From: Cavenderia fasciculata
Taxonomy: Eukaryota > Evosea > Eumycetozoa > Acytosteliales > Cavenderiaceae
Length of the DNA stretch: 64,000 bases
Assembly (NCBI RefSeq): GCF_000203815.1
Contig: NW_004457723.1
Span: 558,001-622,000 of the forward strand
Direction of reading: 5' to 3'
The first letter of the stretch is position 1. Every line of letters starts with the position of its first letter. The notes under the pieces were generated by a model. That model saw nothing but the letters and a program-made list of their open reading frames with translations. It was not told the DNA's origin and made no database searches. A program made the position numbers and the translations under genes. Positions 1 to 64,000 of this stretch are shown here, piece by piece.

Positions 1-967
1 GTTGATAATTCATTTTTTGTCCCTAAAAAAAAATAGAAAATAAAAGATTAGAGAGAGATTGACATAATTAGAGTTTCTGGTTTACATACATCTTTTAGAT
101 TTAAAATAAGTTGGCATATTATTATAAGTTGCTTTAATAAATTGAGTATCTGGATTATCATTTGGTACTGCACCTTCTGAATCTTGGAAATAAGGTGCAA
201 CACCAGCTCTTTTAGAATTTCCAACATTTTCTGTTTTTGGATTAACTGATATTGATAAACTTGCTCTTGCTTTTGACTAAAAAATAAAATAAAAGAAAAA
301 AAAGAAAATTAATATTAAATAAAAGATCATATTATTTATAATTATATGTTATAATTACCAATAATTGTTGATTTAAAATGATTGAAGCATCAATATTACG
401 AAGATATAATCTTAATTGTTTTTGATACTCTTGATTTAATTGTAAAGTTTTCAATGCTTCTTCTTTATCCATACCACTTGTTTCCAATACTTCCATATTC
501 TCTAGAAAACTAATCCCGAGAGATGGTATATTATTTAGTACTCCATTATTATTATTATTACTATGTAAAACTATTGATTTATCTATATTATTATTATTGT
601 TAGTTGTAGAGGTTGTTGATGTTGTTGATGTTGTAGTAGTAGTAGTAGTAGTAGTTGGTTTCTTTTTTATAGTAATCTTAAAGTCTTGATTATTATTACT
701 TTTACTCTTTTCTACTACAACATTGTCACTATCATCATCATCATTGCTATCTTCATCTTCTAATACTTTTTGAAGATTCTTTAGATCTTCTTCATCTTCA
801 TCTATTACCAAGTCTGTCTGATCGTCGTAATAGTTATAAGTATCTCCTCCTTGTTGATTTTGTTGATTATTACTGTTATTATTGTATTGCTGTGAATTTA
901 GACTTGTTACGTAATCATCGTCGTCATCTTCGTCATCATAGTAATCATCTTCATCTGCGCTATCCAT
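1..967 (-). CDS. SNAPC4-like snRNA-activating complex subunit (5' part, runs off left edge)
   Basis: Three exons are visible: 359-967, 90-276 and 1-22, with introns starting GTAATT and GTATGT and ending in T-rich AG. The start is taken at the Met of 'MDSADEDDYY'; three residues could be added upstream. The first ~140 residues are acidic and Asn/Thr-rich. A helical segment then reads 'LQLNQEYQKQL', and exon 2 encodes 'GVAPYFQDSEGAVPNDNPDT'. Human SNAPC4 has the same order just before its Myb repeats ('LQLNLVYQ', then 'KPYFKD...GPPANEDT'). Exon 3 continues as 'RWTKNELS', the expected start of a Trp-led region. SNAPC4 is the large Myb subunit of the complex that starts snRNA gene transcription. 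The identification rests on remembered family sequence. The Myb repeats, which would settle it, lie outside the window. Confidence 0.6.
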
Positions 968-1178
968 AAAGTACACAAAGAAAAGAAGAAGGGGTGTTGA
1001 CCTAACGTGTATAAAGTTATATATATCTAATGCAATGTATTAAACGATTGATTAGGCAGTTATGGGATAGAGGAGGGTGTGAAAGAGAAAATGAAGGGGA
1101 ATGATATACTCAAACACAATGAAAAAATAGAAAAAATAAAAATTATTGTAATCACTTTTTTTTATTTTTTTTAATCAA

Positions 1179-2218
1179 ATGATGACATATCTCTATTTCT
1201 ATCTCTCTATCAAACAAATACTTTATATCATTTGTTTATTGTATTGGAGTATTGCAATAACAATCTATCTTGGTCGAGTTTATTTAAAGTCATTTCAAGA
1301 TTTTACAAGTTATGGCAAACTCTCATCAAATCTTCAAAAGAACAACAAAAAGAAGAGGATAGAACCTTCTTCATCATCATCTTCTCTTTCATATTATATT
1401 GGTAGATTATTTCATTTACTTTATTTAGATAGAGAATGGATTGAAACAAAGAATGGATGGTTAACATTTTATTTAATATCAATGTTGTTATCATTGATTT
1501 CTATACTCGGTCAATCAAATTTTAAATATACTTTTGGTCAAGATGAAAAGGAAGGATCATCATCATCATCATTATCATCATCATCACAACAACAATTATA
1601 TTTATTCTATTTGTTAATGTTTATTCAAGCAAGTAGAAGATTATTTGAAACTTTATTTGTTCAGAAACATTCTAGATCTAGGATGAACAACTTGTTGTTT
1701 ATCTCTGGTGTATCTTATTATTTGTTTATTACTTTATCACCTTGTTTCTCAACACCCTATACTTTTAATCTTGGTAGTTTTAATTTCATCCCATTTATCA
1801 TCTTTGCCATCGCATCCTATTCACAAAGACAAGTTCATATCATCTTGTCAAATATTCGAAATATTCCATCCGTCATTATAACTTCATCGTCGCAGTCAAT
1901 GGACAAACATTATGAAATTCCAAAAGGATTTTTATTCAACTATATATCATGTCCTCATTTCCTAATGGAAATTATCATTTATACTTGTTTCTTTTTAATT
2001 GTTCCTTCTTTACCTTTTTTGTAAGTAAAATAAAAACAAAAAATATAACCATTTCTATTCTAATCATTTTTCTTTTTCTTTTTCTTTTTTTTAGGATGGC
2101 ATTAATATTTACAAGTTTAAATTTAATTCATAGATCTATTGAAACTCATAGATGGTATCAAAAACAATTTAAAGATTATCCAAAATCAAGAAAAATAATC
2201 GTCCCTTTTATTTATTAA
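1179..2218 (+). CDS. srd5a3: Polyprenol reductase (SRD5A3/DFG10 family)
   Basis: Two exons, 1179-2020 and 2095-2218, give 321 residues; human SRD5A3 has about 318. The protein is hydrophobic throughout with several membrane spans. Its C-terminus carries the steroid 5-alpha-reductase family signature: 'IPKGFLFNYISCPHFLMEI', then 'HRWYQKQFKDYP' and 'RKIIVPFIY'. This matches the SRD5A3 pattern of a 'SSPHY'-type block, a 'HxWYxxxF' block and a terminal 'PFxF'. The enzyme reduces the alpha-isoprene unit of polyprenol to dolichol with NADPH in the ER, for N-glycosylation. The first of two adjacent Mets is used as start. A short Ser-rich insert (about residues 126-138) is normal for the lineage. The gene faces away from the SNAPC4-like gene across about 210 bp. 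Confidence 0.85.
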
Positions 2219-2387
2219 ACTTATATAATTTTGAAAAATACTTTCTTTCTTTATTTATTTTGTTTTTTTACAAATTTGATTTATCTATTTTCTTTTGTGT
2301 TGAATTTTTTACAACTACATTAACCAATTAATTAGAATGATTGGTCTTTTTCCATTTTTTCATTTCCCATTTCCATCATCATTTTTA

Positions 2388-4139
<1,752 letters not shown>

Positions 4140-6248
4140 CTTTCTTTCTCTTTCTTTAAATAATTGAGGTTAAATTAACTAGAGATGAATGAAAATATAT
4201 TAATATTTTTGGTCAAGATGTAGTTAATGAGTGTGGAGTGGTGTAATGATAATAATAATGAAAAATTGAAAAAACAAGTAATGATAATATAACAATAAAT
4301 AATGATGATGATAATTTACTCCTTCTTTTTTTTTAGTTTAGTTTGTTTGAAAATAAAATAAAAGAGTGAAAAAAAAAAAAAAAAAAAAGGTTAACCTTAC
4401 TTTGTTTTGTGTCTTTCTGTTAACCCAAATTGAAAATGAAATTGAATTTAAATGATTATTAATTTTATCAATCTTATCAAGCAAGTATCAATGATGATGG
4501 TAGTGGTGGTTGTTTGGGTGTGTTGATTGGTGAGGGATGAGTCGCGACTGCTGGTTTGGTTGATTTAACCTATTTAAAAAATAAAATAGTTTTGGCAAAA
4601 AGTGGGGGTTGTGGGGGGGGGGGGGGGGGTTATCACTCTCTCATTGCAAGAGTTGACTGGTCGTTCAAGACTGTTGATGTAGTAGTAGTAGTAGAGGTAG
4701 TTATTATATATATATTCCCTCAACAATAACTACAACTTATCTTTTCTATCACACAACAATAAACATAAACATACTCTTTCTAAAAATGATTTGATCAAAT
4801 AAATATTATATGTATATATACTGCTGCTGTGTTTGTTGTAGTTGTTGTATGTATAGACGCTTTAACGAGGATAGTGTTGCTTATGATAGTAGTAGTGTGT
4901 TGATTGTTGTTGTGTACTGAACTGAATAGTTTAATTAAACAATAAGCAACAAGTTCACAGTTTTAATAAACCTTTGACAAAAAAATCAAATAAATTAAAA
5001 AAAAACACTTTTGAAAATATCTTGTCTAAAGTCGGGGAATCCCAAAGCAATCATCCCACGGTTGTGTCCCTCTTCTCTATTCAATCTTTAATTTAACATT
5101 CCCAAAAACATGTTATTCTTTTTTACTTTACCTTTTTTTGTTTATATTTATAGTAGTAATAGTAATAGTTGAAAACTATAGTAGTAATGATATCTACTAC
5201 TACTATTCTATTTTATTTTGTTTTTGACTAGAGAGAGTTGATAAATGAAGAAAGAAGAAGAAGAATGTTTTTGATTTTTTCATTCACAAATTCATTTATT
5301 TAAATAATCATGGTATTATTATTTTTTTTTATCCAACCAGCAGCAGAAGCTGTCAGACACACACACACATCATTCATGTGATATATTGGTAGCAGGAGTG
5401 GTAAATAATATTTACAAATCAAATTTGGTCAGATTTGCCACACACATCATTCTCATCCTCCATATCCCTATCTATCAATGACTGCTCTCTCTCCCTTCTT
5501 CCACACCACAGTGTTTTGTGTTGGTATGTATACAGTTGTGGGGGTATGGGTGGTAAATGTAATTACACCCAGTTTCCACCAGTGAATCTTTACAAATTTG
5601 TCCCTACCCTCACTTACTCACTTACTCACACTCAATCACAGATTGTATATTTTAAATCTGAGTTTTAGATTGATATGATTGGATAGATTAAGTTTGATAA
5701 ATCATGATTTATGATGATGATTTAATTATTGATGGACTTTGTCCACATCCTATATATATATATATATATGTGTGTGGGATGTGGAACTCTCTCTCTCTCT
5801 CTATTCAATTGATTTATCATCACACATACACACAAATAAAAGTAAAAGTTAAAAGGGTAGTATACTCTTTTATGTAATAATTAATAATCAACTCATTTTC
5901 ATGATTTAAAACTTTGAAATCAAATAGTATTACGTATTTTCAATCAAGATCGATCATCGTTTTCTTTTTTTTTTGGAAATGAATCGTCAAATTTGTTTAA
6001 TTAAATTAATTTATTATCTGCCTTCCTCCATATATGTATATGATGATTACATGTTTAAATAAATAATTGTTGTTTTTTATTATTAATAATTTTGTTTTAC
6101 AATTGTTTGTTTTTGGTAGTAGAAAGAGAAACAAAAAAAAAGGTTTACATGTTTTGTCCATTCATTATTCTATCTATCTATCTTTTTTTCCACCAAATCC
6201 ATTTACAACTTTCTTTTTCTTTTTTTTTCTCTTTCTCTTTTCTTATTA
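4140..6248. promoter_or_regulatory. Non-coding interval upstream of the UGPase gene
   Basis: This 2.1-kb interval has no convincing gene. Open frames in it are short and made of simple sequence. It lies 5' of UGPase and 3' of the CARMIL-like gene. Contents include a G-rich patch (five Gs at 4604-4608, then 17 Gs at 4613-4629), an A tract near 4371-4388, GTAGTA-type repeats near 4678-4695, CA-rich runs near 5358-5371 and 5823-5835, and an alternating TA run into TG near 5754-5777. G-rich and CA-rich boxes are the kind of site used by Dictyostelium G-box factor, but no specific site is claimed. Confidence 0.4.
4604..4629. repeat. Poly-G tract
   Basis: Five Gs, a short spacer, then 17 consecutive Gs in DNA that is otherwise about three-quarters A+T. 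It lies about 470 bp upstream of the UGPase start codon. Such a run could form a G-quadruplex or be length-polymorphic; sequencing of the exact length is unreliable. Confidence 0.8.
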
Positions 6249-8768
6249 TTATTTAACAGCAAGATTTGCCAAAGGTTCAATAGGAGTATCAGAATCATCA
6301 GCCATGATAAGATTGTAAGATTTCAAACCAGCACACGTTTGTATGGTAGTTTTGTGATCGATAATGACTGAAGGGATAGATGACGAACGTGACTTTGTGA
6401 TTCCGCGTGGTGTGGCAACTGATAGCAAACTACCCAAACTAAGATTATTGGATGATCCCGATCCACTTGTTCCAGCAGCAGTGCTTTGTTGTTGTTTGGA
6501 AAGATTTTCAAATAGTGATTGTTGAATCTCTGATACCATTTCATTTAGAGTTTGTGTATTGGCAGAATCATTACTCGATTTGATGGCAGCTGTAATGTCT
6601 TTTAGGGGGAGTGGCATATCGACCAATGTACTATTTCTAGAGAGACCCACCTTAAAGAGTGAGAGTCCACGACTTGTAGTTTGGTTGTCATCCCATTCCA
6701 GTCGTTCCAAACAACTATTGGTTTGAAGTAGTTTGCCAAGGGCAGCTGCTCCAATATCACCAATCGAGTGTCCACTAATATCCAATTCCTTCAACGTAGC
6801 ATTATAATAAAGACTACAAATAATAGGTAACAAGTCTCCCTTTAACTGTGATTTGCTACCTCCTTGAATGATAAATGTCTTGATTGCATTATGTGGTTTT
6901 GATTTCTTTTCAATAAAATTAATAATTGATTCAATTGTATTATTTCTTGTTTTACTTCTAAATAAAAAGAAATGAAAAATAAAAAGTTTTAGTTTACTTT
7001 TGTTTTTGTTTCTATTTTCTTTTTCTTTTTTTTTTTAAAATTTACCTTCGAATTAAATTATTTGAAATATTTAAAGATTTTAAAGTTGAATTGTTTAATA
7101 GGATATCACAAAGTAGAGTAATACCTTCATCACCAAGATCATTATCAGAGACATTGAGAACTTCCAATTTGTTTAGATTACCTTCACCAAATATTTCTTG
7201 GATGACTTCAACTGGCAATTGACACTTTGAAAGATTAAGGTTGGATAGATGAGGTGAATGGTTGAGGAAACGAACCATATCCAAATGAAGTGAATCCTTT
7301 TTAATGACACGATTACCACTATTGTCGAAGGTGGTGAGTGTGGAACATTTCTTGAGTTGATGGAATTGGGGCTGTGTGGTACCAATCAAAAATGTTTTCA
7401 ATCCCTTTGATTTGACTAGGAAATTAGAGATGGATGAAGATCCTTCTGGTTCCAACTTGTTTCCACCAATATCTAAAAACAAAAGTCCAGAAATAATTGC
7501 TTCATTTGAACCTAGTGCCTCTCCAATCGATGACATGGCCGATCTTCCAACTCCACATCCTCCCAAAACCAATGTAGTGAGATGGGTGGTTGGCAGCTTG
7601 ATAAACTCGGCAACTGCCACCATTCCCTTGTCTTCAATTGCATTGTTACCAATATCCAAATGTTTCAATGGCAACGATTTATTACCACACAGTGCATCAA
7701 ACAATTTTTCACATCCAGATTTATCCAATCCAACTCCATTTAATACTACCTTTTCAAATGTTGATGATTGTGATAATAAACTAACAATTGATGTTATACT
7801 AAATGGAAACTTAAATAAGTATATATATATTTATATTTATATTCATCTTCATCTTCTTCTTACCATTCATTTGATAATTTTACACTTCTAATTGTAAAAG
7901 AAGTAAACCAAGTATTAATTGCAAGAGCAGCCATTAAAGGTCTAGCATCACCAGACAAGAGACGATCCTTTTTATAAAAGAAACCATAGTCAAAGTCTTT
8001 TACGACTGTACCCGACAAGACATTTTCAATGTGCCATGTGACTTCATTGATCGGTTGTACATTCATAAAGTCGCACATGGCCAAATAGGTAAGTGTCAGC
8101 CCTCCACATGTCCCAATCTCTGGTGAAATGGCATTGGGCGAACTATAGATCTCTTGTACTCGAGTCTCTGGTACAACTACTATTTTCAATCGATTGGTTT
8201 TCATTCCAGGAAAGTTATAGGTAAACAAATAATCCATTGCCAATATAATCTCTGATGAATGGTTTGGTGAATCCACCCCAAATACTAATGGTTCTACTCC
8301 TTTATCATTTCTAAATTTCATTGATATCTAAAAAAAAAAAGAAAAGAAAAGAAAATAAGTAAAAAAAAAAAAAAGATAAGATCAGATGTTTATATTTATA
8401 TTTATCTCTTCTTACTTCTTTTGGATTGTCAGATCTAACTTCTGCAATATCAAGAAAATGATAATCAACTTCAAGTTTTCCACCAACTTTAAAAAAGAAT
8501 ACTCTATTGTTACCAATCAACAAGAATAATTTTCTTGGTTTCTTTCCTCTAACTTCTACCTTTTGTAAAAGATTTTCTTCTTCATCTTTTGATTGAATAA
8601 ACAAATCAATGTTTTCTAAATAAATAAATAAATAAATAAATCATAAATAAATATATTTATAATAGTTATTAGTTATTAGTGATTAGGATATCATTCATAT
8701 CATATCATTAGAACTGTTATCCTACTCTTTTCAGCTGCAGTAATATCCATTTGTGGTGTTGCAATCAT
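6249..8768 (-). CDS. Short CARMIL-family leucine-rich-repeat protein
   Basis: Five exons, 8726-8768, 8416-8615, 7864-8327, 7046-7798 and 6249-6957, give 722 residues. The N-terminal ~110 residues form a PH-like domain ('KLFLLIGNNRVFFFKVGGKL'). Next comes a CARMIL-type linker with 'GTCGGLTLTYLAMCDFM' and 'PLMAALAINTWFTSF', which match the human CARMIL 'GPCGGFSQMYACVCDWL' and 'PIIAALEYNQWFTKL' blocks. Ribonuclease-inhibitor-type LRRs fill about residues 230-620 ('LDIGGNKLEPEGSSSI', 'LNVSDNDLGDEGI'). 'MPLPLKDITAAIK' ends the LRR as in CARMIL. CARMILs bind capping protein and type I myosins at actin-rich edges. This one stops about 90 residues later, so it lacks the long tail that carries the capping-protein-binding motif. 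The first exon codes only 14 residues; its splice donor was chosen because it restores frame. Confidence 0.75.
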
Positions 8769-9258
8769 AATCTGTATGTCTGTCTACTACTCTATCTCTA
8801 ATCTTTATTCTATTCTATACTATACTTAATACACTATAATACACTATACTACACTATTCTCCTATCTTATCTTATATACAACAAACTAAATTTTTATTAG
8901 AGTATTGCAGTTTGTTTAGTTTTCATCATCACACCAACTCCTCCTTTCCCCTCAACTTTTAATATAAAGAATAATTTAAAAAGAGTGCGAAAATCAAATT
9001 TTATTTGAAACTTGACAAACAAACCATGAAAAGCTGCACCAAGCCAACCTTTACAAGATCGAGATAATATGCCTCTTCATTCTAAAACTCGAGTATCTTT
9101 AGTCTATAATAGACTTTTAGAAAGAAAGAAAGAAAGAAAAGAAATGAAGGAATATATATATATCATCATCAAACATCATTCAACCAATCAGCTGCCATTT
9201 CATCCTAACCTCGGTGTCAAAGAAATCATGAACCCACCACCACCACTACCTACTGCTG

Positions 9259-9261
<3 letters not shown>

Positions 9262-9317
<56 letters not shown>

Positions 9318-9352
9318 GTCATCTTCTTACTTTAGCATAACTACTATTACTG

Positions 9353-9394
<42 letters not shown>
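9262..9394. repeat. CT and ACT microsatellites
   Basis: A perfect CT dinucleotide run of about 26 units (9262-9313) is followed after about 35 bases by a run of about 15 ACT trinucleotides. Both lie in non-coding DNA. Confidence 0.9.
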
Positions 9395-9396
<2 letters not shown>

Positions 9397-10507
9397 GTCA
9401 GTCGAGATAGATTGAATTGTTTGTTTGTTTGTTGCTATAACTAGTTATTATGAATGAATGAAGATTATTAATGGATGATCATGGTTTGTCAGAGGAGGAG
9501 CAAGTTTTGGTTGTGTGAGGAAGATCACATCCTCCTCTCTGAGAATTGTGTAAAATGCACTGTGCCAACGATATTAACAATAACAACGAGGAGTTGCAAG
9601 CAAGCTAGCAAACAAGTATGTATATTCACACTTTACTTTCTTTCTTCTTTTCAATTGGTTGATTTCTTTTCGATCAGTAGGTGTTTTATATTAAACCCCT
9701 CTTCTCTTCTCTCTCTCTCTCTCTATCTCTTTCTCTATTATCTTCTCTACTCCTCGGCCACAACCAATCAATCAATCAAATCAAATCAAATCAAATCAAA
9801 TCAACCAACAACACTATTGGCAACAATCATCAGTACCACCATAGTACTTTTTTGTTGTTGGATGGTGGTTGATTGTTGTGGTGCGTTTTTGGTTCTACAA
9901 TCAAAACCGGAATCCAAATTAAAACACTGAACATGGATGGATGGAATGGAATGCAAAAGACGGGGTGTTCACACCACTACCACCACCTATACCTCTCACT
10001 ATGTACTTATATATATTCCTAAAGAGAAGAGGAGGAGGATGAGGAGGAGGAGGAGGAGTAGTGCTGTGCAATCAATCCAAAAGGCGATCGTAGCTAGCTA
10101 TCAAAGGTGTGCATAATTAATTCAAACTTTTACAAATCGCGTGAGAGTGAAGAAAGGAAAGATATATGGATGTATGGAAATAGTAGCTCGTACAAGCTGT
10201 TGCTGAAACGTGAAACACTCACTCTCACTCTCTTGATTCCACTACCAGATTAATGAGACTGTGGATCTACTCAAAGAGGAGAGGGGCTCTCATGAGCTTC
10301 CTCACTCTTTCTCTATCATCATCATACATCCATCCATACATCCATACATCCATACATACATACATCAACATCAACATCATCATCAATAATTATGTGATTT
10401 ACTAGTAGGTAGGTAGGTAATATTAATACGGTAGGTGGAACCAACCAGCAAACAACACCAACATCACTCAGTATAGATACTTAGATACTGAAAAGCATTT
10501 GTGATTT

Positions 10508-10541
10508 AATAATAATAATAATAATTATTATTATTATTATA
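10508..10541. repeat. AAT/ATT palindrome
   Basis: Repeated AAT units run straight into repeated ATT units, giving a near-perfect palindrome of about 34 bp able to form a cruciform or hairpin. It lies in the long interval upstream of the gene starting at 14250. Confidence 0.6.
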
Positions 10542-13500
10542 TTATTACATTAAATTGGTTTGTTGTTGTTGGAAATTGGATAGGATTGATTGGATAGGAT
10601 TAAAGAGTAATTGTGTAAAGGATTGGGGTTTTGAACAGTAATAACCAACAACAAAAACCAACAATATCATCTAACAACAATAACAATAACAATAACAATA
10701 TCTATATATCTAATACCTTGTTTATATATATAAACCATCAAAAATACAAACAACAAACAAACAAAAAAAAAAACAAAAAAAGACAATAGTAAAAAAACTA
10801 AACTATAAGTAGTATTAGTACTTTTCCAACCAATCCATTCGAACCATAATACTCACTACTATTTATCTCTATCTCGTACATCTTATATATATCATCTTTA
10901 TCTTTCTTATTCTTCTTTTATCCTCATTTTCCATTTCTTTACAACAGCCGGTTTAGTTTTGGAACTTTGTCAAAAAAAAAATAAAATAATCTAATTGTAT
11001 GTATCTATCAATCAATCAATCACCTCTCATTATCCAATCAATCAAATCATTTCATCATTTTATACATCTCATTCCTTTTTCTCTCCATCTATCTATCTCT
11101 TTTTCGGGACCAATCATTTATTACCAATTTTATACATATTCAAGGAAGAGGAACAATCAATGGAAAACAATTAAAATTAGTTGGGTGGGTTGATTGGTGG
11201 ATGGAAAAGAAAAGATATTAAAGATATCAAAAAAAGAAAGAAGGGTGGGACGGGAAAAAGATAACAATATAATAACCAGATTATGATAAAATAGCAACAC
11301 GTATATATTTAACTAGTTTAGGTTAGGTTGTTGTTATTGATGATGATGATCAAACAAACCAATCAAAATTCCCAAATATGATTAAACCAATCCAAAACAG
11401 ACGGTGTGATATAATAATAACAACAACACACCACTCATTCACACATCCCATTCTACCAAAAACCAACCACAATTTTTTCGAAACACCCACCACTTTAATT
11501 TCAAGATTTAATTTTTTTAATATCATCGACTTGATCAAAACAAAACACCACAATTACCCACAATTACCCACCCACACACAATGTATTATATTATACTCCT
11601 TCCATACATTTTTATCACATCCCAAAACATTCAACATCTGATCATTAACAAATTTGTCATAGTAGCAGCTACTGACTGATGATTATTATGAGTGGGTTTT
11701 ATATTATATTATATTATATTATATATTTAAAAATTGGTGGTTCAATCAATAGTATATAGTATAGTGATCATGATGGTGATGGTGGTGGTGGTGGTAGTGC
11801 TTACAACTTCTAAATATATTGATTGTGATGGTTTTCAAAAGATAAAAAAAAAGTGAGAGAGTGTAGAACATCTTCTTCCTCATTCTCCTCTTCCTTCTCC
11901 CACACACATATATAATATATTTTTATACACAACCATGCTTTTGCTACTGCTACTGCTACTGCTGTGATGCGTATCATCCTCCTCCTCTTCACCACATACA
12001 CACAATTTATATATAATTCCAATTTTTAATATTTTAAAATTTCTTCATCTGGTGTTTGTTGTTGTTGCTGCAGTACTACACCTACTACTTTTGTCCAAGC
12101 GATTAAATCTTGTTGCCATCTCTTCATCCTTCCTTCCTCCTCCATTTTATTCATTTCGTCTAAACTGTTTACACAAATTCTCCAACATCAACATAACTTT
12201 AAAATTGACACTCCCACCACACTACTCAACCAACCAACCAATTAATTAATTAATTGATTTGATTGATTTGGTTTGATAGTAATCAATTATATATAGAATA
12301 TTTAATATTGAATGTATGAATCATCGTATTGTACCGACCGATCACACCCTCTCTCTCCATGGTGCGGAATGGATCAATGTATCCACCTCCAAATTGCCAT
12401 AACTTTTCCTTTCTCTCTCTCTTTGTTTCTTTTTTCTCTCTCTCTCTCTCTGTCTCTTCACAACTCACAACACACTTTATATATTTTATTTGTTTTGTTT
12501 GTTCAACTCTCCTATAATTTGTTTTCAGTCAGCAGTCAAAAGAAGAGTAGGAATAAGTGGTGTTGGTGGGTTTTTTAGGGTTAGGGTGCCAGGGGTTGGA
12601 ATCCAAATTTAAATTTAATTTGTGTACGCACAATATGGATGGATGGATGCATCATCGTGCGTGATCATCATCATCATGATCATTTGCAACTGACATGCAG
12701 TCAGACAGACAGACTGGCGAGCAGACGGATGGATCAAATGTTGATTGTTACCAGACTGATACATTAGTTCGTCCCATCACCATCATTGATGATGCATGAT
12801 CACTACAATCAGCCAGCTTGTTCCAAACTTTTTGCCGTCCAGCAACAAAAGTTTCCCACCCTCCTCAATTTATATCTTTTTTTTTAAATGTTCTCTTCTC
12901 TTTCTGTTGATTGATGTTGGTTGCAGATCAATCATTTAATATATGTATGGTTTATTATAGTCACACAATAGAGATCAAACTAGTAGGTGTACTAAATATT
13001 ACTCCTACTACTCTTTTGTTTGTTAACATTTTATTTATCTCTGGAAATAAATTCCAACCAAAAAGTACTAAACTAAACAGTCAATCCCACCCTCACCCAT
13101 CCAGTCTGTCAGTCAGTCATTCATACACACACATATATATATATATGCATATATATCCCAACCTATATGAATCGATTATCATAAACCCTAAAAATATAAT
13201 TTATTTTGATTCCAGTTCCAATTCCAATTTCAATTCCAATTTCAATTCCTCAGAATCTACTTTTTAACCTACCACCACCATCCACCCCTTCTTTATCTTT
13301 TATCCACAAGGATAAGAGGGTATGTTTTACCTTTTTCCAACAACACCTATTGATTATATCTGCTGTATCCTAAACAACAACAAAACATTTAAAAAAATTG
13401 TTACTTTCAGTTCACTAAATCTACCCTTGATATCAAGAGAGTTGAAGCTTGGCCGGATAGATAGATAGTAGGTTTATTGAATCGTCGTCGTCGTTGTTGT

Positions 13501-14249
13501 TTGTGTTAATATAATATATTAAACTTTATCGACAAATAAGAAGAAAAAGGCGACAACACTAGCTAGCTAAAACAACTTGTGGTACTTTCAAATAACTTTT
13601 TACCTCCTTTTTACCCTGCATCCTTTATTTTGTTGTTCCTCCTCTCTACTCTATTCTATTCTACTGACCCTCTTTGATAAAAGAGAGTTGGAATTTGTCT
13701 TGTCTGTTGTTGACATTTCACACACACACAAGTCACCACACACTTATACCTGCCATTCACACGCTGTTGCTACTGCTGCCATTCACCAACACACACTTTT
13801 AGGTTTTTTTAAACAATTTATGATCTAAACATCCAACTCACTCCAAAGGTTAAATACCTAATCAATCCGTTATTATTGCATTGTCGATACTGTACTGCTG
13901 TTTTCACAGTTGGAAAACAACAATAACAATAACAACTACCGCTGTTGTTGCTGTATCAAGCACCTCTACTGCTGCTACTACTGTAGTTGTTGAACATCCG
14001 TCCTTGTTTGTTTTGTTGTTTCAATCAACAACAACAACAACACATTTTAACAATATTAATTAATTATCCTTCCAAATCATTTTGTCTTTTTTTCCACTCA
14101 TTCCAATTGTTGTTGAATATATTGGTATTAATATAATTTACACATTTTATCTTACAAAAAAATATTTTCTAGATCGCCAACCAAAAAAAAAACATTTATA
14201 TATATTATATAAAGTTGATTATCATCGTTTCAGACAATAAAAAGGTGTC

Positions 14250-14453
14250 ATGACCGATATTAAAACCTATTATATAGCTCCTCAAGATAATAATGATATA
14301 TATTCCCATAGTAGTAGATCACCATTTTTAAATCAACAACAACAACAACAACAACAAAATAATGGTGGAAATCAAAATAATAACAATAATAATTCCAACA
14401 ACAACAACAATAATAATAATAATGGAAGTTTAATGAATCTAGTTCAATCAAAT

Positions 14454-14517
<64 letters not shown>

Positions 14518-14885
14518 GTGATCACCACCACAATAATAATGGCCATGGACCAATGAATATTAATAATCATGGTCATGGTCATGGTGGTAGTTCTCTTACA
14601 TCACTTTCTTCCATCTCGTCTGATGCATTGTTGAAAAGAGATTCACCAACACCACCCAACATTTATCAACATACAACAAATACCAAAAAGGATCTACATT
14701 TCGAATATCCTCCCATAGTCGACTATGTTTTACCTCAACTCAATAGTAGTAATACTTCTATTGTTGCAGCTCCAACCTCTTCCCAATCTTCATCCTCGTC
14801 GTCATCGTCCATCAATTATTCACCACCATATTCGTTTCGAAATGACCAAATATTATTCGCTCCATCAGCCAATCATATGAACCAA

Positions 14886-14972
<87 letters not shown>

Positions 14973-17900
14973 GGTAATATTAATAATTTCTATAAACCAC
15001 CACCAATGATGTTCCAAAATCAACATTATAATGATTTTCCAACCAACATTACTACTACTACCACCTCATCGAACCCTTTGACAACATCATCATCAACTTC
15101 TACGACTACTACTACTTCTTCCACCTCTTCATCTTCTTCTAATCATCATCATCAACATCATCATCATCAACCACAAAGCCAAACCCAACAAGCATACAAC
15201 TATGAAGAATATCTTAAAGTACTAGTACTTAATTGTAGCAAGTGTAATCATTTTATTCAAATTAGTAAGTATGGACCTAGTATATAGAATCACTGTGATT
15301 CCATAAAACATTTTTAAATGTTTTCCACATGTTTTATTAATTCTTTTTTTTATTTATTTATTTATTTACTATTTTATTTTTAGGTTCCGAAAAAATGTTG
15401 GAAAATCATATAGATGTACTACCAGGACCAGAAGATAAAAGTTATGAATTTAGATGCCCACCATGTATTAAATCTACCAATGGGAGCTTCTTTTTCAAAC
15501 ACATATCAAAGACATGGAAAGAAATGATTCATACTTCTTTATTTAATCTAGAAAGAGAAAAGAATTATAGATTCTCTCACTATAGAGAAGTAATTACCTA
15601 TGTTCATAGAAATCCACAATTTTTATTATCTGATAAAGAAAAAGGTAAAAAAAAAAAAAAAAGAATATATCTAAATATATTTATATATTGATATTAATAT
15701 TTTGATTTTATTTTAGCTGAAATTGGAAAGATGAAAAATGTAATTACAGCAACACTATCATATAATCGAAAGATATTTGTATCATTTGCAAGAGATTCTG
15801 GTATGTGGTCCAATTTTAGAGAAGGTGATGAAGTTTTGGAAGATGATAAAGGTTTATTGGTTTGGAACGAAAAAGCCCTTTTGAAAAGAAAATCATCTGA
15901 TTCTTTACTTGATGATGTTAGCTTTACTTTGGAATGTAGACTTTGTACTACTAAAGTCACTTTTGGTAAACATTACAAAAATTATTAAAGATGAATGTAA
16001 AAATATTAATATTCTATATATTTATTATTGTTTAGATGTTAAAAATTTGGATGGTTCAAAAGTATTACCTGGACCAAATGATCCAAGATTTGAATTTTTT
16101 TGTGCATCTTGTAATGGAGGAAAACCTAGAATCAATCATCAACCCAAATCGTGGAAGGAAGTGGCTCATACTGCTCTTTTTAATTTGGAAAAGGAAAAAA
16201 AGTATCGATTCTCTCATCAAATCGAGATTGCATCCTATGTCAAGGATAATCCTGAAGCTTTTTGTTTTAATAGAGAAATTGGTAAGGAAATATTTATATC
16301 CAGGTTATTTAATCTATTACTGTATGTGGATACACATTTATCTAATCATTTTATTTTATATAAATATATATATTTATCTAAATTTATTTGTATATTCATA
16401 TATTTATTTTATATATATATTTATTTTTCTTTTTAAAAAGATAATATTAAAAATAGATTGAGTACAGTTTTATCGAGATATAAAAAATCTTTTACATCAA
16501 TTGGTAGATATACAGGAATGTGGTCAAATTATAGAGAGGGAGATGATGGACTTTCTGAGTTGGACTTTGATCAAGGCGAGGAGGAGGAAGATGATCCTAC
16601 TACTACAGCAGCTGGCGGTGGTAAAAAGAAAAGAAAAAAAGCTAAAAAGGCAACCCCCGTTTCCTCTGGCAATACCTCTACCTCTTCCACATCGACCAAC
16701 TCATCATCTTGTACATCTCCATCGATTTGTTCAACCCCATCTTCATCCTCCCCAACGTCGACCTTTACTCCTTCGACATCCTTGATCAAAAGTCCATTAC
16801 AAGCAATGCAAATCCAACCATTAAATGGATCCTCCTCCTCCTCTATGCAACAAAGTGGACAACAGATTTACTTGACTCCTAAAAACAGAACTACTCTACC
16901 ATCTACTTTATCACCATCTATGTATTTACATCAATCTAATACCGGTAACGATAATAATCAACAAATGAATTCATCTTCATCTTCTTCCTCGTCCTCGTCT
17001 AATAATAATCCACATTCATTGATTCTTAGTTCTCCCAAACTTTCACCAGATTCATCCTCCACTACACCGCTACTAAATAATTCACCAAATATTAATTATT
17101 TTTCACCACCTCTGTTTTACTCGATTCCAACAACCGCCACCACGACAACGACTACATCTGCCCAGCAGGTTGTTGGACCATCTGGATACCCAAACAATTT
17201 TGGAAACCAATCCTTTAACAATAATAATAATAATGGTAATAATGGAAACAATGCTGGAAATAAGTACAAGTACGATGGCTACAATAACACTAGTGGTGGA
17301 CCAAACACCTCGATGACAGAATGTAGCCTTTGTCACTGCAAGAAAATGTCTTACAAGTGCAAGATGACCTACTGCTCAAAGTATCTTTGTCATGACTGCC
17401 TTCTAGACACTTTCCCAAATTGTCTACCAAAGTTACCATCAAATGAAAGCGAATGGAGTTGTCCATCTTGCTCTCAACTTCAACAACACCATCAACATCA
17501 ACATCACCAACAACAACATCAACTTCAACTTCAACAACAACAACATCAACATCAACAACATCAACAACAACAACACCATCAACAACAACAACAACAACAA
17601 AATGGATATTTAAACATGTTTAATAACACCAACTATGGAGTTTATTCAAATTGTACATCCCCTTTAAATCAATTTCCACCTCCACCACTTGTTCAACCAC
17701 AACAACCACCTCAACAGCCACAACCAGTTAAATATGGTAAGAAACTTACAACTTTTGATGAAACCAATAATAATAATAATAATAATAGTCATAAATCAAA
17801 TAATACTACTCCAAAACGTAATAACGATTCAAGAGACAATTTTTTTAATAACACTGATTTCAATAATAATAATAATTCGAATTTTGATCAATCAATTCAA

Positions 17901-18108
17901 CAACAACAACAATTAAATTCAAAAGATTTGAAAAGATTTAAATCATCATCATCACAATCTCCAGGAGGGGATCAGTTTAATCACTTTTCCCCAATCGCAA
18001 CATCCTCGTCATCGTCCTTTTCATTTGGCAATGAAGGGAATACCAATCTTTTTCCAAACCCACAATTCGTACCTCCCCAAAGACTTCCATTAAATGGATG
18101 GAATGTCA

Positions 18109-18139
<31 letters not shown>

Positions 18140-18383
18140 CCAACAACATCAACAACAACACCAACAACAACAACACCATCAACAACAAAATCAACAACAA
18201 CATCCACAACAACAACAACAACATCAACAACAAAACTATATTCTACCAAACTTTCAGGTACAATTCCAATCACTATCCATGACAGGTCAACAACCCAACC
18301 AACAACATAATAACATCCCCAACAACTCTTTATTACTATCGCCAGTATCAAACAAATCGCCCGAAACTACCAAAACCTATTAA
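14250..18383 (+). CDS. Large Cys-rich nuclear regulator with duplicated domain (possibly GBF-like)
   Basis: Five exons, 14250-15264, 15384-15644, 15717-15965, 16036-16281 and 16441-18383, give 1237 residues. Residues 1-320 are Asn/His/Ser low complexity, including two long pure-AAT poly-Asn runs. A ~180-residue domain then occurs twice. Copy 1 has CSKC (329-332) and CPPC (363-366); copy 2 has CRLC (499-502) and CASC (531-534). Each continues with 'TSLFNLE' or 'TALFNLE', then 'YRFSH', and ends 'GMWSNFREGD' or 'GMWSNYREGD'. After a Ser/Thr spacer a third Cys cluster (about 885-934, 'CSLCHCKK' to 'CPSC') resembles the four-CXXC finger of CDCA7-type proteins. The tail is Gln/His/Asn-rich. Paired CXXC units within poly-Q/N tracts recall Dictyostelium G-box-binding factor, but I cannot confirm this from memory and this protein is longer than the 708-residue GBF. 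Confidence 0.8.
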
Positions 18384-18618
18384 TCCCTTCTTCCGATCAT
18401 CAAATACCATAATAACAAAAATTACCAATACATTTCTTTTTTTCCAAAAAAAAAAAAAAATATTCTAATACAATACTATTAATCAAATCAATAAATAAAA
18501 ATTGTGTATATAATGTAACCCCTCTATTAAAAATAATCTAAATCTAATTGTGTGTTTTAAAATATATATAAAGAATCTATATATATATTGTTTATTATTA
18601 TTATAAATTAATGATTAA

Positions 18619-20361
18619 TTAAAAATCTTGTCCTGATTGTATAGTGTCTGCTCCATCTTGATGAAAAGATGGATTATTATTACTATTTGAAAAATGTATA
18701 TTTTTAGAAATGGATGATGTTGAAAAATTATTATTATTTTGTTGGAAACTATTATTTTGATTTTGATTTTGATTATTATTATAAGTTAATTTTGGTGGTG
18801 AATGTAATCTTTGTTGTCTATTATTATTATTTTGTTGTTGTTGTTGTTGTTGTTGTGATGGTTGTTGTGGTTGTTCCAAATCATCTTGAATTGGTTCAAC
18901 AAAATTAACAGGGAAAAGTCCAACACGATTATTTAATTCACCTTGCCACCATTCTTCATGTGGTTTTCCAATGACATTGATGACATCTCCTACTCTTATT
19001 GGAAGATCACGTGGTGTTTCGGAATCAAAGTCATAGATTGCTCGAACCTTTGTTATTTTATCCATATCGTTTTCCCATGATCTATCCAGTGATGCATCTC
19101 TTCTTCTTCCTCTTGATAGACTTATCAATTGTCCAATAATCATTGGAATGCCAATAAATGTTACGGCTATAATTACAATAAATGTTTTAATACTTTGTGG
19201 TCCTTGTTTACCCTTTTCTCCATTGAATTTTTGGAAATCCTAAAACAAAAACAAAAAAAGAAAAAGAAAAAGAAAAAGAAAAGTTAATTAAAGCTATTTA
19301 AAATATTTCTTGATTATATATTTTTTTTCTCTACATACATTTAAATCTAATCCTACATTTTCTTTAACCTCTACTATTGGTTTCCCCAAAATATATCTAA
19401 ATATTCTAATAAATTTCGAAGCAACTGATTGGAATAATCTAAACAATGTAAAGGTTTTAACCAATCTAAATATTTCATGATTAAATTGACTCATACTATG
19501 ACATAATCTACAAATAAATTAAATAAATTAATAAAAGTAAAAAAAAAAATAATATATCTCCTATATAGTATATTCTAATTACCTCATAACTGATGCAAAA
19601 GAAACTCGAACAGCATCGAAATTTGAATTTAATAAAAATGTGAATCTTGAAAAGGTATCAACGATTGAATGTAAAGCTTCCATCCAAGTATGACCACTAG
19701 ACATGACGTTACCCAATGGGCCTTTGCCGTCCATGTCTCTGTATCCTCCGCCGGCTCCGTATCCCATACCCATGCCGTAACCACCTCCGCTGCCATAACT
19801 GCTCATTCCACTGTAGCCACTACCATAGCTACTCATGCCTCCGTATCCACCACCATAACTACTCATTCCACCATATCCACTGTTACCATAGCTACTTCCA
19901 TAGCCACTACCACTACCACCATAACTACTCATTCCACCGTATCCACCATAGCTTCCATAACTACTGCTATTTGTTCCACCGTATCCACTTCCTGCACCGT
20001 ATCCAGTGCTGTCATAACTTGATCCATATCCACTACCACCGCCACTTCCATAGCTACTGCCTCCATATCTTCCAGTCATATAGTCTGATGACGATGAATA
20101 ACCTCCACCGTCCCATGGACGTTGAGGTGTACGAGGTCTCGTCATTATCGTCGACGATGATGTACCTCCTCCTCCTCCTATATGACTGCTACTATTGATT
20201 CCATTGGCAGTACTACTACCAATTATGCTTGTAGATGTACCATTATTGGGTGAACCTGACCGTAAGGGAGGTCTAGGTGCCGCTGTTGATACAGATGCTG
20301 GTGGTGCTGCTGTTGATGGTGACCCTGCTCTCTCCCATGGTTTTGGTGGTGAAGGTCTCAT
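18619..20361 (-). CDS. pex13: Peroxin-13 (peroxisomal import docking protein)
   Basis: Exons 19583-20361, 19339-19507 and 18619-19239 give 522 residues. The N-terminus has 'PPKPWER', the PEX13 signature, followed by a Pro/Ser stretch and a Tyr/Gly/Ser-rich 'YGGMSSYG' repeat tract. A central region with membrane-associated segments follows ('[10 protein letters not shown]'-like and '[14 protein letters not shown]'). A cytosolic SH3 domain comes next: '[20 protein letters not shown]', then '[19 protein letters not shown]'. The C-terminal 75 residues are Gln/Asn-rich. PEX13 docks the PEX5 cargo receptor with PEX14 at the peroxisome membrane, and Tyr/Gly-rich PEX13 tracts are reported to form a selective gel in the import pore. 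It converges with the 14250 gene across about 235 bp. Confidence 0.95.
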
Positions 20362-20456
20362 ATCTTGCTTCTATATAAATATATGAATATATTCGATTTA
20401 AATATCAAATATATCAACTATATATATATAGTTTGTATGTATATTATTATTATGTT

Positions 20457-20520
20457 TGTTTTGTTTTGTTTTGTTTTGTTTTGTTTTGTTTTGTTTTGTT
20501 TTGTTTTGTTTTGTTTTGTT
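20457..20520. repeat. TTTTG pentanucleotide tandem repeat
   Basis: About 13 perfect copies of TTTTG about 100 bp upstream of the PEX13 start codon. It is a likely length-variable satellite within its promoter region. Confidence 0.9.
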
Positions 20521-20777
20521 ATATTATAATATATTATTAACTATTAATCATAATAGTTCCAACTTTATCTACTATTAATTTAAATATATTTATATAATTG
20601 TTTGTATTAATAAACTTTGTTAATAATGTTTGTTGTCAATTCTTTTTACAATACCCTTTTGCCCAAACTACAACTATAGTATGTGTATGTAGTAATGGTA
20701 AAAGTTGACAAGATAACTATGCAGCTGTTGTTGTTGTTGGTCAATGTATATATATATATATTTAAATAAGGAGTGTT

Positions 20778-21395
20778 TTGTTTGTTTGTTTGTTTGTTTT
20801 TTTTTGTGTGTGTTCTTTCTCTCTCTCTCTTTCTTTTTTGATCTCTCTAGTTTTGGATTTCAATTGTGTTTTGTGTGGTGATAGATCTGAGTATGTGATA
20901 GCTGAGTTTTGTGATTATATTTATATATATAATGATATTGAATCTCTCGAGATAGTAGTAGTAGTTGGACTATTAACTAACTTTTTAATCGCAGAATTAT
21001 GTTTGTTGTCAAAAAGAGTAAAGACTCTCTTTGTCCCCTTCAATTTCAATTTTTTAATTAAATTTTTTTTTTTATTTTTCCTTTTGAGCAAGATCCCGTC
21101 GTTCCCAAGGGTGTTTCATATTTTGACGCACATGTGCCCCAAATTCACTATCACTATTACATTCCCTTCCCATAGAGTTTTAAAACAAAACAAAAGTTAT
21201 CTGTTGGGGATTTTATTCAATGGGTCTGGTAACCAAGATATATATTCTATAAATGGAGTTGTTGTTTGTTGTTGTTGTGGGGATAGAAAAGATATCTTTG
21301 AATATTTGCAGCAAGTCTTGGAATTAATTAAAATAAATGGATGGTTTTATTTTATTTTAGAATTGATTCATCATTCTCCCGATTGGATATTTTAG
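20778..21395 (+). CDS. Possible hydrophobic 205-residue protein, uncertain
   Basis: An uninterrupted 206-codon frame starts in a pyrimidine-rich stretch and ends one base before the stop of the convergent gene. I do not recognise it. The product would be rich in Phe, Leu, Ile and Val with several candidate membrane segments, Cys runs, and a less biased C-terminal half ('NQDIYSINGVVVCCCCGD', 'IFEYLQQVLELIKING'). Frames this long are rare in AT-rich dictyostelid intergenic DNA, and no gene overlaps it on the other strand. Against it are the simple-sequence start and lack of any known family. It may also be extended 3' UTR. Confidence 0.2.
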   Translation: MFVCLFVFFCVCSFSLSLSFLISLVLDFNCVLCGDRSEYVIAEFCDYIYIYNDIESLEIVVVVGLLTNFLIAELCLLSKRVKTLFVPFNFNFLIKFFFLFFLLSKIPSFPRVFHILTHMCPKFTITITFPSHRVLKQNKSYLLGILFNGSGNQDIYSINGVVVCCCCGDRKDIFEYLQQVLELIKINGWFYFILELIHHSPDWIF

Positions 21396-21396
21396 T

Positions 21397-22224
21397 TTAA
21401 ACTTGAATGGCGACAGATGGGAGATGAATGATTGGTAAAAGTTTAACTGATGTTATATTATTACTGTTATTACTATTACTATTATTATTATTTGACAAAA
21501 CTAATGGAATTAAATAATTATTATTTTCTTCTTTTTCTTGTTGTTGTTGTTGATGATGATTGATCATATTTGGAGTTAACCAAACAAATATTGGTAGTTG
21601 ATTTGGAATTCCAGTGAGTATGATTGACCAACGACCATTACTACCACCACCACCACCATCATCTTCATGACTATCATCCCATTGTTCGTCATCTTGATTT
21701 TCATCATTAAAAATAGTCCAAAGTTGTTGATTTGATAATATTGCATAAACTTGTTGTTCCATTAATTGATTATTATTATTACTAGTTTTACCAACTCTAT
21801 TAATAATAATATTATTATTACTATTATTGTCAACATTAATGTTTCCATTTAATTTGTTATTATTATCACCATGATTATGATGAATATTTAAAGTAATGGG
21901 ACAAAGTATATCCACATAGTATTTAATGATAAATGATTCGAAAAAAGAAAGATCATTGATTGGATTACTGGTCAAGTAAAAGGTGTGTTGTGTAATGGTA
22001 TCATTGGTTTGATCTACGTTGTTTAGGTTGGATTGTTCCAATCTAAAAACTGTGACACCTTGGAATGAATTTGAAATTCTTGTTTTAGATTGGTGTATCG
22101 TATAGTATCCTTGTTGTGGATTATGACCACTACTATTTCTTTCTCTTAGATACTTTATGAATCTAAGGAATATAACTAATGGTACTTGACTTCCGTGTAC
22201 TAGTGAAGTAAAAGAAAGAAGAAG

Positions 22225-22255
<31 letters not shown>

Positions 22256-22561
22256 CTGGTTAGTTATATTACTCTCCCTCTCTTTCTCTTTCTCTTTCTC
22301 TCTCACACTATTTCTCGACTTACAATCAACCGAATAATCATTTACACTTTTAAAAGGACTGTTTACTTTGGATACAATAGTTGTTTTACATAGCATATGA
22401 CTGCATGTTGATATCATATGATTGGTATAGTTTAGAGTGTCTATATAGTATATGTGGTCACAGTGTGGACACACATGAGATGATGGTATAGTTGCAATAG
22501 TTGCAGTTGTAGTGGCAGTAGTCTCTCTCATCTCCACTTCTTCTGTCTGTGTTGCTAACAT
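21397..22561 (-). CDS. Unrecognised protein with N-terminal Cys/His motif
   Basis: Two exons, 22324-22561 and 21397-22199, give 346 residues. The donor GTAAGT was chosen because it keeps frame and removes a Glu-Lys/Ser stretch that looks intronic. The N-terminus has 'HVCPHCDHIYYIDTLNYTNH' and then 'CSHMLCK', which could bind one zinc. The next ~110 residues are well-mixed and look folded ('VPLVIFLRFIKYLRER', 'GYYTIHQSKTRI', 'FFESFIIKYYVDILCPI'). Asn-rich and acidic/Gly inserts break up the C-terminal half, which ends 'LLPIIHLPSVAIQV'. I do not recognise the family. It could be a zinc-ribbon adaptor; no function is assigned. Confidence 0.7.
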
Positions 22562-23113
22562 GCTGTAGGACTACTGAAATAAATAAATAATTTTATGTAC
22601 AAAATGAATGAATGAACCTAATGATAGATATGATATGTACTCAACAACAAATCAAAAAGACGTTGAAAGTTCCAAAGTTTTGCAGAAGCTGTGTTCCTTC
22701 AAAAATTAAATTTTTTGAATTTTTTTTTTTTCTTATGAGACACCCCTCAGCCAAATTCGAAGGAGAAGAACAGAGAGCTTGACCTCAAATTTCAAATCAG
22801 ACAATAACTAACTTCTTAACCTCAAAAATTCAATCAAACAAACAAAGAGATATATAATATAATATCATATCAGTATATATTATATCATCTCATCCATTTT
22901 ATATACCCTCCCCCAATCTTTGTTGTTGTTAGTCACATGTTGGTAACACCTTTGCCGGCAGAGGATACACCACAATAACCACCGTAGAAAATAGACAACT
23001 TACATACTAGTACAACCAACAATATAGACACCAACAACACTCATCATAGTTTTGATGCAGTAGTTGTTGGTGGTCAAGTCGACAATAACAATAATAATAA
23101 TAATAATCATATT
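22562..23113. promoter_or_regulatory. Divergent promoter region
   Basis: This 552-bp non-coding interval lies between the minus-strand Cys/His gene and the plus-strand CTK3-like gene. It is AT-rich, with a T tract near 22720-22731 and AAT repeats just before the downstream start codon. No gene or specific site was recognised. Confidence 0.4.
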
Positions 23114-25224
23114 ATGTACCAACATCCGTTTGGTGACTTGTCATCATTTGATGAGTTCCCAACTGAAAGGTTTAAAGAGCAATTAGAGACACTGACAACA
23201 TCCAAGGAATCAATTGACAAGGCCACTCAATTCGTCATTGATAATTTGAATTCATTTAGTGATCTCTTTGATGTACTATTAAATAGAATGAGAAAGGTAT
23301 GAAAAAGAAAAAGAAAAAGAAAGACAGAAAATAATATAAATATTATATAAATATTAACAATCAATCAATCCTACCTACTACATCCCTACCTATATAACAT
23401 ATATATATTTAGAGTGCATTTAGCAAAAGACTTTCATTCTTTTATTTAATTGATAGTATATGCCAAAGATGTAGTGCCAAAAAGAATACCTTGTACAAGA
23501 GTATAGTTGGAGACTCGATCAATGAAATACTACCATTGATTCTGCCAGACGACAACATTGAACTCAAACAAAAGAACAAAGTCATCATTGAAAAGGTAAA
23601 TATTCCATACACTCTATAACATTACTCATTTCATCCCTCCATTACATACATTACAAGTATCATCAAAGCAAAAAGTATCCCCTCATCCTCCTCCTCATCC
23701 ACCTCCTCTTCTCTCGTATCTCTTCATATCATTCATCATTCGAGCAGCAAATTTAAATGTTTCAAAAAACAAGTACAGGTGACTCATACATTATCTTTCT
23801 TTTCCTCTCTCTCTCTTTCTCTTTTTTTTTCTTTCAGTTTCCAGTACAAGAGAGAACACAATCAATCAATCAAGATGCGGTCATTGATGTTATTGTAAAC
23901 TATGGCAAAAACTTCTTCTCCTTTTGGCTTTATGATGATGATGATAAGTTGCTAGCTATTGTTGCTGATGCTGCTGCTGTTGCAATCATGTGCTTCTGCT
24001 TCTACATTGGCATACCTAGTACAGGCAACAGCAGCAGCATCATCATCACAAGGAGAAGATTTACAAATCATATGATATGATAACACAAAACCAATCAATT
24101 GGTCACACAAGACACATTTCACCAAAAAAAGATAGAGAGAGAGTGATGGAGAATAATAGAAATAATCACATCTCTCTCTCTCCTCTCATCATTGTCCTTT
24201 TCTCTTCTCTCCCACATCATCATCTTTTTGTTTTGTTTTCTTTTTGAATAATAGTAATAATATTAACATTTCAACTTTCTTGGTTTGTCTTTTTTAATAT
24301 TAGGTATTAGTAATATGGGAGACTAAAAATATATTTGAAGAGGCATTGCTATCAAAGGCAAATTCGATATTGGCTGGAACGTTCAAAGAGAGTAGTCGGT
24401 TAATATGCCCACATCTATCGGAAAAGGAGTATGTCAGATTGTTTAAAAAGATGGAGGACGACCGAAGAGAACAAAAGAAAAAGAAATACGAGGCTTCGAT
24501 TGGCCAAGGACATCCCCTCGATGATTTTATCGATTTTTGGTGTAGAATATGTGTGGCTGTTGGAGTACCTCTCCAAATACAACCCGACGAATCAGATTAT
24601 AGTTTGTATCAATCTTTAAAGCAAACCTTTTTACTTCCTGAATGGACAATCGAACAAATCGAAGAACTACCAAAACATTATCAATTAATGTTTGATTATC
24701 AACAACAACAATTACAACAAAATAATAATATGAATAATATGAATAATAATAATGATATTAATAATTCAAGTATGGATCAATCAATGGATTATGATCCACA
24801 ACAATATAATAATCATTTTCAAAATAACAACAATAATAATAATAATAATGTAGATATGAATAATAATAATAATAATAATATGAATATGATGATGAATATA
24901 GATAATAATAACAATAATAATAATGGTTATTCATTTGACCAATATACAATTCAACAACAATTAGAACATTTACAAAATTCACAGGAACCTTTAGATCCAG
25001 AAAGGTTACAATTACAACAACAATTACAACTATTATTACAACAACAATTACAACAGCAAAAACAAATGCAACTACAAATGCAACTACAACAACAAATGCA
25101 ACAACAATCACAACCATTTACATTTATCAAGAGTAAAAATAGTAAACCTTATAATCCAGTACACACAACTGATTATAATTTAATTAAACAATACTTTGGC
25201 GAAAAACAAAAAAGGTATAAATAA
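23114..25224 (+). CDS. CTK3/Lsg1-like CID protein (CTD kinase gamma-type subunit)
   Basis: Exons 23114-23296, 23413-23595 and 24304-25224 give 428 residues. The first ~140 residues form a CTD-interacting-domain fold of helices ('IDKATQFVIDNL', 'AFSKRLSFLYLIDSICQRC', 'VLVIWETKNIF'). A short charged helix 'FKKMEDDRREQKKKKYE' follows, matching the 'RMEADRExHKR' block of the CTK3 C-terminal domain in fungi. The rest is Asn, Met and Gln-rich. In yeast, Ctk3 is the non-catalytic partner of the Ctk1-Ctk2 kinase that phosphorylates Ser2 of the RNA polymerase II CTD. RPRD/SCAF-type CID proteins are the alternative. Intron 2 is 708 bp, several times longer than the other introns here. Confidence 0.75.
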
Positions 25225-25488
25225 ATAAATAAATAGAAAAAAATAGATTAATAGAAAAGATAGAAAACAATAGAGTATGTACTATATTGATTGTGTATTT
25301 GTTTATGTGTTTTTTTTTTGATTGTGAATTATATACAAATAATTAATTGTTTAAATTTATTATTTCCAATAGTTGGGAAGAGTGGGGATGATTTGGTTGA
25401 ACTCGGCGCCATTCCATTACATATAATATCGAGATCGTTTGTAGTTGTTTAAAAACAACAGGTTGTGTATGTTGGATCAGTAGAGTGT

Positions 25489-25976
25489 TTAGGCAATCCA
25501 CAAACGGTCGAGGGCATCCTTGACGTTGTTGATTTGTCCCTTGAGGTTGGAGGACTCGTCAACAATGACAGAGCAAGCAACGACTGGACGTGAAACATTG
25601 CATACACGACCCAATTCAGCCTTTGATGGAACGAAAACGTATGGGATGTTCTTGTCTTCGCAGAGGAGAGGAATGTGCAAGACGATTTCGAGTGGCTCAG
25701 CATCGGCAGCCAAGACAACGAATTCGGCAACAGAACGAGATACCGACTTGGTGACTTCGTTAGCTCCCTTTTTCAATTGTCCATAGTTGTTGGATTGTTG
25801 AACAAGATCGAGGATGGTAACAGTAAGTTTGTGGTCAGCTAATGGTTTAGCCTTTGGGTTAAGCTCTGCAGAATCTGACTATAAAAAAAGTAGATAACAA
25901 TAAGAGTTAGTTTGATGAGTTAACAGATAGATAAATAGATAGATAGATAAGATAGATAAGATATACAACATACCAT
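25489..25976 (-). CDS. snu13: SNU13/NHP2L1, 15.5K L7Ae-family RNA-binding protein
   Basis: Two exons, 25974-25976 and 25489-25878, give 130 residues; human SNU13 has 128. The first exon contributes only the ATG, directly before a GTATGT donor. This arrangement keeps frame and gives the normal N-terminus ('[19 protein letters not shown]'). Family blocks are '[15 protein letters not shown]', '[19 protein letters not shown]' and '[16 protein letters not shown]'. SNU13 binds kink-turns in U4 snRNA and box C/D snoRNAs, nucleating both the U4/U6.U5 tri-snRNP and C/D snoRNPs in the nucleus. Identity across the body is high and there are no changes to the RNA-binding face that I can see. Confidence 0.97.
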
Positions 25977-26238
25977 AGTTTATAGATTAATTAATTTGAT
26001 ATAAATAATTTAAATAAATAAAGAATGCGTCACGCTCTCCTTCACTGCTTAGATAATAAAATATATATGTTTTGAAAAAACGACAAACGATTGTTTTTGA
26101 GGACAAAGAAAAAAACGTCAAAAAGACAAAAAATTCAAAAAATTCATTTTAATCACCTTTTTGTCTTTGGTTGCAATGAATGAAATTTAATCAATATATA
26201 GAATTGAACAACAACAAGAGACAGTGGTTAGTAGTAGA

Positions 26239-26708
26239 ATGACAGATCAATATGATGATGATGACAATCAAGATCAATCAAAAGTGACACATAAAATAGT
26301 TAGTAGAGAGGAACAAAGTAAATACAATAGAAGAAAGGCACCAGTATCGATGTGTCAAGATGTTAGAGTAGCAGCATTTAGATGTTCAGAAAGAAATCCA
26401 AGAAATGTAAAGACTGCATGTTCATTGTTTTTTGATGCTTATCAAAAATGTAAATCAATTAAAGTAAATGTGACCAACAACAACAACAACAACAACAACC
26501 AACAACCAATAAGAAGAGAAATGAAGAGTCATTTTCTAATCACTTTTTAATTGATGATCATCATTAGGGAAAGTTTGATAAAGAAGAAGAAGAGATTAAA
26601 AAGTATATAGTTGATGCTCCACCATTAAAACGTATTACAATGAAAAATCGTTTAAAAGAGTTGGATGAGGAGAGAAGTCAACAATATCCAGTTCCAGATA
26701 CCTATTAA
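26239..26708 (+). CDS. Twin-CX9C mitochondrial-type protein (CHCHD family)
   Basis: Exons 26239-26463 and 26568-26708 give 121 residues. The core reads 'CQDVRVAAFRC', an 11-residue spacer, then 'CSLFFDAYQKC': two C-x9-C helices, the hallmark of proteins oxidatively folded by Mia40 in the mitochondrial intermembrane space. The N-terminus is acidic (Asp/Gln) and the tail charged, ending 'QYPVPDTY'. Spacing and the 'AYQKCK' ending resemble CHCHD7/COX23, a cytochrome oxidase assembly factor. Other CX9C proteins cannot be excluded. The gene lies about 260 bp from SNU13 in divergent orientation. Confidence 0.8.
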
Positions 26709-27031
26709 TAATGATAATGATAATAATGATAATGATAATGAAATCATTCATTTCATTTTGAAAAGAACAAGATGTGGCTATAACTATTTCTTGTTGTTTG
26801 TACATACTATAATATAATATTAGTTTGTTAGTTTATTTATGATATGAACCAAAGAAGAAGAATAAACTTTAAACTACACTAAAAAAGACACAAAAAAATT
26901 GATTTTTTTTAAATTAAAATTGCACGAAACGAGGAATATAATATAACTACTCGTTTTCTCTCTCTTTTTTTTTTGTATTTAGAATAGAATAGTTGTATAG
27001 TTTTTTTTAATATCAGATAGAAAGAAAAGAA
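26709..27031 (+). promoter_or_regulatory. Intergenic region upstream of WDR55
   Basis: About 320 bp of AT-rich DNA with AATGAT repeats after the CX9C gene stop and T tracts just before the WDR55 start. No gene is seen. Confidence 0.4.
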
Positions 27032-28752
27032 ATGTCAGATGAAGAATTAGCACCTTTGGATATTCCATTTGATATCAACTTGTTTTCAGTCAATTTCCAT
27101 CCAACCGATGATCTTGTTGTCGTCTCGGATGCAGAGGGAACTGTTAAACTGTTCCGTTATTCATTGGAAGAGAATCAACAACTACTCTCCCTTAGATTAC
27201 ATCATAGTGGTTGTAGAGAGGCTAGATTCTCAACAGATGGAAAATGTAATAGACAGACAGACATTCAAAAGAAACATTACACGTGTAGCTAGAGTATTCT
27301 TATTCTTACATACCTTTTTGTTTAAACTATTCTATTCGATTCTATTCTATTCTTTTTAGATATATTTACAGCATCGTCTGATCATTCAATGAAAGTAGTA
27401 GATGTAAATACAGGTCAAGTATTATTTACAAGAGAAGAAGCTCATGAGTATGTAAAAATAGAGAAAAGAAAAAAAGAAAGTAGTAATCTCTCTCTTACTT
27501 ATATCTTTATTTCTTTCTCTTTCTATTATTTTTCACACAGTGAAGCAATTAATTGTTTAAATAGTAAAGATTTTATGTTATTTACTGGTGATGATGAAGG
27601 TACTGTTAAAGTATGGGATATGAGACAACAGAATCTTGTTTGCGAATTTCAAGAACATGCTGATTTCATTTCAGAGATTATTACTATAGACGATCGTCAC
27701 ATCATTGCAACAAGTGGTGATGGAGGTGTTTCAAAGTACAACTTTGTCAGAAGAAGTCTTGATGACATTTCTGAAAAGTCTGATAATGAATTATTATCTG
27801 TTATTTCAATGGAGGTACGACATAAAGAAAGAAAAGAACATTCCTCTTTAAAAGTGTATTTATATTTATATTTATTTTATTTAGGATAATCAAACATTGG
27901 TTTGTGGATCACAAGATGGAACGGTTTATATATACGATATTAATAATTTGGAACATCCAAAAAAATTCAAAGGACATCCATTATCTGTCGATACTTTATT
28001 AAAAGTAAATGAAACATCTTTTCTATCTGGTTCATCTGATGGTATTATAAGGTAAATATATATATATATATATATAAATATTTGGGTTGATTGATTGATT
28101 TACTTATTATTCTTTTCTTTTCTTTTATTTTTTTAGATTTGTTGGTCTTAAACCAAAGAAATTACTTGGAGTAATTGGTGAACATCAAGGATTCCCAGTT
28201 GAAAAGATGGCAATTTCAAGAGACAATAGATATTTGGGTAGTATTTCACATGACCTTTCCTTAAAGTTTTGGAATGTTTTCCATTTGTACAATGACGAGG
28301 ATGATGAACAACGCAGCAGTAGCGCAAGTGGTGACGTTGGTCAAATGGATGAAGGACAGTACGAAGATGACGATCAAGAAGATGAAGACGACGATGATGA
28401 AGAGGTTGATATGGACAGTGAAGATGATAGCGACAGTAGCAGTGACGATGATATGATTGATAGTGATAGCGAAGTCATCAAACAAAACAAACAAAAACTA
28501 ATGATGATGATGGCCGCCAAGGGTAAAGTAAAGGTTGGTGATAGTGATGAAGAAGAAGAACAAGATGAAAGTGAAGATGATGACAATAGCGATGATGAAG
28601 ATGACAGTGACGACGACAACAATACACAAAAACCAAAAAAGGTCTCTAAAAAACAATTACATCAACAAGAACAAGATAAATGGAAACAAGGTTCACAACA
28701 ACCAAACAAAAAGAAAAATAAAAAAAAAAAATCTTTTTATAATGGTCTTTAA
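27032..28752 (+). CDS. wdr55: WD repeat-containing protein 55 homologue
   Basis: Five exons, 27032-27245, 27360-27447, 27541-27814, 27885-28051 and 28137-28752, give 452 residues. Six to seven WD40 units are visible ('FSVNFHPTDDLVVVSDAEG', 'GDDEGTVKVWDMR', 'CGSQDGTVYIYDI', 'SGSSDGIIRFVG', 'LGSISHDLSLKFWNV'). They are followed by a long Asp/Glu/Ser tail (about residues 295-430) and a Lys-rich end 'KKKNKKKKSFYNGL'. This beta-propeller plus acidic and basic tail is the WDR55/Jip5 plan. These are nucleolar proteins needed for rRNA processing. The XRCC2-like gene follows on the same strand after about 155 bp. Confidence 0.9.
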
Positions 28753-28908
28753 AAGAAAAGAAAAAAAGATCAATATATATAATATTAATAATAATAATAA
28801 TAATAACATGTAATATAAATCTAAAAAAAATATAATGATTTAATAATATTCTTGGAACTATTTTTTTTGGTTTTGTAGTCAATTTTCAAGCAATTGATTT
28901 CATTCAAT

Positions 28909-30171
28909 ATGTCATCTGAACAACAAATAATAATTAAAAAAGGGTGTATAGATAAATACATTGATGATCATTCAAATCATGGTAATCATATTAAAGATAA
29001 AGATATAATACTTCAAATCATTGATCTAGTAACAGATGATCAAAGAAATCAATCATTGTAAGAATCAAAGAAGATGAAGAGGAGGATATTTATATAAGGT
29101 GTACTGACATTATGTATTTGTTTGTTTAGTTTAATATTATCAGATACAGATAAACAGTTTAAAGCAACTATTCATTGTGTGGTATCTACGCAACTATCTA
29201 GATATTCTATTATAAAGATTAATGATTTCATTGTTGTTGGTGGTGGTGGTGGTGTTGGTAACCCTAACGATCATAGAATAGATATTTATGGATTAGAATG
29301 TATAGGTCATACTGATACTGCTACTGCTAGTGTTCCAATTGAAAAGTTTAAACTTGAAAAGGAAAAGGGATATGATAGAACAGCTTACCAACTATATCAC
29401 AAAAAAGATATTGTCACTGAATTTAGTTTTGGTGTTGCACATGTTGACGATACGATCAATGCACATTATGCAAAGATACAACAACAAGGAAAACAAATAC
29501 TACCTCTTTACAAGACTGGTGGAGCAATTGAATTGTATGGGTCATCAGGTACTGGTAAATCATACTGTTGTCTACTAATGGTAGCTAAATCAATACTACC
29601 AAAACAATGGAAACAATTGGATTTAGGTGGTAATCAAATGGGTGTCATCTACTTTGATAATGACTTTAAATTAGATCTTTTACAATTAAAAAGAATATTG
29701 TATATAATGTATATTTCAAAAAAAAATCAACAAACAAATAATAATAATAATAATAATATAGAAAATAATGAAATTGGAATGGATAAAGATGAAGAATTTA
29801 AAGAATTATTTCAACAATGTTTCAAGAGATTGTTTATTATTAAACCAAGAGATAGTGTTCAGTTGCGTATTACTTTGCGTCAACTCCCAACACTTTTAGA
29901 GTCGGCTGCAAAGACTGTCGATATTCATATGGTTGTGATTGATTCGATATCGGCCTATTATTGGTTAGACAGAGATGAAAGCTTGCAACATACAACTTCA
30001 TGGGCCGAACCATTGAGCAATCTCATTGATCAATACAAAACCATTATCGTCGGAGTTAAACAAGCAATCTTTAAACGAGACATGGATTTTTCTGGAAATA
30101 GAAACAAATGGTTACCATTGGTAAAACATCGTTTCTTTTTCTCTCCTCATTCCTTTTCTGATCAATCATCA

Positions 30172-30207
<36 letters not shown>

Positions 30208-30267
30208 CATCAAAATAACAATAATAATAATTATCATTTTACTTTATTTACACCAAATATTAAATAA
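28909..30267 (+). CDS. xrcc2: XRCC2-type RAD51 paralogue with N-terminal RPA70N-like OB domain
   Basis: Exons 28909-29057 and 29130-30267 give 428 residues. Residues ~8-110 match the replication protein A large-subunit N-terminal OB fold. 'IKKGCIDKYI', 'ILQIIDL', 'FLILSDTDKQFKATI', 'STQLSRYSIIKINDFIVV' and 'IDIYGLECIG' parallel human RPA70 'LSEGAIAAIM', 'ILQVINI', 'RLLMSDG', 'ATQLN...QIHRFIV' and 'VILMELEVL'. Residues ~175-425 are the RecA-like ATPase: Walker A 'GSSGTGKS' (187-194), Walker B 'MVVIDS' with the XRCC2 signature 'SISAYYWLDRD', and the C-terminal 'LVKHRFFFS' block. XRCC2 works in the BCDX2 complex in homologous recombination. The intron lies inside the OB domain and splices in frame, so the two domains belong to one gene model. 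Poly-Asn inserts are at ~253-261 and near the C-terminus. Confidence 0.85.
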
Positions 30268-31130
30268 ATTAAAATTAGTAAATAATTATAATGTTAGTAT
30301 ATGTAGTTTCGATTAGAGACTTACTATTCTAGTGAGAACAAGACTTGGATTTGAGGTGACCCCTTGCGGATTTAGGTCACCATGTAGACAGTCATTGCAA
30401 AAGAATATCGGGTTGCAGAATACTCTGAACCACCGAACAATGGTGACCCAAATCCGCAAGTTGATGGTTGTACTTTTCTTGTTAGGTCCTCAGGTAGGCT
30501 TCGCGTCTTCGAGTTAGTCTTTTATAGCAATTGGTTTAATTTGGGAAATGATTTTGAATCCCTATTTGAGGGATATTTAATAAAAGTTTTATTTGTAATA
30601 AATGTTTAAAAAAACGATCGATTTACCAGTGGTTGACAAATGGTGATGCTTTGATCTAAATCTGTGTTTCTCTGTCATGATACCCTATATTGTTTGAGTT
30701 ATTCTTTCTTCAGTGAGATGGCAATTTAATACTATTACAGTATCTCCAGGTTTTTGTCAAAGATGATACTTTGATGATGCTATTATAAATGAATGCAAAA
30801 TTAAAATCTATTGATTGAAGTAATAAATAAACTTTCTATTGAAATATGATCATACCCTATTTTTTTGTTCACTTTTCAACATGCTGATGTTTGTAGTTTT
30901 CACCACAGATAAAATTAATAAAGGTTGGGTGGGGGAGTGTGGATTCAAAATAAAAAGTATTTTCTACATTTTTGTTGAACATCACATATTAATAAACCAT
31001 CACCAGTACATTCACAAATTTATTTATTATCTCTCATTCAAATTTACTTTTCTTTTTTTTTTTTTACCAATCATTTTCATTTTAGAAATTATTATTATTT
31101 AATCATCAAATATTTTAGAATTAGGAAACT
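30268..31130. other. Intergenic interval with a GC-richer structured segment
   Basis: This 860-bp interval between the XRCC2-like and MAPEG genes has no coding frame that I trust. Its first third, about 30320-30520, is clearly less AT-rich than its surroundings and holds long inverted repeats, reported separately. The remainder is ordinary AT-rich DNA. TGATG and CTGA-like motifs near 30640-30780 were examined for box C/D snoRNAs without a firm call. Confidence 0.5.
30345..30500 (+). ncRNA. Candidate structured non-coding RNA (family unknown, strand uncertain)
   Basis: Bases 30363-30383 and 30440-30460 are reverse complements at 20 of 21 positions, enclosing a 56-base loop. Outside this stem, 30352-30360 (GAGGTGACC) can pair with 30485-30491 (GGTCCTC) with a two-base bulge. 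An alternative short hairpin pairs GGTGACC with GGTCACC inside the 5' half. The segment is GC-rich compared with its flanks and has no coding frame. I compared it by eye with spliceosomal, U3, SRP, RNase P and MRP RNA motifs and found no match. No upstream DUSE-like element was seen. A short inverted-repeat mobile element is the main alternative. Confidence 0.35.
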
Positions 31131-31804
31131 ATGCAAGCATCAGTTGAAAAGATAACAACACATGCACATCATCATATGGCATGTAGTGAGAGATTTTTGT
31201 ATCCATCCATCGTAGCAGTGGCAGGTGTAGCATTGTGGAGTTGTCAAGCATATAGTGTTAAACGTGCCAGAGATAAATGTGGTGTAAGGATTAAATTAAA
31301 TTAAAAAGCAAAGATATGAAAAGGATTGATTCTTTTTTCATCCATTAATTTTTTCTTTTCTTTTTTTAATCTATCTAGATTCATGCACCAGCAGTTATTG
31401 GTGATGAGGAATTAGAACGTACATTGGTAAATTATCAACATACCACTGAGGCGTTACCAGCTATCATTCCCATGACCTATGTCTTTTCAGCTTTGATTTG
31501 TCCAAAGAGAGCTTTGATTCTTGGACTTGGATGGGTTGCTACTAGACTTGCCTTTAGTTGCTCATGTATTTGTGGTGGTCACAAGGAAAACAACTGCTTT
31601 GTAAATATAAATATTTTTAAAAAACAATCAATGACAAATATATAAATATATATATTAACAAATTCCATCATTTCTTAAATATTTTAGAAAAATTTGCATA
31701 TGGTAGTTGGACATGTGAGTCATTTCGGTCTATTATTTGGAAGTGCCTATGGTGTACTTGAAGCTGTTTTAAAGAGATGTGATCATTTAAAGAAATGTTG
31801 TTAG
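31131..31804 (+). CDS. MAPEG-family membrane protein (microsomal GST/FLAP-like)
   Basis: Exons 31131-31283, 31379-31600 and 31688-31804 give 163 residues, the usual MAPEG size. Four hydrophobic helices are visible: ~25-42, ~77-97, ~98-112 and ~133-150. The key motif is in the first loop and second helix: 'ELERTLVNYQHTTEALP', the ERxxxNxxE-type glutathione-binding block, followed by 'LGLGWVATRLAFS'. MAPEG enzymes are ER-membrane trimers that use glutathione for detoxification or eicosanoid synthesis. Substrate cannot be told from sequence. Cys residues are frequent at the C-terminus ('RCDHLKKCC'). Confidence 0.8.
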
Positions 31805-31963
31805 AAGAAGAAGAAGAAGAGGGGAGTTATTGAAATCAAAAGAAACAAAAAAAAAAAGAAATATGTGAATTATTAATTAATGAATATCATCTTAACCATT
31901 TTAATTACAAAAAAATATAAATGAATGAATAAATAAATCAATATTCTAGGCTACTACACTAGG

Positions 31964-34340
31964 TTATCCTAATAAACCATTATTAATTCCTCTTTTTGGA
32001 TTGTTGTTGTTTGGTCTTGGTCTTGGTCTTGATCTTTGTTGTTGTTGTTGTTGTGGAGGTTGACCATTTCTTGAAGAAATATTATTTCTTCTTGTTGTAG
32101 GTTGTTGAGAACCCTGATTATTATTATTATTTCTTTGTTGTTGTTGATGTTGATTATTTTTTTGATTAGTTTCAAAAATGAAACTTTCCTTTGCTTGGAT
32201 GACCTTTAATTTTTTCAATGTCTTTTCAAGATCAGACTTTTTAAAGAAACATCTGTATACACATAATCCAATCAATGCGACGACAACTACAACCAATAGA
32301 ATGATAATAATCAATCCAGATTGATTCAATACTTTTGATGACGAACCGGGCATAATAACAGTTTCATTAAATGAAACTCCATCAGTATTGACACAATCAG
32401 ATGGTGTACTACTACTTAGATTTGTTTCACACATTGAACTCTAAAAGAGTGAGAAAGAGAAAGAGATTAAAAATAAATAAAAAGGTAATACTATTATTAT
32501 TATTATTATTATTCTATACGTACATCACCAGGTGAAGTATAATTTAAAAATTCGGTACATGTGTTTGTTGATGGATCATAGAATCCATCACAACCTGGTA
32601 CGGTTTGAAGACTACCACTTGTCGTTGAATAAAATAGTAGGTTTGGTGAAGAGTCTGGAGTTGATGGCAGAGTTGGTTTTGGTCTACAAAGACCTAGTAC
32701 TGGATCGGCTACTTGATCCATTGTACATCTAGGTGTTGGAATACAATATAGTTTGGATTGTCTTGATAATGTGATCGTACCAGATGGACATGTGCCAACA
32801 GTCGATAGATACTGTGGATCAGGAATATATGTATTGGTGGTGGTAGAAAAATCAACCTTTACAGGTTCATATTGTTTAATTCCACCAATAATACCAACAT
32901 TACAATATTGACTTGGATTTAATGGTTCCTAAAAATAAAAACAAACAATAAAATTAACAATCTATTATTCCTAACTTCTTATTCTTTTACATACAAAACT
33001 TCTAATTGTAAATGATAATCTCGAAGTTTTACCAGAATTGATTAATAATTGTTTTGGGTCTGTTTGATATTTAATTGGTTCACAGTCACCAAGAGTTGAA
33101 CAACAATTCAACAATGAGATTGAATAGACACTTAGACCACTACCAATATTTTCAATATCAATGTATAGATTTGTGATGGTTGTATATTCATCCAAGATTG
33201 GGTCAACTCCAACATTCTTTACAGTTGGTAGGGGACTTGATTTGACGATTGGATAGGTTTGAGAATTGAACCAAATGGAATGTAATGACACTAGATCTTG
33301 TTTTGGACAATTCAATACAACAACGTTTTGAGTAGAGATGCCTAGCTGGGTCGAGAGGATAGAATCCTTTAAGTTTAGAGTACAATTGGTCAAGATTGAT
33401 TCTAACAATGAGGCAACTGCAAATTGGTCATATGGATTATCAGTACTTGTGGCAACTGTATTTTTGGAGCATACATCTGACATGGGTTGATTGTTATATG
33501 TAGTGGTTGACATTCCAATCTTTTGTGGTGAGTCTCCAACATATGACTTTGCAATAAACTTTGGTGACAATGGTAATGGTGGTTGTGATAATACCAAGTA
33601 GTAGTTATCAATGAATGCATTTAACCAAGTCAAATCAGATATATCAGTGTACACTGATACATTTAAAGATGACGATTGGTACGATTGCATAGGCGAGAAT
33701 GGAACGTTCAATGGTACTGGTTTAAGCACAGATAATTGTCCAGTAATATTGATTAATGGAGCTGGCAGCATTTGGTAGATTAGATTTGGAATGGAATTAT
33801 TGTATGCAATTGCATTGGCAATGAGTGGTAGACCAACGGAATCACAACAAAACTTTCCAATACAATTACCTTGATACAATGATTCATTTCTCTTGATTTC
33901 ATATCCATTTTTAAGTGATCCATAAAAGTTGGTTTTAATCTCTAAAACAAGAAATATAAATATAAGAAATAAAAGTATCTTTGGATCAAATAAATTAAGA
34001 TAATATTACTTACCAATTTGAGCGATATTTGAAGATACAGTAAATTCAATTGGTTTAGGTACCCATACATCACTGTTACTATCAATGATTTGAATCATCT
34101 CTTTTAGAAAAGATTAGTATCACATGTGATAGATGATGTTTTGAGTATGATCTTACCGTTTGAAATGATTGAAGATTGATAGGTATTCTGATTTGATCGA
34201 ATTGATAATCCCCAAGAAGGATCAACATTCATATATGATTTGATCTGTTCTTGTTGTTGATCATTTGACGAACGTGTAAATTGAACATTCGATGCAAGTA
34301 ATAGTACGACAAGTAAAAGTATATCTATTCTAATTTTCAT
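31964..34340 (-). CDS. HAP2/GCS1-like gamete fusogen homologue (type I membrane protein)
   Basis: Five exons, 34157-34340, 34014-34100, 32995-33941, 32524-32928 and 31964-32440, give 699 residues. A signal peptide ('ILLLVVLLLASN') leads a Cys-rich ectodomain. It ends in one membrane span ('LIIIILLVVVVVALIGLCVY') and a ~100-residue Gln/Asn/Arg-rich cytosolic tail. Within the ectodomain, 'KIGMSTTTYNNQP' followed by Cys resembles the HAP2 core block 'KIGVSYSAFRFQPNRC'. 'SISLLNCCSTLGDCEPI' then 'SGKTSRLSFTIRSF' resembles the late HAP2 domain before the stem. HAP2 drives gamete membrane merger, and Dictyostelium has HAP2-related genes (hgr) acting in mating. The identification is by motif and architecture; another secreted receptor is possible. 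The first intron is only about 56 bp. Confidence 0.6.
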
Positions 34341-34648
34341 CTCTCTTTCTCTTTCTATCTCTATGTATCTCTATCTATTGATTGATTGATGAATGAATGA
34401 ATGATTCATTGTCGTTCTCTTTGTTGTTGACCCTATAGAGGATCACATGATACTTTGTAAAACTATGATAGTAGGCGAACTGTAAACTCAGACTCCAACT
34501 TTATATGTACTCTAATTTTAAAAAAGTCCTCACTGAAAGATTTGATGGTGAACCTGCACACAGAGATCGCTTGTTTTATGATGCTTAAATTAAAGAAATC
34601 AGATTATTTATTTGTACAATAACATATAGCTAGCTAGCTAATTGCAGG
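34341..34648. promoter_or_regulatory. Divergent promoter region
   Basis: About 308 bp between the HAP2-like gene (-) and the WD40 gene (+). It contains AATG and AGCT repeats and no gene. Confidence 0.4.
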
Positions 34649-36636
34649 ATGGATAAAACAAGTTCATCTGCATCATCATCATCATCATCATCGACCACCA
34701 CTTCAACTACAACAACAAGTAATAATAATAATAATAATCAAACATCATCATCAACATCGAATTTATTACCTCCACCACATCACTCTAATCAACAACAAAC
34801 ATCAGACGCATACTATAAGAATCATCTTGATACTCTAACCAAAGAGATCAAGTTGTTAAAGACTAAATTAGATACATTTGAAAGAGAGAATAAAGATTTA
34901 AAGAAATCAATCTATGATTTAACTGGAAGGTACAAAAGAATTAAAGAAAGATAGACAATACATCACAATACAATATATATATATCTTTACAAACATCTCT
35001 CTAACTACTTTTTTTGTTCTTGTTTCTTTAGATATGATCAATTAGTTTATCAAACAGGAAAGACACAAAAACCTTTCAATATCGATGCAATCTTGTCATC
35101 TCAAACACCAGAGGTTACATCATCGATTGATGCATCGACTACTATACCATCACCACCACCTTCATTGGTCAGTGATGGTTCATCATTGACAGAGGAAAGA
35201 TTATTATCACAGACACAAAGATCGACCAACAAGAAAATGGATGAAAGACACTTCTTTTACAAGTTTACTCTCAAAGGTCACAGTGCCAGTGTCTACACTG
35301 TCAAGTTTTCACCATGTGGAAAGATGTTGGCTTCTGGTTCATTTGATAAAAGTGTAAAGATTTGGGATGTATTTAATCAAAGAGAAGTATGTAAAGAAAG
35401 AAAAAGAACAAAAGAACAATCAAGTGTTAATTAATTTACTCATTCATTCATTCTTTATTTTTTTTGTTTAGATTACAACATTTTCAGATCATTCAGTAAA
35501 TGTTAGTGAATTGGCATGGAATAATGATAGTACAGAGATTATATCTGGATCATATGACAAGTCTGTTAAATTGTGGGATTTACAAACATCAAAGAATCTT
35601 GTATCCTATTCTACATCTGGTTTTATTTTGGATGTTATGTATTCTCCGATCGATAATAATATCTTTTTCGCTGGAAATACTCAAAATCATATCATTGGTT
35701 TTGATAAACGTACTCCAAATTCTATATTTGTTATTGAAAATGATTCACTTGTAAATGCTTTGTACGTATATAAGAAAAAGATATATAAAACAAAGCATTT
35801 GGAAAATAATTTAACAAATTACTTTCACTTTTTTTTTAGACATGTATTTAAAGATGGACAACATATTTTAACAGGAGATTCAAATGGTAAATTAAAAACA
35901 TGGGATATTAGAAAAGCAACCAAAGTATCATTACCAGAAGGATTCCATAACGATAATGTTGATGGAACGATTGGTAGTTACTCTTCAAACAGTAATAATT
36001 GTTTGATTGACACTTATGAATCTGCACCTGAAAATCGTCCAATCTCTTCAATTTGTATGAACCTTGGTAGTGAAGGTGATGATGGTAGATTCTTGGCTGT
36101 TAATAGTTATGATAATGGTAAAATAGAAAGAAAGAAAAAGAACAAAGAAAATATGAATGGGATGAATATATTAATTAATTTTTTTTTATATTTTTTTAGT
36201 ATTAAGAGTTTATGATAGATCAAAAGTATCAATTGTATCACATCCATATTCATTGGCACCAATGAAATTATTACATTCGTTGACAGGTCATAAAAATAAG
36301 AATTGGCCAATTAAAAGTTCGATCTTTGTTGGCAAAGATTATAGTGATGGACCTAATATTAAACAAGGAGGTGAAGTTAAATTGGAAGATGATGACGATG
36401 ATGAAAATAGAAACGAAGATATCAATCAATCAGTGTTGTTGGCAACTGGTAGTGCAGATTACAACGCCTATCTGTTTGACATTGGATTCAGTAAACAAAG
36501 TGGAAGATTATTACAAAAATTAGAAGGTCATACAGATCGTGTCTACTCTGTTAAATTCCATCCATCCGAACCAATCTTGGCATCTTGTTCTGCTGATAGT
36601 ACCATCAGATTATGGTCTCCTAAAAAGAAATTATAA
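34649..36636 (+). CDS. WD40-repeat protein with N-terminal coiled coil
   Basis: Five exons, 34649-34929, 35032-35386, 35472-35761, 35840-36117 and 36200-36636, give 546 residues. Residues 1-50 are Ser/Thr/Asn-rich. A charged helix (~55-100, 'HLDTLTKEIKLLKTKLDTFE') is a likely coiled coil. Seven WD40 units follow, for example 'LKGHSASVYTVKFSPCGKML', 'SGSYDKSVKLWDLQTS', 'TGDSNGKLKTWDIRK' and 'LEGHTDRVYSVKFHP' with a final 'IRLWSPKKKL'. A distinctive segment 'TGHKNKNWPIKSSIF' and an acidic loop lie between blades 6 and 7. The coiled-coil plus propeller layout suggests a scaffold or corepressor-like protein. I cannot name the orthologue. Confidence 0.85.
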
Positions 36637-36983
36637 AAATAATAAACAAAAAATAAAAAAAAGAATTCATAAAAAAAACAAAAGTTCTTCTTTTGATTCT
36701 TTTGTCAAAAGAAGACACAAGACATGTGATTTCTTTTCTTTTCTTTTCTTTTTTAGTGTATAGGTTAGACGAGGTTGGGGTTAGGGTTTGTCTTCTCTTC
36801 TTCACACCTACGAAAGAATAAATGGGGTGAATAAAAGAATAGAGAGAATATTGATATTTTTTAATTTTATTCACACCCAATCAATGAATCAATACTACTA
36901 GCTGACTTTCGAAAAGTATAAATTCATTGTTTGTACAATCATTCAAATATATATTTAATCATATATATAAATAGATTTATAAA
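36637..36983. other. Intergenic region
   Basis: 347 bp between two plus-strand genes. It contains a TTTTC repeat (36734-36753) and a GGTTAGGGTT-like motif near 36775-36788. No gene is seen. Confidence 0.4.
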
Positions 36984-38177
36984 ATGGATAAAAGTAATTT
37001 AATTGTTTTTATGACTGGTGCATCTGGTTATATCGGTGGATCAGGTAAGTAAATACAAATATATTCAAACAAGAATGAACTCTTGTATTGATTCATATTT
37101 CTAATTTCTATTTTTTTTTTGTATTTAGTATTTACAAGTTTACTAAAAGATGGATATAAAGAGATTAGAGTATTGGTTAGACAAAAAGAACAAGCTGAAA
37201 TCTTTAAAAAGATTGGAACCAATGTAACACCTGTGATTGGGTCATTGGATGATAGTGATCAGTTGGAAAAGGAATCACATAATGCCAATGTTGTATTGAG
37301 TACTGCTGATGCCGATCATCTACCATCTGTAAAGGCCATGTTAAAGGGGTCTAGTTCAAGACACCAAGACAAGAATTCACCATCTGTATTCATTCAAACG
37401 AGTGGTACTGGTCTATTGACATGGCAAGATTGCTTCTACACTCAACCCTATGACGACAACAACTATGATGACATTCACAAACGTATTTCAATCACTGCAC
37501 CACACAGAAATGTTGATCAATGGATCTTTGATCATTGTCCATCAACCAATGGTCTCATGACTGCCATCATTGCACCATCAACCATCTATGGTATTGGAAG
37601 TGGACCGATCAAAAAGAATAGTGTTCAAGTTATGATTCTTGCATTGGCAGCTGTGGCTAGAAGAAAAGCTGGTTATGTTAATCCAGAAGGTTACAAGGCT
37701 CAATGGGATAATGTCCGTATCGAAGATGTCGTACAACTCTTTTCATTACTCATTGATGGTTTATTAAACAAATCAATCGATCATGGTACAAATGGTTTCT
37801 ATAGTTGTTGTGCAAATACTCATACTTGGGGAGAGTAAGTAGAAAAAAAAAAATAATTATTATTTAATCCAAACAATTCAATTTATATTAACCTTTTTGA
37901 TTTAATTTATTCTATTTTTTTTAGTGTTGCAAAAGAATTAGGAAAAGAATTAAAGAAAAGAGGATTGGTTGATACTGAAGAGATATCTGAATTTGAAAAA
38001 CAGTATGTCGATCGATACTTGTGGGGAGAAAACAAAAGACAATGGATGGATAGTAGAGGTCTTTCAAATAGATCTAAAAAGATTGGTTGGAAACCATCTG
38101 GAAAGAGTCTATTTGAAACTATCCCTTCTGAATTGGATTATTTAATCTCTATTGATTATTTTAATAAGAATAAATAA
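36984..38177 (+). CDS. NAD(P)-binding Rossmann/epimerase-like protein
   Basis: Exons 36984-37044, 37129-37834 and 37925-38177 give 339 residues. 'FMTGASGYIGGSVFTSLL' is the TGxxGxxG dinucleotide-binding loop at the N-terminus. 'VRQKEQAEIFKKIG' follows as the second strand and cofactor-selecting turn, with 'VFIQTSGTGLL' as the Ser-containing strand and 'IIAPSTIYGIGSGP' as the substrate-side loop. These define an atypical extended SDR of the NmrA or dihydroflavonol-reductase-like type. The usual YxxxK dyad is not obvious, which hints at reduced or altered catalysis. Substrate is unknown. The first exon codes just the Rossmann start. Confidence 0.8.
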
Positions 38178-38461
38178 ATCAATCAAACAAAATGATTTTA
38201 AATTTAAGTTCAATTATTTTTATATATATATAAATGTATCTTTTTCATATTGAAATAAGGTTGTTGAATTAATTTCTTTGTATTTCACACTTTTAAATGT
38301 AATTGTTGTTGTTGTAGTTGTAATTGTATTAATACTAGTAAAAGTATCTATCATTTTATTTGTATGATGAAAAACACCGCTTTGATCAAAATGCGCACCT
38401 TGATTTGATTTGATAGAGCCAGCTGGCTATTTATTTATTTATTTATTTATGCTCAATACAT

Positions 38462-40471
38462 TTATTTATAAATAGGAGATAATATTAAACCATCATTTAC
38501 ATTAAAACATAAAACCGGTTCATAATAATATCCTCTATTATTATTATTATTATTATTATCTATACTATTATTTTCTTCTTGTCTTTGTCGTTGTCCACTT
38601 TGATCTAGTGATGAGATTTGATCAAAAGGATTTAATAAACTATTTTGATTGATTGTTGAAGGATATGAAATGTCGTTGGTATTACCCAAGACACACATAT
38701 TTGAATACTCGTCAAACCAATTATTGACAATGACAGTCGATTGAACAATACTGTTAAATGGACCAAGTGTACGTAATAGGTGACCATTGTTGAGATCCCA
38801 TAGTCTGATACATTTATCTTCACCGCCAGACGCCATAAATTGATTGTCGCTACTGACAGACACTCTTAACAAACTATGACTATTGACGTGATGTTGATAC
38901 TCTATGACTTGTTTTCCAACTCTCCGATCCCACTTTACCATTTTACCATTCATCGTAGACACTATTAAATAATTATCGTCTTGTGGTAGAAACTTTAACG
39001 AACATATTGGACTATTGACAATTGATTTGATATCTTTTTCTTTTGGATTCTTTTTTTGATTAAATTGTAATGTTGTCGTTGTTGTCGGTGTTGTTGTTGT
39101 TGTTGTTGTTGTTGATATTGCTTCTGGTAATCTAATATCAAATAATCTTAATTTACCATCACGTGAACCACTTGCCAATAATTGACCACTAGAGTTGAAA
39201 TCCAAAGAGAATATATCACTTTTTGAAACAAATAATGATTTTAAAGGTTGACCGCCGCCGCCACGTAATGCATCAACCAGGTAAATAGTGCCACTTCCAC
39301 CAACTGCCAAAACTTGTCCGCTAGGATGCCATTCTACAGTCCAAGCACTTTGTCGATGCTCCAATTCAAAGGAAAAGATTTGGTCATGATCAAAAGGTGA
39401 TAAAACCTTGATACTACCATTACATCCTTCTCCACCCAAATAAGATATTGCCACACCTTGACCTTGAAACGATCGTATCGATGATATTAAACTATTACTC
39501 GACTTTTCAGTAGTATAATTTAAAAACAATGATAACTTGTTTCTCGATGATGGTATAGGTTTGGTTTGATCCAACAATGAAAATGTAAAACTACTACTAT
39601 TAACTATATTATAATTACTTGAATTTAAATTATGTGATGAAGATGAAGAAGATGAAATAGAAGATGTTGTTGATTGTTGATCATCATCATCTGATGATAT
39701 TTGTTGTTGTTGTTGTTGTTTTTGATTTTCAACACCAATCCAAAATGTACCCAATGATCCAGTTCTATGATTTGTACATATTAAACCAGATGCAACTGAT
39801 ATCTTGTCTGATGGTTGTTGTCCATTATTATTATTATTATTGATTGATATTGTTTGCATCAATGGTTCAATCATTGAAAATTCACTTGTATTTAAGAATT
39901 TAAATTGCAACGGTTGTTGTTGTTGTTGTTGTTGTTGTTGACCATCTTCTTCTTCTTCTTCTTTATCTTTATCTTTTTCATCATCATTATCCATTATATA
40001 CAATTCCTTTAATTTACATGATAAACATTTCTTTGTACCAAACAACTCTCTTTTCAAGAGTAAAGAGTTGAATGCGACACACCCATTTAATCTCTCCTTA
40101 TCATTCTTGTATTCTTTCTTTTCTTCTAATTGACCAGTACTAATCTTTAATTGTTTCATTGCCGCCTCTGCTTGTTTTCTATTTTCTCTTGTAATCTTAA
40201 AATGTCGATCTTTTTCTTGATCATAATAATATCCTGGTATCTCTTCTATCATTTTGCCATTACTTGTAGTTATAGTTGTAGTTGTAGATGAATCAGATTG
40301 AATTGATGATACTTTTCTTTTCTTTTCATTAATCTTGCTGTGATTATTGTTATTAGAGTTGTTATGATTAGTAGTACTATTGCTATTATTACTATTGTTA
40401 TTAGAGTTATTACTCCCTCCAGCTCTTCTAGGTATTGGAGGAGTATCAAAAGAATTTGAGCGACGATTCAT
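38462..40471 (-). CDS. dcaf4: DDB1- and CUL4-associated factor 4 homologue
   Basis: A single exon of 669 residues. After a Ser/Asn N-terminus, 'IPGYYYDQEKDRHFKIT' (~80-96) matches the DCAF4/WDR21 signature 'PGFYYDxEKNRYFRL'. WD40 blades fill about 340-640, for example 'WTVEWHPSGQVLAVGGSG', 'FNSSGQLLASGSRDGKLRLF' and 'SSDNQFMASGGEDKCIRLWD'. Poly-Gln and acidic inserts split the N-terminal half. DCAF4 proteins are candidate substrate receptors of CUL4-DDB1 ubiquitin ligases. The downstream gene pair is convergent, with about 285 bp between stops. Confidence 0.85.
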   Translation of the reverse strand: MNRRSNSFDTPPIPRRAGGSNNSNNNSNNSNSTTNHNNSNNNNHSKINEKKRKVSSIQSDSSTTTTITTSNGKMIEEIPGYYYDQEKDRHFKITRENRKQAEAAMKQLKISTGQLEEKKEYKNDKERLNGCVAFNSLLLKRELFGTKKCLSCKLKELYIMDNDDEKDKDKEEEEEDGQQQQQQQQQPLQFKFLNTSEFSMIEPLMQTISINNNNNNGQQPSDKISVASGLICTNHRTGSLGTFWIGVENQKQQQQQQISSDDDDQQSTTSSISSSSSSSHNLNSSNYNIVNSSSFTFSLLDQTKPIPSSRNKLSLFLNYTTEKSSNSLISSIRSFQGQGVAISYLGGEGCNGSIKVLSPFDHDQIFSFELEHRQSAWTVEWHPSGQVLAVGGSGTIYLVDALRGGGGQPLKSLFVSKSDIFSLDFNSSGQLLASGSRDGKLRLFDIRLPEAISTTTTTTTTPTTTTTLQFNQKKNPKEKDIKSIVNSPICSLKFLPQDDNYLIVSTMNGKMVKWDRRVGKQVIEYQHHVNSHSLLRVSVSSDNQFMASGGEDKCIRLWDLNNGHLLRTLGPFNSIVQSTVIVNNWFDEYSNMCVLGNTNDISYPSTINQNSLLNPFDQISSLDQSGQRQRQEENNSIDNNNNNNNRGYYYEPVLCFNVNDGLILSPIYK

Positions 40472-40621
40472 TGGTCACGTCGATTGGTTCTAATAATTTG
40501 ATTGATTTAATAAATATATAAATGAATGATGATCAGTTTGTATTGTTGGGCAAAAAAAAAGGAAAAATTGATCAACATTCATTGTTGATGTTCAATCAAT
40601 AAAGAAGAAATAAATATTTAT

Positions 40622-43600
40622 TTATTTATGTTCATATGTACCATTATTAATATTATTACTATGACCAAACAAAGAATTTGAATGATATGATTGTTGTTTT
40701 GATGATGATAAAATAGTACTTGGTTGGATCATCACCAATTTCTTTTTTGTTGGAGATTCTTGGTTATTAAAATAGGTTGGTGGTATGTTTGTTGAAAATC
40801 TACCACTATTATTACCATTACTATTACTATTATGGTTAATATTTGATGGTAAAATTGATGATAAAATATTACTCTTATTATTATTATTATTATTATTATT
40901 TCTATTAGTATTATAAATATTATTATTATTATTATTATTAGACTCTTCTTCAATTTCTTCTTCTTCATCCAAATTAATGTATGAAACTATTTTACTGCTA
41001 CTTTTATGACTACTTTTAGTTGGTGGTTTTGTTGATGGCGCTGGTTGTTGAATCAATTGTTTATAAATATTGGTGTTATTATTATTTTGATTATTATATT
41101 GATTTATATGGTTATTTAGATTTTGGTATGGATTGACATGGTTATTATTAAAATGATTATTATTATTAATTGAATAAACAAATGAATTATTATTACTATT
41201 ATTTTCACCATTATTATTATTTTGATTATAGTTCTTATTATCAATTGAACTAGCGTTATTATTATGATCTTTAAATAATAAAGTTCCTTTTTTTTTAGAT
41301 GGTTGTTTTGATTCTAATCTTTCATCTTCACCATCATCATCCAAATCTTGATATTTCTCTGTTTGTGATTCCTTCATTAATTGATAAAATGATGACATTG
41401 AGGGATCATCTCCAATTAAAGTAAAAAAGGTTTCATCATCATCAACATCTATTACAGTTTGAATTGGTTGTTTTTGTTGAATTTGTAATTGTTGTTGATT
41501 TTGTCGTTGTAGTTGTAGTTGTTGTTGTTGTCCCGTATTATTATTATTATTATTATTATTAAAATTAAAATAATTATTTATATTTACATTATTAAATGGT
41601 TTGATAGTTTCTATTTTTGTATTATTTACAATTTCATTCATTTCCAAAGCTCCTCTAAAAAATCAAACAAATTAATATAAATATATTTCTTTTTCTTTTT
41701 CTTTTTTTTCCTTTTTCTTTTTTTTTTTACCTTAAATCTAAATGATTAGTTAATAACTTTTCTTCTTGACCATCAAGAGTTTCACCTATGACTTCCAATT
41801 TGTTACAAATCATTGGCCAAATTCTATCGTCTAGGGTACCTTTGCCAATGAGATAGTGAATGTTTACTTCATTTTTCTGACCGATACGATGAACACGATC
41901 TTCTGCCTGTCGCAAAACACCGGGTGTCCAATAGAGCTCTGCAAAGACGACAAGTGAGGAAGCGGTCAATGTGAGTCCTGTTCCAGCGGCAGTTATACTG
42001 AGAAGGGCCACTTGACATTTGGGTTGATTTTGAAAACGTGTGACATTGGCCTCTCTGACTGCAGGTGGAGTCGATCCATCAATACGAATGTAAGATATTT
42101 GATGTGACCTAATCTCTTGTTCCAATCCATTCAACACATCGGAATGATGAGCAAATAGGAGGAATTTCTTGTTTTCCAAGATCAATTGAGTCGTGTAGCT
42201 TTTAGCAGCTGCCAACTTTGCCTGTCCAGTCAGCAGATAGAGATCCATAACATGTGCTCTTTCATTCTCTCCAGCCGCTCCCTTTCTCACCATTGACTCT
42301 TTGTTTGAACGTGAGAATACAAGTGCAGCCTTTTGTTCGTACAATAGTTGGTGGTCACGTGGAACATCGACCACTACCTGTGACCGATGTTTTGGTGGGA
42401 GTTCTCGTAGCACTGAATGCTTGTGTCTACGAATCATGACGGATCTGAGAAGATAGTGGAGTTCGGCAAGATGTGAGTTTCCACTAAAGTCCCAGCCATA
42501 CCGACCCTTTACACCCGCACAATACCGTTTGCCAAAGTCTTCCTGCTTGTCAAAGATGGGTGCGTCCAATGCAGCCAATTGAGGATACAACTCGATGGGA
42601 CGTGAAAGTGCGGGTGTGCCAGTCAATAGAATACGGATGGTTGCGCTTTGCACCAGACTGAGTACAGCCGACGTTCTCTTGGCATCGACATTTTTGAGGT
42701 AATGTGATTCGTCACAAATGATGGCTCTAAAATGTTGATTTGCCAATTTCTTTTTATAGACTCGTGTCACCAAATCATAAGACACGATATTAACCAATTG
42801 ATCGGCACTATTATCACCCGACATCATGATTGAAATGTCTTGTTGTGTGATATCTGATCGAAACCATCTCTGCACCTCTTTGGACCAATTGTGACGAAGT
42901 GAACTTGGACAAATAATCAGTAGTGGCCAATACGACCTAAAGTAGCTGGCAATACCCAACGCCTGTATCGTCTTGCCAAGACCCATTTCATCGCCAATCA
43001 TACATCGTCCATTATGTTGGACGCCAAACAATACGCCTCTTGCTTGAAATGGCAACAATGAATCGAGCAATGCTTTTGGTATCCTCTTTTCCAAATCCTT
43101 TTTTGATATTTCCGATGTTTCGTGTTGTTGTTGTTGGTGTCGATCGATAAATGAAAATACATTGTTTGGAATGTAACTAATCTGAACTTGGTCCATTATA
43201 ATCCTCTCTTGAACAATCTTGGCTCGCATTTGATGGTATTGGCCAAGTGGCATGACATAGATTTGATCACGATCTGCACGAGCTCCAAACTCGAGCATCA
43301 ATGATATAATCTTTCTTGTCCCTTTGGCATGTGGTACAATATAAGTAGTTCCAACCAAATCATGATCAATCAATTGAAAATCTACCAATATATCTCCTCC
43401 CATCCTACAAATCGTTTTCTTTGTTGTTGATATTGAATGTGAAATAATTGGTTCTATATCTATTATATGTGATGTTGTAGCGGTAGTAGTAGAAGTAGTA
43501 GTAGAGGTATTGATATGGTTTGATGTTGTTGTTGTTGAAATTTGATTTGGAATGTCTATATGATTATCCAAATCAATAACCTTGTCTTGATAAATTGGTG

Positions 43601-44336
43601 GAGTAGGTGTAAATATCTTTTTTTGTTGTTGTGATTGAGATGATGGTTGTTGTGATAAATAATCGCTATCATCATCATCATTATCCAAATCAATTGCAAG
43701 ATGTTCTTGTTTTTTAACTTTAACATTTTCTTCATCATCATCGGAACTAATTTCAAATATTCTATCATCATGAAATGATAAAGATACATTTGATGTATCA
43801 TCATGATCCTCTTGTTTTACCACTACCTCCTCCTTTTTAACAACATTATTATTATCATAGAAATTATAATTTAATGTATGTCCATTTGTTGTTGTTGTAG
43901 TTGTCGTTGTAGTTGTTATTTCTTGTTTCAGTTCTTCTTGTTTTACTTGTTCTTGTTGTTCTTGTTTTACAACATTTAATTCTTCCTCTTCAAAATAGAT
44001 TTGACTTGGTTGACCAAAGGTTGTTTGATAGGTTGGTTGAGATGGCTGAGAGGTTGTTGATGGTTGAGATGGTTGACTTTGTTGTTGTTGTTGTAGATTA
44101 TTGAACATTAAAGAGTAATGACATTCTTTTATAGGACAGATAAAGATGGTTGAATCTTTAAAAAGTCCATCTCGTGAAGGTTCAATTACTTGACATGGAA
44201 TACCATGATCTGAACATAAAATTGAATCATCTATCAATTGATATTGTTGTTGAAGTTGTTGGTATTGCTGATATTGTTGTGGTTGTTGATGTTGTTGACT
44301 AGTATGTTCTTCTTCTTGTGCACCTCCTCCTGACAT
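40622..44336 (-). CDS. SMARCAL1-like annealing helicase with GRF-like finger and poly-Asn tail
   Basis: Exons 41731-44336 and 40622-41654 give 1212 residues. The start at 'MSGGGAQEEE' is preferred over an upstream in-frame Met whose product would look like a signal peptide. Residues ~41-75 carry 'CSDHGIPC' and 'FICPIKEC', like a GRF zinc finger. A HARP-like stretch precedes the SNF2 ATPase. Motif I is 'IGDEMGLGKTIQALGIASYF', motif II 'IICDESHYLKN', and the C-terminal lobe has 'LFAHHSDVLNGL' and 'QAEDRVHRIGQ'. SMARCAL1 rewinds RPA-coated DNA and restarts forks. Acidic hydrophobic patches resembling SUMO-interaction motifs occur on both sides of the ATPase ('AIDLDNDDDD', 'VIDLDN', 'VIDVDDDE', 'YINLDEEEE'). 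The ~340-residue tail is mostly Asn-rich and joined by a clean in-frame intron. Confidence 0.85.
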
Positions 44337-44782
44337 TATTTGAATGAGCAGCAGCAAGACAGATAAGATATGAATGATATAAGAAGATTTGTAGATGTTG
44401 TTCTCTTTCACATGTTGTAGAACATCAATAATAATCCTATAATTAAATTAATCTATCTGTTTATAATGAAACAAACTATTTCCCCTTTTTGAAATTATAG
44501 AACACACGTAGATAGTATTGAAATTAAAAAAAAAAAAAAAAAAAAGAAGACAAGACGAAAGTAGAAACTATAGTACTATTGATTTCTTCGAAATTAAATG
44601 ATTAATAATAATAAATAAAGATTAAAGAAGAATTTGATCAATTACAAGCAAGTTGGTAATGATGATCTATTATAATATTATTATTATCTTTTCTCCGAGA
44701 AATAAAATAATAATAGGTGTAACGATTGTTTTTGTTCTGGAGCTTAAAGATTTATTAACAAGACACTACTACTCTTCTAAAT
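44337..44782. promoter_or_regulatory. Region upstream of the SMARCAL1-like gene
   Basis: About 446 bp between the SMARCAL1-like start and the RpS21 stop, both minus strand. It contains a 22-base A run at 44525-44546 and no gene. One upstream in-frame ATG could extend the helicase, as noted in its entry. Confidence 0.4.
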
Positions 44783-45028
44783 TTAGAATGACTTGAGGAA
44801 ACCCTTTTGTTGAGCGAGTCTGTTAAGAGCTTCGTCGGATTGGGCGTTGTTACGGAGGAAACCACAGAAGGCGAAAGTGGTTTGTTCACCAGTGTAACAT
44901 CCTTCAGAGTTGACGTGACCAATGTTGATTTGGACGGAAGCGTGATCCTTGGCAGTGATCAAACGGTTGGTGGCAGAGCACTTACGTGGGATGTATAATT
45001 CAACAAGCTTTCTATCAGCGTTCTCCAT
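44783..45028 (-). CDS. rps21: 40S ribosomal protein S21 (eS21)
   Basis: A single exon of 81 residues, the normal length for eS21. The family pattern is clear: '[20 protein letters not shown]' at the start, '[17 protein letters not shown]' in the middle and '[20 protein letters not shown]' near the end. It sits on the small ribosomal subunit near the mRNA exit and helps late 18S rRNA maturation. GC content and codon choice are visibly stronger than in neighbours, as expected for a highly expressed gene. It is divergent from PYROXD1 across about 370 bp. Confidence 0.98.
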
Positions 45029-45401
45029 TGCTATAAAGTGATAGTGATGAGATGAGAGGTAGTTGTGGTAGGGTAGGGGGATAGTTGTTAGTTGTGTTCT
45101 GTGTAATCTGCTGTGTCTTTCTCTTTTCTCTTTTCTCTCTTCTATCTCTTCTCTCTTTCTACATACTTATATTCTTTGTAGGGGGTCGACAAAAGATCTT
45201 CTTCTAAAGTTTGAATCCATCATGTAAACTCTGCTGTTGGTCAGTGCCAAAGCGCAGAGAGCTCAGAGTTTTTTTTTTTTTTTTTCGAGCAAAATTTCAT
45301 TTGAAATTAGAGAAAAGTTTGCCCGCTTCAATGGTCATCGTCTTTATCATCTTTGCAAAAGAAGATATGATATCATTTCTTATTATAGTTATTTGTTAAA
45401 G
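45029..45401. promoter_or_regulatory. Divergent promoter, RpS21 / PYROXD1
   Basis: About 373 bp of non-coding DNA with a TCTCTT-rich stretch (45115-45160) next to the ribosomal protein gene and a 16-base T run near 45270-45285. No gene is seen. Confidence 0.45.
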
Positions 45402-47353
45402 ATGAAACATCTTGTTATTATAGGTGGAGGGATTGCAGGTATTACATGTTTAGAATCCTATCACTATTTGAAACCAAATGATAAAATTACTTTATTATCT
45501 TCATCACCTCTTTTAAAAGTAAGATGAAGATAAGATAATAAACATGATGAGTACTATAGTATAACATTACATTCATTAACAATTATAGTCAATTAAACAA
45601 GTAAATAGATTAACAAAAGTATTGGAAGAGATTCAAGTTGAACAAGTTACAATTGATGAAAAGATTGAAAAGTTTACAACAAATGATGATAATAATAATA
45701 TCACTATATCGATTAGTAATGTCTACAAAGTTGATACTGTAAATCAATTGATTTATTCTAGATCTATTGATAATAATGAAGAGGTAGAATCAAAGATTCA
45801 TTATGATTATCTTTGTATTTGTACAGGTGCAAAACCAAATGTATGTATCAAACAATATATTATAATCAATGTCTTTGTTACTTATATTCTTCTCTTTACT
45901 TTTTTTTTTTTTTAGATTATACCAATGAAATCAAATTAAATGTTAAAAGAATTTATTATTGGAATAAGAGATACAGATTCAATAAATGATTTACATGATA
46001 GATTAAAAGGAGCAAAAAGGATAATGATTGTTGGTAATGGTGGTATAGCAATGGAATTGATACATGAAATTAAAAGTTGTCAAGTTGTTTGGGCAATCAA
46101 AGATACTCATATTGGTAATGCATTCTTTGATCAAGAACCTTCATCTTTTCTTTATAATCATTATTATAAAAATGGAGAGGATAATAATAATAATGAAGAT
46201 GAAGATGATAAGAAAATTGATAATGAAATTGATAATAATCTAAGTATGTAATTGATTAATGAAATAATATAATCCATTTACTTATTATTATTTTAATTTT
46301 ATAGAAATTTATGATTCTAATAATTTAGATATTTATGATAAAAGTAAAGTATCTAGAAATAGTTCAATTGGACCTCAATGGTATAATAAATACAAGTTTA
46401 TTGGTAATGTAGATGCAAGTAAAATCAATCAAAAGAATGAAAATATAACAATTGAGTATGGTACCACTATTAAATCGATCGACAGTGATGACGGTTGTGA
46501 ATGGAATATAATGGTTGAACTGGAAAATGGAAAATCATATGGTTGTGATTTTGTGGTTTCTGCAACTGGTGTTTTGACAAATGCAATGGAAATTGATTTT
46601 ACTCCACAAATGCCAGATGCCACCATTCAAAATGGTTATACTGTCAATGGTGAAACAATGCAAACTACCATTCCAAATATTTTTTCAGCTGGTGATGTTT
46701 GTAATATTCAATGGAATCATCAAACCAACAACAACAACAACAATCAATATCATCAAAATTGGTTTCAAGTATGAAAATTAAATTTTAAATTATATATTCA
46801 AAACTAATGAATTAATTTTTTTAATTTCTACTTTTTAGATGAAATTATGGAGTCAAGCACGTATAATGGGAAGATATGTTGCACAATGTATAGCAAAAAA
46901 ATCTGTAGAAAAAGAGATCGATGATATTGACATTATTAGTACAAGTTTTGAATTTGAATTGTTTGCGCATGTCACTCGATTTTTTAATCTAAAGGTTGTG
47001 ATGCTTGGATTTTACAGCTTGGATCTATTGATTCAGAATGAACCAAATATAGACATGGATGAAATTAAATCATATAGTCGAACAGATTATTCGTCATCTC
47101 AATATGTTAGAATTTATCTTTACAAGGGAAGGTTAAGAGGTGCCATTTTAATAGGTGAAACAGATTTAGAGGTATGGAAAAAAAAAATCATTTTTTTTAT
47201 AAAATTTATTAACAATAGATCATCATGTATGTATTGTATACAATATATATATAGGAAACATTTGAAAATTTAATTTTAAATCAAATTGATTTATCAAGAT
47301 ATGGTCAAGAATTATTAAATCCAAATATTGATATTGAGGATTATTTTGATTAA
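45402..47353 (+). CDS. pyroxd1: PYROXD1-like FAD oxidoreductase with one in-frame stop
   Basis: Six exons, 45402-45518, 45589-45840, 45916-46243, 46305-46768, 46839-47171 and 47255-47353, total 531 codons. '[17 protein letters not shown]' is the FAD-binding loop, '[11 protein letters not shown]' the second FAD contact, '[18 protein letters not shown]' the NAD-binding loop and 'FSAGDVC' the last FAD motif. The C-terminus '[13 protein letters not shown]' is the specific PYROXD1 ending. PYROXD1 is a pyridine-nucleotide oxidoreductase; the human protein protects the tRNA ligase RTCB. A TAA at 45937-45939 interrupts exon 3 just before '[14 protein letters not shown]', in a short, poorly conserved stretch. 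All other exons and splice sites are intact. No alternative splice that I tried avoids the stop. It may be a recent null, a sequence error or a recoded codon. Confidence 0.85.
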
Positions 47354-47423
47354 ATTTTAAATGTAAAGGGCAATGCATAGTATTTGAATAAAAATTGAAT
47401 TTTATTTTTGTCTTAAGCAACTT

Positions 47424-47645
47424 CTACTCATAGACCATTCGACTCACCATGGTGACATTGACAATAGAGACAACAGATACGACATGGACTTGAGGGACTG
47501 GATCATACAAAACTGACAAAGAGAGTGAGTCACTACTTTGATGATCTACACAATTAGCCAACAATCCTCTCATCACACCATTTCCGACTAGACTCTTGAC
47601 AAATGTAAGCCCCGCTCTAGTCATTCTATTATTTTTGCTAAACAT
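47424..47645 (-). CDS. Small 73-residue open frame, uncertain
   Basis: This open frame converges on PYROXD1, with stops about 70 bp apart. The predicted product starts 'MFSKNNRMTRAGLTFVKSL', is not low-complexity, and is GC-richer than the flanking DNA. I do not recognise it. It lies at the edge of the repeat-rich accessory region, so it could be a small host gene or a scrap of a mobile element. Confidence 0.3.
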   Translation of the reverse strand: MFSKNNRMTRAGLTFVKSLVGNGVMRGLLANCVDHQSSDSLSLSVLYDPVPQVHVVSVVSIVNVTMVSRMVYE

Positions 47646-47801
47646 TTCAAGAGGACTTTAGTATATAGGCAAAGAATTATAGATGAGCAGTTCTACGAGT
47701 TTTGTAGGTCTCTAGGTAGTATTTACAAATTGATGAAAAAAGAGGGGCACTTTTTTTTTTAAAGTAATTCTTTTCCATAAAAAAGGAGGGCCTTTTTTTT
47801 T

Positions 47802-48198
47802 AAGTAATTCTTTTCCTGGTCTCTCCTATCGGGAAGAGTAGTACTCAGAAGTTACAAAGTTTTATTAATTATACATTTTAATTGACCAGCAAGAAATAAA
47901 GATTATCTCAAGAAGAATTAAAGTTAATTTGTTCTGTGGGATTGTCCATGTCTATGATGCATGTTTTATGGGCGTTGATCATTTATCAAAAAGGATGGCC
48001 GTTTTTTTTTTTAAAGTAATTCTTTTCCTGTTCTCTCCTATCGGGAAGAGTAGTACTCAGAAGTTACAAAGTTTTATTAATTATACATTTTAATTGACCA
48101 GCAAGAAGTAAAGATTATCTCGAGAAGAATTAAAGTTAATTTGTTCTGGGGGTTGTCCATGTCTATGATACATGTTATATGGACGTTGATCATGTATC
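47802..48198. repeat. Tandem duplication, two ~186-bp units
   Basis: 47802-47987 and 48014-48198 are near-identical, 212 bp apart from start to start. Both begin AAGTAATTCTTTTCCTG and contain TATCGGGAAGAGTAGTACTC, then TTGACCAGCAAGAA, and end GTTGATCAT-TATC. Diverged pieces of the same unit are visible near 53107-53150 and 57464-57505, so this is a dispersed repeat that was locally duplicated. Confidence 0.85.
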
Positions 48199-48211
48199 TT
48201 ATTGTATAGTG

Positions 48212-48274
48212 TCAAGCATGTTGGATTGTTTTGGGTTGTTGCTTGTTCTAAAAATAAATTGGTTAAAGATATCG

Positions 48275-48306
<32 letters not shown>

Positions 48307-48490
48307 CTCAGCACTATAGGCTGTAATATTGTGTTATATAATTATTCTATGTTATTATTATTTAGTAAATTATTATATTATTAATATTATTATTGATAGA
48401 TGAAGAGAGAATAGAAGAAGATGAAGGTGTTGACGCAAATATGGCACCCATCTTCTTCTAATTTTAGTACCATACTTGCGGTGAAACCTT
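48212..48490. repeat. Dispersed repeat R, copy 1
   Basis: It shares long blocks with 57138-57435: TCAAGCATGTTGGATTG, then 'aggctgtaatattgtg', the ATTATTGATAGATGAAGAGAG block, and a segment ending CATACTTGC-GTGAAACCTT. A poly-T run of over 30 bases (48274-48306) sits inside. The two copies bracket the ankyrin/tRNA cluster. Confidence 0.8.
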
Positions 48491-48809
48491 AAGCCTTGGG
48501 TGCGTCCAAAACCGACTGCCGCTCTCAACTCTCGCGCCGATTTACTCCCCATTGGGGACACTCGTCTTTACGTGTTGCATATTGTATTTGAGATGTCAGA
48601 TGGCTTTCTATCGCGACGGCCCAGTAGGTCCTCCACTACCTTCCCGTTACTTGTTGCAGTCTGGCTACCCAATCTCCTACTGAGAAGGGGAAACTAACCC
48701 GGTCATCCTTCCGTGGGGGTGTCCTGTCTCTAGATCCCTAGAGTCGGATTCAAAAAGGATGGCCGCGGGTGTATTTTTGTGCTGCGCTATTTATTTCGCA
48801 CATCTAAAA

Positions 48810-48883
48810 GTCAGGATGGTGTAGTTGGTTATCACAAAACCTTAACACGGTTTGGGTCATGGGTTCGATTCCCATTCTTGATA
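48810..48883 (+). tRNA. tRNA-Val (anticodon AAC)
   Basis: A 74-base cloverleaf: acceptor GTCAGGA pairs with TCTTGAT, with G-T pairs at the ends. The D arm has AGTTGGTTA in the loop. The anticodon stem AAACC/GGTTT encloses TTAACAC, anticodon AAC. The T arm is ATGGG-TTCGATT-CCCAT and the discriminator is A. CCA is not encoded, as expected in a eukaryote. A T run for RNA polymerase III termination follows within a few bases. It is identical to the copy at 54044. Confidence 0.9.
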
Positions 48884-48904
48884 AAGTTTTTTGTTTGCTT
48901 TTTG

Positions 48905-49000
48905 GTTTTTTTTTTTGCTACAGGGGGATCAGAGTTTTTTCATCATATTCTTATAGTACTCATTGTTTCCTACATTTCTATCTCGGTTTCATCGATTTTG
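48905..49000. repeat. tRNA-downstream repeat D, copy 1
   Basis: T-rich start, then TTTTTTCATCATATTCTTATAGTAC, CCTACATTTCTATCTC and TTTCATCGATTTT. The same ordered blocks recur after tRNA-Ile at 57649-57750 and 57838-57935, and more weakly at 58395-58510 and 58565-58660. Confidence 0.7.
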
Positions 49001-49456
49001 AAGAAAACTATAAAAAAAAAACAGTGACAATAAAATTTCCGGAAAGAAAAAAAACATTTTCCATATGAAAATAATCCAAAACATCTTTAAATTTTCATTT
49101 ATTTTATCTATCAAATTTTATTTCACTTTTATTGATTCATCAAAACTGCACCTTGAAATAAAACATTTCCTCTTATGTTGAAAAAAATGGGTTGATTTCA
49201 TTTCCTACCCTTGCAAATAAAGATTGGGATATTATCAAGATAAAAAAAGAATTAATTGGGTTGGATAATCCTATTGATCACTATTAATAGTTCTATAATC
49301 CATTAAAAAATATTTGATAGAGTTGTCCAAGTTTTTTGGAATGGGAATCCAAGTGATGTGAAAATTCAACAGAGAAAAAGATTTTCTTTTTTTGTCTCGC
49401 ATTGATGATCATAGTGTTGTTCATCAAACTTTTATATTATTCATCAATCAAATAAA
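49001..49456. other. AT-rich interval upstream of ankyrin-family copy 1
   Basis: About 450 bp of AT-rich DNA with no coding frame. It runs from the tRNA-Val repeat to the start codon of ankyrin copy 1 and presumably contains its promoter. The matching upstream region of copy 2 is lost in the assembly gap. Confidence 0.4.
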
Positions 49457-51947
49457 ATGACAGATATTTTTACTTGTATTAATACAATTACAACAACAAC
49501 AATCACATTTAAAAGTGTGATACAGTCAGAGTATATCAAAAGATTGATATTCAATCAAGTCGAGTTGATATCAAAACAATTGGCCAGTCATGTAAAAGAA
49601 AAGGGACTAACCTCATTTGATCAAGGTATAATCAATACATCGTTAAAGGGAAAAGATATTGCAAAGTTGCCTAGATTTGAAATGATTTCAAGATTTGCAA
49701 TGCCATGGAACTTTATCAAACATTATCTTTCATCACCATCAGAACAACAGAATGTTGTTGATGGCACTGATGATGATGACTCGACAATCAAAGCAAGATT
49801 ATTTGCAATCTCTCGCTATTGTGCACATCAAAACGCAACATTGGATACACTCGAACATCTTGTTGAATGGACTCCTGCATTTAATCCTCAACTAGACGAC
49901 AAGAACACAAACAGCTGTTACAGACACGTTCGAAAACCATATCAACCAGGAGTAAGGAATTGTGGGAGACCTTCTTTTAAGTATGAATTTGCATCTAATA
50001 TTGCATCGGTTGGAAATATTGATATTCTCAGATACCTTGTCACCAGATATCCCAATATCAATCTTGCTGGTGCAAAAGATAATGCTGCCAAATTTGGATA
50101 TCTCTCGATTATGAAACTATTGGAACCATTTAAAACACCATCAAGCAATCACGGTGAAAGAGAATACACTTCAAGTACCGTTAGCGATGCAGCGGGGAAT
50201 GGGAGTTTTGATGTTATCAAATACCTGTTTTGAAATGGATACACATCACTTTTTTCAGACTATACTCTTTGTCGTGCAACTGGACATTTCGATATTTTCA
50301 AGGTAAATACCAAAACAAAACAAAATAAAACAACCAACAAACAACTAATTATTATTATTATTATTCACAATTATAATAGTATCTTGTAGAGAATCTAACC
50401 GATAAAAGCTATCTTAAAGATACCTATGGATATTTAGAGAGTGCAATCAGTAGTGGTAATTTAGATTTTATAAAGGTATGTTAATTATTATCGTATTATT
50501 ATTTAAAAATATATATTTATGCAACGTTGATAATTGTCATCCCAAACTAATCAACGATCAATACCAATTAATTAATTATCACACATACACAGTATGTTTA
50601 TGAAAATGTGACCAAAAATCCACGCTATTCAGGAATTGATAAAGCTGCAGACAAAGGATCCATTGAAATTATTAAAGTATGAATTATTATTATTATTATT
50701 GTTAGATCATATTTACACTAACACACATGTATATATATTTATATATTCTATAGTTTCTTCATGATAATAAAGTTGGTGAATCTGATCAATGGGAAGGGGC
50801 TATGTCTCATGCTGTAATGAATGGGCATTTATCAATGGTTGAGTGGCTTCATCATAATAGAACTGAAACAGGCACAACTGATGAAATGGACTATGCTTGC
50901 CGAAATGGTCACATTTCCATAGTTGAATGGTTACATTTTAATAGAACCGAAGGATGTACAACCAAAGCTATGGATTATTCCAAAACTTTGGAAATAGTTC
51001 AGTTTCTTCACATCAACAGAACGGAAGGTGCAACAACAGATGCCATTGACAATGCATCGTCGAGAGGCAATTTAGATATTATAAAATATCTCCACTCTAA
51101 CAGAACTGAAGGATGTACCCCCAAAGCATGGGAAAATGCTATAAAGAACAATCATATCGATGTTGTAAAGGTAAATTATAATATATATTATATACCACTG
51201 TCTTGTCTATAGATAATATTAATTATATTTCTATCACGTTTTAGTTTTTGTATGAACACAAGATTGGACAATGGACAGAAGAGGTAATGAATCAAGCAAT
51301 TACATATAATTGTTCGATAGAGATGATATTATTCATTGACGATAAATTAAAAGTTGGATGTACATCACCTAGATCTGTTGAAACTGCTGCAAAAAATGGA
51401 AGATTAGATATCATTCAATATCTTCAACAACATCACAATACAACATCATCATCATCATCATCTATTTGGACATCTAAAATAATGGATAATGCTGTTGAAT
51501 ATGGACACATTGATATTGTAAAGGTATTATATTTTCAAAAAATATTTTATAATTATAATTTTATATATATTTGATATTTATTTATTTATTCTTTTTTAGT
51601 TTTTACATGACAATAGAAGTGAAGGATGTGGAGGATGTGCTCTATCCTCTGCAGCAGGAAAAGGTAATTTAGAAATGGTCGAGTTTCTTTACAAGAATAT
51701 TGTCAACCAATCAAATTGTAAAGTGGACACATATATTTCAAACGTACCTGTTATGAAATACCTTTTGGAAAACAATTTGATTGATATCAATAGTGCCCAA
51801 TATAATTGTTGGGATGATGATTACGAAATTCAGGCACTCATTAAGAAATATGAAGCCGCTGCTAATGAGCAACCTATCAAAAAGATCAAAAAAGATCCAG
51901 CCTATTTTGATGACCAAATGCTTCTTCGTCTCTTTCCCAGAAAGTAA
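49457..51947 (+). pseudogene. Ankyrin-type repeat protein, copy 1 (one in-frame stop)
   Basis: Six exons, 49457-50302, 50380-50475, 50593-50676, 50754-51170, 51245-51523 and 51600-51947, total 690 codons. The N-terminal ~110 residues form a family-specific block ('FKSVIQSEYIKRLIFNQVEL'). Degenerate ankyrin repeats of the dictyostelid 'LHxNRTEGCTTxAMD' type follow, and a Lys-rich tail ends 'YFDDQMLLRLFPRK'. Introns 2-5 all fall after an Ile/Val-Lys codon at a repeat boundary, in the same phase, so exons equal repeat blocks. A TGA at 50231-50233 stands where copy 2 has a GAC codon; the rest of the frame is open. These proteins are thought to be protein-binding scaffolds; no function is known. 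The stop could be a real null or a consensus error between near-identical copies. Confidence 0.8.
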
Positions 51948-52410
51948 TAATAATAATAATAATAGTTGATAAATACAAATAAAGCTGTGGCTCACAAAAT
52001 ATAAAAAAAGGTTAGATTTAATAAATGATACTAGAAAGATAAAAACTTTCTAATTTTATATTACTATAAATAAAAATATATATTACTTTTTTTAAAATTA
52101 GTACACTGTAAGGATCGGTATCCTTACCACGCACTTTGTCAGCCTTAGGAGGTACACTTGCTTGAGAGGTACTCTTCCTCTTTTAGGGATGTTTTTAATA
52201 AAAATATTAATTATTTTAAGTTCGTTGCGTCCTTGTCACAAGTCGTTTCTTCGATACCATATTCTTTCCATTGTGGATGCCATCGCGTTGGTTACCATTG
52301 GGTCTGTTTTGCTGCTGTCGAGGAGGTTGGATCCCCAATCGATCTTGGGGAGTCCATGTTGTTGGGCCACCTCTTTCATCATGTCAATTGTGTTTAGGCG
52401 GGAAGTGGGG
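51948..52410. other. Interval between ankyrin copy 1 and the LINE-like remnant
   Basis: The first ~100 bp match the 3' flank of copy 2 (56907-56998), marking the end of the duplicated block. Then come GC-richer bases with a short palindrome (AAGGAT...ATCCTT, 52111-52126). These short frames are not convincing genes. Confidence 0.4.
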
Positions 52411-53346
52411 TATTTTTTTTTTTTTTTTTTTAACATCTATGACTACCACCATTCACATCCGTGAGAGTCTTTTTTGTTTTATTAATAAGAGTTTAAAATA
52501 CAAGTTTTAGAGGTTTAGAGGAGGTTATATAATGGTTATCTACTAGCAAGAATGAAGGGATAGGGTAGGGAGCCGCGAGTTTTCCCCAGGTGACAGAGAA
52601 ACGTTTACATTGCGCGACTAGTTCGAGACTGGTTAGCGGCCAACGATTAGGTTGGCATTTAGACAGTTTAGACTTGCAGTGATCAACTAGCTTTAGGTAC
52701 TCTAGGTATATTACAGATTTGAAACGACTGGTGACGATTGCGACTTCATTTGTATCGATCGCATATTGGTTGTTGGCATTGTTGGTGTAGAAAGACACAT
52801 GCGCATGGTGGCACCATGCGCGATGGAAGAGAATAGCGACAGCATTAATGTAGCGGTGTGGATGTACCCTCTGTTTGGTAAAGTCCAGGGCATGAACATT
52901 CCACTGTACTCGGTTATCGGTCCAATCGAGCAGCAGTTTGCTAAACAGAGGAGCACGAGATTGGATGTGGATACAATCAAACAAATAATGTACGGCTATA
53001 GAGGAGTGAATCGAATCGTCAAACACGGTGTGGCACGGGTGTCTGCTGGATTTTTTTTAAGCATCTCATTTCGTGGCATCCACCTGTAGGGTGGAGCACT
53101 ACTCTTTCGATTGCGAAGTTTTATTGATTGAAGTCTTTGTTTGACCAGCAATGGGAACTGAGTTTCCAAAGAAGAAACAAGTCCAATCTGTTTTTTTGGG
53201 TGCCAAATGTCTGTTCTATTTCCATCCAAGCAAAAATGGCAAGTCTTGGTGGGAGCTATTAGTTCTATTTGTTCATCAATACGACGGGAAGCTTCTTTAC
53301 CTGTTGAATCGAGGGGGGCTGAACGGTTCTGTGAGTTACGATCCAT
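52411..53346 (-). mobile_element. LINE-like (non-LTR) retrotransposon remnant, 3' end
   Basis: A GC-richer segment encodes, on the minus strand, two pieces of a protein with the C-terminal zinc motif typical of non-LTR reverse transcriptases: 'CHFCLDGNRTDIWHP' and, further on, 'HYLFDCIHIQS' (H-x4-C). No reverse transcriptase core remains. A 19-base T run (52413-52431) lies just beyond the last stop and reads as the element's 3' poly(A). The element is therefore a 5'-truncated, broken copy inserted in minus orientation. Dictyostelid non-LTR elements of the TRE class insert near tRNA genes, which fits the neighbouring tRNA-Val. The family assignment to TRE is inference. Confidence 0.55.
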
Positions 53347-54043
53347 AGTTCTTTTGTCAGATTAGTGACCAGATCGTGACTGTTGGAGGGAGTGCCAGTG
53401 TCACCATCCATATGTATGTGTGTGTGTCGAGTAATGGTTGGTGGTTGTGTCTACACCATGATTATCTATCTTATATCGTTCTGTTGTTCGTATTGTTATG
53501 TTGTTGATTGATGTTTTGATGAGATGTTGATGATGTTCATTTCCAATTGTAATAGTAATGTGAATACTGTTTTCAAACTGTATTGACTTGTTGTAATGAT
53601 AATTAAATTCCACCTATTAATTATAATTCCTATTGTTTGGATACTGTTTGACTATTGTATTGTGTTGATTAGAGAAGGAGATGGAGGAAGGAGCGAGATA
53701 TTTTTTTTGTTATTTTTTTTATTTTTTGTTTTTTTTTCTTGTTGGTGATCTTTGAGAAAGGCAGTGCTTGTGCTCGCTCGCGCCCCTTATTTTTAATAAT
53801 GATAATGATATAAATAATTGAACAAAGGGGGCACACTAGGGCAATTAGTTGTGGCTTTTAGTGAGTGTGAAAAGAAATAGTACTGTTGATGAAAGATAGT
53901 TGATGATTGAGTGAAGTTCTATAGTAGTCTATACTTAATTCTCTGTTTCTATCTCTTTCTCTCTATTACAGAAAAATTCCAAACTAGGGTGTCTGCTGGA
54001 GTGCGTATTTTTGTGCTGCGCGATCAATTTAGCACATCTTAAA
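53347..54043. other. Interval between the LINE-like remnant and the second tRNA-Val
   Basis: Non-coding and repeat-rich, with TG-rich and T-rich simple sequence. The phrase GGTGTCTGCTGGA occurs at about 53038 and again at about 53989. TTTTTGTGCTGCGC lies shortly before both tRNA-Val genes (about 48775 and 54008). This points to shared inserted or duplicated DNA upstream of the two tRNAs. Confidence 0.5.
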
Positions 54044-54117
54044 GTCAGGATGGTGTAGTTGGTTATCACAAAACCTTAACACGGTTTGGGTCATGGGTTC
54101 GATTCCCATTCTTGATA
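54044..54117 (+). tRNA. tRNA-Val (anticodon AAC), second copy
   Basis: Identical over all 74 bases to the gene at 48810-48883, including the AAC anticodon loop and the T arm. Upstream DNA is similar for about 35 bases, while downstream it diverges after a few bases (AAGCTTTTTGG, still giving a T run for termination). It lies 5' of the second ankyrin copy, as the first does of the first copy. Confidence 0.9.
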
Positions 54118-54234
54118 AAGCTTTTTGGTTTTTTTTGCCGAAAGTCGTCTTTTTTACCTTAATTTACTAAACTATGCTCTATCTTGTCGAGGGCCCTACG
54201 ATATAGATAGTAATAGGATAGTTATAATCAAGAT

Positions 54235-54367
54235 CTTATATAAACTATGGTTAGTCTTATAGATTGTATAGTGTTATATAAAATGTAATAATCTTTATTA
54301 TTTAGTTACCTTATATAAACTATGGTTAGTCTTATAGATTGTATAGTGTTATATAAAATGTAATAAT
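54235..54367. repeat. Two direct repeats with 75-bp period
   Basis: 54235-54292 and 54310-54367 are identical over about 56 bases starting CTTATATAAACTATGG. They end about 25 bp before the assembly gap and may reflect a longer array lost in it. Confidence 0.85.
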
Positions 54368-54393
54368 AATGAATGATGAGAGCTGTTGCTCGT

Positions 54394-54493
54394 NNNNNNN
54401 NNNNNNNNNNNNNNNNNNNNNNNNNNNNNNNNNNNNNNNNNNNNNNNNNNNNNNNNNNNNNNNNNNNNNNNNNNNNNNNNNNNNNNNNNNNNN
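54394..54493. other. Assembly gap (exactly 100 N)
   Basis: One hundred Ns, the conventional symbol for a scaffold gap of unknown size. The right edge enters ankyrin copy 2 within its first codons, at a point matching about 49507 in copy 1. The start codon and promoter of copy 2 are missing. Confidence 0.99.
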
Positions 54494-56906
54494 TTTAAAA
54501 GTGTGATACAGTCAGAGTATATCAAAAGATTGATATTCAATCAAGTCGAGTTGATATCAAAACAATTGGCCAGTCATGTAAAAGAAAAGGGACTAACCTC
54601 ATTTGATCAAGGTATAATCAATACATCGTTAAAGGGAAAAGATATTGCAAAGTTGCCTAGATTTGAAATGATTTCAAGATTTGCAATGCCATGGAACTTT
54701 ATCAAACATTATCTTTCATCATCATCATCACAAAATGTTGATGGTGCCCATGTTGATGATGACTCGACAATCAAAGCAAGATTATTTGCAATCTCTCGCT
54801 ACTGCGCACACCAAAACGCAACATTGGATACACTTGAACATCTTGTTGAATGGACTCCTGCATTTAATCCTCAACCACAACATCAAAAAGATGATCATGA
54901 TGATTGTTACAGACACGTTCGAAAACCATATCGACCAGGAGTAAGGAACTGTGGAGGACCTTCTTTTAAGTATGAATTTGCATCTAATATTGCATCGGTT
55001 GGAAATGTTGATATTCTCAGATACCTTGTCACCAGATATCCCAATATCAATCTTGCAGGTGCAAAAGATAATGCTGCCAAATTTGGATATCTCTCGATTA
55101 TGAAACTATTGGAACCATTTAAAACACCATCGAGCCCGCCGTAGTGGAGGAGAATACACTGAAAATGCAGTTGGAGATGCAGCAGGGAATGGGAGTTTTG
55201 ATGTTATCAAATACCTGTTTGACAATGGATACACATCACTATTTTCAGACCATACTCTTTGTCGTGCAAATGGACATTTCGATATTTTCAAGGTAAATAC
55301 CAAAACAAAACAAAATAAAACAACCAACAAACAACTAATTATTATTATTATTATTCACAATTATAATAGTATCTTGTAGAGAATCTAACCGATAAAAGCT
55401 ATCTTAAAAATACCTATGGATATTTAGAAGGTGCAATCAGTAGTGGTAATTTAGATTTTGTAAAGGTATGATTGTCTATATATATATATTTATACAACGT
55501 TGATAATTATCATCCCAACTAATGAACGATCAATACCAATTAATTATCACATACACAGTATGTTTATGAAAATGTGACCAAAGATCCACGCTATTCAGGA
55601 ATTGATAAAGCTGCAGGCAAAGGATCCATTGAAATTATTAAAGTATGAATTATTATTATTATTATTGTTAGATCATATTTACATTAACACATATTTATAT
55701 ATAGTTTCTTCATGATAATCAAGTCGGTAAATCTAATCAATGGAAAGGGGCTATGTCCCGTGCTGTAATGAATGGGCATTTATCAATGGTTGAGTGGCTT
55801 CATCATAATAGAACTGAAACAGGCACAACTAATGAAATGGACTATGCTTGCCGAAATGGTCACATTTCCATAGTTGAATGGTTACATTTTAATAGAACTG
55901 AAGGATGTACAACCAGAGCTATGGATTATGCCAAAACTTTAGAGATAGTTCAGTTTCTTCACATCAACAGAACTGAAGGTGCAACAACCAATGCCATTGA
56001 CAATGCGTCGTCGACAGGAAATTTGGATATTATAAAATATCTTTACGCAAATAGAACTGAGGGTTGTACCACCAAAGCATGGGGAAATGCTATAGCGAAC
56101 AATCATATCGATATTGTAAAGGTAAAATATAATTAAATATTATCCTACTGTCTTGTCTATAGATAATATTAATTAATTATTTGTTTTCTTTACTTTATAT
56201 ATTTCTATCACGTTTTAGTTTTTGTATGAAAACAAGATTGGACAATGGACAGAAGAGGTAATGAATCAAGCAATTGAAAATAATTGTTCGATAGAGATGA
56301 TATTATTCATTGATGATCAATTAAAAGTTGGATGTACATCACCGACATCTGTTGAAACTGCTGCAAAAAATGGAAGATTAGATATCATTCAATATCTTCA
56401 ACAACATCACAATACATCATTTATTTGGACATTTAAAATAATGGATAATGCTGTTGAATATGGACACATTGATATTGTAAAGGTATTATTTATTCAAAAA
56501 ATATTTTATAATTTTATATATATTTAATATTTATTTATTTACTCTTTTTTAGTTTTTACATGACAATAGAAGTGAAGGATGCGGAGGATGTGCTCTATCC
56601 TCTGCAGCAGGAAAAGGTAATTTAGAAATGGTCGAGTTTCTTTACAAGAATATTGTCAACCAATCAAATGATAAAGTGAACCCTTACACACGTATTTCAA
56701 GCGTACCTGTTATGAAATACCTTTTGGAAAACAATATAATTGATATGAAAAGTGCCCAAAAAAATTGTAGGGATGATGATTGCGAAATTCAGGCACTCAT
56801 TAAGAAATATGAAGCCACTGCCAATGAGCAACCTATCAAAAAGATCAAAAAAGATCCAGCCTATTTTGATGACCAAATGCTTTATCGTCTCTTTCCCAGA
56901 AAGTAA
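54494..56906 (+). pseudogene. Ankyrin-type repeat protein, copy 2 (5' end in gap, one frame break)
   Basis: Exons 54494-55292, 55370-55465, 55559-55642, 55705-56121, 56219-56482 and 56553-56906 parallel copy 1 exon by exon, with all splice sites kept. Identity with copy 1 is very high in the first exon; later exons differ by scattered codons and small in-frame length changes. Near 55130-55145 the frame shifts: 'FKTPSS' is followed by a GC-rich short replacement, after which the downstream frame matching copy 1 is out of register. The copy 1 stop codon is an ordinary Asp here. So each copy carries a different lesion. They may be two independent pseudogenes, or one good gene blurred by assembly. 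Confidence 0.8.
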
Positions 56907-57137
56907 TAATAATAATAATAATATATTCTAACAAAGCTGTGACTATGAATTAAAAAAAAAGGTTAGATTTAATAAATGTTACTAGAAAGATAAAAACCAA
57001 ATAATATGTATACGATGAGGATGGTGCACTGAATAGGCATCACTTGTAGAGAAATATTCTTTGGCTCTTTGAATGAATAAGGTTTTGGAGGATTGACCAT
57101 CACAAGATTAAAGAGTATCTTTTTGTTTATAATTTTA
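56907..57137. other. 3' flank of ankyrin copy 2
   Basis: The first ~90 bp match the 3' flank of copy 1 (51948-52050), then similarity ends. The remainder is AT-rich with no gene. Confidence 0.4.
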
Positions 57138-57435
57138 TCAAGCATGTTGGATTGTTTTGTGTTGCTTGTTCTAAAAATAAATGGCAATTTTTTTTTATCT
57201 CGATAGCATTTTAGGCTATAATGTGTTATAAATTTGTATTTTTATTAATAATATAGGCTGTAATATTGTGTTGGTATAATTATTCAATTTTTTTATTACT
57301 GTTTAGTTGAAAATATTATTAATATTATTATTGATAGATGAAGAGAGAGTAGAAGAAGATGAAGGTGTTGAGGAGGATGACGCAAATATGGCACCGATCT
57401 TCTTCTAATTTTAGTACCATACTTGCCGTGAAACC
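57138..57435. repeat. Dispersed repeat R, copy 2
   Basis: Counterpart of 48212-48490, with the same ordered blocks. Small indels occur, such as an extra GAGGAGGAT within the 'gaaggtgttg...gacgcaaatatggcacc' part. The long poly-T of copy 1 is replaced by an 8-base run. A third piece of the tandem unit from 47802 follows at about 57464-57505. Confidence 0.8.
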
Positions 57436-57560
57436 TTGCTCGGTCAAAAACGCAAAATTTTTTTTTTTTTAAAGTAACTTCTTTTCCTGTTCTCTCTCAT
57501 CGCAAAAACTCAAAATTGGGGTCAACCCCGAAAAATATATTTCGCCATCATCAAAAAATT

Positions 57561-57633
57561 GCTCGTTTAGCTCAGTCGGTAGAGCACGGTGCTAATAACG
57601 CCGCGGTCGCAGGTTCGATCCCTGCAATGAGCA
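57561..57633 (+). tRNA. tRNA-Ile (anticodon AAT)
   Basis: A 73-base cloverleaf: acceptor GCTCGTT/AATGAGC, D arm GCTC-AGTCGGTA-GAGC, anticodon stem CGGTG/CGCCG around CTAATAA (anticodon AAT), variable loop CGGTC-like, T arm GCAGG-TTCGATC-CCTGC and discriminator A. All stems are perfect or have wobble pairs. A TTTT terminator follows immediately. No intron and no encoded CCA. Confidence 0.95.
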
Positions 57634-57648
57634 ATTTTATTGCTGTTA

Positions 57649-58660
57649 TCTATGCTGCCGCTGCCTCCCAGTTTTTTTTCATGATATTCTAATAGTACAC
57701 AATTCCCTACATTTCTATCCAATTTTCATCGATTTCCACCAAAACCACATCACTAAAACATGGTCTAGAAAAAAAATGATAGGAAAAAACCATGTTGGCA
57801 CAAGGCAGCCCAAAGGCACCTGGTTTGATCTTTTTTTTGCTGCCGCTGCCTCTGATCCCAATTTTTTCATGATATTCTAATAGTACACACAATTCCCTAC
57901 ATTTCTATCCAATTTTCATCGTGTGGTTTTGGTGGAAATATCGTCTAGAAAAAGACCATCCCGGTACAAGGTTTTTTTGCATGTGGTTGCCACTTATCCA
58001 AATTTGTTTTTTTTGGAATCACACCATCTATAGATTTTGTTTGTTTCCTTTCTACTCGAGTGCACCGATAATGAAACACAATAGTTAATCAACCCCATCA
58101 CATGATAGAGGCGACTACAGATCTAGAGAAGATTGATCATGCAGTACATTGCCTTTCAAATGAACATGTTTGTACTGCACCGAGTTGCACGTACTTGTAC
58201 TATCTATAGTTCTTCCTCACTTGATCATCAATTAATTAAAGCATAAATTAATTACCAATTAATAGTATTTTTGTTTATTTCAATGGACCAAAAGAGGACC
58301 AAATAATAGTAGTTAAAAGTAACATTTGTAGCCTACAACTGTTAACAACAAATAATAATAATTATAATAATAAGAAAAAAATTGGCCTTTCCAAGGTTTT
58401 CTCAAATGTCTTTTTTTTGTTATCTCTGCATTCCTCACATCGAGATCTACATTTCTATCCAAGTTTCATTGATTTCTATCAAATTCTGATCATCAAAACA
58501 TACCAAATATTGATACTTTAAAAAAAAAAATGGGTTTTTTTTTATACTGCAATCTTTTAGCCCTTTCCCTTACAAGGTTTTCTCAAATGTCTTTTTTTTT
58601 TGTCTCTGCCGTATTTTCCTCTCTGCTACCAACCTTTTTATTCAGGTTTCATTGATGTGT
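57649..58660. repeat. tRNA-downstream repeat D, copies 2-5
   Basis: 57649-57750 and 57838-57935 are close copies: CTGCCGCTGCCTC, then TTTTTTCATGATATTCTAATAGTAC, CCCTACATTTCTATCCAATTTTCATCG. 58395-58510 and 58565-58660 are weaker copies sharing 'aaggttttctcaaatgtc' and CTACATTTCTATCCAAGTTTCATTGAT. Copy 1 is at 48905-49000 behind tRNA-Val. No coding frame is present. Repeats at a fixed side of tRNA genes suggest remnants of elements that target positions downstream of tRNAs. Confidence 0.7.
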
Positions 58661-58749
58661 ATTACATATAAAAAATTATTATTTTTGTTCCACATTCTGT
58701 CACCATCAGTGTATTAATGTTTAAATTACTTTTACAGTACAATCTATTC

Positions 58750-59813
58750 TCATTTATTTACAGTAATTTTCTTTTCATCGACTCTTGATTTTGGGATTCT
58801 AAAAGAAGGACAAATCCAATTTCCACAACTGCACTGACTACCAGACCAACTAAAAGAACCCAACTTTTCTCCACATTTTGGGTTATCGCAAAGAATCTTT
58901 CCATCGTTTCCGCCAATGGCAATATTACCACTTATCCAATCCGTCTCTGCCAAAAAGTATGAAGTACAACTAGAATGTTGAGCTTGGTCAACCTGTTGTT
59001 CTTGTTGTTCTGCAGAGTCTGGATCAGCAGCTTGTAAAGGATTGAGGGTAATATCTCTTCTACCCCATTTAAAGCTGCTCTGACCACTTCCCACATCATG
59101 TTGTTCCAAATCAATATCATTAAATAAAATCTTTCCACACTTGCGACAACAATATTTTAATGATGCTATTTTTTGTTCAATTATTTCTTCTTCTTGAATA
59201 ATTGTAGTTGTTGTTGTTGTGACTTGTTCAGTTTCGGTTCTAGTTTCTGTAATTGAACTAATAGTTTCAATGACTTCAGTTGTAGTGGTAGTAGTAGAAG
59301 CACCATCTTTAATTCTTTTCAACTCTATTTCATATTCTGCAAGTTGTTTGACAAATCCATCGTTGGGGTCAATGATATCTCTTGCTTCTTTTAGAATTTC
59401 ATATGCATCTTGATAAGTGATACCCAATTTCTTCATCATATAGGCAATGCAAACAGTGGCAGAACGAGACATGCCAGCAAAACAATGAACCAAAACAGCA
59501 CCTTCTCTTCTACCTTCCTCTATAAAGGTAAATGTATCTTCAAAGTGTTTCTTTATATCAACTGTATATGAATCATAAATATCTACAACTTTACATTTAT
59601 ACATCTAAATAGAAAATAAAAGGTTTAGTTGTGAATGAAGGAAAAGAGAGTACTCTTTTTGTTTTATAGACATACTTTTGGCCATTTAGGTTTATAATCA
59701 TTCATTACAGATAAAACATGTGTTATTTGATGGTCATCTAATATATCTCTTTTGATTGATGCCAATGATGATATATAAAAGCCAGGAAATATTCTATTTA
59801 CATCTTCTGTCAT
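58750..59813 (-). CDS. dusp12: YVH1/DUSP12-type dual-specificity phosphatase
   Basis: Exons 59676-59813 and 58750-59604 give 330 residues. The N-terminal phosphatase domain begins 'FPGFYISSLASI' and has the catalytic P-loop 'VHCFAGMSRSATVCIAYMM' (HCxxGxSRS). The C-terminus carries the YVH1 zinc-binding domain: 'CCRKCGK', then 'CTSYFLAETDWI', 'CDNPKCGEKLGSFSWSGSQC', and the ending 'PSFRIPKSRVDE'. YVH1/DUSP12 releases Mrt4 from pre-60S ribosomes during maturation, a role that needs the zinc domain. A Thr/Glu-rich linker separates the two domains. The gene is divergent from the F-box/WD40 gene. Confidence 0.93.
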
Positions 59814-59839
59814 GATTGAAAACTATTATTAAATAACTA

Positions 59840-59870
<31 letters not shown>

Positions 59871-60539
59871 TTTGAGCTAGAGTGATACAAGGTTGGTTTG
59901 ATAACTTTTCACTATGGTGATCAAATAAAAAAAGATAGAGAATGAAACGAGAAAGAGGTCATGTTTTGTTTTTTTTTAACGTTTGTCGATGGAAATAGAG
60001 TATAAGTTTATTGGTGGTTTCTTTGAATTTATTTCACCAACCGTATAAAGATGATCACACATAATTTATTCTTCATAGTGTAAAATGGTGGGTTAGTAGT
60101 AGTAGTGAAAGAAGATCACATATGTTCTATGACAAAAAGAATGAATAGATTCATTTAAATAGAAGAAAAGAAAAAAGGTACTACTCTTTATAAAAAGGAT
60201 AGATGTAATAATAGTAGAAAAGAAACATAGGTATAGTAGTTTTTTTTGTTGTACAAATAAGGTATTTTATAAATTCAAAAATCATTTTGGGTTTGGTTTG
60301 AATCCCGAAAGAGTCATCGGTCGGTGGTTGAAAGGTCAGCCTTCTTCCCTTCTTTTGTGGAACTTGCTAATCCCAATTTAGTCGAAAACAAAAACAAAAT
60401 TAATTTAATTTAAATCATCTTACTCTCTCTCTCTCTCTTTTAGTTGTTGTTCCAATAAGCCCCCAATCTTTTTTGTATAATAGACGAGCGATAGAAAGAA
60501 GGAGAGAGATAGAGATAATAGTATCAAAACTTTTAAAAG
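59814..60539. promoter_or_regulatory. Divergent promoter region
   Basis: About 726 bp between YVH1 (-) and the F-box/WD40 gene (+). It contains ATT repeats (59840-59868) and CT repeats near 60423-60438. A GTTTGAATCCC motif near 60298 resembles a tRNA T arm, but no cloverleaf fits. Confidence 0.4.
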
Positions 60540-62024
60540 ATGACAACAACTACAACTACAATGACAACTAGAACAAATAATTTTAAACCTGTGGTTGTAA
60601 ACTTGGCACAAGAGAATTCTTGTTTGGTAGTACAATCTTCATCTTCATCTTCATCATCTTCTACTTTTACTTTAAATATATTTGATTTACCAGATGAAAT
60701 CATTTTATATATATTTTCAACAAAAAGACAAGAAGAAATGGATGAATCTTTAAATGTTGGTGAATTAAATAACGATAATGATGACCAACAACAATCATTA
60801 ATAATATCAGTTTCAAGTATAATACAATTTTCAAGTACATGTAAATGCTTTTATACATTATTTCAAGATGAAAGGTTTTGGATGAAATTATATAAAAATA
60901 GATTTCAATTCAATTCAACTATTGATATGGATAATTTATGTTTAAACTTAAATCAACCAAATAATAATAATAATAATAGTGATAATCAAAATGTAATTTG
61001 GAAAAATAGATTTAAAAATAGAACAGATCCATGGGATATGACCAAAGTAATGACAAGAAAGGAAATTGTTGGATCACATCAATTGGGAGTGACAGCACTG
61101 ACAGTGGATGATACATTTCTTTATAGTGGTTCACATGATACTAGTATTAAATTGTATGATATGGGTAGACTGGAACCAATTCATACACTTACTGGTCACG
61201 CCTATACAATTTGGGCATTAAAATCAAATGGATCAAATCGATTATATAGTGGTTCAAATGATCAAACCATTAGAGTTTGGAATTTAAAATTATTAAAAGA
61301 TAATATAACCGATTTAATACAAGAAAATGAAATTGAAAAGGAAAAAGAGAAATATTTAGATGAAACTTTGACAACTCCACCATTTTCTTCATCCAATTCA
61401 ACATCACCAATAATAATATCAAAACCATCACCATATTGTAAAAAAGTAATAGAAACCAATACAAAAGTATTTTCAATTGAATTAAAAGATAGAGCATTAT
61501 TTTATTCAAATGGAGAATCGATTAGTGTATTGAATAATAAAACGTTTGATAGGATGGCCGAGTTGAATGGACATTTGGGTGGAGTCAATACAATGACAGT
61601 TCATGGTCACCATTTATTGACTGGTTCAAATGACAAGACTGTTAGAGTATGGGACACAAATACAATGCAATGTGTTACAACAAGAGAAGATCCAATGGCT
61701 AGAATACTGTCACTGGCAATAGTAGATCAAAACACTTTGGCAACTGGTTCCAACCTTTATCATATTCGTCTATGGGATCTTCGTAGTAGAGAAGTGATGA
61801 ACACCATTGCAAATGCACATAAATGGGAGGTTTGGCAATTACACATGTGTGGTGATGTTTTATTTAGTGGATCATTTGATCATACCATTAAAACTTGGGA
61901 TTTACGTAACCTAGTACAAACCAAATCTCTAACTGGTCATCGTAGTTATATACACGCTCTCACAAGTAGTTCATTTCATTTATTTAGTGGTTCTGCTGAT
62001 AAATCAATTAAAGTTTGGAATTAA
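60540..62024 (+). CDS. F-box/WD40 protein
   Basis: A single exon of 494 residues. After a Thr/Ser-rich start, an F-box is visible at ~45-110 ('FDLPDEIILYIFS', then 'IIQFSSTCKCFYTLFQDERF' and 'WMKLYKNRF') with a short acidic insert. Seven WD40 blades occupy ~170-494, each with a GH or GS start and WD-type end ('YSGSHDTSIKLYDM', 'YSGSNDQTIRVWNLK', 'TGSNDKTVRVWDTN', 'SGSFDHTIKTWDL', 'SGSADKSIKVWN'). Such proteins are substrate receptors of SCF (SKP1-CUL1-F-box) ubiquitin ligases. The propeller resembles TRAF7 and FBXW7, but no orthologue is assigned. It converges on the RasGEF gene with about 47 bp between stops. Confidence 0.9.
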   Translation: MTTTTTTMTTRTNNFKPVVVNLAQENSCLVVQSSSSSSSSSTFTLNIFDLPDEIILYIFSTKRQEEMDESLNVGELNNDNDDQQQSLIISVSSIIQFSSTCKCFYTLFQDERFWMKLYKNRFQFNSTIDMDNLCLNLNQPNNNNNNSDNQNVIWKNRFKNRTDPWDMTKVMTRKEIVGSHQLGVTALTVDDTFLYSGSHDTSIKLYDMGRLEPIHTLTGHAYTIWALKSNGSNRLYSGSNDQTIRVWNLKLLKDNITDLIQENEIEKEKEKYLDETLTTPPFSSSNSTSPIIISKPSPYCKKVIETNTKVFSIELKDRALFYSNGESISVLNNKTFDRMAELNGHLGGVNTMTVHGHHLLTGSNDKTVRVWDTNTMQCVTTREDPMARILSLAIVDQNTLATGSNLYHIRLWDLRSREVMNTIANAHKWEVWQLHMCGDVLFSGSFDHTIKTWDLRNLVQTKSLTGHRSYIHALTSSSFHLFSGSADKSIKVWN

Positions 62025-62071
62025 AATAAATATAGAATTTTATTTGGTTCAATGAAAATATTTTGATAAAT

Positions 62072-64000
62072 CTAACTCATTGATTGTGATAATATTTGAC
62101 GTTTAGGTTGTTGTTGAAGAGGAGGTTGTTTTGGTTCATAGAGCAGTGATTTTTCATACAACTCATCGTCGTTGTGTATTTGTCGTTGCATTAATTTTTG
62201 TTGAAATATTTCATGTTGTCGCATTGGATATGGTACCTTTCTCCATACCTTCCAAGTTTTTACTACATTATTTATCTGTCTCATCTTTTCAAAATTAATA
62301 AATATATATGATGATAGTTCCAATGGACTTGAAACATTATTTTCCTTCTTATTATTATTGCTGTCGTTACTTAATAAAGTTGGTTGAGAATCTGATACAA
62401 CAAACATATCTTTAGTGTAGAGACCAAGGTATGGGAGTACAGGTGATTTACTTTGGGATAATAATTCACGATAACGTTTGTGATTAGATTCGGTTGAAAA
62501 GATTTGTTGAAGTAATTGGTATTGAGCCATTGCCTTTTTCGATACCTTTTCCCATGTCAAGTTGATACGACGAATGGCATAATGTCCCAACCCGGTACTA
62601 ATGGCATAGGAAGCATGGAAATTCTTGAGATTAAGCAGTGAATGACCAATATCTATAAACTTTTCAATGACCAATGCACGATGACTGGCACTTGAACTAC
62701 AAAGGATTTCTGATCCAACCCATGAACTCCATCGATTAAATAGTTTGACAATTGCTTGGAAATTGGGACTTGATTCTGGCTTTGTAAATCTTTGCTTTAA
62801 AAATTCACTCACAGGTAATTGTTTAAATGCCCTTTCATCCAACAATGTCATTTGAATGGCCACCTCTGTACTATCCAAATCAATTAAATTAAATTTCTTA
62901 TTATCACTCAATGTACTTCTTGTTGCTGCTAATATAAAATTATTATTATTAGAAGAAGAAGAAGAAGAAGAAGTATTAGAATTTGGAGGGACTGATAAAT
63001 TATTTGGTTGAACTGAAGATGATGAAGAAGAAGTGATAGTCATTCGTCTAAGTGGTCTTTTTAAAATTGAAACTGGAGTATTATTTGGTTGATTTGAACT
63101 ATAAAGGTTTGGTGAAAGATTTGGTTGTTGAGCTGAGGATAAATTGGGAGAAGAGGTAAATGGAGAAGGTGATAATGGAGAAGATGAAGATGAAGTTGGT
63201 GATAATGGTGGAGTGGTTGCCATTGTCGTATTATTACTATTGCTATTAATGGTCAATGAAATTTCACCAGAATTATTTAAACTATTTGAATTACTATTTG
63301 GATTTGAATCTAATAGATATTTTGTAAAATCATCCAAATAGATGAGTTGTTTACTTTCTTCGTAGGAACTTTTACCAATAAATTCATTTGTAAATAATTG
63401 AATTTGTTTGGCAGTTTCTGAACCTTCCTCTGTCAACCAATACAATGGTTTAGATTCTACCAATGATTTGATGAGCAACAATATTCTTTCTCGTCGACGC
63501 GCAGCAAATAATCCACTATCCAAACCAATACCTTGATAGATACGTGTCAATTTGGATATATAATTGATTGTTGAAATAAAATAATCACAATGTGTAAGAT
63601 TAAATGTTTCCAACAATGATTCATCCTTGTAATAGATATCTGTCAATTTTAATATCAATTTTTCTATAGTCACAATCTTTAATACTTGTTTTCCTTTTTT
63701 AATTATATATTGTATACCATTTTCTTCATCCTAAAAAAATAAAATAAATATAAAATTAAATAAATTAGATTAGTTTATAAATATTATTTTTCTATTTCTC
63801 TATTTCTTCTTACAAATAAAATATTTAAATGATTTTGAAAAATAAAATTAAATAAATCAATTGATTTTGATTTATCAATATCATTTGTAGTTTGTAATAA
63901 TAATGGACCAAATATTTGACTCATTTTTAAATAAAATGATTTTTCCATTTCCAACAATTGTTTTCCATTCACAATTGTTTCTTGTTGTTGTAAAGATTTC
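62072..64000 (-). CDS. Ras guanine nucleotide exchange factor (5' end outside window)
   Basis: Exons 63814-64000 (running off the right edge) and 62072-63730 are visible. A RasGEF N-terminal motif lies around 'IVTIEKLILKLTDIYYKDES' through 'LLLIKSLVESKPLYW'. After a long Ser/Pro/Asn spacer comes the CDC25-homology catalytic domain: 'STEVAIQMTLLDERAF', 'FNRWSSWVGSEI', 'FIDIGHSLLNLKNFHASYAI', 'LPYLGLYTKDM' and 'FINFEKMRQI'. It exchanges GDP for GTP on Ras-type GTPases, which Dictyostelium uses in chemotaxis and macropinocytosis. The tail is Gln-rich. Dictyostelids have many RasGEFs (gefA-gefX); the missing N-terminus prevents naming the orthologue. Confidence 0.95.

What the first reader, a model, noticed from the sequence alone, without database searches (positions are those of the whole stretch)
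28909..30267. RPA70N-like OB domain fused to an XRCC2-type RAD51 paralogue
The first ~110 residues align block by block with the RPA large-subunit N-terminal OB fold. The rest is XRCC2, with Walker A, Walker B and the 'SAYYWLDRD' signature. I know of no described natural fusion of these. In animals RPA70N recruits repair partners (ATRIP, RAD9, MRE11) and XRCC2 acts in the BCDX2 complex. Direct coupling would place the RPA partner-binding module on a recombination mediator.
Basis: partly seen in the sequence, partly recalled or inferred. Interest (0 to 1): 0.75.

Follow-up and report, generated by a model that had tools for sequence, protein, structure and literature searches.

The report
RPA-like domain fused to XRCC2
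In the social amoeba Cavenderia fasciculata, a DNA-repair protein called XRCC2 carries at its front an extra domain related to the front domain of the single-strand DNA-binding protein RPA, a combination that XRCC2 from the other amoebae found here lacks and whose role is not yet known.

The parts
28909..29057 (+). exon 1: residues 1-49 and two bases of codon 50 of the RPA1N-like domain (motif KGCIDKYI; ILQIIDL aligns with strand 1 of RPA70N)
   Evidence: motif also in RPA1 and RPA1L, three matches in 31 Mb to a pattern drawn from the three
29058..29129 (+). GT..AG intron, 72 nt, phase 2; two in-frame TAA if retained; split codon five codons before the conserved Asp, as in RPA1
29130..30267 (+). 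exon 2: rest of the RPA1N-like domain and the whole XRCC2 part in one open frame, stop codon included
28936..29310 (+). RPA1N-like domain, residues about 10-110 (contains the intron)
29311..29367 (+). short linker, residues about 111-129; no ATG in frame
29368..30156 (+). XRCC2 part, residues about 130-392 (Asn-rich insert at about 249-263)
29539..29562 (+). Walker A, GSSGTGKS, residues 187-194
   Evidence: human K54/T55 in PMC7614784
29929..29973 (+). Walker B and signature MVVIDSISAYYWLDR, residues 317-331; R331 aligns with human R159
   Evidence: R159 role from PMC7618403
30157..30264 (+). Asn-rich tail, residues about 393-428

Best explanation
A copy of the RPA1 N-terminal exon region was joined in frame to the 5' end of XRCC2 in the lineage of C. 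fasciculata, and XRCC2's own start codon was lost. SHOWN from sequence: one gene model with an RPA1N-like domain and an intact XRCC2 ATPase core, homology of the domain to this genome's own RPA1 N-domain, and lack of the domain in the XRCC2 homologues found. INFERRED: the protein works as XRCC2 (bound by RAD51D, nucleotide-binding, capping the 5' end of RAD51 filaments), and the extra domain stands free at that 5' cap, where human XRCC2 has no N-terminal domain. There it would act as a protein-binding or weak DNA-binding module that helps place or anchor the RAD51-paralogue complex next to RPA-coated DNA, probably not through the arginine-lined acidic-peptide groove of human RPA70N, whose four key arginines are not kept. 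The confidence below is for origin and architecture; for the inferred function I would give about 0.45, and the passenger rival concerns only that function.
Against: The domain alone against human RPA70N is not significant (182 of 2000 shuffles as high; hhalign P 0.066), and Pfam, PDB and whole-genome searches with it are empty apart from itself; the RPA70N link rests on RPA1 and RPA1L. RPA1L was picked out by eye while reading the RPA1 locus, so its similarity is partly selected; RPA1 was not. Without the fusion row, RPA1 plus RPA1L against human and yeast RPA70N give only P 0.0075. The structure model says nothing on the domain (pLDDT 28-54, mostly helices, from an unspliced reading), so the OB fold is not shown. 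No transcript was seen; residues 1-128 found no relative elsewhere (94 candidates, none with E up to 10). Nothing in the sequence shows what the domain binds.
Confidence: 0.8

Rival explanations
1. The fusion is real, but the OB domain is a passenger: it came along with a new promoter and start codon after a duplication, diverged, and does nothing for XRCC2 beyond being tolerated. (This rival concerns only the inferred function, not the origin.)
For: Low identity to the RPA1 and RPA1L N-domains (23 and 31%), none of the four partner-binding arginines kept, and absence of the domain from the XRCC2 homologues found.
Against: An open frame with splice signals and normal codon use persists despite the divergence, and K11, G12, C13, I18, I33, Q36, D55, F60, I78 and I102 are identical in all three C. 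fasciculata domains; a useless exon would be expected to decay.
Confidence: 0.3
2. Two separate genes were merged by an assembly or gene-model error.
For: No transcript was available here, and the fusion itself was not among the public proteins found.
Against: OB part and XRCC2 share one exon with no AT-rich gap and equal coding signal; the XRCC2 part has no ATG of its own before Walker A.
Confidence: 0.05
3. The N-terminal region is a lineage-specific extension, or another OB family, that resembles RPA70N by chance.
For: No direct hit to Pfam PF04057 or to any solved RPA70N; human pairwise p 0.078-0.12.
Confidence: 0.07

Closest known systems
XRCC2 (human; BCDX2 and XRCC3-RAD51C-RAD51D-XRCC2 complexes)
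   Same: RecA-type core with Walker A and B, the LVKHR.FFS stretch near the end and the R159 equivalent; best PDB and fold matches
   Different: Human XRCC2 lacks an N-terminal domain; here an RPA1N-like domain of about 110 residues precedes the core, and there are an Asn-rich insert and tail
RPA70N, the N-terminal OB domain of RPA1
   Different: Not attached to the ssDNA-binding OB domains; none of the four partner-binding arginines kept as Arg or Lys; a Gly-rich insert (GGGGGVGNPND) before the last aligned strand
Tandem RPA1 paralogue RPA1L (G000:C21 from 612875)
   Same: Carries the same KGCxDxYI N-domain and a phase-2 intron
   Different: Attached to RPA-type DNA-binding OB domains (1fgu, E 2.7e-9), not to a RecA fold
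Dictyostelid XRCC2 (P0001-P0005; P0003 is a EukProt entry without a species name)
   Same: 33-40% identical over the alignment
   Different: Each begins with Met 4-13 residues before the segment aligned with residue 130; no extra domain

Membership tests
XRCC2 | Best match among RAD51 family members is XRCC2 | tested here: met
XRCC2 | Walker A and Walker B residues that bind ATP in human XRCC2 (K54/T55, D149) | tested here: met
   K193/S194 and D321, Ser for Thr
XRCC2 | No N-terminal domain before the core | tested here: not met
   about 110-residue RPA1N-like domain present; this is the novelty and concerns the architecture, not the identity of the core
XRCC2 | Binds RAD51D in a paralogue tetramer | not testable with these tools
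   a RAD51D gene exists in the genome
RPA1 N-terminal domain (RPA70N) | Homology to the N-domain of a bona fide RPA1 | tested here: met
RPA1 N-terminal domain (RPA70N) | Direct match to human RPA70N or Pfam PF04057 | tested here: inconclusive
   none for the fusion, but Pfam and PDB give none for own RPA1's N-domain either
RPA1 N-terminal domain (RPA70N) | OB fold | tested here: inconclusive
   model of that part has low confidence and was built from an unspliced reading
RPA1 N-terminal domain (RPA70N) | Partner-binding arginines R31, R41, R43, R91 | tested here: not met
   V41, Q48, F50, D97 in the alignment (H98-R99 next to the last, so that column is uncertain); residue roles. This lowers the functional claim, not the homology

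The most novel reading that the evidence does not exclude
XRCC2 in this lineage has regained an N-terminal domain, but from RPA1 rather than from RAD51. The RPA-derived domain stands at the 5' cap of the RAD51 filament and gives an XRCC3-type paralogue complex a built-in handle for the RPA-RAD51 boundary, perhaps replacing the RPA-handling role of a missing RAD51B.
Probability: 0.2. Interest if true: 0.72.

Novelty: new variant of a known kind. Interest (0 to 1): 0.5.

Why it matters
[quoted passage not shown] A natural XRCC2 that carries an RPA1-derived domain in this place lets one ask whether RPA contact and 5' capping can be coupled in one chain. The human XRCC3 tetramer does not help RAD51 onto RPA-coated DNA, so a genome in which that set was found, without a RAD51B turning up, and with an RPA-derived domain on XRCC2, is a natural test case.

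Full report
What is there. The window lies on contig C7 of a 31.0-Mb genome in 21 contigs. Its species is Cavenderia fasciculata: the genome's RPA1, on contig C21 of 3,408,800 bases, is 100% identical over the searched part to a protein named from that species, on a contig of the same length. The gene is join(28909..29057, 29130..30267), 428 aa.

XRCC2 part. The PDB phmmer puts four XRCC2 rows first (5.2e-14 to 8.7e-14); the next row is RAD51 at 0.19. Pfam gives AAA_25 at 30.3 bits, cut-off 27. An AlphaFold2 model (mean pLDDT 57.3, pTM 0.52) has pLDDT of 70 or more in 16 of 18 ten-residue blocks from residue 201 to 380 of the reading. Its ten best Foldseek rows come from human XRCC2-containing complexes: 8ouy_D and 8faz_X are named XRCC2; 8gbj, 9q23, 9q25, 9q29 and 9q2a are entries listed there with them; 9svy_A, 9svx_A and 9sw0_A have XRCC2's length, but their names were not shown. 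Walker A is at 187-194, Walker B Asp at 321, and R331 aligns with human R159, a ssDNA contact.

Introns. All three domains are split by one phase-2 intron before strand 2. In RPA1 and the fusion the split codon lies exactly five codons before the conserved Asp (T43 to D48; F50 to D55); in RPA1L nine codons before it (S43 to D52) (positions read from the sequences). This supports common descent of the exon structure.

Link to RPA70N at large. The three C. fasciculata domains together against PDB-verified human and yeast RPA70N give hhalign score 29.1 (P 1.9e-4, probability 47.6); 200 column-shuffled versions give 10.3 +- 2.0 with maximum 18.8. Without the fusion row the score is 20.9 (P 0.0075). 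With an unverified S. pombe sequence added, P is 3.8e-5 for the three and 0.066 for the fusion alone. The fold itself is not shown: the model of this part has pLDDT of 28-54 and rests on an unspliced reading.

Fusion, not two genes. Most of the RPA1N-like domain (from residue 51) and all of XRCC2 are in one exon. Mean codon log-odds in frame are 0.06 (exon 1), 0.17 (29131-29292) and 0.16 (29293-30150), negative in both other frames; the training set was 1317 codons of RPA1, RAD51, XRCC3 and RAD51D. G+C drops to 8% in 28750-28849, before the gene, and stays at 0.22-0.44 in 50-base blocks from 28900 to 29649. The only ATG in frame before Walker A is M1 (all).

Distribution. The whole-protein search gave 6 proteins: Tieghemostelium lacteum, Acytostelium subglobosum (marked partial), one EukProt entry without a species name, Polysphondylium violaceum, Dictyostelium citrinum and the tunicate Clavelina. 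All 6 lack the domain; the first five start with Met 4-13 residues before the segment aligned with residue 130. The C. fasciculata fusion itself was not among the hits. The collection allows only proteins of 0.55-1.75 times the query length, so a public gene model outside that range would be missed.

Partners. The genome has a RAD51-type recombinase (L001, Pfam Rad51 at 2.6e-72; RAD51 against DMC1 not tested), XRCC3, RAD51C and RAD51D (best row RAD51D at 1.5e-11). A RAD51B query found the XRCC3 locus best, then the RAD51 and RAD51C loci and one weak place on C16 (E 0.135); the search goes exon by exon, so this does not prove absence.

Mechanism. From passages of PMC7614784: XRCC2 lacks the N-terminal domain shared by RAD51, RAD51B, RAD51C and RAD51D, and binds ATP by K54/T55 and D149. 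From passages and the Discussion of PMC7618403: XRCC2 forms the 5' cap; the lack of an NTD there is said to restrict loading of more RAD51 at the 5' end; the XRCC3 complex does not help RAD51 onto RPA-coated ssDNA. I infer that the extra domain projects from the 5' cap. From passages of PMC10479964: mutating R31, R41, R43 and R91 of RPA70N reduced or disrupted binding to several partners. In the alignment the fusion has V41, Q48, F50 and D97 there (H98-R99 follow, so the last column is uncertain); own RPA1 has K36, K41, T43 and K80; RPA1L keeps one as Lys. The first 113 residues hold 11 Lys+Arg against 16 Asp+Glu, human RPA70N 10 against 10, RPA1 10 against 8, RPA1L 16 against 21. An acidic-peptide groove of the human kind is therefore unlikely, though not excluded. 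What the domain binds is open.

Literature. No paper in the open-access library held Cavenderia fasciculata with RAD51 or XRCC2 with OB-fold and domain fusion. XRCC2 with Dictyostelium gave 13 papers, RPA70N with RAD51 paralog and XRCC2 gave 1, and three of four terms from RAD51 paralog, N-terminal OB, RPA1 and protist gave 8, 7 of them listed. Of these I saw only titles and abstract beginnings, and none of these mentions such a fusion.

Noticed in passing
L009 3876 onward (G000:C21 from 612875): A second RPA1-like gene (RPA1L) lies in tandem directly downstream of RPA1, with its own RPA1N-type domain and RPA-type DNA-binding OB domains; the reading stops after 477 aa, presumably at a further intron.
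   Followed up: partly
L009 1408-1535 compared with P0007: The public C. fasciculata RPA1 model (P0007) has a different first exon (MDVSLNQQ...); the genome offers MANTPVKGC..., which carries the first part of the N-domain. The public model looks mis-annotated at its 5' end.
   Followed up: partly
window 27032-28752: The gene just upstream on the same strand looks like a WDR55-type beta-propeller protein with an acidic tail: two of its pieces match Pfam WDR55 at 57.1 and 20.7 bits, below the cut-off of 200 set for the whole protein.
   Followed up: partly
G000 whole genome: RAD51-type recombinase, RAD51C, RAD51D, XRCC3 and XRCC2 genes were found, but no separate RAD51B turned up.
   Followed up: partly
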